A stretch of DNA of 64,000 nucleotides, taken from contig NZ_CP024081.1 of assembly GCF_003033885.1 (NCBI RefSeq), positions 5,391,178 to 5,455,177 on the forward strand, read 5' to 3'. The notes beneath the pieces were generated by a model. That model was not told the DNA's origin and did no database searches. It saw only the letters and a program-made list of their open reading frames with translations. Below, piece after piece: positions 1 through 64,000 of the stretch. A program made the position numbers and the translations under genes. How positions within the stretch are numbered: position 1 is the first letter of the stretch; each line of letters starts with the position of its first letter. The stretch is from Pseudomonas rhizophila. GTDB lineage: Bacteria; Pseudomonadota; Gammaproteobacteria; Pseudomonadales; Pseudomonadaceae.

Positions 1-864
1 CGGTGTAAGCCAGAAGGCCTTTGAGCGGACCGCTGGTGGCGGCTTCGCGCAAGATCCGGTTGACCTCGGTGGCGTCGGTATCGCTCACGGTCTGCATCGT
101 AATGTCGAGGCAGGACACGTTGACCGTCGGCACCCGCACGGCTTTGGCCTGAATTCGCCCCGCAAGTTCCGGCAGCAGCCGTTCAATGCCGCGCGCCAGA
201 CCAGTGGACACCGGAATCACCGACTGGAACGCCGAACGGGTCCGCCGCAAGTCTTCATGGTGATAGGCGTCGATCACAGGTTGATCGTTCATCGCCGAGT
301 GAATGGTGGTGATCGACACGTATTCCAGGCCAATGGCCTGGTCCAGCAGGCGCAATAGCGGCACGCCGCAGTTGGTGGTGCAGGACGCGTTGGACACCAA
401 CAGCTCGTCGCCGCTCAGGCAATCCTGGTTCACGCCGTAGACAATGGTCGCGTCGACATCCGCTTCGCTGGCCATCGGCTGGGAGAACAACACCCGCGGA
501 GCGCCGGCCGCGATGAAGCGCTGGCCATCTTCACGGGTGTTGTAGGCGCCCGAGCATTCAAGCACCAGGTCGACACCCAAGGATGCCCAATCGATACCTT
601 CGGGAGTGGCACTGCGCAGGACTTTCACGCAATCGCCATTAATGTGCAGACAATCGCCCTCGACCCGCACCTCGCCCGGAAACCGGCCGTGGGTGGAGTC
701 AAAGCGTGTCAGGTATTCGATGCTGGCCATGTCGGCCAGATCGTTGATCGCCACAATCTCGAACCCGGCCCTGGCCCCTCGCTCGAACAACGCACGCAAG
801 ACGCAACGACCAATCCGGCCGTAGCCGTTGAGTGCAACTTTGTAGGGACGCGGTTGGGGCATGG
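1..864 (-). CDS. epd: D-erythrose-4-phosphate dehydrogenase, C-terminus off the left edge
   Basis: A GAPDH-fold oxidoreductase that oxidises erythrose 4-phosphate to 4-phosphoerythronate for pyridoxal phosphate synthesis. 288 codons are visible from the ATG at 864. The N-terminus has the Rossmann motif NGYGRIGR, and the active-site stretch SNASCTTNC (about residues 147-155) carries the catalytic Cys. The text MNDQPVIDAYHHEDLRR after the catalytic segment is typical of Epd rather than glycolytic GAPDH. It lies downstream of tkt on the same strand, as in the usual pseudomonad tkt-epd-pgk order; a REP pair fills the 146-base gap. The protein continues beyond base 1. Calling Epd rather than GapA rests on this motif and on synteny. 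Confidence 0.88.
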
Positions 865-913
865 GGTTCTCTGACTTGGGTGAATCCATCAAGGCAGCGT
901 TGCCTGAGCCATC

Positions 914-988
914 GCCATCGCGAGCAAGCTCGCTCCCACAGGGTCGGTGGAGATCCTTGTGGGAGCGAGCTTGCTCGCGATGGCGTCA
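914..988. repeat. REP inverted pair between tkt and epd
   Basis: Two copies of the REP core (GCGAGCAAGCTCGCTCCCAC) in opposite orientation separated by about 17 bases. It can fold into one long hairpin in the tkt-epd transcript. Confidence 0.85.
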
Positions 989-1010
989 GCCCGGACGACG
1001 CGACTTCGGA

Positions 1011-3008
1011 TCAGTCTTCCAACAGCTCTTCAGCCTGACCCAGGATGTTTTCCAGGGTAAAGCCGAACTCCTCGAACAACGCCGGCGCAGGCGCCGATTC
1101 GCCGTAGGTGGTCATGCCGATCACACGACCTTCCAGGCCGACGTACTTGTACCAGTAATCGGCGTGAGCGGCTTCGATGGCAATCCGGGCGCTGACTTGC
1201 AACGGCAATACCGCTTGCTTATAGCCGGCGTCCTGGGCATCGAACACGCTGGTGCACGGCATGGACACCACACGTACGTTGCGGCCCTGCGCGGTTAGTT
1301 TGTCGTAGGCCTGGACGGCCAGGCCGACTTCGGAGCCGGTGGCGATCAGGATCAGTTCAGGCTCGCCAATGCAGTCCTTGAGCACGTAGCCACCGCGGGT
1401 GATGTCGCCGATCTGGTCGGCATCGCGGTTCTGGTGCTGCAGGTTCTGGCGGGAGAAGATCAGCGCCGATGGACCGTCGTTACGCTCGATGGCGTATTTC
1501 CAGGCCACTGCCGATTCCACGGCGTCACATGGGCGCCAGGTGTCCAGGTTCGGCGTGCAGCGCAGGCTTGCCAGTTGCTCGATCGGCTGGTGAGTCGGGC
1601 CGTCTTCGCCCAGGCCGATGGAGTCGTGGGTGAACACATAAAGCACGCGCTTCTTCATCAGGGCCGACATGCGCACTGCGTTGCGGGCGTATTCCATGAA
1701 CATCAGGAAGGTAGCGCCGTAAGGCACCAGGCCGCCGTGCAGAGCCACACCGTTCATGATCGCGCTCATGCCGAACTCACGAACACCGTAGTACATGTAG
1801 TTGCCGCTGGCATCTTCGGCGCTGACGCCTTTGCAGCCCTTCCACAAGGTCAGGTTGGAACCGGCCAGGTCGGCCGAACCGCCGAGCAGCTCCGGCAGCA
1901 GCGGGCCAAAAGCGTTGAGGGTGTTCTGGCTGGCCTTGCGGCTGGCAATGGTTTCGCCTTTGGCGGCGACTTCCGCGATGTAAGCCGAGGCTTTTTCAGC
2001 GAAATCGGCAGGCAGCTCGCCGCTGAGGCGACGCACCAGTTCATTGGCCAGCTCAGGGCATTGCGCGGAGTAGGCGGCAAAGCGCTGGTCCCACTCGGCT
2101 TCGGCGGCACGACCTTTTTCCTTGGCGTCCCACTCGGCATAAATGTCGGCCGGGATTTCGAACGGACCGTGTTCCCACTTCAACGCAGCGCGGGTCAGGG
2201 CGATTTCCTCGGCACCCAGTGGCGCGCCGTGGCAGTCTTCCTTGCCTTGTTTGTTGGGCGAACCGAAACCAATGGTGGTCTTGCAGCAGATCAGGGTCGG
2301 CTGGGCGCTCTTGCGCGCCGTCTCGATGGCGGTCTTGATTTCTTCCGGGTCGTGGCCGTCGACATTGCGGATGACCAGCCAGTTGTAGGCTTCGAAACGC
2401 TTGGGGGTGTCGTCGGTGAACCAGCCTTCGACTTCGCCGTCGATGGAAATGCCGTTGTCATCGTAGAAAGCGATCAGCTTGTTCAGGCCCAAGGTGCCGG
2501 CCAGGGAGGCGACTTCGTGGGAAATGCCTTCCATCATGCAGCCATCACCCAGGAACACGTAGGTGTGGTGATCGACAACGTTATGGCCTGGGCGATTGAA
2601 CTGCGCCGCCAGGACTTTTTCCGCCAGGGCAAAGCCCACGGCGTTGGCCAGGCCCTGGCCCAGTGGACCGGTGGTGGTTTCCACGCCTGGGGTGTAGCCA
2701 TATTCCGGGTGGCCCGGAGTGCGGCTGTGCAACTGGCGGAAATTCTTCAGGTCATCGATCGACAGGTCATAACCGGTCAGGTGCAGCAACGAATAGATCA
2801 ACATCGAGCCGTGGCCGTTGGACATCACGAAGCGGTCACGGTCGGCAAACGACGGGTTGCTCGGGCTGTGCTTGAGGTAGTCGCGCCAAAGCACCTCGGC
2901 GATATCCGCCATACCCATAGGGGCACCGGGATGGCCGCTGTTGGCTTTTTGCACGGCATCCATGCTGAGTGCACGGATGGCATTGGCACGCTCACGACGG
3001 CTGGGCAT
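1011..3008 (-). CDS. tkt: Transketolase
   Basis: Thiamine-diphosphate enzyme of the non-oxidative pentose phosphate pathway; cytoplasmic dimer. 665 residues, normal for the family. It starts [17 protein letters not shown], chosen because AGGAG sits 7 bases before this ATG; an in-frame start 16 codons upstream has no ribosome site. Visible motifs: [10 protein letters not shown] near the N-terminus, the TPP motif GDG...NN (LGDGCMMEG to YDDN, about residues 154-186), and [16 protein letters not shown] in the pyrimidine-binding domain. It is transcribed away from the regulator/metK unit and towards epd. The product, erythrose 4-phosphate, is the substrate of Epd, its neighbour. Confidence 0.97.
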
Positions 3009-3202
3009 CGCTGATCTCCTGGGTTTTGAATTGTGAAACTGAAAAAAGGCGAGCATTTTCCCTCACCCACCCGCCCCGGGGCAATGACAGATAGTCATCC
3101 AGAGGCTTTTTTCCGGTGGATAAAGTCGCATTCGCCAGGTGAAACCTTTCCGCTGAAGGTTTGTAGAGTCAAGCACGCCTTGGGAAGTGCCATTTATCGA
3201 GC

Positions 3203-3224
3203 AATATCAAAACTTTTTGATATT
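3203..3224. promoter_or_regulatory. 22-bp AT-rich palindrome, probable operator of the adjacent ArsR-type regulator
   Basis: Arms AATATCAAA and TTTGATATT, perfect over 9 bases each, flank 4 central bases, in the divergent gap between tkt and the regulator/metK unit. A -35-like TTGACC (3223-3228) overlaps the right arm, so binding there would block transcription of the regulator and metK. The perfect dyad in a regulator promoter is seen directly; assignment to the regulator is inference. Confidence 0.6.
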
Positions 3225-3265
3225 GACCTTGCGGTGATCCATACCCCTCACTAGACTGCCGCCCT

Positions 3266-4261
3266 ATGAATTTACGCGTGCCTTCCATTCGCCATGACGA
3301 TTGCGATGAGCTGGCGGCCCTTTGCAAGGCCGGCGGCGATCCGCTGCGGCTCAATGTATTGCGCGCCTTGGCCAACGATTCGTTCGGCGTGCTGGAACTG
3401 GCGCAGATCTTCGGCATCGGTCAATCCGGCATGAGCCACCACCTCAAGGTCCTGGCCCAGGCGGACCTGGTGGCGACCCGTCGTGAAGGCAATGCGATTT
3501 TTTACCGCCGCGCCCTGCCCCATACCGATCTGCTGGGCGGCAAGCTGCATGCCGCGTTGCTCGAAGAGGTGGATGAACTGGACCTGCCGACAGACGTGCA
3601 GGCCCGCATCGCCCAGGTACACGGGCAGCGAGCCGCTGCCAGCCAGGATTTTTTCGCCCGGGTGGCCGAGAAGTTTCGCGCCCAGCAGGACCTGATTGCC
3701 GGGTTGCCGCAGTACCGTGAAAGCGTCGTGGCGCTGCTCGACAAACTGGGCTTCGAGCCCACCGCCACGGCCATTGAAGTCGGCCCCGGCGACGGTGCGT
3801 TTCTGCCGGAGCTGGCGCGGCGTTTCAGCCAAGTGACGGCGCTGGACAACAGCCCGGCCATGCTCGAGCTGGCACGCCAGGTGTGCGAACGTGAAACACT
3901 GGCTAATGTCAGCCTGCAACTGGCCGATGCCTTGAATGGTGTGAGCCTGCAGGCCGATTGTGTTGTATTGAACATGGTGCTTCACCATTTCGCCGCGCCG
4001 GCCGATGCGCTCAAGCACATGGCCGACTTGCTGCAACCGGGCGGTAGCCTGTTAGTGACAGAGTTATGCAGCCACAACCAGAGTTGGGCCAAGGAGGCCT
4101 GCGGTGATCTCTGGCTGGGGTTTGAACAGGACGATCTGGCCCGTTGGGCCACCGCTGCGGGCCTCGTGCCCGGGGAAAGCCTCTATGTGGGCTTACGTAA
4201 TGGTTTCCAGATCCAGGTCCGCCATTTTCAGCGACCGGCTGGCGACACTCACCATCGGTAA
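3266..4261 (+). CDS. ArsR-family regulator fused to a SAM-dependent methyltransferase domain (SahR-like)
   Basis: 331 residues. Residues about 15-90 form an ArsR winged helix (GDPLRLNVLRAL, then the recognition helix GQSGMSHHLKVL). Residues about 150-320 form a class I methyltransferase with motif I EVGPGDGAF and an acidic post-I residue (ALDNS). It ends 19 bases before metK, so the two probably share a transcript. ArsR proteins next to SAM-cycle genes have been described as SahR, a sensor of S-adenosylhomocysteine; the metK linkage fits that. I infer that the methyltransferase fold acts as the SAM/SAH sensor rather than as an enzyme. No good ribosome site precedes the ATG, so a very short leader or leaderless start is possible. 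Confidence 0.8.
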   Translation: MNLRVPSIRHDDCDELAALCKAGGDPLRLNVLRALANDSFGVLELAQIFGIGQSGMSHHLKVLAQADLVATRREGNAIFYRRALPHTDLLGGKLHAALLEEVDELDLPTDVQARIAQVHGQRAAASQDFFARVAEKFRAQQDLIAGLPQYRESVVALLDKLGFEPTATAIEVGPGDGAFLPELARRFSQVTALDNSPAMLELARQVCERETLANVSLQLADALNGVSLQADCVVLNMVLHHFAAPADALKHMADLLQPGGSLLVTELCSHNQSWAKEACGDLWLGFEQDDLARWATAAGLVPGESLYVGLRNGFQIQVRHFQRPAGDTHHR

Positions 4262-4280
4262 CTTGTAGGAAAACATCGAG

Positions 4281-5471
<1,191 letters not shown>

Positions 5472-5485
5472 AAACTGCGGGTACG

Positions 5486-5522
5486 AAAAGCCCCTGGCGA
5501 CTGGGTCGTCAGGGGCTTTTTC
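5486..5522 (+). terminator. Rho-independent terminator of metK
   Basis: GC-rich stem AGCCCCTGGCGAC / GTCGTCAGGGGCT followed by TTTTTC, 15 bases after the metK stop codon. Confidence 0.88.
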
Positions 5523-5613
5523 ATGTCCGGCCCATACCCATTCAGGGGGGGGTTAAGCCATGCAAGGATTTGTCGCTTGGGCACTTATCTGTGGGAGCAA
5601 GGGGCCATCGACT

Positions 5614-6234
5614 TCAGGACCGTCGCGCCACCAGCAAGAACGAAGCCGCACTGGCCAGCAGCCCCGCACACAGGCGATTGAACAGACGTTTGCCGCTCGG
5701 CCGGGCAAACAGCCGCCGCGCATAAATCCCCATGTAGCAATACAACCCGATGGCAATGCACTCCAGCGCCAGGAACAGGCCGCCCAGCACGGCGAACTGC
5801 TGGGTGACAGTGCTGGCGCGGTCGACGAACTGCGGCAGGAAGGCGGTGAACAACAGGATCGCCTTCGGGTTGCCGATCGCCACCAGAAACTCCTGGCGTG
5901 CCAGGCGGGTCACGCTCATCGAAGTGACCGCCGTTTCAGCTCCGGCTTCTGGCTGCGCCCGCCACAATTGCACGGCAAGGTAGAACAGATAAGCGGCACC
6001 CACGAACTTGATCCCCAGGAACAACAGTTCCGAGGTATGCAGCACAGCGGTCAATCCCACCGCTGCCAGGGCAATCATGAGCGCAAACGCCAGCAACCGG
6101 CCAATGCCACCGCTGCACGCCCGGACGAAGCCATAACGCGAGGCGTTGCTGATGGACAGCAGGTTATTCGGCCCCGGCGCCATGTTCAGCGCGAAGCAGG
6201 CCGGGATGAAAACAGCGAGGGTCGTCAGGTCCAT
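5614..6234 (-). CDS. LysE/RhtB-family amino-acid exporter
   Basis: Inner-membrane protein of 206 residues with about six hydrophobic helices. The N-terminus MDLTTLAVFIPACFALNMAPGPNN contains the family signature PGPN in the first helix, and GNPKAILLFTAFLPQFV later in the chain is also typical of RhtB-type exporters. Members export amino acids or their derivatives (lysine, threonine, homoserine lactone); the substrate here cannot be read from sequence. The start was chosen at the signature-bearing Met; upstream in-frame codons are not membrane-like. It is a single gene, divergent from ligB. Confidence 0.87.
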   Translation of the reverse strand: MDLTTLAVFIPACFALNMAPGPNNLLSISNASRYGFVRACSGGIGRLLAFALMIALAAVGLTAVLHTSELLFLGIKFVGAAYLFYLAVQLWRAQPEAGAETAVTSMSVTRLARQEFLVAIGNPKAILLFTAFLPQFVDRASTVTQQFAVLGGLFLALECIAIGLYCYMGIYARRLFARPSGKRLFNRLCAGLLASAASFLLVARRS

Positions 6235-6407
6235 AGGATGCACGCCTGGCAGAGCAGATCGAGCCCCCATTCTGCACTCGCCCCTGATGGGTTCAAGGCA
6301 CAGTTGCGCAACCAAATCACCCTGCACTGTACCGCCACGACTTCGCTATCGCCCCCTGCAAAATCCGGTAACGCTCCCAGCCTCGCACCTTCTGTGACAG
6401 TGACTAG

Positions 6408-8114
<1,707 letters not shown>

Positions 8115-8202
8115 TCCAGGTCCCACAGTTGAACCCAAGGGGTAAACATGCGCTCCAACAGCGCATCTATACCAACCGTTCGCGAGTTTTCACGGAGTTG
8201 CT

Positions 8203-8592
8203 ATGAATTTCCTGTCTCCTATCGCACTGCTGACACTATGCATGGCCGCCCCCCTGATGGCAGCCGAGCAAACACCGGAGCTCACCGGCTGCGCAGCCAA
8301 GCGCCAGGGCATCATCAATCAAATCGAGCTGGCGAAGTCCCGCGACAACAAAGACCAGCAAGCCGGCCTGGAAACAGCATTAAGCCAGGTCACCACCCAT
8401 TGCACCGACGCGTCCCTGCGCAAGGAACGTGAAAACAAGGTTCTTGAAGCCAAGCACGAAGTCAACCAGCGTCAGGCCGATCTGGACAAAGCCATGAAAA
8501 AAGGCGACGCGCAGCGGATCAACAAACGCAAGGACAAGCTGGCGGCTTCGCGCAAAGAGTTGCAGGAAGCGGTGGATGAGTTGGATAAATAA
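8203..8592 (+). CDS. DUF1090 periplasmic protein (YqjC-like)
   Basis: 129 residues with a clear signal peptide (MNFLSPIALLTLCMAAPLMA, cut after Ala) and a mature part that is almost wholly charged helix. Two Cys residues (TGCAAKR and THCTDAS) bracket the first helical pair and could form a disulfide. The C-terminal half is rich in Lys/Glu and predicted coiled coil. The architecture matches the DUF1090/YqjC family, whose function is unknown. GGAG lies 6 bases before the ATG. Single gene downstream of ligB with its own short leader. Confidence 0.8.
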   Translation: MNFLSPIALLTLCMAAPLMAAEQTPELTGCAAKRQGIINQIELAKSRDNKDQQAGLETALSQVTTHCTDASLRKERENKVLEAKHEVNQRQADLDKAMKKGDAQRINKRKDKLAASRKELQEAVDELDK

Positions 8593-8593
8593 G

Positions 8594-8657
8594 CGGCAAG
8601 TTTCAAGCTGCAAGCCCCAAGCTTCACACTTGCAGCTTGCAGCTAAAAACTTGCAGC
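8594..8657. repeat. Short intergenic repeat of GCAAGCT/AGCTTGC units
   Basis: Interleaved direct and inverted copies of AAGCTGCAAG and CTTGCAGCTT between two convergent genes. They could fold into a bidirectional hairpin; there is no obvious T-tract. Confidence 0.4.
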
Positions 8658-8666
8658 TGCCCCTAC

Positions 8667-9116
8667 TCAATAATCCCGAAACTCTTTATGGCAGGCACTG
8701 CACGCGTCCTCTACTTTCTGCACCGCAGGCCCCAGGTTGCTGGCCCTGTACGGCTGGACCTTGCTGGCGGTTACCAACTCACCGGTGGCGGCTTCAAGGC
8801 TGCGGGCCAGTTCCTGGAAACGCGCCTGTTTTTGCCAGACCTCATCCCGGGCACTGGTGTGGTCTTCTTCACGCACTTGCGGGAAATGCTTCCACGGCTC
8901 GCGGGACAGTTGATCAAGTTGCACCGCGCCCTCGGCAAAGCGCGGGCCGTCGAACGGGATGCGACCGCGCAGCATGCCACCGAGCTCTTCGTTGGTCTTG
9001 AGCATCTGCTTGAAGATCGCTTTGCGTTGGCCCAGCGGGGAATTGGGATCGACACCGCCACAGGCGGACAACATCAGGCAGGCCAGCACGGCCATGGAAA
9101 ATCGTTTTACAAACAT
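8667..9116 (-). CDS. Lipoprotein cytochrome c of the c-prime/c556 type
   Basis: 149 residues. The N-terminus MFVKRFSMAVLACLMLSACGG has a lipobox (LSAC), so the protein should be anchored to a membrane facing the periplasm. The single haem motif CSACHKEF is near the C-terminus, with a long helical region before it, which is the class II (four-helix cytochrome c-prime/c556) order. Role unknown: it may carry electrons or bind small ligands. A Met further upstream lacks a signal peptide, so the lipoprotein start was chosen. It is divergent from mltA with a 123-base gap. Confidence 0.82.
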   Translation of the reverse strand: MFVKRFSMAVLACLMLSACGGVDPNSPLGQRKAIFKQMLKTNEELGGMLRGRIPFDGPRFAEGAVQLDQLSREPWKHFPQVREEDHTSARDEVWQKQARFQELARSLEAATGELVTASKVQPYRASNLGPAVQKVEDACSACHKEFRDY

Positions 9117-9239
9117 CTTGGCCTCGGAGCAGGAAACGGCGGTTAGTATCCTCGGGTCATCGGCAAAGACCAATAGCCCTATTATCAATACGGGTTGTCT
9201 GGACGCCTGGAGCGTCCGTACGACCGGCAAGGAAATCTC

Positions 9240-10424
9240 ATGCACAGTTTCAAGACCTGGCACAAAAGCCTGGCGCTGACCCTACCGCTTATCGCGCTGT
9301 TGGCCGGTTGCAATCGCGGCGACAAAGCCGAAGAGCCCCAGACTCACGCCGTCGCTACTTATGTCAGCGCACCGTGGGAAGCCTTGCCATCGGTGTCCGA
9401 CGAAGACCTGCTGGCGGGCTTTGGCTCCTGGCGCAGCGCCTGCAACCGGCTCAAAGCCGACGCGGTGTGGGGTGCCACCTGCGCGGCGGCGGCCAATGTG
9501 CCGCTGACCGCTGTAGATGTGCGCAGCTTTCTGAAGCAGAACCTGGATGTCTACGGCCTGCGCTCGGGTGACAACAGCCCCAACGGTCTGATTACTGGTT
9601 ACTACGAACCGGTCTACCCCGGCAGCCTCACCCAGACTGCCAGCGCCAACATCCCGGTGTACGGGGTTCCGGAGGACATGATCATCGTGTCGCTGGACAG
9701 TATTTACCCCGAGCTCAAGGGCAAGCGCCTGCGCGGTCGCCTCGAAGGCCGAGTGCTCAAGCCCTACGACGACGCGGCCACCATCGAAACCAACGGGGTG
9801 AAGGCTCCGGTGATCGCCTGGCTGACAGACCCGATGAACCTGCAATTCCTGCAAATCCAGGGCTCGGGCCGCATTCGACTCGATGACGGCCGCCAGTTGC
9901 GCATCGGCTATGCCGACCAGAACGGCCACCCCTACCGGCCCATCGGGCGCTGGCTGGTCGAACAGGGCGAACTGAAGAAAGAAGAGGTGACCATGGGCAC
10001 CATCAGTGCCTGGGCAAAAGCCAACCCGAACCGGATTCCCGAATTACTCGGCAGCAACCCCAGCTACGTGTTTTTCAACCGCAACCCCGACAGCAACGAA
10101 GGGCCGCGGGGCTCACTGAATGTGCCGCTGACCGCCGGCTACAGCGTGGCGGTGGATCGCAAGGTGATTCCTCTGGGAAGCCTGTTGTGGTTGTCCACCA
10201 CCCGCCCTGACGGCAGTGCATTGAACCGCCCGGTCGCGGCTCAGGACACCGGCGGCGCAATTGCCGGCGAAGTACGGGCGGATCTGTTCTGGGGCACCGG
10301 CGAAGCAGCGGGAAACCTGGCCGGGGATATGAAACAACAGGGGCAGATCTGGATGCTGTGGCCCAAGGGCATGGCATTGCCGCAGGTGCCGCAGGTTGCC
10401 AATACGGTCACCGCCAATCCCTGA
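9240..10424 (+). CDS. mltA: Membrane-bound lytic murein transglycosylase A
   Basis: Outer-membrane lipoprotein that cleaves peptidoglycan glycan strands, leaving 1,6-anhydromuramic ends. 394 residues. The signal peptide MHSFKTWHKSLALTLPLIALLAGC ends in the lipobox LAGC. The MltA beta-barrel (GLITGYYEPVYPGS, about residues 115-128) is followed by the C-terminal 3D domain, named for its aspartates (AAQDTGGAIAGEVRADLFWGTG); the first Asp there is the expected catalytic acid. AAGGAAATCTC precedes the chosen ATG. Confidence 0.94.
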   Translation: MHSFKTWHKSLALTLPLIALLAGCNRGDKAEEPQTHAVATYVSAPWEALPSVSDEDLLAGFGSWRSACNRLKADAVWGATCAAAANVPLTAVDVRSFLKQNLDVYGLRSGDNSPNGLITGYYEPVYPGSLTQTASANIPVYGVPEDMIIVSLDSIYPELKGKRLRGRLEGRVLKPYDDAATIETNGVKAPVIAWLTDPMNLQFLQIQGSGRIRLDDGRQLRIGYADQNGHPYRPIGRWLVEQGELKKEEVTMGTISAWAKANPNRIPELLGSNPSYVFFNRNPDSNEGPRGSLNVPLTAGYSVAVDRKVIPLGSLLWLSTTRPDGSALNRPVAAQDTGGAIAGEVRADLFWGTGEAAGNLAGDMKQQGQIWMLWPKGMALPQVPQVANTVTANP

Positions 10425-10447
10425 GAAGTGGGCTGACTGTACCGGCG

Positions 10448-10543
10448 CCATCGCGAGCAGGCTCGCTCCCACATTGGATCTAGTCGTACACAAAACATGT
10501 GTCCACTGGAGATCAACTGTGGGAGCGAGCCTGCTCGCGATGG
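10448..10543. repeat. REP inverted pair between mltA and the MAPEG gene
   Basis: Two REP cores (GCGAGCAGGCTCGCTCCCAC) facing each other between two convergent genes; neither gene has another terminator here. Confidence 0.85.
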
Positions 10544-10577
10544 GGACAGCACAGACAACGGGACTCAACCGCCAGGC

Positions 10578-10961
10578 TCAGACCGAAACGAAGAAGAAAC
10601 TCAACACCAACCCTACCCCCACGAACCACACCAGCGAACGCAAGATCGCCCAGTCCGCCAGATAGCAGATGATGTACAGCAGACGACTGGTGATAAACAG
10701 CACCGCCAGCACGTTGATGGTCACAAGCTCGGCATTGCCGGCCAGGTGCGCGACAATCACGGCAGCGGCGAAAAACGGGGCGATTTCAAAGCTGTTCAGT
10801 TGCGCGGCGTATGCACGCCGGGGGGCTCCTTCGAGCGAGTCCAGAAAATCCCGAGGGTCGTGGTTGTCGCTCAACCGGTACTTTCCACCGGCCTTGGCGA
10901 TCGCAATGCACAGGTAAGGCAGGAGAAAGGCAATCAAAATGCACCACAGGGCAACCGTCAT
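10578..10961 (-). CDS. MAPEG-family membrane protein
   Basis: 127 residues with four hydrophobic helices. It starts MTVALWCILIAFLLPYLC. The segments FLDSLEGAPRRAYAAQLNSFEIAPFFAAAV and ITSRLLYIICYLADWAILRSLVW match the MAPEG fold (eicosanoid/glutathione metabolism-like); the R-A-x-x-A-Q-L-N-x-x-E pattern is the conserved core. Bacterial members have no settled role and may use glutathione. AAGGAAC is 8 bases before the ATG. Confidence 0.85.
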   Translation of the reverse strand: MTVALWCILIAFLLPYLCIAIAKAGGKYRLSDNHDPRDFLDSLEGAPRRAYAAQLNSFEIAPFFAAAVIVAHLAGNAELVTINVLAVLFITSRLLYIICYLADWAILRSLVWFVGVGLVLSFFFVSV

Positions 10962-11012
10962 GAAGCAGTTCCTTCTTTGAGTGTTATAGAAAAACAAGAA
11001 TCGAGGCACTGG

Positions 11013-11846
11013 TCAGAATTTCATCACCAACATGCCAATCAGCACCAGCCCGCAGGCTAAGAGCCGCGGCCGGCCGAAAGGTTCTTTCAGGTAGCGCATG
11101 CCAAACAACACCACCAGGATCACGCTGATCTCCCGCAGCGCAGCCGCTTCGGCAATCGAGCCCAGTTGCATGGCCCACAGCACCAGAGCGTAGCTCAACA
11201 ATACGCAAAACCCGACCGCCAGCCCCAGCCGCCACTGTTCACGCCAGAACAGCATGAACGCAGGTCGTTTGCGCACCAGCGCCAGCAACGGAAAGGGCCA
11301 GGCACTGAGCAGCGTGACCCAGGCCAGGTAATCCAGTGGCCGGGGCCAGCGCCGAAGGGCATGGCCGTCAATAAAGGTGTAGCAGCCGATGCACAGGCCG
11401 ATCAGCGCCACCACCGGTAGCATCGACCAGGGCAACCGTTCGCCACCACCGCCCTGCCACAACAGGCACAGCATGCCGAACGGGATCAGCAAGATGCCGA
11501 TGATCTGATGGGTTGTCAGCACTTCTCCGGCGAAGATCAACGTCAAAGCCAGCACCACCAATGGCGACAGACCACGCATCAGCGGATAGACCAGCCCCAG
11601 GTCACCCACCCGATACGCCTGAATCAACAGATAGCGGTACAACAGCTCGAATGCCGCCGACGCCAGGATCCACGGCCAGATCTCCAGCGGTGGCAACGCC
11701 ACAAAGCCCAGCACCAGCACCACGAACAGCAACGCGACGCTGTCCATGCACGCCACCACCAGCAAACGCTCGCCACTGAACTTGATCAGCGTATTCCATG
11801 CCGCATGCAACAGCGCGGCGACCAATACCAAGGCCGTTGCCAGCAC
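11013..11846 (-). CDS. EamA/DMT-family transporter
   Basis: Ten hydrophobic helices in two repeats, as in drug/metabolite transporters. The text HAAWNTLIKFSGERL in helix 1 is typical of the branch annotated as EamA permeases. I chose the GTG at 11846 because AAGGAG stands 6 bases before it (277 residues). An ATG 13 codons upstream (11885) would add a hydrophilic tail and has no such site. Substrate unknown. It lies back to back with the MFS gene and tail to head behind the MAPEG gene. Confidence 0.85.
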   Translation of the reverse strand: MLATALVLVAALLHAAWNTLIKFSGERLLVVACMDSVALLFVVLVLGFVALPPLEIWPWILASAAFELLYRYLLIQAYRVGDLGLVYPLMRGLSPLVVLALTLIFAGEVLTTHQIIGILLIPFGMLCLLWQGGGGERLPWSMLPVVALIGLCIGCYTFIDGHALRRWPRPLDYLAWVTLLSAWPFPLLALVRKRPAFMLFWREQWRLGLAVGFCVLLSYALVLWAMQLGSIAEAAALREISVILVVLFGMRYLKEPFGRPRLLACGLVLIGMLVMKF

Positions 11847-12042
11847 AGCAAGCTCCTTATTGCGTCCAGAGAATTGATTCGCCATCCATCAGCGCCCGTT
11901 TATACTGCAAACGACCACGCCGCACTCAGTTGCGCATAAACCAATTCCAATAATTTTGCTGCTGCCCCGTTTCATCCGAACCGGCGCATCGGCATGCGTA
12001 TGCCTGATCAGAGCGTCAAGACTACAGACAGAGACCTTGCGC

Positions 12043-13212
12043 ATGCCACTCGCCTTGCTTGCTTTGGCCGTCGCCGCTTTTGGCATCGGCACCACCGAAT
12101 TCGTCATCATGGGGCTGTTGCCCGATGTCGCCCGTGACCTGGCCGTGAGCATTCCCCAGGCCGGGCTGCTGATTACCGGGTACGCCCTGGGCGTGGTGTT
12201 CGGCGCGCCGATCCTGGCCATCGGCACCGCCAACATGCCGCGCAAGGCAACGCTGCTGGGCATGACGCTGATGTTCATCGTCGGCAACGTGCTCTGCGCC
12301 CTGGCGCCGAACTACGCCACGCTGATGGCCGCCCGGGTCATCACCGCACTGTGCCACGGGGCATTCTTCGGGATCGGCTCGGTGGTCGCGGCCGGACTGG
12401 TGGCACCGAACAAACGGGCCCAAGCCATTGCGATGATGTTCACAGGACTGACCCTGGCCAATGTACTGGGCGTGCCCTTGGGCACTGCGTTGGGCCAATA
12501 TGCCGGCTGGCGCTCGACCTTCTGGGCGGTATCGGTCATCGGGATCATTGCCGCCCTTGCCCAATGGGTCTGGCTGCCCCGGGAAATTCCCATGGAGAAG
12601 GCCAATCTGGCCAGCGAGTTCAGAGTGCTGGGCAAGGCCAACGTGCTGCTGGCCCTGGGCATGAGCGTGCTGGCCTCCACCAGCCTGTTCAGCGTGTTCA
12701 CCTACATCGCGCCGATCCTGCAGGACATCACGGGAGTCAGCCCCCACGGCATCACGCTCATGCTGCTGCTGTTCGGTGTCGGCCTGACAGCGGGCAGTTT
12801 CCTCGGCGGGCGGCTGGCGGACCGGCGCCTGCTGCCTTCGCTGGTAGCCATGGCCCTGGCAGTGGTGCTGGTGCTGGCCGCGTTCAGCCAGACCAGCCGG
12901 TCGGTGGTTCCTGCAGCTATTACCCTGGTCCTATGGGGTGTGTTCGCCTTCGCACTGTGTCCGATCCTGCAATTGCTGATCATCGACCAGGCCCAAGAAG
13001 CGCCGAACCTGGGCTCGACCCTGAACCAGAGCGCGTTCAACCTTGGCAACGCATCTGGTGCCTGGATTGGCGGCCTGGTGGTGGCCAGCGGCGCCGACCT
13101 GGCGGACCTGCCATGGACCGGCGCTCTGGTGGGCGGGCTGACCGTGTTGACAGCACTGTATTTTATTTATCGTCAGCGTCGTCAGGACGCCCTGGTGGGT
13201 GTGGCCGACTAG
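12043..13212 (+). CDS. MFS transporter, DHA1 type (AraJ/YdhP-like)
   Basis: 389 residues and about twelve hydrophobic helices. The N-terminus MPLALLALAVAAFGIGTTEFVIMGLLP is the hallmark of the DHA1 sugar-efflux/arabinose-polymer group (GxxTTEFVxMGLLP). A motif A-like loop (GGRLADRR) is at about residue 270. Members are drug or sugar exporters; the substrate is not readable. The start is the Met at this motif; longer in-frame starts give a non-membrane extension. Its last 50 bases overlap the end of the next, opposite gene. Confidence 0.88.
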   Translation: MPLALLALAVAAFGIGTTEFVIMGLLPDVARDLAVSIPQAGLLITGYALGVVFGAPILAIGTANMPRKATLLGMTLMFIVGNVLCALAPNYATLMAARVITALCHGAFFGIGSVVAAGLVAPNKRAQAIAMMFTGLTLANVLGVPLGTALGQYAGWRSTFWAVSVIGIIAALAQWVWLPREIPMEKANLASEFRVLGKANVLLALGMSVLASTSLFSVFTYIAPILQDITGVSPHGITLMLLLFGVGLTAGSFLGGRLADRRLLPSLVAMALAVVLVLAAFSQTSRSVVPAAITLVLWGVFAFALCPILQLLIIDQAQEAPNLGSTLNQSAFNLGNASGAWIGGLVVASGADLADLPWTGALVGGLTVLTALYFIYRQRRQDALVGVAD

Positions 13213-14044
13213 GCTGGCCGGTCTCGCTCCGCACCTGGGCATGACTCAGCAGCGCAAAGATGAAACTGCCACCAATGATGTTCCCTGCCAGGGTCGGCCC
13301 GGCAAACACCATCCAGAAGTCCTCCCACGACAGCTGGCCGGCGAACACCAGATAGGACACTTCGGCCGAGCCGACGACAATGTGGGTGAAATCCCCAAGC
13401 GCCATCAGGTAGGTGATGAGGATGATGATCCACATCTTGGCGCTCTCCATGGACGGGATCATCCAGACCATGGTGGCGATCATCCAGCCTGAAATGATGC
13501 CCTTGGCGAACATCTGGCCAGTGTCGTTTTCCATGACCTTGCGACCGATCTCCAGAAAAGCCATATCGGTGCGGCGGTCGAAAATCGGCAGATGCAGCAT
13601 CACATAGGCCACCAGCAAGGTCCCGCACAGGTTCCCCACCAACACCACCCCCCACAGGCGGAACAGACGGCCGAAGTTGCCCAAGGTGGGTTTGCTCATG
13701 ATGGGCAGCACGGCGGTCAAGGTGTTTTCGGTGAATAGCTGCTGGCGGGCAAGAATCACCGCGAGAAAACCGGCGCAGTAGCCGAAGCTGGCGATCACCT
13801 TGAAGGCTTCACCCTCGGGCAAGCGGGAATTGAGCAGCCCCATCGCCATCAGCGACAGGCCCATGGTCAACCCGGCGGCCAGGGCCGACCACCAAAGCGC
13901 GGCGACACTGCGCTCCAGTTCCTGATTGCCCTGGGTCCGGATAATTTCATGCAGCACTGCGGCCCGCGGTGGCTGATTGCGGTCGACTTCGTGCTTTTCC
14001 TGTGCCGAAAGATCAGGGGTCTTGCCGTCTTTACGAGTGTCCAT
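13163..14044 (-). CDS. Formate/nitrite transporter family protein (YfdC-like)
   Basis: 293 residues: a hydrophilic N-terminal stretch of about 50 residues rich in Lys/Asp, then six transmembrane helices of the FNT pentameric channel fold. Visible features include NTLTAVLPIMSK, the RLWGVVLVGNLCGTLL helix, GDFTHIVVGSAEV and GPTLAGNIIGGSFIFALLSHAQV. The long N-terminus and the divergent pore place it in the YfdC branch rather than among FocA/NirC. AGGAGCTCC directly precedes the ATG. Convergent overlap of 50 bases with the MFS gene. Confidence 0.88.
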   Translation of the reverse strand: MDTRKDGKTPDLSAQEKHEVDRNQPPRAAVLHEIIRTQGNQELERSVAALWWSALAAGLTMGLSLMAMGLLNSRLPEGEAFKVIASFGYCAGFLAVILARQQLFTENTLTAVLPIMSKPTLGNFGRLFRLWGVVLVGNLCGTLLVAYVMLHLPIFDRRTDMAFLEIGRKVMENDTGQMFAKGIISGWMIATMVWMIPSMESAKMWIIILITYLMALGDFTHIVVGSAEVSYLVFAGQLSWEDFWMVFAGPTLAGNIIGGSFIFALLSHAQVRSETGQPSRPHPPGRPDDADDK

Positions 14045-14136
14045 GGAGCTCCTGAACCGGTGGCGTGATGTACCTACGACACGCGGCCTTCGGAGCTGTT
14101 CAGTGGCGGATGAAATCCAGGAGCTTGAAGCACTGC

Positions 14137-14231
14137 CGTCGCGAGTAGGCTCGCTCTCACAAGGGATGGGTGGTAGACAACAATGCTGCGACCGACCGCA
14201 AGTCCATGTGAGAGCGAGCCTGCGCGCGATT
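14137..14231. repeat. Degenerate REP inverted pair
   Basis: Two facing REP cores with substitutions (GCGAGTAGGCTCGCTCTCAC and GTGAGAGCGAGCCTGCGCGC) in the gap upstream of the formate/nitrite-type gene, downstream of the thioesterase gene. Confidence 0.75.
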
Positions 14232-14247
14232 GGCGACGCCGCCGATC

Positions 14248-14652
14248 TCATGCACTGGCAATATCGTCCTGGAACTGATCCTTGACGTACTTGATCTCGG
14301 TCCGGCCGTGCGGCGCCGGCAGGCCATCTTCCCCAAGATTGACGAAGACCATCTTCTCCACGGTGAGGATGCTTTTACGGGTGATCTTGTTGCGCACTTC
14401 GCAGGTCAGGGTGATCGAGGTGCGGCCGAATTCGGTGGCGGTGATGCCCAGTTCGATGATGTCGCCCTGGCGCGAAGCGCTGACGAAGTTGATTTCGGAG
14501 ATGTATTTGGTAACCACACGCTGGTTGCCGAGCTGGACAATGGCATAGATCGCCGCTTCCTCGTCGATCCAGCGCAACAGACTGCCGCCAAACAGCGTGC
14601 CGTTGGGGTTGAGGTCTTCGGGCTTGACCCACTTGCGGGTGTGGAAATTCAT
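14248..14652 (-). CDS. Hotdog-fold acyl-CoA thioesterase (YciA type)
   Basis: 134 residues. MNFHTRKWVKPEDLNPNGTLFGGSLLRWIDEEAA holds the hotdog helix with the N-x-x-G-x-x-F-G-G-x-L-x-x-W-x-D signature; the Asp of WIDEEAA is the expected catalytic acid. It hydrolyses acyl-CoA to free acid and CoA in the cytoplasm. AGGAG is 5 bases before the chosen ATG at 14652; a GTG two codons earlier would abut the ribosome site. It is divergent from the ahcY transcript, with a 321-base gap that holds the ahcY promoter and riboswitch. Confidence 0.9.
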   Translation of the reverse strand: MNFHTRKWVKPEDLNPNGTLFGGSLLRWIDEEAAIYAIVQLGNQRVVTKYISEINFVSASRQGDIIELGITATEFGRTSITLTCEVRNKITRKSILTVEKMVFVNLGEDGLPAPHGRTEIKYVKDQFQDDIASA

Positions 14653-14739
14653 GTTCACTCCTGAGCGTCTGGCCGATGGATGCCTGCATCATGGCAGACC
14701 GGGCAGCGTGGCTCTATGTCGGGGTCCCAATAACGATCA

Positions 14740-14760
14740 TCGGCAATTTTGATTTGCCGA
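14740..14760. promoter_or_regulatory. Inverted repeat upstream of the ahcY promoter
   Basis: Perfect 7-7-7 dyad, TCGGCAA and TTGCCGA around TTTTGAT, ending 10 bases before the ahcY -35 box. Possible regulator site; it is not the same sequence as the operator before metK's regulator. Confidence 0.45.
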
Positions 14761-14770
14761 CAGAAACCCT

Positions 14771-16383
<1,613 letters not shown>

Positions 16384-16412
16384 TCGGCGCTGCCTCCTTG
16401 GTGGAGCGGACC

Positions 16413-16500
16413 TGTGGGAGCGAGCCTGCTCGCGATGCAGGCACCTTGATCTGACTGTCAGACCGAGGTGATGCCAATCGCGAGCAGGCTCGCTCCCACA
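16413..16500. repeat. REP inverted pair between ahcY and metF
   Basis: Two facing REP cores (GTGGGAGCGAGCCTGCTCGC and its complement) separated by about 36 bases. Confidence 0.85.
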
Positions 16501-16563
16501 TGAGTCCGCTCCCGCAAGGGATATGCAAGCCTCCCCGGCCTACGAGTTTCCAAGGATATGACC

Positions 16564-17409
16564 ATGTCCCAAGACCGTCGCTACAGCTTCGAGTTCTTCC
16601 CGACGAAGACCGATGCTGGGCATGAAAAACTGATCGCCACTGCCCGTCAGTTGGCGAGCTACAACCCCGACTTCTTCTCCTGCACCTATGGCGCTGGCGG
16701 TTCGACCCGTGACCGCACGATCAACACCGTGTTGCAGCTCGAAAGTGAAGTCAAAATCCCCGCCGCCCCGCACCTGTCCTGCGTGGGTGACAGCAAAGCC
16801 GATCTGCGCAGCCTGTTGAGCCAGTACAAGGCTGCCGGCATCACCCGTATCGTGGCCCTGCGCGGTGACCTGCCCTCGGGTATGGGCATGGCGAGCGGTG
16901 AACTGCGCCACGCCAACGACCTGGTTGAATTCATTCGTGAAGAAACCGGTGAGCACTTCCATATCGAAGTGGCGGCCTACCCAGAGATGCACCCCCAGGC
17001 ACGCAACTTCGAAGACGACCTGCTCAACTTCGTACGCAAGGCCAACGCCGGCGCCAACAGCGCGATCACCCAGTACTTCTTCAACGCTGACAGCTACTTC
17101 TACTTTGTCGACCGCGTACGCAAGATGGGCGTCGACATTCCTGTCGTGCCGGGGATCATGCCAATCACCAACTACAGCAAACTCGCGCGTTTTTCCGACG
17201 CCTGCGGGGCAGAAATCCCACGCTGGATCCGCAAGCAGCTGGAAGCCTACGGCGACGACACATCCAGCATCCAAAGCTTCGGAGAGCAAGTCATCACACA
17301 AATGTGTGAACGCTTGTTACAAGGCGGGGCACCGGGGCTGCATTTCTATACCCTGAACCAGGCCGAGCCCAGCCTCGCAGTATGGAATAACCTCAAGCTG
17401 CCGCGTTAA
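16564..17409 (+). CDS. metF: Methylenetetrahydrofolate reductase
   Basis: FAD enzyme that reduces 5,10-methylene-THF to 5-methyl-THF, the methyl donor for methionine synthesis. 281 residues. The TIM-barrel start RRYSFEFFPTKTDAGHEKL contains the conserved EFFPPK-like motif with the catalytic Glu; CTYGAGGSTRD and the substrate-loop LRGDLPSG follow. The start MSQDRR was chosen since AAGGA is 9 bases upstream; the ATG two codons earlier is too close to it. It closes the ahcY-metF stretch with a terminator behind it. Confidence 0.96.
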   Translation: MSQDRRYSFEFFPTKTDAGHEKLIATARQLASYNPDFFSCTYGAGGSTRDRTINTVLQLESEVKIPAAPHLSCVGDSKADLRSLLSQYKAAGITRIVALRGDLPSGMGMASGELRHANDLVEFIREETGEHFHIEVAAYPEMHPQARNFEDDLLNFVRKANAGANSAITQYFFNADSYFYFVDRVRKMGVDIPVVPGIMPITNYSKLARFSDACGAEIPRWIRKQLEAYGDDTSSIQSFGEQVITQMCERLLQGGAPGLHFYTLNQAEPSLAVWNNLKLPR

Positions 17410-17431
17410 TGTCTTAATTGGGCGGTACAAA

Positions 17432-17463
17432 GAGGCCTTGGCGAAAAACCAAGGCCTTTTTTC
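17432..17463 (+). terminator. Rho-independent terminator of metF
   Basis: Perfect 9-base stem AGGCCTTGG/CCAAGGCCT with a CGAAAAA-type loop and a T-run, 22 bases after the metF stop. Confidence 0.9.
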
Positions 17464-17492
17464 TACCCGAAATATCTGGAGGGATGCAGTAG

Positions 17493-18575
17493 ATGCCTAT
17501 TGGTCAAAGGTTAACGACCCCACAACTCATTTATCTGGTCTACGGGGCCGAGACCTATCATCAAGAAGCCGTGTTCAGCATTGCCAGCGCCTTGGCCGGA
17601 CTGCGCGAGAGCCCGGGTGAGGCACTGGACATCCAAGTATTTACCGACAATCCCATGCCCTACGCTGGACTCCCGGTGCGCGTACGCCACCTCGACAACG
17701 AAACCCGTCAGACCTGGATCGAGCCGCACGGCTATCACTTTCGCGCAAAGCATGTAGTCATGCAAAAGGTGCTTGAGGAAGTCGAGCTGGCACTGCTGAT
17801 CGACACCGACACCTTCTTCCACTGCTCTCCTCTGGAGCTGTTTCGGCGCATTCAGCCCGGCACGTTGCTCTGCAACGCGGTAGATCTGAACTATGGCGCC
17901 AACAAGGATGCCGTACTTTACGTAACGCTGGCGCAAGCCCTGCAACGACGGCAACTGGCGGATGACAACATGCCGCAGTTGAACTCGGGCGTGATTGGTC
18001 TTCATTGGACCGACGCATCAGTTCTGGATCGCTCGATTGCCCTGATGGACGAGTTTTATCCCATGGCGAACGGAGCCTACACGCTGGAAGAGTTTTGCCT
18101 TTCGGTGGCGGCCTATCGTTCGGTACACGTGCGCGAATGTCCGGACCTGATTCACCATTACTGGAGCCGCAAACAGCTGTTCCGCGCCAAAACCAAGGCT
18201 TGGCTCGACAAACATCATGCCGCGCCCATGTGCCAATCGGCCCTGGATGAAACCCGACAAGTCACCGCGACGTTACCCCGACCGCCCACATTGCAACGTC
18301 TGGCTTATAAATTGATTACCGTGGCGTTACCCAGCCATAAACGGCAATTCATGCGCGAAATTCTCTACGGCTGCTACCGTCACACCAACCCGTTCGACCA
18401 GGCCTGCGCGCCGGTCTGGTGGGAAAAGGCCAGGGAGAACGTTGAAAATCGCCTGAAAGAGCCATTGAAAGACCATGAACTCAAACGATGGCTCAACCAC
18501 CCACTGATTCGCTGGGTGCTGGGCGAGCGCCGCGAAGCCATCTATCGGCACCTAATGCAGGCAAAAGGCAATTAA
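17493..18575 (+). CDS. Putative glycosyltransferase-like protein
   Basis: 360 residues, no signal peptide or membrane helix. The N-terminal half looks like a GT-A nucleotide-sugar fold: a first beta strand PQLIYLVYGAE, the DxD-type motif LLIDTDTFF (about residue 103-111), and NSGVIGLHWTD further on, a pattern common in GT8-like enzymes. The C-terminal part is rich in Arg/Trp helices and unmatched to anything I know. GGAGG precedes the ATG by 10 bases. It stands alone after the metF terminator, with no other cell-surface sugar genes nearby, so the acceptor is unknown. Family-level call only. Confidence 0.6.
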   Translation: MPIGQRLTTPQLIYLVYGAETYHQEAVFSIASALAGLRESPGEALDIQVFTDNPMPYAGLPVRVRHLDNETRQTWIEPHGYHFRAKHVVMQKVLEEVELALLIDTDTFFHCSPLELFRRIQPGTLLCNAVDLNYGANKDAVLYVTLAQALQRRQLADDNMPQLNSGVIGLHWTDASVLDRSIALMDEFYPMANGAYTLEEFCLSVAAYRSVHVRECPDLIHHYWSRKQLFRAKTKAWLDKHHAAPMCQSALDETRQVTATLPRPPTLQRLAYKLITVALPSHKRQFMREILYGCYRHTNPFDQACAPVWWEKARENVENRLKEPLKDHELKRWLNHPLIRWVLGERREAIYRHLMQAKGN

Positions 18576-18630
18576 GCCGCGGGCCAGAGGGCTCTAGCTA
18601 TTTGATGAGCTCTCGTCGTAACCTCAGGCC

Positions 18631-19407
18631 ATGCCCTTCATCACCCGGTTACTGACCACCTTTGTCCTCCTGTACCTGAGCATGGATGCCCGGGCCGAGA
18701 AGTTGCGCATTGTCACCGAACCCTGGGCGCCTTATGTCTACGAAGAGAACGGCCAGGTCCTGGGACTCGACTACGAAACCACCGCCATTGTGTTCAAGCG
18801 CCTGGGCATTGATGTGCAATGGCAACTGCTGCCGTGGAAACGTTGCCTGGCGATGCTTGAGCAGGGCCTGGCGGACGGTGCGCTGGACATTTTCCACAGC
18901 AACGAACGCGACGCCATGCTGCTTTACCCCAGCGAACCGCTCTCGGACGTGGAGTTCGTGATGTTCTACGCCAACGCCCGCCCCCATCCCTTTCGCACGC
19001 TCGATGACTTGGTCGGCCTGACCGTGGGCACCTCGCCCGGTTATCTGTACAGCCAGGCCTTCAGAGAATCGCCCCTGTTCAAACGTGAGACGGCACCCAC
19101 CCATGAAGCCAACTTTGGCAAGTTGCAACTGGGCCGGATTGACCTGCTCATCACCGACCGCCGGGTGGGTCGGCACGTACTCAAGCAAATGCAACTGGGC
19201 GACCAGATCACCGAAAACCCCGTGGTTGTGAGCCGTCAAAGCCAATACCTGGCGGTGCGGCGCAACGCCGGGATGGATCTGCTGGTGCAGCGCTTCAGCG
19301 CCGAGCTCAAGCGCTTCAAGCGCGAACCGGCCTATGCCGAGCTGATCGCCCGCTATGGCGCCGTTCCGTCTGCCAGGACCAAACCGTCCAGCCCGGTGCA
19401 GCGTTGA
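18631..19407 (+). CDS. Periplasmic solute-binding protein, family 3 type
   Basis: 258 residues with a signal peptide (MPFITRLLTTFVLLYLSMDARA, cut before EKLRIVTEPW). The start of the mature part, LRIVTEPWAPYVYEENGQVLGLDYETTAIVFKRLGID, is the SBP_bac_3 fold, as are the hinge segments TVGTSPGYLYSQAF and GRIDLLITDRRVG. Such proteins bind polar amino acids or act as sensor-like orphans. There is no ABC permease or ATPase next to it, so it probably works with components encoded elsewhere or has another periplasmic role. Confidence 0.82.
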   Translation: MPFITRLLTTFVLLYLSMDARAEKLRIVTEPWAPYVYEENGQVLGLDYETTAIVFKRLGIDVQWQLLPWKRCLAMLEQGLADGALDIFHSNERDAMLLYPSEPLSDVEFVMFYANARPHPFRTLDDLVGLTVGTSPGYLYSQAFRESPLFKRETAPTHEANFGKLQLGRIDLLITDRRVGRHVLKQMQLGDQITENPVVVSRQSQYLAVRRNAGMDLLVQRFSAELKRFKREPAYAELIARYGAVPSARTKPSSPVQR

Positions 19408-19553
19408 AATAAACCGTTGAGCAGCAGGAAAGCGGCGCACGGCGTTTGCTCTGTTATACTCCGGCCTTCCCGCCAGGCTCACGCCCGGACGCCCGGTCTT
19501 GCAAAAGGCATCCCGACACCGCTACAGCGCAGCTTCCAGCCCGCGCGAGCCCT

Positions 19554-19617
19554 GTCCGGACCTGCCTTCCAGACTCGGCAGGACCGGACGGGATGACGTC
19601 TTTTTGTTGAACGTCAT
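19554..19617 (+). promoter_or_regulatory. Structured leader of the RhlE-type helicase gene
   Basis: Two consecutive hairpins in the long gap before the helicase. The first (19554-19589) has a 13-base stem GTCCGGACCTGCC / GGCAGGACCGGAC, symmetric apart from one A/A mismatch. The second pairs ATGACGT with ACGTCAT around a T-rich loop containing CTTTTTG (about 19593-19616). A TATACT -10-like box is at 19455-19460, without a clear -35. The leader would be about 200 bases, and may regulate the helicase post-transcriptionally. Confidence 0.5.
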
Positions 19618-19673
19618 TCGCGCCCGGCAAGACTATCCCATTGGGCCAGGCCCTCACTAAAACAGGATTACTC

Positions 19674-21539
19674 ATGTCCTTTGCTTCCCTCGGTCTCTCC
19701 GAGGCTTTAGTCCGCGCCATCGAGGCTGCCGGCTACACCCAGCCTACCCCGGTGCAACAGCGGGCCATCCCCGCCGTGTTGCAAGGTCGCGATCTGATGG
19801 TCGCGGCGCAGACAGGCACTGGTAAAACCGGTGGTTTTGCCCTCCCTATCCTGGAGCGGCTTTTCCCCAACGGTCACCCAGACAAATCCCAGCGTCACGG
19901 CCCGCGCCAACCGCGCGTCCTGGTCCTGACCCCTACCCGCGAACTGGCGGCCCAGGTACACGAGAGCTTCAAGATCTATGCTCGCGACCTGAAATTCGTC
20001 AGTGCCTGCATTTTCGGCGGCGTTGGCATGAACCCTCAGGTCCAGGCCATGGCCCGTGGCGTCGACGTGCTGGTGGCCTGTCCGGGTCGTTTGCTCGACC
20101 TGGCCGGCCAGGGCAGCGTCGATCTGTCCCACGTGGAAATCCTCGTGCTGGACGAAGCCGACCGCATGCTCGACATGGGCTTTGTCCATGACGTGAAGAA
20201 AGTGCTGGCCCGCCTGCCCGCCAAGCGTCAGAACCTGCTGTTCTCGGCGACGTTCTCCAAGGACATCACCGACCTGGCCGGCAAGCTGCTACACAACCCG
20301 GAACGCATTGAAGTCACACCGCCAAACACCACGGTCGAGCGCATCGAACAACGTGTGTTCCGCTTGGCGGCCAGCCACAAGCGTGCCCTGTTGGCGCACC
20401 TGATTACCGCCGGCGCCTGGGAACAGGTCCTGGTGTTCACCCGCACCAAGCACGGCGCCAACCGTCTGGCCGAGTACCTGGACAAACATGGCCTGCCGGC
20501 CGTGGCGATCCACGGTAACAAGAGCCAGAACGCCCGCACCAAGGCCTTGGCCGACTTCAAGGCCGGCGAAGTGCGCATTCTGGTTGCCACCGACATCGCC
20601 GCTCGCGGTCTGGACATCGACCAGTTGCCCCACGTGGTCAACTTCGAGTTGCCGAACGTCGATGAAGACTACGTACACCGTATCGGTCGTACTGGCCGGG
20701 CCGGCCGTTCGGGCGAAGCGATCTCGCTGGTCGCGCCGGACGAAGAGAAACTGCTCAAAAGCATCGAGCGCATGACCAAGCAGAAAATCGCCGATGGCGA
20801 CCTGATGGGCTTCGATGCCAGCACCATCGAGGCCGAGAAGCCTGAAGTGCGTGAACGTCCGGACGTGCGCAACCCACGCAATGCCCGTGGCCCTCGCGGT
20901 GACGGTCCAAATGGCGGCGGCGGTGGTGGCGGCGGCCGTAAAGACAAAGGCAAGGACAAGGGCAAGGAAAAATCGGCCAGCACCAGTCGCGGCGAACGCC
21001 CGGCTCGCGAGCACAAGCCTCGCGAAGGTACCCCGGCCCGTGAACAGCAGCGCCCGGCACCACGTGCCGCTGCCGATCGCGCACCGGACGAGTTCCTGGA
21101 CGACGATATCGATAACTTCGGCAACCGCGTCGATTACGTGCCGCAGCAGAAACCCGCCCAGGGTCGCGGACGTCGTCCTGGCGCACCGGCACAGGGCGCG
21201 GCGGGCGCAGGTGCTCCTCGTGGCCAATCCCAGGGGCGTCAGAACGGCCCGCGCAACAGCAACGGCTCGTCCACCGGCACCCCGCCGGCCAAGCGCAGCG
21301 GCCCGCGCAACGGCGCACCTCGTGACGGCCAGGCCCGCCGCGAAGACTCCCGCCCTCGCCGCCCGGCACGTGACGAGCAGCCTCGTCAGGAACCTGCCGT
21401 GCAAGCCCCTCGTGGTAACCAGCCGAAGATCATGCACAAGGAGTCGAAGATCGATCGATTCCCGACGCCTGAACAGCTGGATCAACTGCCAAGCCGTCCA
21501 CGGGGCGAGAAGCCGGCACTGCTGACCCGCAATCGCTGA
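19674..21539 (+). CDS. rhlE: DEAD-box RNA helicase, RhlE type, with a long basic tail
   Basis: 621 residues. Residues 1-380 are a complete helicase core: Q motif ([20 protein letters not shown]...PTPVQQ), motif I AQTGTGKT, motif II DEAD in [15 protein letters not shown] in FSATFS, and HRIGRTGR at motif VI. Residues about 400-621 are low complexity: a Gly run, Lys/Gly/Asp repeats ([11 protein letters not shown]) and Arg/Pro/Gly-rich sequence ending in [11 protein letters not shown]. Such tails bind RNA non-specifically and help ribosome assembly or mRNA decay at low temperature. The start Met gives the Q motif directly; the gene has a long structured leader. Confidence 0.92.
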
Positions 21540-21554
21540 GTTTCTCCAAGCCGT

Positions 21555-21586
21555 AAAAATGCCCCTGATCTCGCGATCAGGGGCAT
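21555..21586 (+). terminator. Stem of the rhlE terminator, separated from its T-tract by an IS insertion
   Basis: Perfect stem ATGCCCCTGA/TCAGGGGCAT, 15-20 bases after the rhlE stop. No T-run follows; a run of seven T lies instead at 22126-22132, just beyond the IS remnant. Confidence 0.7.
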
Positions 21587-21660
21587 TAATGAGATGGTCA
21601 CCCCCACACCTTGCGAGGGCTACGCTTTCGCAGGGTGTTTTGTTTTCGGAGGCCATCATT

Positions 21661-21918
21661 ATGAGCGAGTCAGCGCTGATCGGGATCGATCTCGGTAAAC
21701 ACAGTTTCCACCTGCACGGCCAAGACAAATTGGGCCGAGAGGTGTTTCGCAAGAAGTTCTCGCGTCAACAGATGATGACGCTCTTCGGCAATCTGCCGGC
21801 CTGTACCGTGGTGATGGAAGCTTGTGCCGGGGCGCATTTCGTCGCTCGCCAGCTGATGGCCATGGGGCACCCTGCGGTTGTTGCAGTACCACGAATCACC
21901 CTTCAGGTTTTGCGATAG
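21661..21918 (+). pseudogene. IS110-family transposase, N-terminal fragment
   Basis: 85 codons remain. MSESALIGIDLGKHSFHLHG has the first catalytic Asp of the RuvC-like DEDD domain (GIDLGKHSFH), and PACTVVMEACAGAHFVARQL has the Glu-bearing second motif. After MAMGH the reading leaves the family pattern and stops, so an internal deletion removed the rest of the DEDD domain, the linker and the C-terminal serine domain. It cannot encode an active recombinase. Confidence 0.85.
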
Positions 21919-21950
21919 CTGAACAACGGATGACGTGAACGGCCCACCGG

Positions 21951-22014
21951 CCTGACGAAGAACCTGACATAAAAATCGGCTTCAGAAGCCGCGGCATTTT
22001 TCAGGATCGTCAGG
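21951..22014. ncRNA. Possible relic bridge-RNA region of the IS1111-type element
   Basis: In the non-coding right part of the IS remnant, CCTGACGA pairs with TCGTCAGG and CCTGA..AAAAAT with ATTTTTCAGG around a GGCTTCAGAAGCC inner hairpin, giving one long stem. In IS1111-type elements the targeting RNA is encoded at the right end. Function is inferred from position and fold only. Confidence 0.35.
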
Positions 22015-22153
22015 CGCGACTCTCATCGTGGCGCGGGGCATGCCCTGGATCGACGCCGGATAGATTTAAGCAAGCCAACCACTTCACCCATTAATCAGTA
22101 TTGCAAAAATGGGGGTGACCATAGATTTTTTTGAGTAACGCCAACTTCACCCC

Positions 22154-22242
22154 GTGGGAGCGAGCCTGCTCGCGATTGCGGTGGTTCAGCCAGTACAGAG
22201 GTTGACTGACCCATGGCAATCGCGAGCAGGCTCGCTCCCACA
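22154..22242. repeat. REP inverted pair
   Basis: Two facing REP cores right after the IS remnant and before the yceI terminator. Confidence 0.85.
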
Positions 22243-22280
22243 AGGGGTCATGTGCGGTTCACAAGATTCCATACGGCAAT

Positions 22281-22319
22281 AAAAAACGCCCCTGATCCAA
22301 GATCAGGGGCGTTTTTTGT
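22281..22319 (-). terminator. Terminator of yceI, symmetrical
   Basis: Stem ACGCCCCTGATC/GATCAGGGGCGT flanked by AAAAAA and TTTTTT, so it can work on both strands; it lies 13 bases after the yceI stop. Confidence 0.9.
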
Positions 22320-22331
22320 CAGGCGCGAATG

Positions 22332-22928
22332 TTATTTCGCTTTGACACCTTCAAACGAAACGTACAGCTCGACCACGTCGGACGTTGGGCCCAGGTCTTT
22401 CTGCTTGCCGAAATCGGAACGCTTGATGCTGGTGGTCCCTTCGAAGCCGGCACGGTAGCCGCCCCACGGGTCCTTGCCTTCACCCAGGAAGGTGGCTTTG
22501 ACCACGACAGGCTTGGTCACGCCCAGCAGGGTCAGGTCACCAGCCACGTCGGCGGTTTCCTTGCCATCAGCGTTCTTGCCGGTGGATTTGACGCTGGTGG
22601 ACACGAAGGTGGCCTTGGCAAATTTGCTCGCGTTCAGGAAGTCAGCACTGGCGATGTGCTTGTCGCGCTCGGCGTGGTTGGTGAACACGCTGGCGGTGTT
22701 CACGTTGAACTCGATCTTGCTGTCTTCAGGCTTGGCGGCGTCGAAGCTGAACTTGCCGTCGATGTCCTTGAAGGTACCGGTGATGTAGCTATAGCCCAGG
22801 TGGCTGATCTTGAAGTCGACGAAGGCGTGTTGGCCTTCCTTGTCGACCACGTAGTCGGCAGCCATGGCCTGACCGGCCGACAGCAGGGCAGAACCGATTG
22901 CCAGGGCGGCGAGCGTTTTTTTCAACAT
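22332..22928 (-). CDS. YceI-family periplasmic protein
   Basis: 198 residues. Signal peptide [23 protein letters not shown], then a lipocalin-like beta barrel that begins [35 protein letters not shown], the YceI signature. Family members bind isoprenoid-like lipids in a hydrophobic tunnel and respond to base or osmotic stress. AAGGAA lies about 10 bases before the ATG. The b561 gene begins 33 bases upstream on the same strand; this pairing of YceI with cytochrome b561 is common and suggests electron transfer involving a quinone-like lipid. Confidence 0.92.
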
Positions 22929-22960
22929 GCTTTCTATTCCTTTGGAGTCGAGGTTGAACA

Positions 22961-23512
22961 TCAGGCTTGGCGTCCCAGCATGCGCTTGAGGGTCGCGTCA
23001 CGATCGATAAAGTGGTGTTTCAATGCTGCCAACGCATGGAGGCCGGAGAAAATTACCAGCGCCCATGCCAGGTAGAAGTGAATCTGGCCGGCAACGTCTG
23101 CCTGATCGGGCAGTCCGGACACCAGCGCGGGTACTTCAAACAGACCAAACACCGGAATCCCGACACCGTCTGCGGTGGAAATCAGGTAACCGGCAATCAT
23201 CACGGCGAACAACCCGAGATACAGTGCGCTATGGCCAAGCTTGGCGCCGACGCGGGTCAGGCGGCCATAGGTTGACAAGGTCGGTGGTGGCGGACTGACA
23301 ACCCGCCAGATCACCCGCAGCAACATGACTGCCAGCAGCACCAAGCCAATGCTCTTGTGCAGGTCCGGCGCGTCTTTACGCCAAGTGCTGTAGTAATCCA
23401 AGCCGACCATCCACAGCCCCAGCGCGAACAGCCCGTACACCACCAGTGCAATGCCCCAGTGCAAAACGATGCTGACCCAGCCATAGCGAGAAGAAGAGTT
23501 GCGTAGCTGCAT
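22961..23512 (-). CDS. Cytochrome b561 family protein
   Basis: Inner-membrane dihaem cytochrome of 183 residues with four helices. Histidines expected to hold the haems are at IVLHWGIAL (helix 1), DLHKSIGL (helix 2) and in the last helix pair ([26 protein letters not shown]). It starts [19 protein letters not shown]. Such proteins oxidise quinol or scavenge superoxide. It is cotranscribed with yceI, whose start is 33 bases downstream. Confidence 0.93.
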
Positions 23513-23851
23513 TGCTCATATCCTGTGAAAACTGCGACCAAGACTAGCGAGTTATCTATCGATTTAAAGCGGAAAATTTTGCTTTGAAATATCGAGAAAT
23601 ACGATCATCAGTCTGGAGGGGGTGGGTTAAGGAAAGATTAAAGGGGAAACGGCGGGTGATGGCGAGGCGATCAGGCAGCCTTTGGGGCCTGTATGGACCT
23701 CATCACGAGCAGGTTCGCTCCCACAGGGGACCGCACCGGAGCCGTCACCGCCGTCCAACTATTTGTTCCATTCAATATATATCTATCGCCATTTTCACTT
23801 TCACCCTTGATCAAATGAGCGCTCCACAACTCATTGAACAAGGTGAACAAA
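23513..23851. other. AT-rich gap before the lectin gene
   Basis: 339 bases. It holds one degenerate half REP (CACGAGCAGGTTCGCTCCCAC, about 23702-23722) and an AT-rich stretch AATATATATCTAT (23774-23786), possibly part of the lectin promoter. No convincing gene. Confidence 0.5.
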
Positions 23852-24373
23852 ATGGCTGTTCGTTATACCCATTTTAAAGCTAACGGCTCGCCGCAATTAC
23901 CCCCTAATCAAACGATGTCCCCGGGGCAATACCTAAAATCCAGTAATGGGCGGTTCCGATTGATATTGCAGGCCGATGGAAACTTGGTAATCAAGGACCG
24001 CGAGGCAATTATCTGGACCGCTGGTGATAAACAACCTCACAGCGTCACGTTGTATCCAAGGAGAATGCGTGAACCTCTACAATTCGTCGTCAGCAACAGC
24101 GGCTTTCTTTATGATCCGTCCAGACGGCGATTGTGGATCGCCGAAAGCACCCACAGTACTGATAAGTCACTTTGGTATAACACTTGTATGACCATGCAGG
24201 ACGATGGAAACCTAGTCATTTTTGACATGCGAACAGGCAACCTCTGCTGGGCCCGCTTTGGCTTCGTTCCGGGACGTATGTCGAAGCCGAAGCGGGTCAG
24301 GATCCTGTTTGAGGACGTGCCAATTCATACGTGGTCATTTTCGTTACCCCCCTCTAAAAATTCTCTTAGGTAA
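23852..24373 (+). CDS. Single-domain relative of lectin-like bacteriocins (LlpA/putidacin L1 type)
   Basis: 173 residues, no signal peptide, as in LlpA proteins. Residues about 8-130 are a B-lectin (monocot mannose-binding) domain with two motifs of the QxDxNxVxY type, QADGNLVIK (40-48) and QDDGNLVIF (116-124), both lacking the final Tyr. The middle part DPSRRRLWIAES and the tail WARFGF...HTWSF recall, from memory, the N-domain and the extreme C-terminus of putidacin L1 (about 276 residues, two lectin domains). The second domain, with the functional mannose sites, is missing as if cut out in frame. AAGGTG is 6 bases before the ATG. Base composition is AT-richer than neighbours. It may be a bacteriocin, a degenerate copy, or a competitor of full-length LlpA. 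Confidence 0.75.
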   Translation: MAVRYTHFKANGSPQLPPNQTMSPGQYLKSSNGRFRLILQADGNLVIKDREAIIWTAGDKQPHSVTLYPRRMREPLQFVVSNSGFLYDPSRRRLWIAESTHSTDKSLWYNTCMTMQDDGNLVIFDMRTGNLCWARFGFVPGRMSKPKRVRILFEDVPIHTWSFSLPPSKNSLR

Positions 24374-24379
24374 TGTTAC

Positions 24380-24520
24380 TTAATGGGGTACTCGGACCTG
24401 TGGATCCATATCGCATCTGTACGCCAATTGAGGGTCGTATTTTTTAAGCGTCATACGACCGTCAGTAAAGCCTCTACTGGCGAGCATTATAAAGAACATC
24501 AAAGCTTCTATCGGTTTCAT
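24380..24520 (-). CDS. Small ORF, paralogue of the next one
   Basis: 46 codons, MKPIEALMFFIMLASRGF..., convergent with the lectin gene and ending 6 bases from its stop. The C-terminal half KKYDPQLAYRCDMDP matches PKRDPQLAHKCSIDP of the neighbouring ORF, and both have a GGAGCG ribosome site before ATGAAA. The N-terminus is hydrophobic but lacks the Cys a lipoprotein needs (Phe is at that place), so it may be a decayed duplicate. I know no family for it. Confidence 0.5.
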   Translation of the reverse strand: MKPIEALMFFIMLASRGFTDGRMTLKKYDPQLAYRCDMDPQVRVPH

Positions 24521-24555
24521 GGTCGCTCCAGTTTACGAGCCTGAAACTTGAAGAA

Positions 24556-24717
24556 TTAGTTTACCGAACACTCAGGCTTATATGGATCGATGGAGCATTT
24601 GTGTGCTAACTGCGGATCTCTTTTTGGAATCATCGGAATTGTCAAAGGATCCCGGCATTCGCCATACACACATCCATATATCGAAACCAATACAACCACT
24701 GCCATTAGTATTTTCAT
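24556..24717 (-). CDS. Small putative lipoprotein facing the lectin gene
   Basis: 53 codons starting ATGAAA with AGGAGCG 4 bases upstream. MKILMAVVVLVSIYGC is a short hydrophobic leader ending in Gly-Cys, a plausible lipobox. The mature peptide of about 38 residues has two more inner Cys plus one near the end (GECRDP, HKCSID, PECSVN) and several Pro. It shares the DPQLA(H/Y)(K/R)C motif with the next small ORF, which indicates tandem duplication. Function unknown. Its position beside a bacteriocin-like lectin suggests a protective or accessory role, but LlpA-type bacteriocins have no known immunity protein, so this is speculative. Confidence 0.55.
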   Translation of the reverse strand: MKILMAVVVLVSIYGCVYGECRDPLTIPMIPKRDPQLAHKCSIDPYKPECSVN

Positions 24718-24886
24718 ACGCGCTCCTGTTTTTCGAGGAGCCTAGACTTATGGCTTGGTAAGCGCTATAGCCTGCTTCTGGTTAAAGGGTGGGAAGTTTC
24801 CGATATATCGCCAAGGCGTGTAGGACGTAGCGCTTATTAAGCGACGCCGGGCTTTGAGTGGCGCCGCCGGTACGCTTGATACTGGA
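24718..24886. other. Gap between the small lipoprotein gene and the amine oxidase terminator
   Basis: About 170 bases, AT-richer at its left end. It should carry the promoter of the small lipoprotein ORFs, but I see no clear -10/-35 pair. Confidence 0.4.
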
Positions 24887-24914
24887 TAAAAAACGCGGCC
24901 CTTGAGCCGCGTTC
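24887..24914 (-). terminator. Terminator of the amine oxidase gene
   Basis: Stem AACGCGGC/GCCGCGTT with a six-base loop; on the minus strand it is followed by TTTTTT. It starts 15 bases after the stop codon. Confidence 0.88.
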
Positions 24915-24928
24915 TTTCCACCTGATCG

Positions 24929-26686
24929 TTACTGAGCCTTGGTTTCAGTAGTCGTCGTCGGTTTGACTGCCGGCTTCTTCGCCGGCGGGGCCTTTTTCAC
25001 CGGAGCCTTGGCCGGGGCTTTTTTGGCCGGGGTCTTGGCGGCTGGTTTTTTCACCGCTGGTTTGGTGGTTGCTTTCTTGGCGGGCTCAACTTTCGCCGGG
25101 GCTGGCGCGGATGGTGCCACCGGTGCGGGCGCTGGGGCGGGTGCCGGCACTGGAGCAGGCGCTACCGGCTCCGGAGCCTTGACCGGCTCCGGCTTCTTGT
25201 CGTCATCCGAGCCACCAAACAGGTTGGAGAAAAAATTACCCTTCTTCGCCGCCACCGCACCGGCAGCTGCTGCCGCTGCCACCGGCACGACCTTGGCCGG
25301 TTCAAACGATTTGCCCGCCGCCAGGTCTTCAACCTGGCTGGCTGCCCGCTGACCGCTACGCAACGCGCCCTCCAGAGTGCCCGGATACAAGGTGTCGGTG
25401 TGTTCGCCGGCAAAGGCTACGCGCTGCAACGGCATTTCCCACAGGCGCCAGTACTTGCTGATCTGGCCCGGTCCGAAGGCCAGGTACGCGCCGCCCATGG
25501 ACGGGTCGGTGCTGTAGCGGCGAATTTCATAACCGGTGAAAGCACCCCGGGCCTGCGGGTAAAACGCGTGCAAGCGAATCAGCACCTGATCGGCCATCTG
25601 CTTGTCACCAAAGGCCTGCATCACCCGGGCGTTGTCGCCGGACAGATTGATGACCACATTGGCGCCGCCCTTCATGGCCGGCTCGATCCACATCATGCCC
25701 AGACCGGTGTTGCTGTAGATCTCACCCGACATGCGCGCCTTGCTGTCCCAGACCGGGGTCTTGAACTTGAGCATGATCTGGTCGCGCCAGCCGTAGTTGG
25801 TGCCCTTGATCGCGCCCTGATGCCGGGCGTCCAGGGCCGGGGTCAGCTGGATTTTGTTCAGGGCTCGCAACGGCACCGCCAGCACTACGTAGTCAGCTTG
25901 ATAGCCGACGCTGCCAACCTTGACGGTAACGCCGTCCTTGTCCTGGGAGATGGCCGAGACGGGCGAGCTGGTCTTGATGGTTTTCAGTTGCTTGACGAAA
26001 GCCTGGGCCAACACAGGGCTGCCACCCAGCAGGCGCGCGGCGCGCAGGTCACGGTCGGACACACCACGGTAGACCCGGGTTTGCTGGGCAAAATACAGCA
26101 ACGACAGTCGCGACGGCTCGTCATAGCGGGTGCGGATCTGCTGGTTCACCAACTGCCGCGCGGTGGTCGGCAATTGCAGACGGTCGAGCCAGTTGGAGAC
26201 ACTGATCTGGTCCAGTGCGTGCAACGTGTTGTTGGCCGACGGGTTCTGTGGGTCTTCAATGGAACGGGCCAGGTCGTCCAGGGTGGTTTCGTAACGTTTG
26301 AGGGCCTCAGCCGTGGCCGGTTGCTTGGTCGCCAGGTCAGCGGCGGTGAGGTAGGTGCCGTCGATCAAATAGCTGGGGGTGCGCACGAACTCCGGGGCCG
26401 GTGTGGTGCTCAGCTTGAAGGTCGAGATGTACTTGTTCAGTACCGGCTGAGTTTTTTCGTTGCCGATCCATTCACTGGTGGCCATGCCCGAACGACCGCC
26501 CAGGCTTGGCTTGGCTTCCAGCAGGGTTACCTGCCAGCCTTTGTTCTGCAGCTCGTAGGCCGCCGTGAGCCCCGCCAGGCCGCCGCCGATGACGATCACC
26601 GTCGGTTGCTTGTCCTTGGCCAGCGCACACACGCTGAACAGCCCTATCACCACCAGCGCACAGGCGCGCAGCCAACCAGCAGACAT
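24929..26686 (-). CDS. Exported FAD amine oxidase with an Ala/Pro/Lys-rich histone-like tail
   Basis: 585 residues. Signal peptide MSAGWLRACALVVIGLFSVCALA; then a flavin monoamine oxidase fold with the dinucleotide motif VIVIGGGLAGLTAAYE (about 30-45), the GGRSG loop, and the C-terminal FAD signature VAFAGEHTDTLYPGTLEGALRSGQRAA. From about residue 475 the sequence changes to an Ala/Pro-rich linker and then PAKK/KKAPAK repeats resembling histone H1 or AlgP, with a short segment NFFSNLFGG between. The oxidase substrate is unknown. The tail would be periplasmic if the signal works, and could bind polyanions. Divergent from bioA. Confidence 0.85.
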   Translation of the reverse strand: MSAGWLRACALVVIGLFSVCALAKDKQPTVIVIGGGLAGLTAAYELQNKGWQVTLLEAKPSLGGRSGMATSEWIGNEKTQPVLNKYISTFKLSTTPAPEFVRTPSYLIDGTYLTAADLATKQPATAEALKRYETTLDDLARSIEDPQNPSANNTLHALDQISVSNWLDRLQLPTTARQLVNQQIRTRYDEPSRLSLLYFAQQTRVYRGVSDRDLRAARLLGGSPVLAQAFVKQLKTIKTSSPVSAISQDKDGVTVKVGSVGYQADYVVLAVPLRALNKIQLTPALDARHQGAIKGTNYGWRDQIMLKFKTPVWDSKARMSGEIYSNTGLGMMWIEPAMKGGANVVINLSGDNARVMQAFGDKQMADQVLIRLHAFYPQARGAFTGYEIRRYSTDPSMGGAYLAFGPGQISKYWRLWEMPLQRVAFAGEHTDTLYPGTLEGALRSGQRAASQVEDLAAGKSFEPAKVVPVAAAAAAGAVAAKKGNFFSNLFGGSDDDKKPEPVKAPEPVAPAPVPAPAPAPAPVAPSAPAPAKVEPAKKATTKPAVKKPAAKTPAKKAPAKAPVKKAPPAKKPAVKPTTTTETKAQ

Positions 26687-26910
26687 TCAGCGAACTCCGG
26701 AATAAAACGCAGGAACGATCAGTTTTTCGAGCCAGACGGCTCAGAGAACGGCGAAGAATACGTCAGCCACCCCAGCGCCGCCAGCGGCGTCTATCGCCTT
26801 ACTCAAGGTAGCAGGAATGACACAATGGGTTGTCCCCGGGGCTGCCATTGCATAGGCTTGCCCGATTGTTTTGCCCGCGCCCGCCGCGAGCCGCCTCGAG
26901 GAGACTGTAT

Positions 26911-28317
26911 ATGGGCCTGAATAACCAGTGGATGCAACGCGATCTCGCGGTGCTATGGCATCCCTGCACCCAGATGAAAGACCACGAAAAGCTGCCGCTG
27001 ATCCCGATCAAGCGCGGTGAAGGCGTGTGGCTGGAAGACTTCGAAGGCAAGCGCTACCTCGATGCCGTCAGTTCCTGGTGGGTCAACGTGTTCGGCCATG
27101 CCAACCCGCGGATCAACCAGCGCATCAAGGACCAGGTCGATCAACTGGAGCATGTGATCCTCGCCGGCTTCAGTCACCAGCCGGTGATCGAACTGTCCGA
27201 GCGCCTGGTGAAGATGACGCCTGAAGGCCTGACCCGGTGTTTCTACGCCGATAACGGCTCGTCCTGCATCGAAGTGGCGATGAAGATGAGCTTTCACTAC
27301 TGGATCAATCGTGGCCAGCCGGCCAAGAAGCGCTTCGTCACCCTGAGCAACAGCTACCACGGCGAAACCATCGCCGCGATGTCGGTGGGCGACGTGCCGC
27401 TGTTCACCGAAACCTACAAGGCGTTGCTGCTGGACACGATCAAAGTGCCGAGCCCCGATTGCTACCTCCGCCCCGAAGGCATGAGCTGGGAAGAGCATTC
27501 GCGCAATCTGTTCGCGGCCATGGAACAGACCTTGGCCGAACACCACGACACCGTGGCCGCCGTAATCGTCGAGCCGCTGATCCAGGGCGCCGGTGGCATG
27601 CGCATGTATCACCCGGTGTACCTGAAACTGCTGCGCGAGGCTTGCGACCGCTATGGCGTGCACCTGATCCACGACGAAATCGCCGTCGGCTTCGGCCGCA
27701 CCGGCACGATGTTCGCCTGTGAACAGGCCGGTATCACCCCGGACTTCCTTTGTTTGTCCAAGGCCCTGACCGGCGGCTACCTGCCGCTGGCGGCGTGCGT
27801 GACGACCGATGAGGTCTACAGCGCGTTCTACGACGACTACCCGACCCTGCGCGCCTTCCTGCATTCCCACAGCTACACGGGCAACCCGTTGGCCTGCGCA
27901 GCGGCCCTGGCGACGCTGGATATCTTCGAAGAAGACAACGTCATCGAAAACAACAAGGCCCTCGCCCAACGCATGGCAAGCGCCACCGCGCACCTGGCCG
28001 ATCACCCGAACGTGGCCGAAGTGCGCCAGACCGGCATGGTCCTGGCCATCGAGATGGTCAAGGACAAGGCGAGCAAGACCGCTTACCCATGGCAGGAACG
28101 TCGCGGTCTGACGGTGTTCCAGCATGCTCTGGAGCGCGGCGCATTGCTGCGGCCGCTGGGCAGCGTGGTGTATTTCCTGCCGCCGTATGTCATCACCCCC
28201 GAGCAAATCGACTTCCTGGCTGAAGTGGCCAGCGAGGGCATCGACATCGCCACCCGGGACAAGGTCAGCGTGGCGGTGCCGAAGGATTTTCATCCCGGTT
28301 TCCGTGATCCGGGTTAA
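26911..28317 (+). CDS. bioA: Adenosylmethionine-8-amino-7-oxononanoate aminotransferase
   Basis: PLP enzyme of biotin synthesis that makes 7,8-diaminopelargonate using SAM as amino donor. 468 residues. The start MGLNNQWMQRDLAVLWHPCTQMKDHE has the family's HPCTQM; SYHGET, HDEIAVGFGRTG and LSKALTGG follow, the Lys at 284 being the PLP-binding one. GAGGAG is 8 bases before the ATG. The other bio genes are not in the window. Annotated separately from the REP-like repeat downstream that divides it from rsmE. Confidence 0.97.
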   Translation: MGLNNQWMQRDLAVLWHPCTQMKDHEKLPLIPIKRGEGVWLEDFEGKRYLDAVSSWWVNVFGHANPRINQRIKDQVDQLEHVILAGFSHQPVIELSERLVKMTPEGLTRCFYADNGSSCIEVAMKMSFHYWINRGQPAKKRFVTLSNSYHGETIAAMSVGDVPLFTETYKALLLDTIKVPSPDCYLRPEGMSWEEHSRNLFAAMEQTLAEHHDTVAAVIVEPLIQGAGGMRMYHPVYLKLLREACDRYGVHLIHDEIAVGFGRTGTMFACEQAGITPDFLCLSKALTGGYLPLAACVTTDEVYSAFYDDYPTLRAFLHSHSYTGNPLACAAALATLDIFEEDNVIENNKALAQRMASATAHLADHPNVAEVRQTGMVLAIEMVKDKASKTAYPWQERRGLTVFQHALERGALLRPLGSVVYFLPPYVITPEQIDFLAEVASEGIDIATRDKVSVAVPKDFHPGFRDPG

Positions 28318-28344
28318 ACCCCGGTGTTCTTGTTGGAATACTGT

Positions 28345-28492
28345 TGTGGCGAGGGGATTTATCCCCGCTGGGCTGCGCAGCAGCCCTAAAACCGGACACT
28401 CCGATACTTCAGGCAAATCGCGTTGTAAGCATTTGGGGTTGCTTCGCAGCCCAGCGGGGCGGTGCGACGTTTCGCTAAATCCCCTCGCCACA
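28345..28492. repeat. Second-family inverted repeat between bioA and rsmE
   Basis: Outer arms TGTGGCGAGGGGATTTA and TAAATCCCCTCGCCACA, inner arms CCCCGCTGGGCTGCG and CGCAGCCCAGCGGGG. A long imperfect palindrome distinct from the REP family; a relative is at 58932-59028. Confidence 0.75.
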
Positions 28493-28517
28493 GGTTTAAC
28501 TTTTTCAGAGATTCGAA

Positions 28518-29237
28518 ATGAGACTGTCCCGCTTCTTCATCGACGCCCCCCTCAGCCTCGGCGCTCACGAACTGCCCGAAGCCCAGGCCCACTACATCGG
28601 TCGGGTGCTGCGCATGGCCGAGGGCGATGCGGTGCAGGTGTTCGACGGCTCTGGCCAGGAGTTTCGCGGCACCCTGGCCGAAGTCGGCAAAAAACGCGTG
28701 CTTGTGCAGTTGAACGAACAATTCGCCGGGCAGGTTGAATCGCCCTTGCGCATCCACCTCGGTCAGGGCCTGTCCCGGGGCGAGCGCATGGACTGGGCGA
28801 TCCAGAAAGCTACCGAACTGGGCGTCAACGAGATCACGCCGATTTTCAGCGAGCGCTGCGAAGTGCGCCTCAAGGACGAACGCGCCGACAAACGCCTGCT
28901 GCACTGGCGCCAGGTGGCGATCAGCGCTTGCGAGCAGTGCGGGCGCTCCACCGTGCCGGTGATCCACCCGCCGCTGCTACTGGCCGACTGGCTGAAGCAA
29001 ACCGACGCCGAACTGAAACTGGTGCTGCACCCGGTGGCCGAGCCGCTGGTCAGCCATGCCAGACCGTCGAGCCTGGCCTTCCTGATCGGCCCCGAAGGCG
29101 GTTTGTCGGATGCCGAAGTGGCACAAGCCGGGACCGCCGGCTACCACGCCGCCCGCCTCGGCCCGCGCGTGCTGCGCACTGAAACCGCACCGGTGGTGGC
29201 ACTGGCCGTGGCACAGCAGCTGTGGGGGGATTTCTAA
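28518..29237 (+). CDS. rsmE: 16S rRNA (uracil-1498-N3)-methyltransferase
   Basis: SPOUT-fold SAM enzyme that methylates U1498 in the small ribosomal subunit. 239 residues. N-terminal PUA-like part MRLSRFFIDAPLSLG...HYIGRVLRMAEGD, then GLSRGERMDWAIQKATELGVNEITPIFSERC, and the C-terminal trefoil knot signature FLIGPEGGLSDAEV and LGPRVLRTETAPVVAL. Full length. Downstream of bioA but separated by a large inverted repeat. Confidence 0.96.
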   Translation: MRLSRFFIDAPLSLGAHELPEAQAHYIGRVLRMAEGDAVQVFDGSGQEFRGTLAEVGKKRVLVQLNEQFAGQVESPLRIHLGQGLSRGERMDWAIQKATELGVNEITPIFSERCEVRLKDERADKRLLHWRQVAISACEQCGRSTVPVIHPPLLLADWLKQTDAELKLVLHPVAEPLVSHARPSSLAFLIGPEGGLSDAEVAQAGTAGYHAARLGPRVLRTETAPVVALAVAQQLWGDF

Positions 29238-29303
29238 AGTCGAATGAAGAAGCCGTGTGGGAGCGAGCCTGCTCCCTCCCACAGGACCAGCGGTGGTTAT
29301 GAG

Positions 29304-29921
29304 CTAGAGCACATAGAACAAGATCGCCACAAAATGCAGCAAACTGCCGGCGATCACGAACAGATGCCAGATGCCATGGGCGTGCCGCAACCGATGGTCC
29401 AGCGCGAAAAAGACAATGCCGACGGTGTACAACACACCACCCGAAGCCAGCCAGGCAAAGCCGGCGCTGCCCAAGGCGGCCAATAACGGTTTGACCGCCA
29501 CCAGCACGATCCAGCCCATCACCGCGTAGATCACGATCGACAGGATTCGTGCTTCAGAGCGCGGCTTGATCTCCTGCAAGATCCCGATCAGCGCCAGCCC
29601 CCAGACAATCCCGAACAAGGTCCAGCCCCACGGCCCGCGCAGGGTGACCAGGCAGAACGGCGTATAGCTGCCGGCGATCAGCAGATAGATCGAAAAGTGA
29701 TCGACCTTCTGCATGATTGCTTTCTTGCGCCCGCGCACACTGTGGTAAACCGTCGAAGCGCTGTACAGCACCAGCAAGGTGAAACCGTAGATCGCCACGC
29801 TGACGATTTTCCACGCATCGCCCGTCATCCCGGCAATTACCAGCAACCACACCGCCCCGATAAAAGCCGCCACCGCCCCGACCAGGTGGGTCCAGGCGTT
29901 GAGTCGCTCTCCGTGATACAT
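29304..29921 (-). CDS. Hemolysin III / PAQR-family membrane protein
   Basis: 205 residues, seven predicted helices. It begins MYHGERLNAWTHLVGAVAAFIGAVWLL; the ERLNAWTHL motif, STVYHS (helix 3), KVDHFSIYLLIAGSYTP and the C-terminal GIWHLFVIAGSLLHF hold the conserved Ser, Asp and His residues of the HlyIII/YqfA family, proposed to bind zinc like a ceramidase. Function is unclear. The start was chosen for GAGGTGGG upstream and because longer in-frame sequence lies in a REP pair. Confidence 0.9.
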   Translation of the reverse strand: MYHGERLNAWTHLVGAVAAFIGAVWLLVIAGMTGDAWKIVSVAIYGFTLLVLYSASTVYHSVRGRKKAIMQKVDHFSIYLLIAGSYTPFCLVTLRGPWGWTLFGIVWGLALIGILQEIKPRSEARILSIVIYAVMGWIVLVAVKPLLAALGSAGFAWLASGGVLYTVGIVFFALDHRLRHAHGIWHLFVIAGSLLHFVAILFYVL

Positions 29922-29995
29922 CCAGTCCCACCTCACATTCCAAAACAGACGCCAAGGCTCAGGCTTGGCGCTACAAAGTGCAATGTTTAGCTCTC

Positions 29996-30083
29996 TGTGG
30001 GAGCAAGGCTTGCCCGCGATGAAGATAACGCGGTGCCTCAGGAGCCTAGTCGCCTGCATCGCGAGCAAGCTTTGCTCCCACAG
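29996..30083. repeat. REP inverted pair in the HlyIII-mdcR divergent gap
   Basis: Facing cores TGTGGGAGCAAGGCTTGCCC and GCGAGCAAGCTTTGCTCCCA, a variant with CAAGGCTTG in the centre. Confidence 0.8.
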
Positions 30084-30141
30084 ATCAACATCCTCCTACC
30101 GATTGGGGCACAATCGGGCGATACGAATAAGAGTCCACCCC

Positions 30142-31056
30142 ATGCTGATCGACGAAGAATTGACCCTGAAAAAACTCGAGGTGTTCCTGGCGTTCATGCG
30201 CACCGGCAATCTTGCGCGGGCGGCGGCCGAGTTGCAGACCAGCAACGTCAGCGTACACCGGGCCATTCACTCGTTGGAAAGCGCCTTGCGTTGCCCGTTG
30301 TTCAAGCACGAGGGCCGCAACCTCACCCCCCTGGAAAGCGCTTACGTGCTGGAAGAACGCACACAGAAGCTGATCCAGGACGTGATCGAAAGCGTGCGCC
30401 TGACCCGTGAAGCCGCCGGGTTTTCCGCGGAGCGGTTCAAGCTCGGCTCGCTGTATTCACTGACGGTCAAGACCGTGCCGCAGTTGATCATGGGCCTGAA
30501 AATCCGCCGCAGCGAACTGAACATCGACCTGATCCTGGGCTCGAACATCGACCTGCTGTACAAGCTCAAGAACATGGAGGTGGACGCCATCCTGATCTCC
30601 CTGGACGACAGCGTGAACGACCCTGACTGCGAGCATATCGAGCTGTTTTCAGACGACATTTTTCTCGCCACGCCAGCCGATTCAGCCTTCGCCCAACGCA
30701 GTGAAGTGGACCTGGCCGAAGTGTGCAACGAAACCTTCATCACCCTCACCCAGGGCTTCGCCACTCATCAGGATGGTAATCGAGTGTTCAAGCAGGCGGG
30801 GTTCGAGCCGAAGGTGGCGATGCAGGTCAACGACATCTTCACCCTGCTGAGCATGGTCAGCTCCGGGGTCGGTTATGCCTTGCTGCCGGGACGGATTGCG
30901 GCGGTGTATGAAAACCGGGTGAAACTGATCCCGTTGCAGGAAAAGTATCGGCTTCAGCAGCACATCGGCGTGGTATTCCTGAAGGCCAAGGAGCGCGATC
31001 CGAATTTGCTGGCGTTGCTGGCGGAGTGCCGGATGTATGCCAATCGCCAGGCTTGA
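30142..31056 (+). CDS. mdcR: LysR-type regulator of malonate utilisation
   Basis: 304 residues. The N-terminal helix-turn-helix is LKKLEVFLAFMRTGNLARAAAELQTSNVSVHRAIHSLE, the effector domain follows from about residue 95. It sits next to the mdc operon but points toward its end (convergent with mdcM, 118 bases apart, with a REP pair between). LysR proteins activate with a small-molecule inducer, here presumably malonate or malonyl-CoA. A T-N11-A dyad upstream of mdcA is its likely target. Call from family plus location. Confidence 0.88.
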   Translation: MLIDEELTLKKLEVFLAFMRTGNLARAAAELQTSNVSVHRAIHSLESALRCPLFKHEGRNLTPLESAYVLEERTQKLIQDVIESVRLTREAAGFSAERFKLGSLYSLTVKTVPQLIMGLKIRRSELNIDLILGSNIDLLYKLKNMEVDAILISLDDSVNDPDCEHIELFSDDIFLATPADSAFAQRSEVDLAEVCNETFITLTQGFATHQDGNRVFKQAGFEPKVAMQVNDIFTLLSMVSSGVGYALLPGRIAAVYENRVKLIPLQEKYRLQQHIGVVFLKAKERDPNLLALLAECRMYANRQA

Positions 31057-31069
31057 GACCCAGTCGCCT

Positions 31070-31145
31070 TCATCGCGAGCAGGCTCGCTCCCACACGGGA
31101 TGGTGAACACCGATCCAATGTGGGAGCGAGCCTGCTCGCGATGAG
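31070..31145. repeat. REP inverted pair between mdcR and mdcM
   Basis: Facing REP cores in the convergent gap, able to act as a bidirectional transcript end; no T-tract. Confidence 0.85.
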
Positions 31146-31174
31146 GACAGCCCGCTCAGCGAAAATTCAAAGCC

Positions 31175-31939
31175 TTAGCCCAACAACCCCCGCATGATCA
31201 GATACAACAGCGAAGGCCCGAGCAAGCACCCGAGCGCCGTGTAGAACGCCGCCGTCAGGCAACCATACGGCACCAGTTTCGGATCGGTGGCCGCCAGGCC
31301 GCCGGCCACGCCGCTGGAAGTGCCCATCAACCCGCCAAAGATCACCGCACTGCGCGGATTGTTAAGGCCAATAAAAGGTGCCACGAACGGCGTCGCCACC
31401 ATCACCAGGATCGCCTTGATCAAACCGGCGGCGATGGACAGCGCCATTACCTCGGAACTGGCACCGATCGCCGCGCCAGTGACCGGCCCGACGATGTAGG
31501 TCACCGCTCCGGCGCCGATGGTGGTCAGGCTCACCGCGTCGGTGTAACCGAAGGCCATCGCCACTCCGACACCGGCGATGAACGAGGTGGCCACCCCGAC
31601 GAACAACGCCAGCACTCCGACGAAACCGGCGCGCTTGAGTTCCTCGACACTCACGCCGAACGCCGTGGCTACTATGGCGAAGTCACGCAGCATGGCGCCG
31701 CCCAGCAGGCCGATGCCCGAGAGCAGCGGAATGTCTACTACACCCTTCTGCCCGCCGGTCATCGCACCGCCGATGTACGACAGCACCAACCCCAGGAGAA
31801 TCGCGATGGCCGAACCGTGCAGGCGGCCCTTGGTGAACGTGTCGCTGATCCAGTACGACACCCACATGGTGATGCCGACAATCGCAAAGCCACTGAGCAG
31901 ACCGTAGCCGGTGATCACTTTCATCATTGATTCGTACAT
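31175..31939 (-). CDS. mdcM: Malonate transporter subunit MdcM/MadM
   Basis: 254 residues, about eight to ten hydrophobic helices, no ATPase motif. It starts MYESMMKVITGYGLLSGFAIVG, in line with MadM. A GTG three codons earlier would overlap the mdcL stop by 4 bases. With MdcL it forms a two-part sodium/malonate or proton/malonate symporter in the inner membrane. Last gene of the operon. The stretch GGLMGTSSGVAGGLAATDPKLVPYG is well conserved in the family. Confidence 0.92.
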   Translation of the reverse strand: MYESMMKVITGYGLLSGFAIVGITMWVSYWISDTFTKGRLHGSAIAILLGLVLSYIGGAMTGGQKGVVDIPLLSGIGLLGGAMLRDFAIVATAFGVSVEELKRAGFVGVLALFVGVATSFIAGVGVAMAFGYTDAVSLTTIGAGAVTYIVGPVTGAAIGASSEVMALSIAAGLIKAILVMVATPFVAPFIGLNNPRSAVIFGGLMGTSSGVAGGLAATDPKLVPYGCLTAAFYTALGCLLGPSLLYLIMRGLLG

Positions 31940-31944
31940 GGCAA

Positions 31945-32337
31945 TCACCCGACTGTCTTGGCGGAAACATCGGTTTCAGGCCCTTTGTTGCCGATGCGCA
32001 CCAGCACCGGCACCATCGCAAAGGCAATCACCACCGCCAGGGTCCCAGCCAGAATCGCCATTGGCCCGCCCTTGAGCGCGCCATAGACGTTTTGCTGGGC
32101 CGCCATCGCGACCACGATAGGAATGTAGATCGCACTCCAGAATTCCACGCCGGCTTCGGATTTGCCCTTGAACAGGCCGCGTTTGCTCAGGTAACTGCCC
32201 AGGCCGATCAACAGCAGCATCGCAATGCCGACACCGCCGACGTTGGCCGGCACGCCGATCAGTTTGCCCAGCAGCTCACCGATGAAAATACCCGCCAGGG
32301 TACAAAAGGCCAAAAACGCCACACCGTAAATAATCAT
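31945..32337 (-). CDS. mdcL: Malonate transporter subunit MdcL/MadL
   Basis: 130 residues with four hydrophobic helices. MIIYGVAFLAFCTLAGIFIGELLGKLIG is the usual N-terminus of MadL. It is the small partner of MdcM and needs it for transport. It starts 67 bases after the mdcH stop, the largest internal gap of the operon, and abuts mdcM. The start Met was chosen because longer in-frame text is the mdcH 3-prime end read in another frame. Confidence 0.92.
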   Translation of the reverse strand: MIIYGVAFLAFCTLAGIFIGELLGKLIGVPANVGGVGIAMLLLIGLGSYLSKRGLFKGKSEAGVEFWSAIYIPIVVAMAAQQNVYGALKGGPMAILAGTLAVVIAFAMVPVLVRIGNKGPETDVSAKTVG

Positions 32338-32404
32338 TGTTGTAGTCCTCAAAGTGCATCGTCGAAGTTGTTGTTTTTGTGCTTCGCCAGCTTGAGTCGG
32401 TGGT

Positions 32405-33325
32405 TTAGGGTCGGCGGCGTCCCTCCTCTCTGAGCAACGTCTGCAAGGTGTCCAGGCGCGCACCGTCGAAGGCAATGACGGTGCCCTGCTCGAACACCCG
32501 ACGCGCCAGTCCCGTCAAAACCGCACCGGGTGGCAGTTCGATCTGTAACCGCACGCCTCGCTCGTAGGCGCTTTGCACGGTGCCGCGCCAATCCACCACG
32601 CGGCACATGTTGAAGGCCAGGTCCTCACGCAAGGCGTCGGTGTTCACCACGGGCCGGGCACGACTGCCGCTCAGATAACCCAAAGCGGGCGCTTTCAACG
32701 GCACGTCGGCAAACGCCTGGGCCAGTGCCCGGGCCGGGACCTCCAGCAACGGGCAGTGGGACGGTACGCTCACCGCCAGCCGACACGCTTTCGCGGCGCC
32801 CTGGCGGCGTGCTCTCTCGGCAACGCTGGCCATGGCCTCGTCACTGCCAGCGATGACCACCTGGTTATCGGCATTGATGTTGGCCAGGTAAACCGGCGTC
32901 ATGGCGCTGTGTACCTGCGCGAGCAACGCCTCCACTGTCGCCAGATCAAGGCCGATGATCGCCGTCATGCCGTAGCCTCGCGGATACGCCTGCTGCATCA
33001 GTTCGCCACGCAGGCTGACCAGGCGCAATGCATCATCGAACCCCAGCGCACCAGCCACCACCGCCGCCGGGTACGCGCCGATGGACAGGCCCGCGACGTA
33101 ATCCGGCACAGGTGCCTGTTCCAACAATTGCCGGGCCGCCGCGACACCCGCGATCAACAGACACAGTTGTACGGCTCGGGTCGATTGCAACGCCTCGGTG
33201 CTGTCCAGCTGTCGTACGTTTTCGCCCAGCACTTCACAGGCCAGTTCCAGCAGTTGCGGCGACACGCCCTGGAGCATGCCCGCTCGCTGCGCACCCTGGC
33301 CGGGGAATACCAAAAGGCTGCTCAC
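32405..33325 (-). CDS. mdcH: Malonyl-CoA:ACP transacylase of malonate decarboxylase
   Basis: 306 residues with the acyltransferase fold: LLVFPGQGAQRAGML near the N-terminus, the nucleophile Ser in GLSIGAYPAA (motif GxSxG), NINADNQVVIAGS and PSHCPLL with the active-site His. It loads malonyl from malonyl-CoA onto MdcC, giving the starting malonyl-ACP. The start is a GTG overlapping the mdcG stop by 4 bases (GTGA), as commonly seen in translationally coupled operons. Confidence 0.93.
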   Translation of the reverse strand: MSSLLVFPGQGAQRAGMLQGVSPQLLELACEVLGENVRQLDSTEALQSTRAVQLCLLIAGVAAARQLLEQAPVPDYVAGLSIGAYPAAVVAGALGFDDALRLVSLRGELMQQAYPRGYGMTAIIGLDLATVEALLAQVHSAMTPVYLANINADNQVVIAGSDEAMASVAERARRQGAAKACRLAVSVPSHCPLLEVPARALAQAFADVPLKAPALGYLSGSRARPVVNTDALREDLAFNMCRVVDWRGTVQSAYERGVRLQIELPPGAVLTGLARRVFEQGTVIAFDGARLDTLQTLLREEGRRRP

Positions 33326-33942
33326 GCCACTTGCTCCAGCGCCGGTTGCCATGGATCGGTCACCAGACGCGCCTGAAGATTATCCTTGAGCAATACCCGC
33401 CGCGCCGAGCCGGCCCACTCGCGCAGGGCGACGGCGCCGAAGGGGGTTTGCAGTTGCATGTCCACGGCGCACGTCGAACCGTCCAGTTGTGCCAACAAAT
33501 CCCTGGCCTGGATACGATCCAGCGGATCCGGTGTGCGCAGGATCAAGTCCAGATCGCTGCGTGCATGCAGCGCCTGGATGCCACTGGCCAGTTCAAATCC
33601 GGCGCTGCCGCTGACGCCCCAGATCCAGCCGCTGGCATCCAGCATTGGCCGCACTTGAGCGAGCGCCTGCAACGCCGGCAAGTCACGGCGCAATGCGACA
33701 TGGCAAAGGTCCTCCGGGCGCACCCGGCGCTGGATCGCCGCCACCGGCATCGACGTGGCGTAACGCTGTTCCCGCGAGACGCCTCGCACGCCCACGGCAA
33801 TGTGTCCCGGCGCGGTGATCGCTCGCCGCACCACCACCGGCTGCTCAAGGCTCAAGGACTCAATGACCCACGCCGGCGCATCCGCAGGCAACGCCTGTGG
33901 AGTCATTCCCCATAGCAGGTCGTGGGCCAGGAAGGTGCTCAC
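33322..33942 (-). CDS. mdcG: Phosphoribosyl-dephospho-CoA transferase MdcG
   Basis: 206 residues from a GTG that overlaps the mdcE stop (GTGA). A nucleotidyltransferase-like fold: the SGSAGFELASG and ARSDLDLILRTP segments carry the GS...D-x-D metal-binding pattern. It attaches the 2-prime-(5-phosphoribosyl)-3-prime-dephospho-CoA group to a Ser of MdcC, using the precursor made by MdcB. The start gives MSTFLAHDLLWGMTP, the expected N-terminus; a longer frame upstream would run through mdcE. Confidence 0.92.
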   Translation of the reverse strand: MSTFLAHDLLWGMTPQALPADAPAWVIESLSLEQPVVVRRAITAPGHIAVGVRGVSREQRYATSMPVAAIQRRVRPEDLCHVALRRDLPALQALAQVRPMLDASGWIWGVSGSAGFELASGIQALHARSDLDLILRTPDPLDRIQARDLLAQLDGSTCAVDMQLQTPFGAVALREWAGSARRVLLKDNLQARLVTDPWQPALEQVA

Positions 33943-34742
33943 CACTGCGCTCTCAACAATTGGCGAACGGTGCTGGAAGCCGCACGATGCGTCGCCCCGA
34001 GACGGCTGCTCAGGTCCCGAGGCGCACCTGCCACTTCGTTGATCGCCTGTTGCAGACAATCCCTGACCCGTGCCAGATCCGCCGCGTTTGGCTGTTCGAT
34101 CTGCTCCACCGACAGGGTTTCCCAGAGCAAACCGAGGCTGGCGAAACTGTCGATGTCGTAGGCCATCGGCGGCACGCTGGCGGCCAGGGCTTCAAGCTCT
34201 TCGACGCTGCGCAGGGTTACCCGCGCCGCCGAGGCCTTGCCCATGGCGTGGACCATCACACCCGGATCACGCAAGGCGATCAACCGGTTGGCCTGATAAC
34301 CGTGGGCCAGGAACGCCCCGGACATCGCCTTGCCCACCAGCAAACCAATCACCGGATGCCCGGCCAGCCGCGCTCGGGCATAACTGTCTGCGGCACCGGC
34401 CAGGGCCTGATGAATGCCGAGGGCTTCTTCGCGACGACCATAGGCCTGGCTCGGCACATCGACGATGGCAATCAGCGCGCGCTTGCTGGACGCATCACGG
34501 TCGGCGTCAATAGCCTCATCCACGGCCTTGGCCAAGCCCCAGCCTTCCAGCAAACCGACTTCGCCGTTGCGGGCACGAGGGAAACGGCTATCGGGATCGG
34601 CCACGACGGCCAACAGCCGCACGTTCTGCTCGCCCAACGTGACGTCGGCCACTTTCAGAGAAGCGGGCAATCCTGCCAACGGCGTGGCGCCGTCGCTCAG
34701 AGCCGCGAACCAGCGCAAGCCTCTCAACGAATACGAATTCAT
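33939..34742 (-). CDS. mdcE: Malonate decarboxylase gamma subunit
   Basis: 267 residues, crotonase-like carboxyltransferase fold. With MdcD it decarboxylates malonyl-S-ACP to acetyl-S-ACP. The text HPVIGLLVGKAMSGAFLAHGYQANRLIALRDPGVMVHAMGK contains a typical oxyanion-hole glycine stretch. It overlaps mdcD by 4 bases (ATGA) and mdcG by 4, so the three are coupled. Biotin-independent family. Confidence 0.94.
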   Translation of the reverse strand: MNSYSLRGLRWFAALSDGATPLAGLPASLKVADVTLGEQNVRLLAVVADPDSRFPRARNGEVGLLEGWGLAKAVDEAIDADRDASSKRALIAIVDVPSQAYGRREEALGIHQALAGAADSYARARLAGHPVIGLLVGKAMSGAFLAHGYQANRLIALRDPGVMVHAMGKASAARVTLRSVEELEALAASVPPMAYDIDSFASLGLLWETLSVEQIEQPNAADLARVRDCLQQAINEVAGAPRDLSSRLGATHRAASSTVRQLLRAQW

Positions 34743-35590
34743 GGGCGTTCTCCCTGATACAGCTGGCGAACCGCGGCCGGTTCGATTTGCACTTCAGTGT
34801 CCAGTCGGGCCAAACGTTGCAGGAACACCTCGGCCTGACCGCTGCGGTGCTCGGCGGGTACACCCAACTGCAACAACTGGCTGACTTGCTCGCGGATCTG
34901 CGCCACGTCATCAGCCACATAGCGGTCCACCAACCCGGTGGCGAAGCGTTGCTCACCGCCGGTCAGGCTCCAGATGAACGGCCGATCACGGGAATCGTAT
35001 TCGTCGATCCCGGCTTCCTGCTCGATCACTTGCGGACCGTTCAGGCCCAGTCGCGCTTCCTGGGTCACCAGCAGATAGCTGCACAGCCCGGCGGCGATGG
35101 ACATGCCGCCAAAACAACCGACGCTGCCGGCCACCACACCGATGACGGGCTGGTACTGGCGCAAGTCGACAATCGCCGAATGAATCTCGGCAATCGCCGC
35201 CAGCCCCAGATTGGCCTCTTGCAGACGCACGCCGCCGGTTTCCAGCAGCAACACGGCGCGGGTCGGGATGCCCTTGCGGTTGTCTTCAGCGGCCAGCTCC
35301 AGCGCGCCGGCGATCTTCGCCCCGCCGACTTCGCCAAGGCTGCCGCCCTGGAACGCGCCTTCGATGGCCGCGATCACCACCGGCAGGCCATCCAGCAAAC
35401 CCTTGGCGATCACCACACCGTCGTCGCTTTGCGGCACCACGCCCTGGCGCAGCAGCCACGGCGACATGACTCGCTGAAAGGGGTCGAGCAGCTCACGGAA
35501 CGAACCGTTATCCAGCAAGGCCTTGGCCCGTTGCCGGGCACCCAGCTCGACGAAGCTGTGTTTGTTGAGCAACGCGGCGCTGTCAGTCAT
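34739..35590 (-). CDS. mdcD: Malonate decarboxylase beta subunit
   Basis: 283 residues, acetyl-CoA carboxyltransferase-like. AAIEGAFQGGSLGEVGGAKIAGALELA and VVAGSVGCFGGMSIAAGLCSYLLVTQEARLGLNGPQVIEQEAG are the two glycine-rich loops forming the oxyanion holes. It pairs with MdcE. GAGGAG is 10 bases before the ATG, inside mdcC, with which it overlaps by 8 bases. Confidence 0.95.
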   Translation of the reverse strand: MTDSAALLNKHSFVELGARQRAKALLDNGSFRELLDPFQRVMSPWLLRQGVVPQSDDGVVIAKGLLDGLPVVIAAIEGAFQGGSLGEVGGAKIAGALELAAEDNRKGIPTRAVLLLETGGVRLQEANLGLAAIAEIHSAIVDLRQYQPVIGVVAGSVGCFGGMSIAAGLCSYLLVTQEARLGLNGPQVIEQEAGIDEYDSRDRPFIWSLTGGEQRFATGLVDRYVADDVAQIREQVSQLLQLGVPAEHRSGQAEVFLQRLARLDTEVQIEPAAVRQLYQGERP

Positions 35591-35882
35591 GGCCGATCTC
35601 CTCGAAGCCCTGTTCCAGGCGCAAACGCACCACCCCGGGGGTGGCGCCGAAATCGTGGATGTCGATCGCCAGGGCCGGCGGCATCTGGCCGTCGAACATG
35701 CGGGCGAACAGGTGTTGCCAGCGTTGTTCACTGCCGTTGACCGAGGTCTGCACCTGAATGGTCAACTTGCCCGCCAGGCCCGGCTCGATCAGCACTTCCA
35801 GGTCGCCCGAGCCGACACAGCCCACCAGCGCCCGGCCCCGTGGCGGCTGCCCGGCGGGAAATTCAAAGGATAAGGTTTGCAT
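35583..35882 (-). CDS. mdcC: Malonate decarboxylase acyl carrier protein
   Basis: 99 residues, [34 protein letters not shown]... The Ser in CVGSGDLEV (about residue 25) is the expected attachment site for the phosphoribosyl-dephospho-CoA arm. It carries the acyl group through the cycle. The ATG overlaps the mdcB stop (TGATG); AGGAG is 7 bases upstream, within mdcB. Confidence 0.94.
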   Translation of the reverse strand: MQTLSFEFPAGQPPRGRALVGCVGSGDLEVLIEPGLAGKLTIQVQTSVNGSEQRWQHLFARMFDGQMPPALAIDIHDFGATPGVVRLRLEQGFEEIGHD

Positions 35883-36757
35883 CAGCACACTCCTGGGAAG
35901 AGGCCATCGCCGCGCTCGATACGGTCGAGGAACAGGCAGGCGGCGAGCAAGTCAGCAGCGCCGCCGGGCGAGGCGTTCATGGCAATCAGTTGTTGGTCCA
36001 GCGCATGCAACTGGCGACGACCGCCCAGGCTGGCACTGCCACCGGCGTCGAGCACCGCTCTGGCACCGTGCTGCATGGCCTGCAAACCTGGCTCACCGGC
36101 GCGGTAGAGCACGCAGGTGTCGGCCAACGTCGTCATGATCGCCAACAAGGCATCGAGCCGGGCGTTCTGTTCTCCCGCCCCCGCCGCGCGACTGCGCTTG
36201 AGTTGTGGCAGGCCCAGGCCGGTGACGGCCGGGAATGCCAGTTGCGCTTCTTCCCGGGCACCGCGCACGCCGTAGCGTTGGGCCACTTGAGCGCCATGGC
36301 TGAAAGGTTTGGGGGCGTAGCGATCGTTGAGCAAGGCCAGGCGGGCGGCACGTAAGGTGACGGCGCTGGCGACGCTGGATTCAGGTTCCAGCGCGGCCGC
36401 AGCCACCAACAACCCCAACGCCCAGATCGCGCCGCGGTGGGTGTTCACACCATCGGTGGTAGCGAGCATCGCCGCTTCCCCCTCACGGCCGATCCGCCCA
36501 AGGGCTTCGCGCAACGGCAGGCCGATCTCGCCGCATTCAAGGGCGGCGTCGGCCATTTCCTTGAATGCCGGCCACAGCGACAGCGCCGAAGCGTGCATCA
36601 GCCCCAAGTGCAGATCGGTGTGGGCGCCATTGCCGCGCCGATCCACCAGGGCCGGTTTGGGTGACAGGTCGGCTTCGTCGATCAGCGCGTCCACGGCCAT
36701 ATCCGCCAAGCGCTCGGCCAAGGACAATTTTTTCGGTTGCAGGTTGAAGGCGTGCAT
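35882..36757 (-). CDS. mdcB: Triphosphoribosyl-dephospho-CoA synthase MdcB
   Basis: 291 residues, CitG-like. It joins dephospho-CoA to ATP ribose, making the prosthetic-group precursor used by MdcG. Conserved segments: [40 protein letters not shown] (the T-H-x-G pattern) and [18 protein letters not shown] at the C-terminus. It starts exactly after the mdcA stop (TAAATG). Confidence 0.93.
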
Positions 36758-38428
36758 TTACCAACTCCTGAACTTGGCGGGCGGGTTGTAGAGACCACCG
36801 GACCACTCCACCAGATCGGCCACGCTCTTGGCGGCGAGCAACTCGCGGGTGGCATCGGTGCGACGAATGCCGAGGTCTTCAGGCAGGGCAATCAAGCCTT
36901 CGCGGCGCATACGGGCAGTGTCTTTCGGGTTATGGCGCAAACCGATGGCAGTGACCCCGGCCACGGCCGCGATCATTGCCTGACGCTCTTCCAGCGAGCG
37001 GGCCTTGTACAGGTAGGCGATGCCTTCTTCGGTGAGCAAATGGGTGACGTCGTCGCCGTAGATCATGATCGGTGCCAGGGGCATGCCGGCTTTTTTCGCC
37101 ACCTCCACCGCGTCGAGGGTTTCGACGAAGGTGGGTTTGCCGCCCTCCTGGAAGGTCTCGACCATCTGCACCACCAGTTTCTTGCCGCGCTCAAGCAGCG
37201 GCGCCTCACCATCGCCGTGGCGCATGTCGAGCCAGGCCGGCGTGCCGTGACGGCGCCCCCGCGGGTCGTGGCCCATGTTCGGCGCACCGCCGAAACCGGC
37301 CAGTCGGCCACGGGTCACCGTCGAAGAATGTCCGTCACCGTCCACCTGCAAAGTGGCGCCGATGAACAGGTCCACCGCGTATTGCCCGGCCAGTTGGCAG
37401 ACCATGCGGTTGGAGCGCAGCGAGCCGTCATGACCGGTGAAGAACACGTCCGGCCGCGCGGCGATGTAGTTTTCCATGCCCAGTTCGGTGCCAAAGCAAT
37501 GCACGCTTTCGACCCAGCCGCTTTCGATGGCCGGAATCAGGGTTGGATGGGGATTGAGGGTCCAGTTACGGCAGATCTTGCCCTTCAGGCCGAGGGACTC
37601 GCCGTAGGTCGGCAGGATCAGCTCGATGGCGGCGGTGTTGAACCCGATGCCGTGATTGAGGGACTGGACATTGTGTTTTTCGTAGATCCCGCGGATGGCC
37701 ATCATCGCCATTAACACATGCACCGGCTTGATGTGGCGCGGGTCGCGAGTGAACAACGGTTCGATGTAGAACGGCTTGTCGGCCACCACCACGAAATCGA
37801 CCCAGGACGCCGGGATATCAACCCGTGGCAGGTCGCTGACATCGTCCACCAATTGGTTGACCTGGACGATGACGATGCCATCGCTGAAGGCCGCCGGCTC
37901 GATCAGCGCGGGGGTATCTTCGGTGCTGGGGCCGGTGTAGATATTGCCGGCACGGTCGGCCATGAACCCGGCCGAGAGCACTACATTGGGAATCAGGTCC
38001 ACCACCAACCGGGCATAGAGCTCGATGTAGGTGTGGATCGCGCCGACTTCCAGCAGCCCGTCTTCGAGCAACTGGCTGATGCGCAGGCTCTGGGTGCCGG
38101 CGAAGGAAAAATCCAGCTTGCGGGCAATGCCGCGTTCGAACAGGTCCAGGTGTTCGGAGCGACCGACGCTGGGCATGATCATGTGCAGGTCGTGCAGCTT
38201 CGCCGGGTCGACTTTGGCCAGAGAGCGTGACAGGAAATCCGCCTGCTTCTGGTTATTGCCTTCCAGCACCACGCGATCGCCCGGAAGGATCAACGCCTCC
38301 AGCGCCGCGACGATCTTGTCGGTGGGCAACACCACACCGTCGGCAAGCCCCTTCACCAGCTCGAGACGCCGCTGCTTTTCGCAACGCCGCCGCGTCCAGC
38401 GCGAGTCGGGGGATATTGTTGTTGTCAT
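36758..38428 (-). CDS. mdcA: Malonate decarboxylase alpha subunit (acetyl-ACP:malonate ACP transferase)
   Basis: 556 residues, CoA-transferase fold (two halves). It swaps the acetyl group on the carrier for malonate, releasing acetate. The start MTTTISPDSRWTRRRCEKQRR was chosen since GGAG lies 5 bases before this ATG; a GTG two codons upstream overlaps the ribosome site. Text such as RLAGFGGAPNMGHDPRGRRH and DVFFTGHDGSLRSNRM is typical of MdcA. First gene of mdcABCDEGHLM, with a dyad-containing promoter region behind. Confidence 0.96.
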   Translation of the reverse strand: MTTTISPDSRWTRRRCEKQRRLELVKGLADGVVLPTDKIVAALEALILPGDRVVLEGNNQKQADFLSRSLAKVDPAKLHDLHMIMPSVGRSEHLDLFERGIARKLDFSFAGTQSLRISQLLEDGLLEVGAIHTYIELYARLVVDLIPNVVLSAGFMADRAGNIYTGPSTEDTPALIEPAAFSDGIVIVQVNQLVDDVSDLPRVDIPASWVDFVVVADKPFYIEPLFTRDPRHIKPVHVLMAMMAIRGIYEKHNVQSLNHGIGFNTAAIELILPTYGESLGLKGKICRNWTLNPHPTLIPAIESGWVESVHCFGTELGMENYIAARPDVFFTGHDGSLRSNRMVCQLAGQYAVDLFIGATLQVDGDGHSSTVTRGRLAGFGGAPNMGHDPRGRRHGTPAWLDMRHGDGEAPLLERGKKLVVQMVETFQEGGKPTFVETLDAVEVAKKAGMPLAPIMIYGDDVTHLLTEEGIAYLYKARSLEERQAMIAAVAGVTAIGLRHNPKDTARMRREGLIALPEDLGIRRTDATRELLAAKSVADLVEWSGGLYNPPAKFRSW

Positions 38429-38509
38429 GACCACTCCACGGGTTCGCTGTCGTGGGGGTCACATTAGGAGTGTTGTGGCGCGGGCATCAATCAAGCTAAG
38501 TGGCGAACT

Positions 38510-38526
38510 ATTACGGTTAGGGTAAT
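38510..38526 (-). promoter_or_regulatory. Probable MdcR operator before mdcA
   Basis: Perfect interrupted dyad ATTAC-N7-GTAAT, which fits the LysR T-N11-A rule, 80-100 bases before the mdcA start. Position and shape suit an activation site; assignment to MdcR is inferred. Confidence 0.65.
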
Positions 38527-38581
38527 GGTCTGCGCATAGGGTCCATTCGGGCGGTATTCACATACTCAAACAGCCCCCAAC

Positions 38582-38617
38582 AAAAAGCCCCGCTTCCTTT
38601 CAGAAGCGGGGCTTTTT
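38582..38617 (-). terminator. Terminator of mdoH, symmetrical
   Basis: Stem AGCCCCGCTTC/GAAGCGGGGCT flanked by AAAAA and TTTTT, 6 bases after the mdoH stop. It also bounds the mdc promoter region. Confidence 0.9.
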
Positions 38618-38622
38618 GCGTA

Positions 38623-41193
38623 TCAGGCCAGTTGAGGCTGTGCGCTCATGGGCTGAAGCGGCAGTAACGGAGCGTGGGGATCGGCCTTGACCGATGCACG
38701 CCACGCCGACAGCCATTCGGTATGCCCCTCGCTCCAGACCTGCTCATGCAGGCGGGACAGGGCCACCGGGTCGCTCAGCAGCGCCAGTCGCTCGCTGTTG
38801 TTCAGGCCCGCCGGGCCAACCTTGAGGGCATGACGAACCCGTTCGATCCGCAGCCATTCGATCGGCTCGGCCTGGCCGTGACGCGAGGTGGCCAGCGCAA
38901 AGGCCAGGGCGTTCTGTTGCGGATCGACCACTGCGCGGATGAAACCGTCGTTCAGCGCGTGCCAACGGTTTTCATGAGTGTACTGGTCAGTCGACAGCAG
39001 TTCCTGTGGCGGTGCGTATTCCTCGGGGATCAGGAACAGGCTTTCATCACGGGACTTCAAGCCAAGGCCCACTCGGCTGGAGATCACCGACACCGGAATC
39101 GACAGCATCAGCGAACCGACGATCGGCACCAACCACCACAAAAAGCTCGGGTTCAGCCAGATCACCAGCAAGGCCCAGAAGAAGCCCAGCAGGGTTTGCG
39201 GGCCGTGGCGCTTGACGGCTTCGCTCCAGGGCGTGGAGTCGTCGTCACGCTTGGGTGAATTCCAGGTAGCGGCCCAACCCAGGAAGGCGGCGAGCACGAA
39301 GCGGGTGTGGAAAATCATCCGCACCGGCGCCAGCAGCATGGAGAACAACATCTCCAGCAGCATCGACATCGTTACCTTGAACTTGCCACCAAACTCTTTC
39401 GCGCCCTTGGCCCAGATCAGGATGATGCTCAGCAGCTTGGGCAGGAACAGCAACACGATGGTGGTGGAGAACAGCGCGATGGCTTTTTCCGGATGCCACT
39501 GCGGCCACAACGGGTACAACTGGCGTGGCTCGAGGAAGTATTGCGGTTCCATCAGCGTGTTCACCGCCAGCAGCGCGGTGGATAGCACCAGGAAGAAGAA
39601 CCACAGCGGTGCCGACAGATAGGACATCACGCCGGTCAGGAATACCGCGCGATGCACCGGGTGCATGCCCTTGACCAGGAACAGCCGGAAGTTCATCAGG
39701 TTACCGTGGCACCAGCGACGGTCACGCTTGAGTTCGTCCAGCAGGTTCGGCGGCAACTCTTCATAGCTGCCCGGCAAGTCATAGGCAATCCAGACGCCCC
39801 AGCCGGCACGGCGCATCAGCGCTGCTTCAACGAAGTCGTGGGACAGGATGGCCCCGGCGAACGCCCCTTTACCAGGCAACGGCGCCAGGGCGCAGTGCTC
39901 GATGAACGGCTTCATGCGGATGATCGCGTTGTGACCCCAGTAGTGGGATTCCCCCAACTGCCAGAAGTGCAGGCCGGCGGTGAACAACGGACCGTACACC
40001 CGAGTGGCGAATTGCTGCATGCGCGCATACAGCGTGTCCATGCCCGAGGCGCGTGGCGCGGTCTGGATGATGCCAGCATCCGGCGTGGCTTCCATCAGGC
40101 GCACCAGGCTGGTCAGGCACTCGCCGCTCATCACGCTGTCGGCGTCGAGCACGACCATGTACTTGTAGTCACTGCCCCAGCGACGGCAGAAGTCGTCGAG
40201 GTTACCGCTCTTGCGCTTGACGCGACGACGACGGCGGCGATAGAAAATCTTGCCAAAGCCCCCGGCTTCACGGCAGACGTCCAGCCAGGCTTGCTGCTCG
40301 GCGACACAGATATCGGTTTCGTTACTGTCGCTGAGTACGAAGAAGTCGAAACGATCCAGGTCCCCGGTGGCCGCAACCGACTCGAACGTGGCGCGCAAAC
40401 CGGCGAACACTCGCGGCACGTCCTCGTTGCAGATCGGCATCACCAGCGCGGTGCGGGCGTCCTTGGGAATTGGCTCGTTGCCGGCACTGGCACCGGAGAT
40501 GCGGTACTTGTCGTGACCGGTCAGCAACTCGAGAAAACCCATCAGCGCCGTCCAGAAACCGGCCGATACCCAGCAGAACAGGATCCCGAACAGAATCAGG
40601 ATGCTGGTCTGCAATGCATAGGGCAGCACCTGGGTAGCGGTCTGCAACAGCGGCTGGTGCAGGACTTCGTCCAAGTCCACCAACGACCAGCCCTGGTACG
40701 GCATGATGCCCTTCATGTACCAGCCGGCGACGATGGTCTGGCCGAGCATCAGGATCAGCAGGATATAGCGACGGATCGAACCCACTGTGCGCCAGCGTGC
40801 GTGCGGCAGCACGCGCTCGTCCTTGGGTGGCTTCGGCGGGTTGGTGCGACCTGTCAGGCGACGCCAGGCGCGCACCAGGATATTGGTGCGCCACGGCTCC
40901 GGTACCACCTTGGTCCGACGAATCGGCGGCGTGGCTTTGAGACAGACACGCCCGCTGGCGTCGAGCGCCAGCATTTCGGCGTCTTCGAGTTCTTCGGCGG
41001 TGCTCAGGGTCAGCCGACGGCCCACCGAGGCTTGCGCCGCTTCGGTGGGTGCATCGAAAGTCGACGACGAAAGGCGCTCGTGCAACTCGCTGAAAGACTT
41101 GCAGCCCGCCAGCTCGGCACGCTGCGCATCGGTCATGGGCAAATGGGCCAGATACTCGCTGAGCGTCTCTGGCTGTACTGGAGTATTACTCAT
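38623..41193 (-). CDS. mdoH: Osmoregulated periplasmic glucan glucosyltransferase
   Basis: 856 residues, inner-membrane GT2 enzyme that makes the beta-1,2 glucan backbone from UDP-glucose and extrudes it. N-terminal cytoplasmic part of about 150 residues, then hydrophobic helices ([41 protein letters not shown]), the GT domain with [11 protein letters not shown] (DxD) and DRRWCHGN (the QxxRW-like motif), and several C-terminal helices. It overlaps mdoG by 8 bases, so the two are coupled. Also called opgH. Confidence 0.96.
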
Positions 41194-42955
41194 CGGCTGG
41201 CAACTGATAGCTCCAGGTCTCGGTCAGGACTTGTTCAGTCGGTTCCGGTTCCTGCGGGGTTGGGGTCGATTCAGCGGCAGTGGACGCGTTGTCGGCCTTG
41301 GCTTCTTTTTCCTGCTCTTTTTCTTGCGCGGTTTCCTTATCGCTCTGCTGCCTGGCGACCTTGTCAGCCTTGGCAAGGGTCGTGGTCACCGCATGGGACG
41401 CGGCAGGCGCTTCAACCGGAACCAGTGGACGGACCAGCGCGGCGCGCAATTCAGTGGACTGTTTCGGGTCTTTGATCTTCAGTCGCAGGGTCAGGCGCCA
41501 GCCCTTGGTTTCAGGGTTGTAACGCACATTATTCTCGACGATCTCGCCGTTTTCGCCGACGCTCACCTGACTACGCACTTCGGCGTCTTCCGGCAGGGCT
41601 TGCAGGGAAGGACCTTCGAAGTCCACCAGATAAGCCACGCTGCCGTCCGGCTGACGGATCAGGTTGGACTGCTTCACGTCACCGGTCGAACGCAGGGTCT
41701 GCTTGACCCAGGCGCTGTCCGGCGAATGCAGGTTGGCTTCGTCGAGGGTCCAGTGCAGGCGATAGGCGAAGTCCAGCGGCTGACCTGGCTCAGGCAGCTT
41801 TTCCGGGCTCCAGAACGCCACGATGTTGTCGTTGGTTTCGTCAGCGGTCGGAATTTCAACCAGATCGACGGAGCCCTTGCCCCAATCGCCTTTCGGTTCG
41901 ATCCAGGCACTTGGACGCTTGTCGTAGCGGTCATCGAGGTCTTCGTAGTGGCTGAAGTCACGACCGCGTTGCAGCAGGCCGAAACCACGCGGGTTTTCTA
42001 CCGAGAAATTGCTCACGGCCAGGTGTTTCGGGTTGTTCAACGGGCGCCAGATCCACTCGCCGTTGCCGGCATGGATCGACAAGCCGCTGGAGTCGTGCAG
42101 CTCTCGACGGTAGTTCAGGATCTTGGACGGCTGGTTGGCGCCGAACAGGAACATGCTGGTCAACGGAGCAATGCCCAGCTTGGTGACGCGATCTCGCAGG
42201 AACACGCGCGACTTCACGTCGACGACGGTGTCGGTGCCCGGACGCAGGATCATGCGATAGGCACCGGTAGCCCGTGGCGAATCCAGCAGGGCGAAGATCA
42301 CCAGGTGCTTATCGGTCGGCTTCGGACGCTGGATCCAGAACTCGCGAAAGCGCGGGAATTCTTCACCCGATGGCAGGGCGGTATCGATGGCCAGGCCACG
42401 GGCGGACAAACCATAAACCTGGCCCTTGCCGATGACGCGGAAGTAGCTCGCGCCCAGCATGGTCATGATTTCGTCTTGCTTGTCAGCCTTGTTGATCGGG
42501 TACAGCACGCGAAAACCCGCGTAGCCCAGTTTCTCCGTGGACTTGGGATCGAACTTGACGTCACCGAAATCGAAGCGCGTCGGGTCATACTTGATTTCAT
42601 CGACGGTGGTCGCGGTGATCTCGTTGATCTTCACCGGCGTGTCGAAATGCATGCCTTGGTGATAGAAGGACAGCCTGAACGGCGTCTTCTGATCTGCCCA
42701 CTCGGCTTTTTCGGTGCGGAAACGGATTTTTTGATAGTCAGCGAATTTCATTTCGCGGAATTCGTTCGGCAGATTGCTGCGCGGGGCTTCGAATTTTTGC
42801 CCGGCCAGTTCTTGAGCCTTCGCCGATACATCATCCAGGCTGAATGCCCACAGTTGGCCCGCGCCAAACAGGCACAGCAGGGCCGAGCCCGCTACCAGAG
42901 CGTTTCTAAACCGTTTGGCAGTCATTTTTGGTGCATTACAGGGACTAACAATCAC
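41186..42955 (-). CDS. mdoG: Periplasmic glucan biosynthesis protein
   Basis: About 589 residues from a GTG at 42955, where GAGGG is 9 bases upstream; an ATG at 42925 ([27 protein letters not shown]) is the alternative and already includes the whole signal peptide. The mature protein is a two-domain beta-sandwich; it acts in the periplasm on nascent glucan to add branches. The last 60 residues are Lys/Glu/Ala/Pro-rich ([14 protein letters not shown]...), unusual against the shorter E. coli protein. It also goes by opgG. First gene of opgGH. Confidence 0.93.
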
Positions 42956-43274
42956 GAGCAACCCTCGCCGAAAACAGATCAAAAAACCAACGGCCAGATA
43001 AAGTATCTGCAAGGTATCGGCATTGAAATCCGCACCTGCAGGCCACTCTTGCCAAGTTGGCGAGCATTGTTCCGACTCCGATGGGACAAAATGATTCCCC
43101 AAACGGCCCAGGACAAGTCTCTACCTAAGTCAAATGGACCAGCGAACGCTGGTCCCCCGTAGCGCGCGATTATCTAGTAGCCCGCGTGACAACGCATCAG
43201 GGGTAACAAAGTATTTATCGAGAAAACTCCCTGTTTTGCCTCGAAACAGGACCGAAAAGATGTTTCAAACACTT
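42956..43274. other. Gap upstream of mdoG
   Basis: 319 bases between the dtd stop and mdoG. It should hold the opgGH promoter. It is less GC-rich than coding DNA around it; I see no convincing gene, dyad or riboswitch. Confidence 0.4.
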
Positions 43275-43712
43275 TCAGACCTGTAACAGGAAGGTTACCG
43301 GGCCGTCGTTAACCAGATGCACCTGCATGTCGGCGCCGAATCTACCTGATGCCACAGTGCCATGCACCTGTTTCGCGTGGGTGAGCAGATAGTCAAAGAG
43401 TTCCTCGCCCAAGGCCGGAGGTGCGGCCGTCGAAAAGCTCGGGCGTAATCCGCTTTTGGTGTCCGCCGCCAGGGTGAACTGCGACACCAACAGCAAGCCA
43501 CCGCCGACATCTGCCAGGGACAGGTTCATCTTGCCATCAGCGTCGCTGAACACCCTGTAGTTCAGTAGCTTGTGCAGCAACTTGTCGGCGCTGGCCCGGG
43601 TGTCCTCGGGCTCGACCGCCACCAGCACCAGCAGGCCCTGGTCCACCGCGCCAACGACTTCCCCTGCGACCTCGACCCGAGCGCCGCGGACCCGTTGCAA
43701 CAGCCCCTTCAT
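43275..43712 (-). CDS. dtd: D-aminoacyl-tRNA deacylase
   Basis: 145 residues. [21 protein letters not shown] is the standard Dtd start; [27 protein letters not shown] is the SQFTLA motif and the cis-Pro loop region is GPVTF in the C-terminus. It hydrolyses D-aminoacyl-tRNA (and glycyl-tRNA-Ala) for proofreading. ATG overlaps the pip stop by 4 bases (ATGA). Confidence 0.96.
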
Positions 43713-44680
43713 GCTTCTTCGGGCGGCAGGTCGAGCAGGCGCCGGGCCATTTGGGCGGCGGCGCGCACCAACGCATCGGTAATACCCGGCTCCGAAGCGG
43801 CGTGACCGGCGTCGCGGATCACCTGCAGTTCGCTGTTGGGCCAGTTCTGATGCAGTTCCCAGGCATTGTCCAGCGGGCAGATCACATCGTAGCGCCCGTG
43901 CACGATGACGCCCGGTAGATGGGCGATCTTGCCCATGTCTCGGATCAACTGGTTGGGTTCGAGAAAAGCGTTGTTGGTGAAGTAATGACACTCGATCCGG
44001 GCAATCGACAGCGCGCGCTGCGGCTCGGAGAAGCGATCGACCACCAGCGGGTTCGGGCGCAGGGTCGCCGTACGGCCTTCCCAGGTCGACCAGGCCTTGG
44101 CCGCGTGCATCTGGGCGATCTGGTCATTGCCTGTCAGGCGTTTGTGGAAAGCAGCGAGCAGGTCGTCGCGCTCGTCCAGGGGGATCGGTGCGATGTAATC
44201 CTGCCAGTAATCGGGGAACAGGCGACTGGCGCCGGCCTGGTAGAACCACTCGATTTCCTGCGGACGGCAGAGAAAGATCCCACGCAGAATCAGGCCGTGT
44301 ACCCGCTCGGGATGGGTCTGGGCGTAAGCCAAGGCCAGGGTCGAGCCCCAGGAGCCGCCAAACAGCACCCATTTTTCGATGCCCAAATGTTTGCGGATGC
44401 GCTCCAGGTCTTCGACCAGATCCCAGGTGGTGTTGTTTTCAAGGCTGGCATGAGGGGTGGAGCGGCCACAGCCGCGCTGGTCGAAGGTAACGATGCGGTA
44501 CAGGTTCGGATCGAAGTAGCGACGGCTCTGGGCATCGCAACCGGCACCCGGGCCACCGTGAATGAACACCACAGGCAGGCCTTCCGGGGAACCGCTTTCA
44601 TCGACATAGAGCGTGTGGGTGTCATCGACAGCCAGATCGTGCCGGGCATGAGGTTTGATCTGCGGGTACAAAGTCTGCAT
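43709..44680 (-). CDS. pip: Proline iminopeptidase
   Basis: 323 residues, alpha/beta-hydrolase. The oxyanion motif HGGPGAGC, the nucleophile elbow GGSWGS and the RGCGRS segment are seen, along with the catalytic Asp in YDVICP and His in AGHAAS near the end. It removes N-terminal proline from peptides in the cytoplasm. GGAGCGCGCA precedes the ATG. Coupled to dtd. Confidence 0.95.
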
Positions 44681-44785
44681 TGCGCGCTCCGTAAGGGGTC
44701 GAGTCATCCCTGGGGGGACTTCTATTTAATCTGCCGTCCGGCATCATAAACCCGAATTACCCGAATGAGCATGTCCCCTGCGCAG

Positions 44786-45700
44786 TCAAAGCGTGTCAGC
44801 CAGATACGCCAGCAGTGTGCGATACATCTGATCGACCTCCGGCACTTGGCCCCGGCCACGTAAACAGCCGTGAACCAATCCTCCCCCGACATACAGCACA
44901 GCATCCACACCTGCGCTGTTCAGCCGCTCGCTATAAAGGACGCCGTCGTCGCGCAACGGGTCCCATTGCGCCACGACGACCAGCGCTGGCGGCAGGCCGC
45001 TCAGGTCATCGGCGAGCAACGGCATGGCGAGGGAAGACGGTTGAGCGTCGCTCAGATAGAGGGCGTGATAACTGTCCAGATCGCTGCTGCTCAACAGTGG
45101 CGCATCGGCACATTCGCGCCGCGAGGGCAGATGGGCCGGGCCACCGAGGGCGGGATAAATCAGCACCTGACCCCGTGGCAGCGCTTGCCCGGCATCGCGC
45201 AAGGCCAGGCATAACGCGGCGGCGAGATTGCCTCCGGCGCTGTCACCGGCCACCAGCCGACGGCGAGGGTCGATGGCAAAGGGGGTGGCCGCCAGGTGAT
45301 GCCACACGGCGAGGCAGTCTTCAAAGCCGGCGGGGAACGGATGCTCCGGCGCCAGTCGATAATCCACCGCCAGCACCAGCACGCCGAGGGTCGCGGCCAG
45401 TTCCATGCAGATGAAGTCGTGGGAGTCCAGATCACCCACCACCCAGCCGCCACCGTGCAGATAAAGGATGCATGGCCAGCCTTCGGACGGCGGCGCGCTT
45501 CGAGGACAGTAAGCCCGCACGGCTACCCCGGCCAGCTCGAAATCCTCGACTGCCAGCGCTTGCGGGCATGGCGGGGTGAAGGCCCGGCACATCTGGCTGT
45601 AGGCCTGGCGCAGACCAGGGAGGCTGTTGTCCGGGGCGTTGAAGCTCAGGGTTTGGTCGATGAAGGCGGACATTGCCTGGGAGAGTGGATAAGTAGCCAT
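44786..45700 (-). CDS. Alpha/beta-hydrolase esterase of the HSL family
   Basis: 304 residues. The HSL-family HGGGW (about residue 82) and nucleophile GDSAGG motif (about residue 152) are visible, then DPLRDDG with the catalytic Asp and GLVHGC with the His. The substrate is probably a short acyl ester. The start MATYPLSQAMSAFIDQ was chosen; further upstream is a REP region. No operon. Confidence 0.88.
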   Translation of the reverse strand: MATYPLSQAMSAFIDQTLSFNAPDNSLPGLRQAYSQMCRAFTPPCPQALAVEDFELAGVAVRAYCPRSAPPSEGWPCILYLHGGGWVVGDLDSHDFICMELAATLGVLVLAVDYRLAPEHPFPAGFEDCLAVWHHLAATPFAIDPRRRLVAGDSAGGNLAAALCLALRDAGQALPRGQVLIYPALGGPAHLPSRRECADAPLLSSSDLDSYHALYLSDAQPSSLAMPLLADDLSGLPPALVVVAQWDPLRDDGVLYSERLNSAGVDAVLYVGGGLVHGCLRGRGQVPEVDQMYRTLLAYLADTL

Positions 45701-45759
45701 GGAACGACGCCAACATAGAGGATCGGGATGGGCGCTGATTATGAGACGAGGGGATCTAA

Positions 45760-45850
45760 GTGGGAGCAAGGCTTGCCCGCGATGACGGCGGTACATTCAA
45801 CATCAGTGTCGACTGACATATCGCCGTCGCGGGCAAGCCTTGCTCCTACA
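45760..45850. repeat. REP inverted pair with CAAGGCTTG core
   Basis: Facing cores GTGGGAGCAAGGCTTGCCCG and CGGGCAAGCCTTGCTCCTAC; the interior resembles that of the pairs near hutU and hutF, in reverse orientation. Confidence 0.8.
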
Positions 45851-45881
45851 GATAAATCCCCTCGCCACGATCATCTAATCG

Positions 45882-46829
45882 TCAATTCTTGAGACTGGCC
45901 TGCACCGCCGCCACGCCATCCTTGCCGTCAAAACTGGTCACCCCGGTGAGCCAGCGCTGAAGATCCTCGGGGTGCTCACGCAGCCATTGCCGGGCGACGT
46001 CCTGGGGTGTCTTGCGCGCCATGATCGGCACCATCAACTGACTTTCCTGGGCGGCGGTGAAAGTGAGGTTTTCCAGCAAGCGGTTCACGTTCGGACAACG
46101 CTGGGCGTAGTCCGGCGCGGTGACGGTGGAGACCGTCGCGGCGCCTTCGTTCGGGCCGTAGACGTCTTCGCTGCCCGTCAGGTAGGTGATGTTCATATTG
46201 ATGTTCATCGGGTGCGGGGTCCAGCCGACGAACACCACGAACTCCTTGCGATTCACCGCCCGCTGCACCGCCGCCAGCATCCCGGCCTCACCGGACTCGA
46301 TCAGCTTGAAGTCCTTGAGGCCAAAGTGATTGGTTTCAATCATGGTCTTGATGGTGGTGTTGGCACCGCTGCCCGGCTCGATGCCGTAGATTTTTCCGCC
46401 GAGCTGCTCCTTGAACCGGGCGATGTCGGCGAAAGTCTTGAGGCCCGCTGCGGCCACGTAGTCCGGCACCGCCAGCGTGGCTTGGGCATCGGCAAGGCTT
46501 GGCTGGTCCAGGACTCTCACCTGGTTGGCCGCCAGGAACGGAGCGATGTTGTTGTCCATCGCCGGCTTCCAGTAGCCCAGGAAGATATCGAGGCGCTTGT
46601 CACGGATGCCGGCGAAGATGATCTGCTGCACGGCGCTGGTCTGTTTGCTTTCATAACCCAGACCGGTGAGCAACACATCGGCCATGCCACTGGTGGCGAT
46701 CACGTCGGTCCAGTTGACCACGCCCATGCGCACCGTCTGGCAGGACGCCGGCTCGGCGGCCATTGCCCCGCTGCTCAGGATGGCGGTACCGCAGAGGATC
46801 GACAGACAGCGTTTGAACAGTCTTTTCAT
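45882..46829 (-). CDS. choX: Choline/betaine periplasmic binding protein, orphan
   Basis: 315 residues with signal peptide MKRLFKRCLSILCGTAILSSGAMA. An OpuAC-type two-lobe binding protein; the aromatic residues expected to form the quaternary-ammonium box are seen in NWTDVI, GYWKPAMD, DYVAAAGL and VGWTPHP, the order of ChoX. Cognate permease and ATPase are not next to it, as in pseudomonads where several binding proteins share one core transporter. A shared transcript with hut genes seems unlikely, since hutG ends 200 bases upstream. Confidence 0.85.
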   Translation of the reverse strand: MKRLFKRCLSILCGTAILSSGAMAAEPASCQTVRMGVVNWTDVIATSGMADVLLTGLGYESKQTSAVQQIIFAGIRDKRLDIFLGYWKPAMDNNIAPFLAANQVRVLDQPSLADAQATLAVPDYVAAAGLKTFADIARFKEQLGGKIYGIEPGSGANTTIKTMIETNHFGLKDFKLIESGEAGMLAAVQRAVNRKEFVVFVGWTPHPMNINMNITYLTGSEDVYGPNEGAATVSTVTAPDYAQRCPNVNRLLENLTFTAAQESQLMVPIMARKTPQDVARQWLREHPEDLQRWLTGVTSFDGKDGVAAVQASLKN

Positions 46830-47032
46830 CGGGAAGGTCTCGTGCGGCAGCGATTATTGTAGGTCGGTGTCTTGCTGCACCGTGACCGGAACATTACGCA
46901 GCGTCGAGGGGCTGAAGATGAACTGTGGCGACCCGGTTTTGCACGGTGGCGACTGTTCCCCTGCGAGGCTCAAGGACACATCTATCTGAGGGAGCAAGGC
47001 TTGCTCCCCCCCCTAGCCCCAGGAAACAGGCA

Positions 47033-47836
47033 TTATTTCTTGTAGGCCTGCTGCCCCCACGCCAGCAAGCCTTCCAGCAATTCCCTGAGCACCACCTGGG
47101 TCGGTTCCGCCAGATCCGCACGGTAGTTGAACGGCTCGAACTCTTCCATGTAGGTGCTCTGGCACAGTTCCAGTTGCACCGCGTGGATGTCTTCGGCCGG
47201 GTTGCCGTAGTGCCGCGTGATATGTCCGCCCTTGAAACGTCCGTTGAGCACGTGGGTAAATTCGCCGTGGCGGGCGCAGATGGCTTCGAGCTGGCTGGCC
47301 AGGGTCGGGGCGCAACTGGCGCCGTTGAAGGTGCCGAGGTTGAAGTCCGGCAACTTGCCGTCGAACAGGTGCGGGATCACCGAACGGATCGAGTGGGCGT
47401 CGAACAGCATGGCATAGCCGAATTCGGCCTTGAGCCGCGCCAGTTCCTGTCGCAGGGTCTGGTGGTAAGGCACCCAGATCTGTTGCAGATAAGTCGCCCG
47501 CTCCGCGGCGGACGGCTCCAGCCCCTGGCGAAACAACGGTACGCCATCGAACAGGATCGAAGGATACAAACCGGTGGTGGCACCGACGTACATCGGTTTG
47601 TCATCGTCGGGGCGGTTCAGATCGATCACGAACCGTGAATATTCAGCGGCCAGGGTGCTGGCGCCCAGTTCGGCGGCGAACTCGTAAAGCTTGGGAATAT
47701 GCCAGTCGGTGTCCGGCAAGCTCTGGGCCTCAGGGATCAAACCAGCCTTCACCGCCGGGGTCAGGCGCAGGCCGGCGTGGGGCATGCTGATCAACAGCGG
47801 CACGCGCCCTTGCTTGAAATTCAGGACCTTCTCCAC
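47033..47836 (-). CDS. hutG: N-formylglutamate deformylase
   Basis: 267 residues. Last step of the hut route used here: it hydrolyses N-formylglutamate to glutamate and formate. The N-terminal LLISMPHAGLRLTP and FDAHSIRSVIPHLFDG are the metal-binding segments of the amidohydrolase. It starts 11 bases after hutI. Last gene of the hut transcript. Confidence 0.94.
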   Translation of the reverse strand: MEKVLNFKQGRVPLLISMPHAGLRLTPAVKAGLIPEAQSLPDTDWHIPKLYEFAAELGASTLAAEYSRFVIDLNRPDDDKPMYVGATTGLYPSILFDGVPLFRQGLEPSAAERATYLQQIWVPYHQTLRQELARLKAEFGYAMLFDAHSIRSVIPHLFDGKLPDFNLGTFNGASCAPTLASQLEAICARHGEFTHVLNGRFKGGHITRHYGNPAEDIHAVQLELCQSTYMEEFEPFNYRADLAEPTQVVLRELLEGLLAWGQQAYKK

Positions 47837-47847
47837 AACCGTTCTCC

Positions 47848-49050
47848 TTAATCGATTTCCACGCCGTGACGCACGACGCGTTTTTCCAGATCGCCACCCA
47901 GCCAGTACGACAGGTCGGCCGGGCGGTCGATGTGCCAGGCGACAAAGTCCGCGACTTTGCCGACTTCCAGCGAACCGTGAGTGGCAGCCATGCCCAAGGC
48001 CTGGGCCGCATGAATCGTCGCCCCCGCCAGGGCCTCCTCAGGGGTCATGCGAAAGCAGGTGCAGGCCATGTTCAACATCAAGCGCAACGACAGCGCCGGC
48101 GATGTGCCGGGGTTGAGGTCGCTGGCCACGGCGATCTTCACGCCGTGCTTGCGCAGGGCATCCATGGGCGGCAGCTGGGTTTCGCGCAGGAAATAAAATG
48201 CCCCGGGCAACAACACCGCCACCGTGCCGGATTCGGCCATGGCCCTGGCGTCGTCCTCGGTCATGAATTCCAGATGATCGGCCGACAGCGCCTGATAACG
48301 GGCCGCCAGGCTTGAACCGTGCAGCGACGACAATTGTTCAGCGTGCAGCTTCACCGGCAGGCCCAGTTGTTGGGCGGTGATAAACACCCGTTCGACCTGC
48401 GCCGGGGAAAACGCCAGGTACTCGCAAAATGCATCCACCGCATCCACCAACCCTTCGGCGGCGAGAGCCGGGAGTATTTCGGTGCAAATGTGCTCGATGT
48501 AGTCATCGGCGCGATCAGCGTATTCCGGTGGCAAGGCGTGGGCCGCCAGGCAGGTGCTGCGCACGCTGACCGGCAGCTGTTCACCCAGGCGACGGATGAC
48601 CCGCAGGATCTTGCGTTCGCTGGCCAGGTCCAGGCCGTAGCCGGATTTGATTTCCACCGTGGTCACGCCATCGCGCATCAGACTTTTCAGGCGTTTGGCG
48701 GCGCTGTTGAACAGTTCATCTTCGCTGGCGGCCCGGGTAGCGCGCACGGTGCTGGCGATGCCCCCGCCGGCCGCTGCGATCTCGGCGTAGCTGACGCCCT
48801 GCAGGCGCTGTTCGAATTCACCGCTGCGGTTGCCGCCGAACACCGTGTGGGTGTGACAGTCGATCAGCCCAGGAGTGACCCAGGCGCCCTTGAGGTCGTT
48901 GACGGCCGGATAGTCACCGGCCGGCAGCTCGGCGCGCGGGCCGATCCATTGAATCAGCTCGCCGTGGGTGACGATGGCGGCGTCTTCGATGATCGAGTAG
49001 ACGCCCTGGGCCATGGTGGCGGCGTGGCAGTTTTGCCAGAGGGTTTTCAT
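47848..49050 (-). CDS. hutI: Imidazolonepropionase
   Basis: 400 residues, amidohydrolase-superfamily metal enzyme that opens the imidazolone ring to formiminoglutamate. The metal ligands are in [14 protein letters not shown] near the N-terminus, in KLHAEQL and in the [16 protein letters not shown] segment. Separated from hutH by a REP pair; the start Met directly follows GGAAACCGGG, a moderate ribosome site. Confidence 0.95.
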
Positions 49051-49079
49051 CCCGGTTTCCTCGAATTATTGAAGATCGA

Positions 49080-49165
49080 ATCGCGAGCAGGCTCGCTCCC
49101 ACAAGGACTTCTGGTGTACCGGGGCTCTACACCACCCCCTGTGGGAGCGAGCTTGCTCGCGATGA
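49080..49165. repeat. REP inverted pair between hutI and hutH
   Basis: Facing REP cores inside the hut transcript. Confidence 0.85.
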
Positions 49166-49170
49166 GGTCC

Positions 49171-50703
49171 TTACAGGCTCGGCAACAACTGCGCCGTGAC
49201 CAGTTCATTCAGGCAACGACTGGCCAACAACTCGCTCGCCGCATTGATGTCCGGCGCGAAGAACCGGTCTTTCTCATAGAACGGCACTTCTGCGCGCAAG
49301 AGGGCGCGGGCCTGCTCCAGCTTGGCAGAGGTTTTCAAACCGCCGCGCAGATCCAGCCCCTGGCACGCCGCCAGCCATTCCACCGCCAGAATCCCCCGGG
49401 TGTTCTCGGCCATTTCCCACAGCCGCTTACCGGCGGCGGGGGCCATGGACACATGGTCTTCCTGGTTGGCCGAAGTCGGCAGGCTGTCCACCGAATGGGG
49501 ATGGGACAACGCCTTGTTTTCGCTGGCCAGGGCAGCAGCGGTGACCTGGGCGATCATGAAGCCGGAGTTCACCCCGCCATTGGCCACCAGAAACGGCGGC
49601 AGTTGCGACATGTGCTTGTCCATCATCAGCGAAATACGCCGCTCACTCAGCGAACCGATTTCGGCGATTGCCAGGGCCATGTTGTCAGCGGCCATTGCCA
49701 CCGGCTCGGCGTGGAAGTTGCCACCGGAAATCACGTCGCCCTCGGCGGCGAACACCAGCGGGTTATCCGATACGGCGTTGGCTTCGATCACCAGCACCTC
49801 AGCGGCCTGGCGGAACTGGGTCAGACAGGCGCCCATCACTTGTGGCTGGCAGCGCAGGGAATACGGGTCCTGGACCTTGTCGCAATTCTGGTGGGAAGCG
49901 GAGACTTCGCTGCGCTCGCCCAGCAGATCGCGATAAGCAGCGGCGGCATCGATCTGGCCTTTCTGGCCGCGCGCGGCGTGAATACGCGCATCGAATGGCG
50001 AACGCGAACCGAGCACCGCTTCTATCGTCAAGCTGCCCAGAGCCAGGGCGCCGGCGAACAGGTCTTCGCCTTCGAACAGGCCACGCAAGGCAAACGCCGT
50101 GGACACCTGGGTGCCGTTGAGCAGCGCCAGTCCTTCTTTTGCAGCCAGGGTCAGCGGCGCAAGGCCGGCCACTTTCAGCGCTTCGACAGCCGGCAACCAT
50201 TCACCTTTGTAACGGGCCTTGCCTTCGCCCAACAGCACCAGGGACATGTGGGCCAGCGGCGCCAGATCACCCGAAGCGCCGACCGAGCCTTTCAACGGAA
50301 TGTGTGGATAGACCTCGGCATTGATCAGCGCAATCAGCGCATCGATCACCTGCCGACGGATGCCGGAAAAACCCCGGCTCAGACTATTGACCTTGAGCAC
50401 CATGACCAACCGCACCAGCGCATCGCTGATCGGCTCGCCCACGCCAGCGGCATGGGACAGCACCAGAGAGCGTTGCAGGTTTTCCAGGTCTTCACTGGCG
50501 ATGCGGGTCGAGGCCAGCAAACCAAAACCGGTGTTGATGCCGTAGGCCGTGCGATTCTCGGCGAGAATCTGCTCCACGCAGGCGACGCTGGCTTCGATCT
50601 GCGCCGACGCGCTGGCGTCGAGGCTCAGGGTCACGGGTTGCTGATAAATGTCACGCAATTGAGCCAGGCTCAATTGGCCGGGAATCAGGTTTAAGGCAGT
50701 CAT
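49171..50703 (-). CDS. hutH: Histidine ammonia-lyase, catalytically complete copy
   Basis: 510 residues; removes ammonia from L-histidine to give trans-urocanate. The MIO-forming triad Ala143-Ser144-Gly145 is intact in [15 protein letters not shown], and the active-site Tyr in AYGINTGFG is present. It lies downstream of the MIO-less HutH1 with a 115-base gap. In P. fluorescens SBW25 the equivalent (HutH2) is the one needed for growth on histidine, from my memory of that literature. Confidence 0.96.
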
Positions 50704-50818
50704 GTATTGCTCCTTTTGAGAGTTTTGTTTTCACCCGCCAGTCGCTCCGGAATGTTCCGTTATCCGTCACCCTCGCCTTTTGGGCGGTGGATGCCTTGGC
50801 ACGCTGGCGGTTTTTTGA

Positions 50819-52342
50819 TCAATTCAAATTCGGTAAGGCGTTGTGCAACACGGCTGGATCTTTAAGCAGCGCGGCAGCGCTGGCGATGTCCGGCGCCAGC
50901 CAGCGGTCCTGGTCGTAGGCCGGCACATGCTCACGCAGCAGTTTCCAGGCAACGTCAGTGCCGGCACCGAAGCGTTGCGTCTTGAGAAACTCAAAAGCCT
51001 GGGCGGCCAGCAGGTATTCGATGGCGAGGATCTGCGTGCAGTTTTCCAACGCCCGGTGCAGCTTCAGGGCGGCGTTGGTGCCCATGCTCAGGTGATCTTC
51101 CTGCAAGCCCGAGGTGACAAAGTTGTCGAGCACCGCCGGCTGGGCCAGCTGGCGATTTTCCGCACACAGCGACGCGGCGACGTATTGCACGATCATCATC
51201 CCCGAATTTACCCCGGGGTTGGCCACCAGAAAGGCCGGCAGGCCGCTGACGTGGGGGTTGATCAAACGGTCGAGACGACGTTCGGCGATGGAGCCGATTT
51301 CGGCCATGGCAATCGCCAGCAGATCCGCCGCCAAAGCCACCGACTGACCGTGGGGGTTGGCCTGGGACATGACCCGGAAGCTCTCGGGCGTGCCCAACAA
51401 CAGCGGGTTATCGGTGCTGGCGTTGAGTTCGGTTTCGATCTGTTGCCGGGCATGGGCCAGTTGGTCGCGAGCGGCACCGTGGACCTGAGGAATAGAGCGG
51501 ATGCTCAACGCATCCTGGGTGCGAATGCCCAGGCTCGAAGCGATGACTTCGCTGCCGTCCAACAGTGCCCGCAAGTTGACGCCGACCTGTTGCATGCCAG
51601 GGTGCGGCTTGAGGGCGATGATCTGGGCATCGAACGCCGCGATCTGCCCGCGCTGGGCCTCGAAGCTCATGGCGCCGATCACGTCGGCCCATTGCAGCAG
51701 CCGCGTCGCATCGGCCAGGGCCAGGCAACTGAGGCCGGTCATGCACGGCGTGCCGTTGACCAGGCACAAACCGTCCTTGGCCCCCAGTTGCACCGGTTGC
51801 AAGCCCTCTGCGGCCAGAGCCTGTTGCGCCGAGACGATTTGCCCGCGATAGCTGACATTGCCAACGCCCAACAACGCGATGCTTATATGGGCCATGTGGG
51901 TCAGGTAGCCCACCGAACCCTGGGACGGCACTTGCGGGGTGATGCCGCGATTGAGCAGCGCCAGCAGGGCTTCGACCACCCGGCGATGAATGCCGGACTT
52001 GCCCTGGCTGTAGTTGAGGATGGCCGCGCAGACAATCGCCCGGGTCTGTTCATCGGCCAGCGGCGCGCCAACGCCACAGGCATGGCTGAGCAGTGTGTTG
52101 CGCGACAATTGGCTGAGCTGTTCGTCCTTGAGCGAGACATTGCACAGGGCACCCAGGCCGGTGTTGACGCCATAAGCGCGCTCGCCGCTTTCGACGATGC
52201 GCTGGACGATGGCCTGGGCATTGTCGATCCGCGCCCAGGCCTGGGCCGACAGCTCAAGCTCGGCACCGAAGCGGGCGACCGCGACCACATCCTGCCAACG
52301 CAACGGCGCGTCGGCGATTACGATTTTTTCAGCCTGGGACAT
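50819..52342 (-). CDS. hutH1: HutH1: histidase homologue without the MIO triad
   Basis: 507 residues, clearly of the aromatic ammonia-lyase family (RAYGVNTGLGAL with the Tyr, then LSHACGVG). At the MIO place it reads VPSQGSVGYLTHMAHIS, lacking Ala-Ser-Gly and three residues shorter than HutH. Without MIO the ammonia elimination should not work, so the role is open. Both ATGs are possible; I chose 52342 (MSQAEKIV) after GAGGTTGAAG. The gap after it and hutV holds a REP pair. Confidence 0.85.
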   Translation of the reverse strand: MSQAEKIVIADAPLRWQDVVAVARFGAELELSAQAWARIDNAQAIVQRIVESGERAYGVNTGLGALCNVSLKDEQLSQLSRNTLLSHACGVGAPLADEQTRAIVCAAILNYSQGKSGIHRRVVEALLALLNRGITPQVPSQGSVGYLTHMAHISIALLGVGNVSYRGQIVSAQQALAAEGLQPVQLGAKDGLCLVNGTPCMTGLSCLALADATRLLQWADVIGAMSFEAQRGQIAAFDAQIIALKPHPGMQQVGVNLRALLDGSEVIASSLGIRTQDALSIRSIPQVHGAARDQLAHARQQIETELNASTDNPLLLGTPESFRVMSQANPHGQSVALAADLLAIAMAEIGSIAERRLDRLINPHVSGLPAFLVANPGVNSGMMIVQYVAASLCAENRQLAQPAVLDNFVTSGLQEDHLSMGTNAALKLHRALENCTQILAIEYLLAAQAFEFLKTQRFGAGTDVAWKLLREHVPAYDQDRWLAPDIASAAALLKDPAVLHNALPNLN

Positions 52343-52391
52343 CTTCAACCTCATGCCTATAACCTGAACATTGATGCAGCTTTACCGGCGC

Positions 52392-52490
52392 CATCGCGAG
52401 CAGGCTCGCTCCCACAGGGATTTGCTTTGGACACAAAATGGGGTGAACAAAAAAGACCCCATTGTGGGAGCGAGCCTGCTCGCGATGGGA
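52392..52490. repeat. REP inverted pair between hutV and hutH1
   Basis: Facing REP cores in the 171-base gap. Confidence 0.85.
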
Positions 52491-52513
52491 GCAGCCCAGC
52501 CACCACAAATCCC

Positions 52514-53340
<827 letters not shown>

Positions 53341-53344
<4 letters not shown>

Positions 53345-54192
53345 TTGCTCACCTCATGCCGAGGACGACCATAGGCCTGGGTAATGCGGTCGATGACCAC
53401 GGCGAGAATCACGATCGCCAGCCCGGCTTCCAGGCCGCGTCCGACGTTGAGGGTCTGGATGCCCACCAGCACATCTTCGCCCAGGCCACGGGCGCCGATC
53501 ATCGAAGCGATGACGACCATCGACAGGGCCATCATGGTGGTCTGGTTGATCCCGGCCATGATGCTTGGCAGGGCCAGGGGCAGTTGCACGCCGAACAGCT
53601 GTTGCCAACGGTTGGCGCCGAAGGCATTGATGGCTTCCATCACTTCGCCGTCCACCTGGCGAATGCCCAGGTCGGTCAGACGAATCAATGGCGGCGCGGC
53701 GTAGATCACCGTGGCGAAAATCGCCGGGACCTTGCCCAGGCCAAACAGCATCAATACCGGAATCAGGTACACGAAGCTCGGCATGGTTTGCATGATGTCC
53801 AACAACGGCATCAACACCGAACGCAGGCGATTGCTGCGGGCCGAGAGGATGCCCAGCGGAATGCCGATCAACACCGAAATAAATGTCGCCACCAGCATCA
53901 GGGCGAGGGTCTGCATCAGTTTGTCCCACAGGCCCACCGCGCCCACCAGGAACAGCAGGCCGACAATCACCGCCGTGGTCGCGACCTTGCGGGTGGCGTG
54001 CCAGGCAATGCCGCCGACGATGGCCAGCATCAACCACCAGGGTGCCATGCGCAGCAGGCCTTCGAGGTTGACGATGGCCCACAGCAAGGTGTCGGAAATG
54101 TGCCGGAACACATCGCCGTAGTTGGTCACCAGGGAGTCGACCCAACTGTTGACCCAGTCGGCGATAGAGAAGGTAAAGCTTTCGGGAAACAT
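53341..54192 (-). CDS. hutW: ABC transporter permease for histidine
   Basis: 283 residues, with about six hydrophobic helices, and a ProW-type N-terminus of about 60 residues. [48 protein letters not shown] includes the EAA loop contacting the ATPase. It overlaps hutV by 4 bases and follows hutX by 70 bases, with a stable hairpin between. Confidence 0.93.
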
Positions 54193-54226
54193 AAGAGACT
54201 CTCGATCAAGTGGATGCAGTGAACGT

Positions 54227-54252
54227 CCCGGCCAGCCCTAGGGTTGGCCGGG
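54227..54252 (-). promoter_or_regulatory. Hairpin between hutX and hutW
   Basis: CCCGGCCA/TGGCCGGG stem, no T-run. It probably protects or attenuates the transcript so the binding protein is made in excess over the permease. Inferred. Confidence 0.55.
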
Positions 54253-54262
54253 TGTATTCGAC

Positions 54263-55231
54263 CTACAGAGCCGCGTCGATTTTTTTGGCCGCGTCTTCAC
54301 TGACCCAGGCGTGCCAGACTTCAGGATGTTCCTTCAGGAAGATCTTCGCCAGTTTCGGCGACTCGATCCGCTCCTTGGCCATGCGCCCGAGGTTCTGGTT
54401 CAGGATATCGATGGGCAGATTGACCTTTTCCAGCACCGCCACCAGTTCAGGCGCTTCGTCGTGGAAGGTCTTGGACAGGCCGACTTTGATGGTCACGCTT
54501 TTGTCCACGCCCGGTTTTTCTTCCAGTTTCACCAGGTCCACCTGACCCATGAGCGGGGTTGGCGACCAGTAGTAGAACAGGATCGGCTCGCCGCGCTTGT
54601 AGCTCGACAGCACCGCCGCATCCAGGGCCGGACCGGTGCCGGGGCGGAAGTTGGTGTAGGTTTTTTCCAGGCCATAGCTTTTCAGCATTTCGCTGTTGTC
54701 CAGCTCACAGGTCCAGCCGGCCGGGCAGTTGTAGAAGCGGCCCTTGGATGGCTCTTCCTGGTCCTTGAACACAGCGGCGTACTGGCCCAGGTCGGCGATG
54801 TTCTTCAGGCCCGGCGCCTTGGCTTCAAGCTTACGCTTGGCGTCACCCTCGATCACATAGCGCGGCACGTACCAGCCTTCGATGGCACCCACCACCGGGG
54901 CGCCGACACCGACGACCTTGCCGGCCTTCTCGGCCTTGTTCCAGACTTCACTGCGACCGACCCATTCTTCGGCGAACACCTGAATATCGTTGCTGCTCAA
55001 GGCGTTCTCCATGGTGATGGAGTTGCCTGGCAGACTGTCGGTCTTGCAGCCGTAGCCTTTTTCCAGCACCACTTGCATGACGTCGGTCAGCAACATGCCG
55101 CTTTCCCAGTTCAGACCGGCGAATTTCACCGGCTTGCCCGACTCGCACCAACCCGCCGCTTGCGTGGCGCCGGCACTGGCCAGCAGGCCCATGCAAAGCA
55201 ATGTGGTCAGCAGGGTCTTGTTCGATTTCAT
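54263..55231 (-). CDS. hutX: Histidine ABC transporter binding protein
   Basis: 322 residues; signal peptide MKSNKTLLTTLLCMGLLASAGATQA, cut before AGWCESGKPVKF. An OpuAC-type fold with paired Cys (WCESG; GYGCKTD; NCPAGWTCEL). First gene of the hutXWV set. The fold is shared with betaine binding proteins; the histidine assignment rests on its hut position. Confidence 0.9.
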   Translation of the reverse strand: MKSNKTLLTTLLCMGLLASAGATQAAGWCESGKPVKFAGLNWESGMLLTDVMQVVLEKGYGCKTDSLPGNSITMENALSSNDIQVFAEEWVGRSEVWNKAEKAGKVVGVGAPVVGAIEGWYVPRYVIEGDAKRKLEAKAPGLKNIADLGQYAAVFKDQEEPSKGRFYNCPAGWTCELDNSEMLKSYGLEKTYTNFRPGTGPALDAAVLSSYKRGEPILFYYWSPTPLMGQVDLVKLEEKPGVDKSVTIKVGLSKTFHDEAPELVAVLEKVNLPIDILNQNLGRMAKERIESPKLAKIFLKEHPEVWHAWVSEDAAKKIDAAL

Positions 55232-55300
55232 TATGTGACGCTCCTAATCAGTGAATTGGCTTACGGCAGTCAAGAGGCATCCAGCCCTGTCAACATCCCA

Positions 55301-56767
55301 TCAGGCCGCTTGGATGCGACCCGCCCTGCTCGGTTGTGCGTCAACCGCGTCCTGCTCGACCGGCAGGATCAATTGATCGGGTACAGCGCTGTGCCACTTC
55401 CTGGCGGCGAGGTAATACAGCACCGCCGGAACCACCAGGCCGATGATCCAGGAAATATCCACACCACCCATGGCTTCCACCAGCGGACCGGTATAGAACT
55501 TGGTGGCGATGAACGGCAGTTGAACCAGTACACCGAAGACATAGACGCTGATACCAAGGGCATTCCAACGACCGTAGCGACCGTTCGGGTCGGCCAGCGC
55601 CGGCACGTCATAGCGCTCGCGAGTGATGCAGTAGTAGTCCACCAGATTGATCGCGCTCCAAGGCGTAAAGAACGCCAGCAAGAACAGGATGAAAGACTTG
55701 AACGCACCGAGGAACGAGTGCTGACCGAGCAGCGCGATCAGGGTCGCCGCGCCGACGATGACCAGCACGAAGCCTAGACGCTGCAAGCGCGTGACGTTCA
55801 GGTGACCCCGAAAACCACTGATGATGGTCGCAATGCACATGAAGCTGCCGTAGGAGTTCAGCGTGGAGATAGTGACCTTGCCGAACGCGATGCTGAAGTA
55901 CAGCAGCGCAGCGGTGGCACCGGTACCACCCAGACCAACGATGTAGGCCACTTCGTGACCCGCGAACTGCCCATTGGCCGAGGCGGCGGCAAACACGCCG
56001 AGGATCATCGCCACCTGCGCGCCGATGACTGAACCTGCGCCTGCGGCAAAAAAGGTTTTCACCGAGGAAGTCTTGCTCGGCAGGTAACGCGAATAGTCCG
56101 CCACGTAGGGGCCGAAGGCGATCTGCCAGGAAGCCGCGAGAGACACCGCAAGCAGGAAACTGCTCCAGCTGAAATGGCGGATTTGCAGGAGTGCGCCAAC
56201 GTCCGTCTGGCTCATCAGGCGAGCGAACAGGTAAACAAAGGCGATCACACCAATGACGCTGGCGACACGGCCAATGAAGTGAATCACCCGATAACCGAGC
56301 ACCGTGACCAGCACGATGGTACTGGCGAAAATGAGGATGCCGACACTGTCGCTGACACCAAACAACTGGCCCAGCGCCTGGCCGGAAAGCACGGTTCCGG
56401 TTGCGGTGAAACCCAGGTACATCAGGCACACCAGCACGATCGGGATAGCCGCGCCGTACACACCAAACTGCACCCGGCTGGAGATCATCTGCGGCAGGCC
56501 AAGCTTGGGCCCTTGCGCGGCATGCAACGCCATGACGCCACCGCCGAGCAGTTGGCCGATCAGCAAACCGATCAACGACCAGAACACATCACCACCCAGC
56601 ACCACCGCCAATGCGCCGGTGACAATGGCAGTGATTTGTAGGTTGGCACCCATCCAGAGGGTGAACTGGCTCAACAATCGGCCGTGTCTCTCCGCTTCCG
56701 GTATGTAGTCGATCGAGCGCTTCTCGATCAACGGCTTGCTGCTTGCGCGTGTGCGGGTGACGGCCAT
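55301..56767 (-). CDS. hutT: NCS1 permease, probable urocanate transporter
   Basis: 488 residues, about twelve helices, cytosine/purine permease family (NCS1). Signature text includes GANLQITAIVTGALAV and PWSAINLVDYYCI. Lies between hutU and hutXWV. From memory the SBW25 HutTu in this place carries urocanate, so that is the best call, but histidine or an unrelated base cannot be excluded from sequence. Confidence 0.85.
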   Translation of the reverse strand: MAVTRTRASSKPLIEKRSIDYIPEAERHGRLLSQFTLWMGANLQITAIVTGALAVVLGGDVFWSLIGLLIGQLLGGGVMALHAAQGPKLGLPQMISSRVQFGVYGAAIPIVLVCLMYLGFTATGTVLSGQALGQLFGVSDSVGILIFASTIVLVTVLGYRVIHFIGRVASVIGVIAFVYLFARLMSQTDVGALLQIRHFSWSSFLLAVSLAASWQIAFGPYVADYSRYLPSKTSSVKTFFAAGAGSVIGAQVAMILGVFAAASANGQFAGHEVAYIVGLGGTGATAALLYFSIAFGKVTISTLNSYGSFMCIATIISGFRGHLNVTRLQRLGFVLVIVGAATLIALLGQHSFLGAFKSFILFLLAFFTPWSAINLVDYYCITRERYDVPALADPNGRYGRWNALGISVYVFGVLVQLPFIATKFYTGPLVEAMGGVDISWIIGLVVPAVLYYLAARKWHSAVPDQLILPVEQDAVDAQPSRAGRIQAA

Positions 56768-56810
56768 GGTTCAACCTCTGTGGATTGTCCTAGTTCGAGC
56801 GTTGCTTTTT

Positions 56811-56900
56811 TGTGGGAGCGAGCCTGCTCGCGATGGCGGCCTATCAGCCAACACAAGTGTTGAATGTGCCGGCCACATCGCGAGCAAGCTCGCTCCCACA
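56811..56900. repeat. REP inverted pair between hutU and the permease gene
   Basis: Facing REP cores; the interior ATCAGCCAACACAAGTGTTG is close to that of the pair after hutF. Confidence 0.85.
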
Positions 56901-56912
56901 TGGGCTCCGGGG

Positions 56913-58601
56913 TTACTTGCCGGTGATCATCGGCAGGTTCAGCCCCTGTTCCTTGGCGCAATCAATCGCGATCTGATAGCCAGCATCAGCATGGCGCATC
57001 ACCCCAGTACCCGGATCGTTGTGCAGCACGCGGGCAATTCGCTCGGCCGCTTCGTCGGTGCCGTCGCAGACAATGACCATGCCCGAATGCTGGGAGAAGC
57101 CCATGCCGACGCCGCCGCCATGGTGCAGCGACACCCAGGTCGCGCCGCTGGCGGTGTTGAGCAAGGCGTTGAGCAACGGCCAATCGGACACGGCATCGGA
57201 ACCGTCCTGCATGGCTTCGGTTTCGCGGTTGGGGCTGGCCACGGAACCGGAGTCCAGGTGGTCGCGGCCGATCACGATAGGGGCCGACAATTCGCCGCTG
57301 CGCACCATTTCGTTGAACGCCAGGCCCAGCTTGGCACGCTGGCCCAGGCCGACCCAGCAGATACGCGCCGGCAGACCCTGGAAGCTGATGCGCTCGCGGG
57401 CCATGTCCAGCCAGTTGTGCAGATGGGCGTCGTCGGGGATCAGTTCCTTGACCTTGGCGTCGGTCTTGTAGATGTCCTGCGGGTCGCCCGACAGCGCAGC
57501 CCAGCGGAACGGACCGATGCCACGGCAGAACAGCGGACGGATATACGCCGGCACGAACCCTGGGAAATCGAAGGCATTTTCGACGCCCTCTTCCTGGGCC
57601 ATCTGACGGATGTTGTTGCCGTAGTCGAAGGTCGGCACGCCCATTTTCTGGAAGGCCAGCATGGCTTTGACGTGGACGGCCATCGATTGTTTGGCCGCTT
57701 TGACCACGGCAGCAGGCTCAGTCTTGGCGCGGGCGCGGTACTCGTCCCAGGTCCAGCCGGCCGGCAGGTAACCGTTGAGCGGGTCGTGGGCGCTGGTCTG
57801 GTCGGTGACCATGTCCGGGCGCACACCGCGACGGACCATTTCCGGCAGGATTTCGGCGGCGTTGCCACAGAGCGCGATGGAGATCGCCTTGCCTTCTGCG
57901 GTGTATTTCTCGATACGGGCCAGGGCGTCGTCCAGATCAGTGGCCTGTTCGTCGACATAACGAGTCTTGAGGCGGAAATCGATGCTCACCTGCTGGCATT
58001 CGATGTTCAGCGAGCAAGCACCGGCCAGGGTCGCGGCCAACGGCTGCGCACCGCCCATGCCGCCCAGGCCGGCCGTGAGGACCCAGCGCCCCTTGAGGTT
58101 GGCGTCGTAATGCTGGCGACCGGCCTCGACGAAGGTCTCGTAGGTGCCTTGGACGATGCCCTGGCTGCCGATGTAGATCCAGCTGCCGGCGGTCATCTGG
58201 CCGTACATGGCCAGGCCCTTGGCGTCCAGTTCGTTGAAGTGTTCCCAACTGGCCCAGTGCGGCACCAGGTTGGAGTTGGCGATCAACACGCGAGGAGCGT
58301 TGCTGTGGGTTTTGAACACGCCCACCGGCTTGCCGGATTGCACCAGCAGGGTTTCGTCGTCGTTGAGGTTGGTCAGGCTTTCGACGATCTTGTCGTAGCA
58401 CTCCCAGTTACGCGCCGCACGGCCGATGCCACCGTAAACCACCAGTTCCTTGGGGTTCTCGGCCACTTCCGGGTCGAGGTTGTTCATCAACATGCGCAGC
58501 GGCGCTTCGGTCAGCCAGCTCTTGGCGGTCAGGGTGTTACCGCGTGGGGCACGGATTTCAACGTCACGGTATTTTTCGGGTTTGCGGGTAGCGTCGGTCA
58601 C
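56913..58601 (-). CDS. hutU: Urocanate hydratase
   Basis: 562 residues from a GTG with GAGGAG 8 bases upstream. NAD is a tightly held electrophilic cofactor; [17 protein letters not shown] is its binding loop, and the conserved Cys and Tyr region [23 protein letters not shown] is visible. It hydrates urocanate to imidazolonepropionate. First gene of the large hut transcript, behind a sigma-54-type promoter and HutC site. Confidence 0.97.
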
Positions 58602-58703
58602 AGCAAGAACTCCTCAGCGATCAATCCAGACCAGCCCAGGCAATGGGCGCGATTTCCAGGCACGTTACGTTGAGCAATGGTGACTCATACGCATACGTCT
58701 TTA

Positions 58704-58717
58704 CTTGTATGTACAAG
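58704..58717. promoter_or_regulatory. HutC operator before hutU
   Basis: Perfect dyad CTTGTA-TG-TACAAG containing TGTA-N2-TACA, the form recorded for HutC sites. It lies just downstream of the -12 box, around the expected transcription start. Confidence 0.8.
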
Positions 58718-58721
58718 CATA

Positions 58722-58738
58722 TGCAATCAGGCGGCCAA
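58722..58738 (-). promoter_or_regulatory. Sigma-54-type promoter of hutU
   Basis: On the minus strand TTGGCCGCCTGATTGCA: GG and GC elements 12 bases apart with TTGC at -12. Matches the sigma-54 plan; hutU in Pseudomonas is known to be sigma-54-dependent (CbrB/NtrC). Confidence 0.75.
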
Positions 58739-58931
58739 CTTGATGAATGCGCGCCCAAGGAAAACGACGAGCATGGTTGTGAGTCCCGTAATTAAAGGGC
58801 TCTAGCGGAAAATGAAATTTCTGAAGGGGATTTTTGGTACTGGAAGGAAGGGCCAATAAAGCGTGGCGTTGCGCCACGCTGGGGCATTCGGTAACAAGTT
58901 GGTGCGAGTAGAAGGAACAACGATCAGGCTT

Positions 58932-59028
58932 TTGTGGCGAGGGGGCTTGCTCCCGCTGGGGTGCGAAGCAGCCCTATATTTTTTGCGACTGCTGCGCAGT
59001 CGAGCGGGAGCGAGCTCCCTCGCCACAA
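58932..59028. repeat. Second-family inverted repeat upstream of hutU
   Basis: Outer arms TTGTGGCGAGGG and CCCTCGCCACAA with inner GAGCGGGAGC-type arms; related in the outer arms to the repeat at 28345-28492. Confidence 0.7.
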
Positions 59029-59046
59029 TGGCCTACACGTCTGAGG

Positions 59047-59619
59047 TCAGTGAGCAGTCAGCTCGATCACACAGCACTGGCCAGCAGTTGATATCTCCAG
59101 CAATCCGGTGTTACCGCTCAGTTGCAGGCAGTCATAAAGCCCCAGTGCCTCGACAGCCGTATCAATCTTGACCCTCAGCGTCGGAGCCGCACTGAACACC
59201 AACACCGTCCCCGCCTCACTGAAAAACCGCTGCTGGCCGCCCATCCACTGCAACCGCGCGCGGTAACGCAGTGGCGCGTAGATCAGGTTGAAATCACGAA
59301 TCGGCCCGCCCAGCAACGTGCAGTGCACATGGCTCTCGCCGTTGAATGCAAAAGGGTCCAGCGGATGCAAAGCCCGCGTAACCTGACCATCGACGTTCAG
59401 CGTCATGCCGTCACCCTGCAAGACACTGATGACCCGCTCGTAACCGGCGAAGCTGGAAAAGCCACCCGACTCAGCAATATCGGCAATCGACAGGCGCCAG
59501 CCGAAACCGTCCAGGCCGGTACCCGCATCACGGGTAATTTCTTCGGTGCTGCCGCCGCCGTTTTTCCATGGCATGCGTGGATAATCGGCGGCGCGCAGAA
59601 CTTTCATCTGCTTGATCAT
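59047..59619 (-). CDS. hutD: HutD, cupin-like hut accessory protein
   Basis: 190 residues. MPWKNGGGSTEEI near the start and the DGFGWRLSIADI segment are hallmarks of HutD, a bicupin-like protein that is thought to act as a governor of hut expression, possibly by binding formylglutamate. The ATG overlaps the hutC stop by 4 bases, so hutC and hutD are coupled. Confidence 0.93.
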   Translation of the reverse strand: MIKQMKVLRAADYPRMPWKNGGGSTEEITRDAGTGLDGFGWRLSIADIAESGGFSSFAGYERVISVLQGDGMTLNVDGQVTRALHPLDPFAFNGESHVHCTLLGGPIRDFNLIYAPLRYRARLQWMGGQQRFFSEAGTVLVFSAAPTLRVKIDTAVEALGLYDCLQLSGNTGLLEISTAGQCCVIELTAH

Positions 59620-60365
59620 TTATGAAAGCGTCCTTCCAGACGATGACGGGAACCGGGGTGAATCAGGCGCGCGGCGGTTACCGGCTGACGCCCCGACCAG
59701 GTGCGGCGGCGAATCAACAGGCATGGCTCGCCCCGTTCGATCTGCAGCAGCTTGCACTCGCTCGCCTCAGCGAGAATCGCTTCAACCACGTGCTCGCCTT
59801 CGGTCAGCGGCGCAACCTGGTTGAGGTAGGCGTAGGGCGTTTGCAGGGTGAAGTCCTGCTTGAGGTAGTCCGGGGCCACCAGGGCATTGACGAAACGGTC
59901 CTCGATTTGCACGGGGATGTCGTTTTCGAAATGAACGATCAGCGAATGGAATACCTTCTGGCCTTCGCGCATGTCCAGGGCCAGGGCGCGCTCGGAACCG
60001 GCGGCCTCCTCCTCCAGCGTGATGACCTTGCACGTATGGCGGTGGCCTCGGGAGGCGATCTCGTCGGCAATGTTATGCACTTCGAACAACGCCGACTGGC
60101 TCTTGGGCTCGGCCACGAAGGTGCCGACGCCCTGCATGCGCACCAACAGGCCGTCGGCGGTCATCTCACGCAGGGCACGATTGATGGTCATGCGGCTGAA
60201 ACCCAGTTGGCTGACCAGTTCGCTTTCCGACGGCACGCGGTAATGCGGCGGCCAGTTTCCACTGTCGATCTGCTGGGTGATCATCTGTTTGACGCGGGCG
60301 TACAAGGGCGCCGGACTGTCGCCCATGTTTGCGGCCAGCGGCGGTTTGGCAGGCGGAGTCGGCAC
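59616..60365 (-). CDS. hutC: GntR-family repressor of histidine utilisation
   Basis: 249 residues from a GTG with AAGGAACC upstream. The GntR winged helix is at about residues 20-88 (VPSESELVSQLGFSRMTINRALREMTADGLLVRMQGVGTFVA) and the UTRA effector domain follows. Urocanate is the inducer. Divergent from hutF with a dyad site in the 105-base gap; another site precedes hutU. Confidence 0.95.
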   Translation of the reverse strand: MPTPPAKPPLAANMGDSPAPLYARVKQMITQQIDSGNWPPHYRVPSESELVSQLGFSRMTINRALREMTADGLLVRMQGVGTFVAEPKSQSALFEVHNIADEIASRGHRHTCKVITLEEEAAGSERALALDMREGQKVFHSLIVHFENDIPVQIEDRFVNALVAPDYLKQDFTLQTPYAYLNQVAPLTEGEHVVEAILAEASECKLLQIERGEPCLLIRRRTWSGRQPVTAARLIHPGSRHRLEGRFHK

Positions 60366-60430
60366 GGCGGTTCCTTGTTCTGCAAAAGAAGGGTGCTAGC
60401 TTGCCGGAGTTTACCGGGCAGGCAAACGTC

Positions 60431-60446
60431 TGTATATGTATATACA
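60431..60446. promoter_or_regulatory. HutC operator between hutC and hutF
   Basis: Perfect dyad TGTATAT-GT-ATATACA, which includes TGTATATACA (TGTA-N2-TACA) at 60437-60446. It should repress hutF and autoregulate hutC. Confidence 0.8.
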
Positions 60447-60470
60447 AATTACGCACGATGAGGTTGAACC

Positions 60471-61835
60471 ATGTCCGCCTTCTTTGCCGAACGCGCGCTG
60501 CTGCCTAGTGGATGGGCCCATGATGTACGTTTTGAAGTCGACGCCAGCGGCGTCTTGACTCATATCCAGGCCGATTCCCAGGCAAACGGCGCCGAACGGC
60601 TGGGCGGGCCACTGTTGCCTGGCATGCCGAACCTGCACTCCCACGCCTTCCAGCGGGCCATGGCCGGGCTGGCGGAAGTGGCGGGCAACCCCAACGACAG
60701 TTTCTGGACCTGGCGCGACCTGATGTACAGCCTCGTCGGAAAAATCAGCCCCGATCAGCTCGGCATCATCGCCCGACAGCTGTACATCGAAATGCTCAAG
60801 GCCGGTTACACCTCGGTCGCCGAATTCCATTATGTACACCACGACACCGACGGCACGCCTTACGCCGACCCGGCGGAACTGGCCCTGCGCATCAGCCAGG
60901 CCGCCAGCGCCGCCGGCATCGGCCTGACCCTGCTGCCGGTGCTCTACAGCCATTCCGGTTTCGGTGGCCAGGCCCCCAATGACGGGCAACGTCGATTCAT
61001 CAACAGCACCGAAAACTACTTGAAACTTCAGTCACGCTTGCAGCCGATCCTGGCCGGGCAACCAGCCCAGGCGCTGGGTTTGTGTTTCCACTCGCTGCGC
61101 GCCGTGACCCCCGGGCAAATCCAGGAAGTGCTGGCCGCCAGCGACCGCCATTGCCCGGTGCACATCCACATTGCCGAGCAGCAAAAGGAAGTCGACGACT
61201 GCCTGAGCTGGAGTGGCGCCCGACCGCTGCAATGGCTGTACGAAAACACCGAGGTGGATCAGCGCTGGTGCCTGGTCCACGCCACCCACGCCAATGCTCA
61301 CGAAGTCAGCCTCATGGCCAGGAGCCAGGCGATTGCCGGCCTGTGCCTGACCACCGAAGCCAACCTGGGTGACGGGATTTTCCCGGCCGTGGATTTCCTC
61401 GCCCAGGGCGGACGTCTTGGGATCGGTTCCGACAGCCATGTGTCGTTGAGCGTGGTGGAAGAGCTGCGCTGGCTGGAATACGGCCAGCGCCTGCGAGATC
61501 AACGGCGCAACCGCTTGTATCGGGCCGATCAACCGATGGTCGGGCGCACCTTGTTCGATGCCGCGCTGCAAGGGGGTGCCCAGGCGTTGGGACAACCGGT
61601 CGGCGCCCTCGAAGTGGGCAAGCGCGCCGACTGGCTGGTGCTCGATGGCAACGATCCATACCTGGCCACCGCCAACGGCGATGGGATTCTCAATCGCTGG
61701 CTGTTTGCCGGCGCAGATCGTCAGGTGCGGGATGTGATGGTTGGCGGGCAATGGGTCGTGCGTGACGGGCATCATGCCGGGGAGGAGGACAGTGCGCGGG
61801 CGTTTACTCAAGTCTTGCGCGAACTGTTGGGTTGA
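60471..61835 (+). CDS. hutF: Formimidoylglutamate deiminase
   Basis: 454 residues, amidohydrolase-superfamily enzyme converting formiminoglutamate to formylglutamate plus ammonia, the step that sets the five-step pathway apart. Metal ligands: NLHSHAFQRAMAG, HIHIAEQQKEVDD, VHATHANAHE and GIGSDSHVSLS. Divergent from hutC. Confidence 0.96.
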   Translation: MSAFFAERALLPSGWAHDVRFEVDASGVLTHIQADSQANGAERLGGPLLPGMPNLHSHAFQRAMAGLAEVAGNPNDSFWTWRDLMYSLVGKISPDQLGIIARQLYIEMLKAGYTSVAEFHYVHHDTDGTPYADPAELALRISQAASAAGIGLTLLPVLYSHSGFGGQAPNDGQRRFINSTENYLKLQSRLQPILAGQPAQALGLCFHSLRAVTPGQIQEVLAASDRHCPVHIHIAEQQKEVDDCLSWSGARPLQWLYENTEVDQRWCLVHATHANAHEVSLMARSQAIAGLCLTTEANLGDGIFPAVDFLAQGGRLGIGSDSHVSLSVVEELRWLEYGQRLRDQRRNRLYRADQPMVGRTLFDAALQGGAQALGQPVGALEVGKRADWLVLDGNDPYLATANGDGILNRWLFAGADRQVRDVMVGGQWVVRDGHHAGEEDSARAFTQVLRELLG

Positions 61836-61844
61836 CCACAAAAC

Positions 61845-61935
61845 TGTGGGAGCGAGCCTGCTCGCGATGGCGGTCTATCAGTCAACATCTGTGTTGAATG
61901 TGACGACCTCATCGCGAGCAGGCTCGCTCCCACAT
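61845..61935. repeat. REP inverted pair after hutF
   Basis: Facing REP cores in the convergent gap between hutF and blc; interior near-identical to the pair at 56811-56900. Confidence 0.85.
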
Positions 61936-61949
61936 TTGATCGGTGACTA

Positions 61950-62519
61950 TCAATCCGAAGTCTTGGCCATCTGCCGATCCGAGGCACGCCAGATCAACCG
62001 TGTTGTGTCGTAACCCTGCTGGCGCGCCTTACTCAGCAGTTCTTCGCGCACAACGCCATTGACCGTCGGGGTTCGGGACAGCAACCACATGTAGCGACGA
62101 CTCGGGTCACCGACGATGGCGGTCTTGTAATCATCGCTGACATACAGGACCCAGTATTGCCCCTTCGCCACACCCGGCACGATCCGCGAAAACCAGTTAT
62201 CAAACTCGACCCAGAGCTTGTCGGTCTTGCCCGGCACTTGAGGCGTTGCAGTGCCCCTGGCTTCTTCCCACTGCCAGTCCGAGGTCAGGCAGCGGTTGAA
62301 CACATCCACATTGCCGTCAGGCTTGAGGGTGTAGTGGGCTTCCGATTGCGCGCAGTTGCGCTGGAAGTACATCGGTAGACGGGCCAACTCGTACCAGGTC
62401 CCTTGGTAACGCTTGAGGTCGACGCTGTTGACAGTCTTTGGCGCCAACGGGTCTTCGCCAGAAGTGGCACAGCCAGCCAATACCAGGCCGGCAAAAAGCA
62501 CTAACAATAACCGCATCAT
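61950..62519 (-). CDS. blc: Outer-membrane lipocalin Blc
   Basis: 189 residues. Lipoprotein signal MMRLLLVLFAGLVLAGC with the lipobox LAGC; the lipocalin signature DLKRYQGTWYELARLPMYFQRNC (GxW) follows, and the inner VDVFNRC and YMWLLSRTP strands. Blc binds phospholipid or lysophospholipid in stress. It may share a transcript with the small lipoprotein gene upstream. Confidence 0.93.
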   Translation of the reverse strand: MMRLLLVLFAGLVLAGCATSGEDPLAPKTVNSVDLKRYQGTWYELARLPMYFQRNCAQSEAHYTLKPDGNVDVFNRCLTSDWQWEEARGTATPQVPGKTDKLWVEFDNWFSRIVPGVAKGQYWVLYVSDDYKTAIVGDPSRRYMWLLSRTPTVNGVVREELLSKARQQGYDTTRLIWRASDRQMAKTSD

Positions 62520-62550
62520 TATTTTTCTCCCGCGGGCCGGTGGCCCCGGT

Positions 62551-62805
62551 TTACTTCAGGCCTTGGCCGGAAAACATCAACACTTTGTCACCGGCGTACT
62601 GCACGCTGATAAAGCTCTTCTGGTCGCCCCAGGTGCAACTGGACATGCCGAGCGCGCCCGAACAATCGGTCGGTTTCCCCAACAACGCTTCGACTTCGGC
62701 CTTGGGCATGCCGGCAGACAGTTTCGAATAGTTTTCCTGGTTGACCTTGCTGCATGCCGTCAACAAGACGCACAAGGACAACAGGGCGATAGATCGCAGC
62801 GACAT
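62551..62805 (-). CDS. Small lipoprotein, SmpA/OmlA-like
   Basis: 84 residues. MSLRSIALLSLCVLLTAC ends in the lipobox LTAC; the mature part has NYSKLSAGMPKAEVEALLGKPTDC, which resembles the BamE/SmpA-type domain start (M-x-x-x-E-V-x-x-L-L-G-x-P), seen in DUF3862-type proteins. Two Cys (TDCSG, SSCTW) may form a disulfide. Function unknown; 31 bases upstream of blc. Confidence 0.8.
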   Translation of the reverse strand: MSLRSIALLSLCVLLTACSKVNQENYSKLSAGMPKAEVEALLGKPTDCSGALGMSSCTWGDQKSFISVQYAGDKVLMFSGQGLK

Positions 62806-63100
62806 GGTGTAACTCCTGGAACGGAAGGGGGTGGCAGGGTGCCAACCAGAACCTTAGAAGAGAAAACCCCTATCTGGTTCCCCGACAGACCCAGTATTTG
62901 TTGGGCTTTGGGCCGGTGTTTCATGGATGAATCAACCCGTTTGTGACGCCGTCGTGTATTTCGTCGGGATTAGCCTGCACGCGCCTGATTCAAAGCGCTT
63001 TGGAGCCGATAAAAAGAGCAGCGCGATGCCAGGTGTTATGGCAAATTGACGCCCCTTCCAGACCAGCTCCTCTGCGGTAGCGTTCTTAATGACCAGAAAC

Positions 63101-64000
63101 ATGAAATTCAGCCACAAAATCCTGCTGGCTGCTGCGCTCGTGGTAGCCGTTGCATTCGCCTGCTTCATCCTGTTCAACGACTACCGTCAGCGCCAGGGCT
63201 TGCAAGCCAGCACCGAGACCTCCATGCAGGAGCTCGGCAGCCTGACCAGCCGCAACATTCAAACCTGGGTCGAAGGCCGCACCCAATTGCTGCAATCGTT
63301 GGCCCAGCAGATTGCCGTGGACGGCAGCAGTGCCGATAGTCTCAAGCGCGCCGTGGGCCTACCGGCCTACACCGGCAACTTCCAGCTCAGCTATTTCGGT
63401 GGCACCGACGGCGTGATGTTCTCGGTACCGGCCGGCAATCGTGCGGCCGACTACGATCCCCGCGCCCGTGGCTGGTACAAGGCCGCCAACAGCGCCCAAC
63501 AAACCATCGTCACCGAACCCTACATCGCCGCCTCGTCGGGCAAACTGGTAATAACCGTCGCCACCCCGGTACAACATCAGAACCAGATGATCGGCGTGGC
63601 CGGTGCGGACATCGACCTGTCCAGCGTCAGCGCCATCATCAACTCGCTGAATTTTGGCGGCCACGGCCATGCGTTCATCGTCAGCGCCGACGGCAAGATC
63701 CTCATCCACCCCGACAGCAAGCGCGTGCTCAAGACCCTGGCCGAGGCCTACCCTGACGGCGCACTGCACGTCAGCCCAGGCATGAAAGAAGTCGAGCTCG
63801 ACGGCAAGACTCAATACCTCTCCTTCACGCGGGTCAACGGCGTACCGGGGGCCGACTGGTACGTGGCGCTGGTGCTCGACAAGAACACTGCCCTGGCGAT
63901 GCTCAGCGAGTTCCGTACTTCGGCGCTGATCGCCATGGTGATTGCCGTAGTATTCATCATCGCCCTGCTGGGCATGCTGATCCGCGTGCTGATGCAACCG
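63101..64000 (+). CDS. Methyl-accepting chemotaxis protein with a dCache amino-acid sensor, C-terminus off the right edge
   Basis: 300 codons visible. A short cytoplasmic start MKFSHKILLAAALVVAVAF leads into helix 1, then a double-Cache periplasmic domain to about residue 275 and helix 2 (TSALIAMVIAVVFIIALLGMLI). The amino-acid ligand motif is fully present: Tyr118, Arg123, Trp125, Tyr126 in YDPRARGWY, Tyr in TEPYI and Asp in GVAGADI. This matches PctA/PctB-type receptors for amino acids. An in-frame ATG at 63089 is an alternative start. HAMP and signalling domains lie beyond the window. Confidence 0.9.
   Translation, partial: MKFSHKILLAAALVVAVAFACFILFNDYRQRQGLQASTETSMQELGSLTSRNIQTWVEGRTQLLQSLAQQIAVDGSSADSLKRAVGLPAYTGNFQLSYFGGTDGVMFSVPAGNRAADYDPRARGWYKAANSAQQTIVTEPYIAASSGKLVITVATPVQHQNQMIGVAGADIDLSSVSAIINSLNFGGHGHAFIVSADGKILIHPDSKRVLKTLAEAYPDGALHVSPGMKEVELDGKTQYLSFTRVNGVPGADWYVALVLDKNTALAMLSEFRTSALIAMVIAVVFIIALLGMLIRVLMQP

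Follow-up and report, generated by a model that had tools for sequence, protein, structure and literature searches.

The window, that is, the whole stretch of 64,000 nucleotides of Pseudomonas rhizophila DNA that was analyzed, contains a small lectin gene and a still smaller lipoprotein gene, both lying between two resident genes. The features of this locus are as follows.

22961..23512, minus strand: cytochrome b561 gene, a resident that flanks the site on its other side
23852..24373, plus strand: llpB, encoding a one-domain lectin-like bacteriocin of 173 aa (open reading frame, LLB_putidacin and 3m7h matches, G+C content)
23873..24232, plus strand: LlpA N-domain-like B-lectin (beta-prism) domain, residues 8-127 (LLB_putidacin, 3m7h)
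23969..23995, plus strand: first sugar-site motif, QADGNLVIK, with the final Tyr replaced by Lys
24197..24223, plus strand: last sugar-site motif, QDDGNLVIF, with the final Tyr replaced by Phe
24248..24265, plus strand: WARFGF strand, residues 133-138, counterpart of the C-terminal strand of LlpA (LlpA residues 245-253)
24266..24370, plus strand: C-terminal extension of 35 residues, basic and aromatic
24380..24520, minus strand: second, decayed lipoprotein copy directly after llpB, which has no lipid Cys and stops before the last conserved Cys
24556..24717, minus strand: candidate immunity gene, an intact 53-aa lipoprotein convergent with llpB (lipid Cys16, core C41-S-I-D-P-Y-...-C50, Shine-Dalgarno AGGAG 5 nt before the ATG)
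24929..26686, minus strand: flavin amine oxidase gene (PF01593), a resident site marker outside the toxin unit

The lectin was analyzed by comparison with known families and structures. It matched the NCBIfam model LLB_putidacin (E 1.1e-39; 136.5 bits against a cut-off of 275, covering the N-domain and the tail stretch) and the PDB structure 3m7h of LlpA/putidacin L1 (E 1.5e-36), and the tandem B-lectin domains that mark an LlpA were absent from it. The initial annotation had described the product as an LlpA N-domain running straight into the LlpA tail with the C-domain missing, and both matches agreed with this description. A frameshifted second lectin domain, which would have spoken against it, was looked for beside the reading frame, and neither such a domain nor a remnant was seen in the non-coding DNA flanking llpB; the LlpA tail was confirmed as well. 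The final Tyr was indeed lacking from both QxDxNxV motifs, as had been noted. In the first motif it was absent from 34 of 35 aligned one-domain proteins, whereas 28 of the 35 have Tyr in the last motif, indicating that the Phe of the window protein is a local change. After WARFGF, the 35-residue tail ends in ...HTWSFSLPPSKNSLR. The residues W55, W95, and W133 were invariant across 12 aligned relatives, and we infer from the fold that they form the LlpB tryptophan triad. The G+C content of the gene was 0.49 compared to 0.61 for the window. In the same genome, no further LlpA or LlpB match was found, and the BamA gene and rho (the marker for oatA) were located. A promoter and terminator scan of the llpB locus gave nothing that exceeded shuffled sequences.

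The LlpB subclass was described by Ghequire and De Mot in 2019 (PMC6465234), who reported that LlpB proteins from Pseudomonas sp. UW4 and P. fluorescens A506 both kill Pseudomonas, that purified LlpB kills by itself, and that llpB has a flavin monoamine oxidase gene or cysN as its neighbor. The genes of UW4 and A506 resemble the window gene in encoding one B-lectin domain nearest to LlpA N-domains with an extension (~32 aa in LlpB), in having a flavin monoamine oxidase neighbor and a low G+C content, and in residing in a genome without llpA; unlike here, no partner gene was reported for them (PMC6465234). As the single LlpA N-like domain, the basic and aromatic extension, the tryptophan triad, the site, the low G+C content, and the lack of llpA in the genome were all found here, the window toxin is LlpB, a new member of an already described subclass. 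Among the three roles that the initial annotation had offered, a minimal toxin is thus the best supported, although as a kind of toxin it was already published, with two members killing Pseudomonas (PMC6465234). LlpA/putidacin L1 (3m7h, 4gc1) and pyocin L1 have the N-domain fold, the WARFGF strand, and the tail in common with LlpB, whereas the second, sugar-binding C-domain of LlpA is absent from LlpB. In the LlpA crystal, WARFGF is the strand by which the N-domain is completed, so that LlpB is probably a single, physically whole domain that its own WARFGF strand closes. The strand swap seen in LlpA accounts for how an N-domain plus a tail could be a complete unit. Single-domain constructs engineered from LlpA were inactive (PMC3585409).

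Next, 398 genomes of the genus were surveyed, 71 of which matched the window toxin. With classes assigned by length and coverage, 43 genomes carried an LlpB-type one-domain gene (34 intact and 9 decayed), and 25 carried a two-domain LlpA; the 43 leave out a second one-domain lineage, found in one of the LlpA genomes (G363), and three weak matches among the 71 (G051, G065, and G281) were counted as neither class. The genome sites of llpB were the amine oxidase/cytochrome b561 site in 28 genomes, the cysN region in 13, an imelysin/DHOR site in 1, and another site in 1. G363 (L046) holds both lectin kinds in one genome, as against the statement that llpA and llpB do not occur together in one strain (PMC6465234).

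A first tree of 35 LlpB proteins, 20 LlpA N-domains, and 20 LlpA C-domains, rooted between the N- and C-domains, nested the main LlpB clade (34 proteins), with starred support, among the LlpA N-domains; its neighbor is the N-domain of the G336 LlpA, whose position is unsure because it is a long branch. The second one-domain protein (G363) was placed elsewhere among the LlpA N-domains. AU tests on a set enlarged by more sequences to 69 rows (after removal of 14 near-identical ones, and with L080, L083, and L084 left out) rejected a single LlpB clade (p 0.0017) and a single LlpA N-domain clade (p 0.0013), values to be read with ~120 columns, long branches, groups tested after the first tree had been seen, and a root that assumes the domains to be duplicates. 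The tree and these rejections indicate that one-domain forms probably arose at least two times from two-domain LlpA. Whether llpA arose from llpB or the reverse is left open in the relevant section of a 2018 review (PMC6240691), and the nesting of one-domain forms in LlpA bears on this question. Viral contigs were scanned as well; one scan gave second-lineage and LlpA genes, and another gave five loci at 31-51% identity. On one viral/prophage contig (L078), a second-lineage one-domain llpB (4001-4516) lies directly upstream of a two-domain llpA (4690-5562). Phage Riah (L163, OR351070.1; 2950-3773) was considered as an LlpB carrier and rejected, its gene being a pyocin L-type two-domain gene split over two frames; Riah, a phage of P. 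aeruginosa, encodes a CI-like repressor, and the split lectin gene is annotated as a hypothetical protein.

The lipoprotein gene beside llpB went unmentioned in the initial annotation. Members of its family have ~50-60 aa, and no Pfam or NCBIfam family fits them. A lipobox was present in 89 of 93 distinct copies, and Asp occurred at position +2 in none; by the Asp +2 rule of lipoprotein sorting, the protein is predicted to reside in the outer membrane. The median dN/dS was 0.16 over 270 pairs and 0.15 over 17 pairs of orphan copies, which lie apart from any toxin gene, indicating that this is a real gene under purifying selection. A plasmid search with the toxin or the lipoprotein gave no match. 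Homology to the phage protein Cor was rejected: 9 of 21 members matched PHROG 1119 with E of at least 0.0029, over viewed stretches of residues 1-18 to 1-38, mostly signal peptide. Similarly, phrog_26373, a family of unknown function, was matched by 2 of 21 members at E <= 0.1, one of them over residues 1-48 (E 0.00045), and a tblastn search of the phage collection with that member returned nothing.

We then analyzed the linkage of the lipoprotein to llpB. With the window lipoprotein as the sole query (E <= 0.05), 49 of the 398 genomes gave a match, namely 33 of the 43 with llpB versus 16 of the 355 others; the match in G204 lay on a different contig from its llpB. A profile of 21 copies, partly seeded from llpB loci and applied with a cut at E 1e-6 and 17 candidates scored per genome, detected the lipoprotein in 43/43 llpB genomes versus 25/355 genomes without llpB (Fisher 2.7e-40, a value that overstates independence because many genomes share ancestry). 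Matches that fell short of this cut were a fragment in G193, a decayed orphan near cytochrome b561 in G269, and signal-peptide-only matches. In all 43 llpB genomes the lipoprotein gene adjoined llpB, with a gap of at most 317 bp (median 36), and lay on the opposite strand, convergent downstream in 38 (with G285 counted there since its two genes overlap) and divergent upstream in 5. Among named Pseudomonas loci, the lipoprotein was found in 42/44, and in 25/27 of those outside the survey loci, that is, those whose toxin DNA is absent from the loci of the 43 genomes. Two loci were without it: L125 ends 114 bp past its toxin match, and in L118, whose toxin is truncated, the lipoprotein is absent within 4 kb. 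A P. guariconensis locus (L122, 1292-4501) holds two llpB genes together with two lipoprotein genes that differ in type, and some cysN-region loci have two or three lipoprotein copies.

The fate of the lipoprotein was next compared with that of the toxin. All nine loci with a decayed toxin (G015, G125, G160, G204, G290, G292, G299, G367, and G385) retained an intact lipoprotein, and among loci with an intact toxin it was intact in 33/34, the exception being G372 with a broken lipoprotein. Furthermore, 24 loci carried the lipoprotein with no toxin gene within the 4.6-11 kb fetched; in two of these orphan loci (G364 and G026) short, faint toxin fragments remain. No llpA or llpB match of any kind was present in 23 of the 24 orphan genomes, and the remaining one (G089) carries an LlpA gene on a different contig. 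The orphans were located at the amine oxidase/cytochrome b561 site (12), beside cysN-region neighbors (8; 6 directly and 2 via shared genes), at the imelysin/DHOR site (1), at the G086 locus (1), and elsewhere (2). Since the cytochrome b561 anchor is present in 396/398 genomes, the lipoprotein is not a mere resident of that site. Toxin and lipoprotein also co-varied (Mantel r 0.78 over 51 loci, a set that leaves out the window, loci with a decayed nearest copy, and repeated pairs). At the amine oxidase site alone, r was 0.53, and the partial r given the flanking-gene distance was 0.39 (n = 32, p 2e-4); co-variation at one site could come partly from joint transfer.

The same analysis was extended to LlpA loci. 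The LlpA of G336 (L253, 3000-4196) is a two-domain protein with an LlpB-like N-domain, and it has the same convergent lipoprotein. The carbamoyltransferase gene next to it also stands beside the toxin-free lipoprotein of G086. In 16 LlpA loci with wide flanks, the lipoprotein was absent from 15 and present in G336, and a scan for small lipoproteins around the 16 LlpA genes yielded, besides the G336 gene, just two implausible reading frames. Across the 25 LlpA genomes, profile matches at E <= 1e-6 occurred only in G336 (adjacent) and G089 (on another contig). No lipoprotein was found at the loci of the second one-domain lineage (L046 and L078-L080), to which the killing LlpB of A506 may belong. 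These absences indicate that not every lectin-like bacteriocin has the lipoprotein.

Several explanations of this arrangement were weighed. Colicin operons carry small release lipoproteins that are co-transcribed with the toxin, and the size and lipoprotein nature of the present gene would fit a lysis protein that lets LlpB out. Such a gene is expected downstream on the toxin's own strand within its operon and is expected to be lost with the toxin, whereas the gene described here lies on the opposite strand in 43/43 genomes, is under selection in toxin-free genomes, and is kept beside 9/9 decayed toxins, where a lysis function would serve no purpose or do damage. A release function is therefore quite unlikely, even though a Sec signal is missing from most LlpAs and the release route of lectin-like bacteriocins is called an open question in a portion of PMC6240691. 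It might instead be supposed that LlpB needs no immunity and that the small lipoprotein gene is unrelated to it, a passenger on a shared mobile stretch; orphan copies exist, and the LlpB paper (PMC6465234) and passages of PMC6240691 hold that no immunity factor is necessary for lectin-like bacteriocins. However, the two genes stay adjacent in either of two gene orders and at no fewer than three unrelated sites, which is not expected of a passenger, and no llpB genome among the 43 is without the lipoprotein. In addition, the co-variation with the toxin goes beyond that of the flanking gene, and an LlpA close to LlpB (G336) has the lipoprotein too. We hence regard this explanation as unlikely.

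The consistent linkage with llpB would fit a toxin partner that aids the action or display of LlpB, yet purified LlpB kills alone (PMC6465234) and toxin-free genomes retain the gene, which renders such a partner improbable. As for the lectin itself, the missing C-domain and the trees, which suggest that one-domain forms came from two-domain ones, would suit a broken LlpA, and the initial annotation had also considered a decoy or an immunity-like form of the lectin. Nevertheless, in 34 of the 43 genomes the gene is intact and similar in length, with conserved core residues, two members of the subclass kill (PMC6465234), and there is no C-domain remnant, making this the case with very little left to recommend it; nothing was found in support of a decoy or immunity-like lectin, and the immunity candidate is the separate, smaller neighboring gene.

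We propose, with a probability of roughly 0.6, that llpB and the lipoprotein gene form a toxin-immunity pair in which LlpB would act on related Pseudomonas and the lipoprotein would protect the producer. This proposal is made because the lipoprotein gene adjoins llpB in all 43 llpB genomes and at unrelated sites, decayed toxins keep the lipoprotein, orphan copies persist, the gene is under selection and co-varies with the toxin, and the G336 LlpA, on the branch next to LlpB, has it. Against it stand the view in PMC6465234 and in parts of PMC6240691 that the class needs no cognate factor, the latter describing LlpA producers as shielded by a BamA loop variant; the LlpA loci and the second one-domain lineage without the lipoprotein; G372, whose toxin is intact but whose lipoprotein is broken, and L118; and the five genomes with the gene upstream and divergent. 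Mechanistically, LlpB, an N-domain of the LlpA type that carries its own closing WARFGF strand, would act at the surface of related Pseudomonas. It may bind LPS, as resistant mutants reported for one LlpB suggest, and by analogy with LlpA, for which BamA is known, it may also engage an outer-membrane protein such as BamA. The 53-aa lipoprotein, whose gene closely follows llpB on the opposite strand, is predicted to be an outer-membrane protein and would most likely confer protection on the producer, either masking the target or capturing LlpB at that membrane. The fuller version, in which true pairs are formed both in the major LlpB clade and by the LlpA nearest to it and an outer-membrane lipoprotein masks the target (possibly BamA) or traps the lectin, stands in our judgment only a shade above even odds. 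P. capeferrum WCS358 has the lipoprotein and an llpB match not readable as an intact gene. This strain was killed by neither LlpB in Table 1 of PMC6465234, in which most of the 49 strains were likewise not killed, an observation weakly consistent with immunity. Table 1 lists P. fluorescens PGSB 8301 as killed by LlpB-UW4.

The main text of the LlpB paper (PMC6465234) does not contain the word lipoprotein. No report of a lipoprotein gene beside llpB was found in the literature on LlpB, lectin-like bacteriocins, immunity, and lipoproteins, a search whose scope stopped short of most subscription papers and of supplements; as far as that literature shows, the pair is unreported. LlpB is a known kind of one-domain lectin toxin that soil Pseudomonas direct against rivals, and what looks new is the tiny lipoprotein gene beside it. 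If the fuller version of the proposal is true, lectin-like bacteriocins would gain their first immunity factor known to us, receptor masking would be an unusual kind of bacteriocin immunity, and orphan lipoproteins would represent bought-in resistance to rivals. A dedicated lipoprotein partner would alter the view of how LlpB producers survive and could point to the LlpB target, and producer self-protection becomes testable by deletion of one gene.

The proposed immunity can be compared with two kinds of known systems. Like the immunity proteins of colicins and pyocins, the lipoprotein is the product of a small toxin-tied gene that is kept after toxin loss and co-varies with the toxin. However, the site of action of those proteins is the cell interior or the inner membrane, whereas the lipoprotein is predicted to be in the outer membrane. 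Cor of phages N15 and phi80 and Llp of phage T5 showed no homology to it beyond the signal peptide region, but these superinfection-exclusion proteins are, as proposed here, small lipoproteins that block an outer-membrane receptor.
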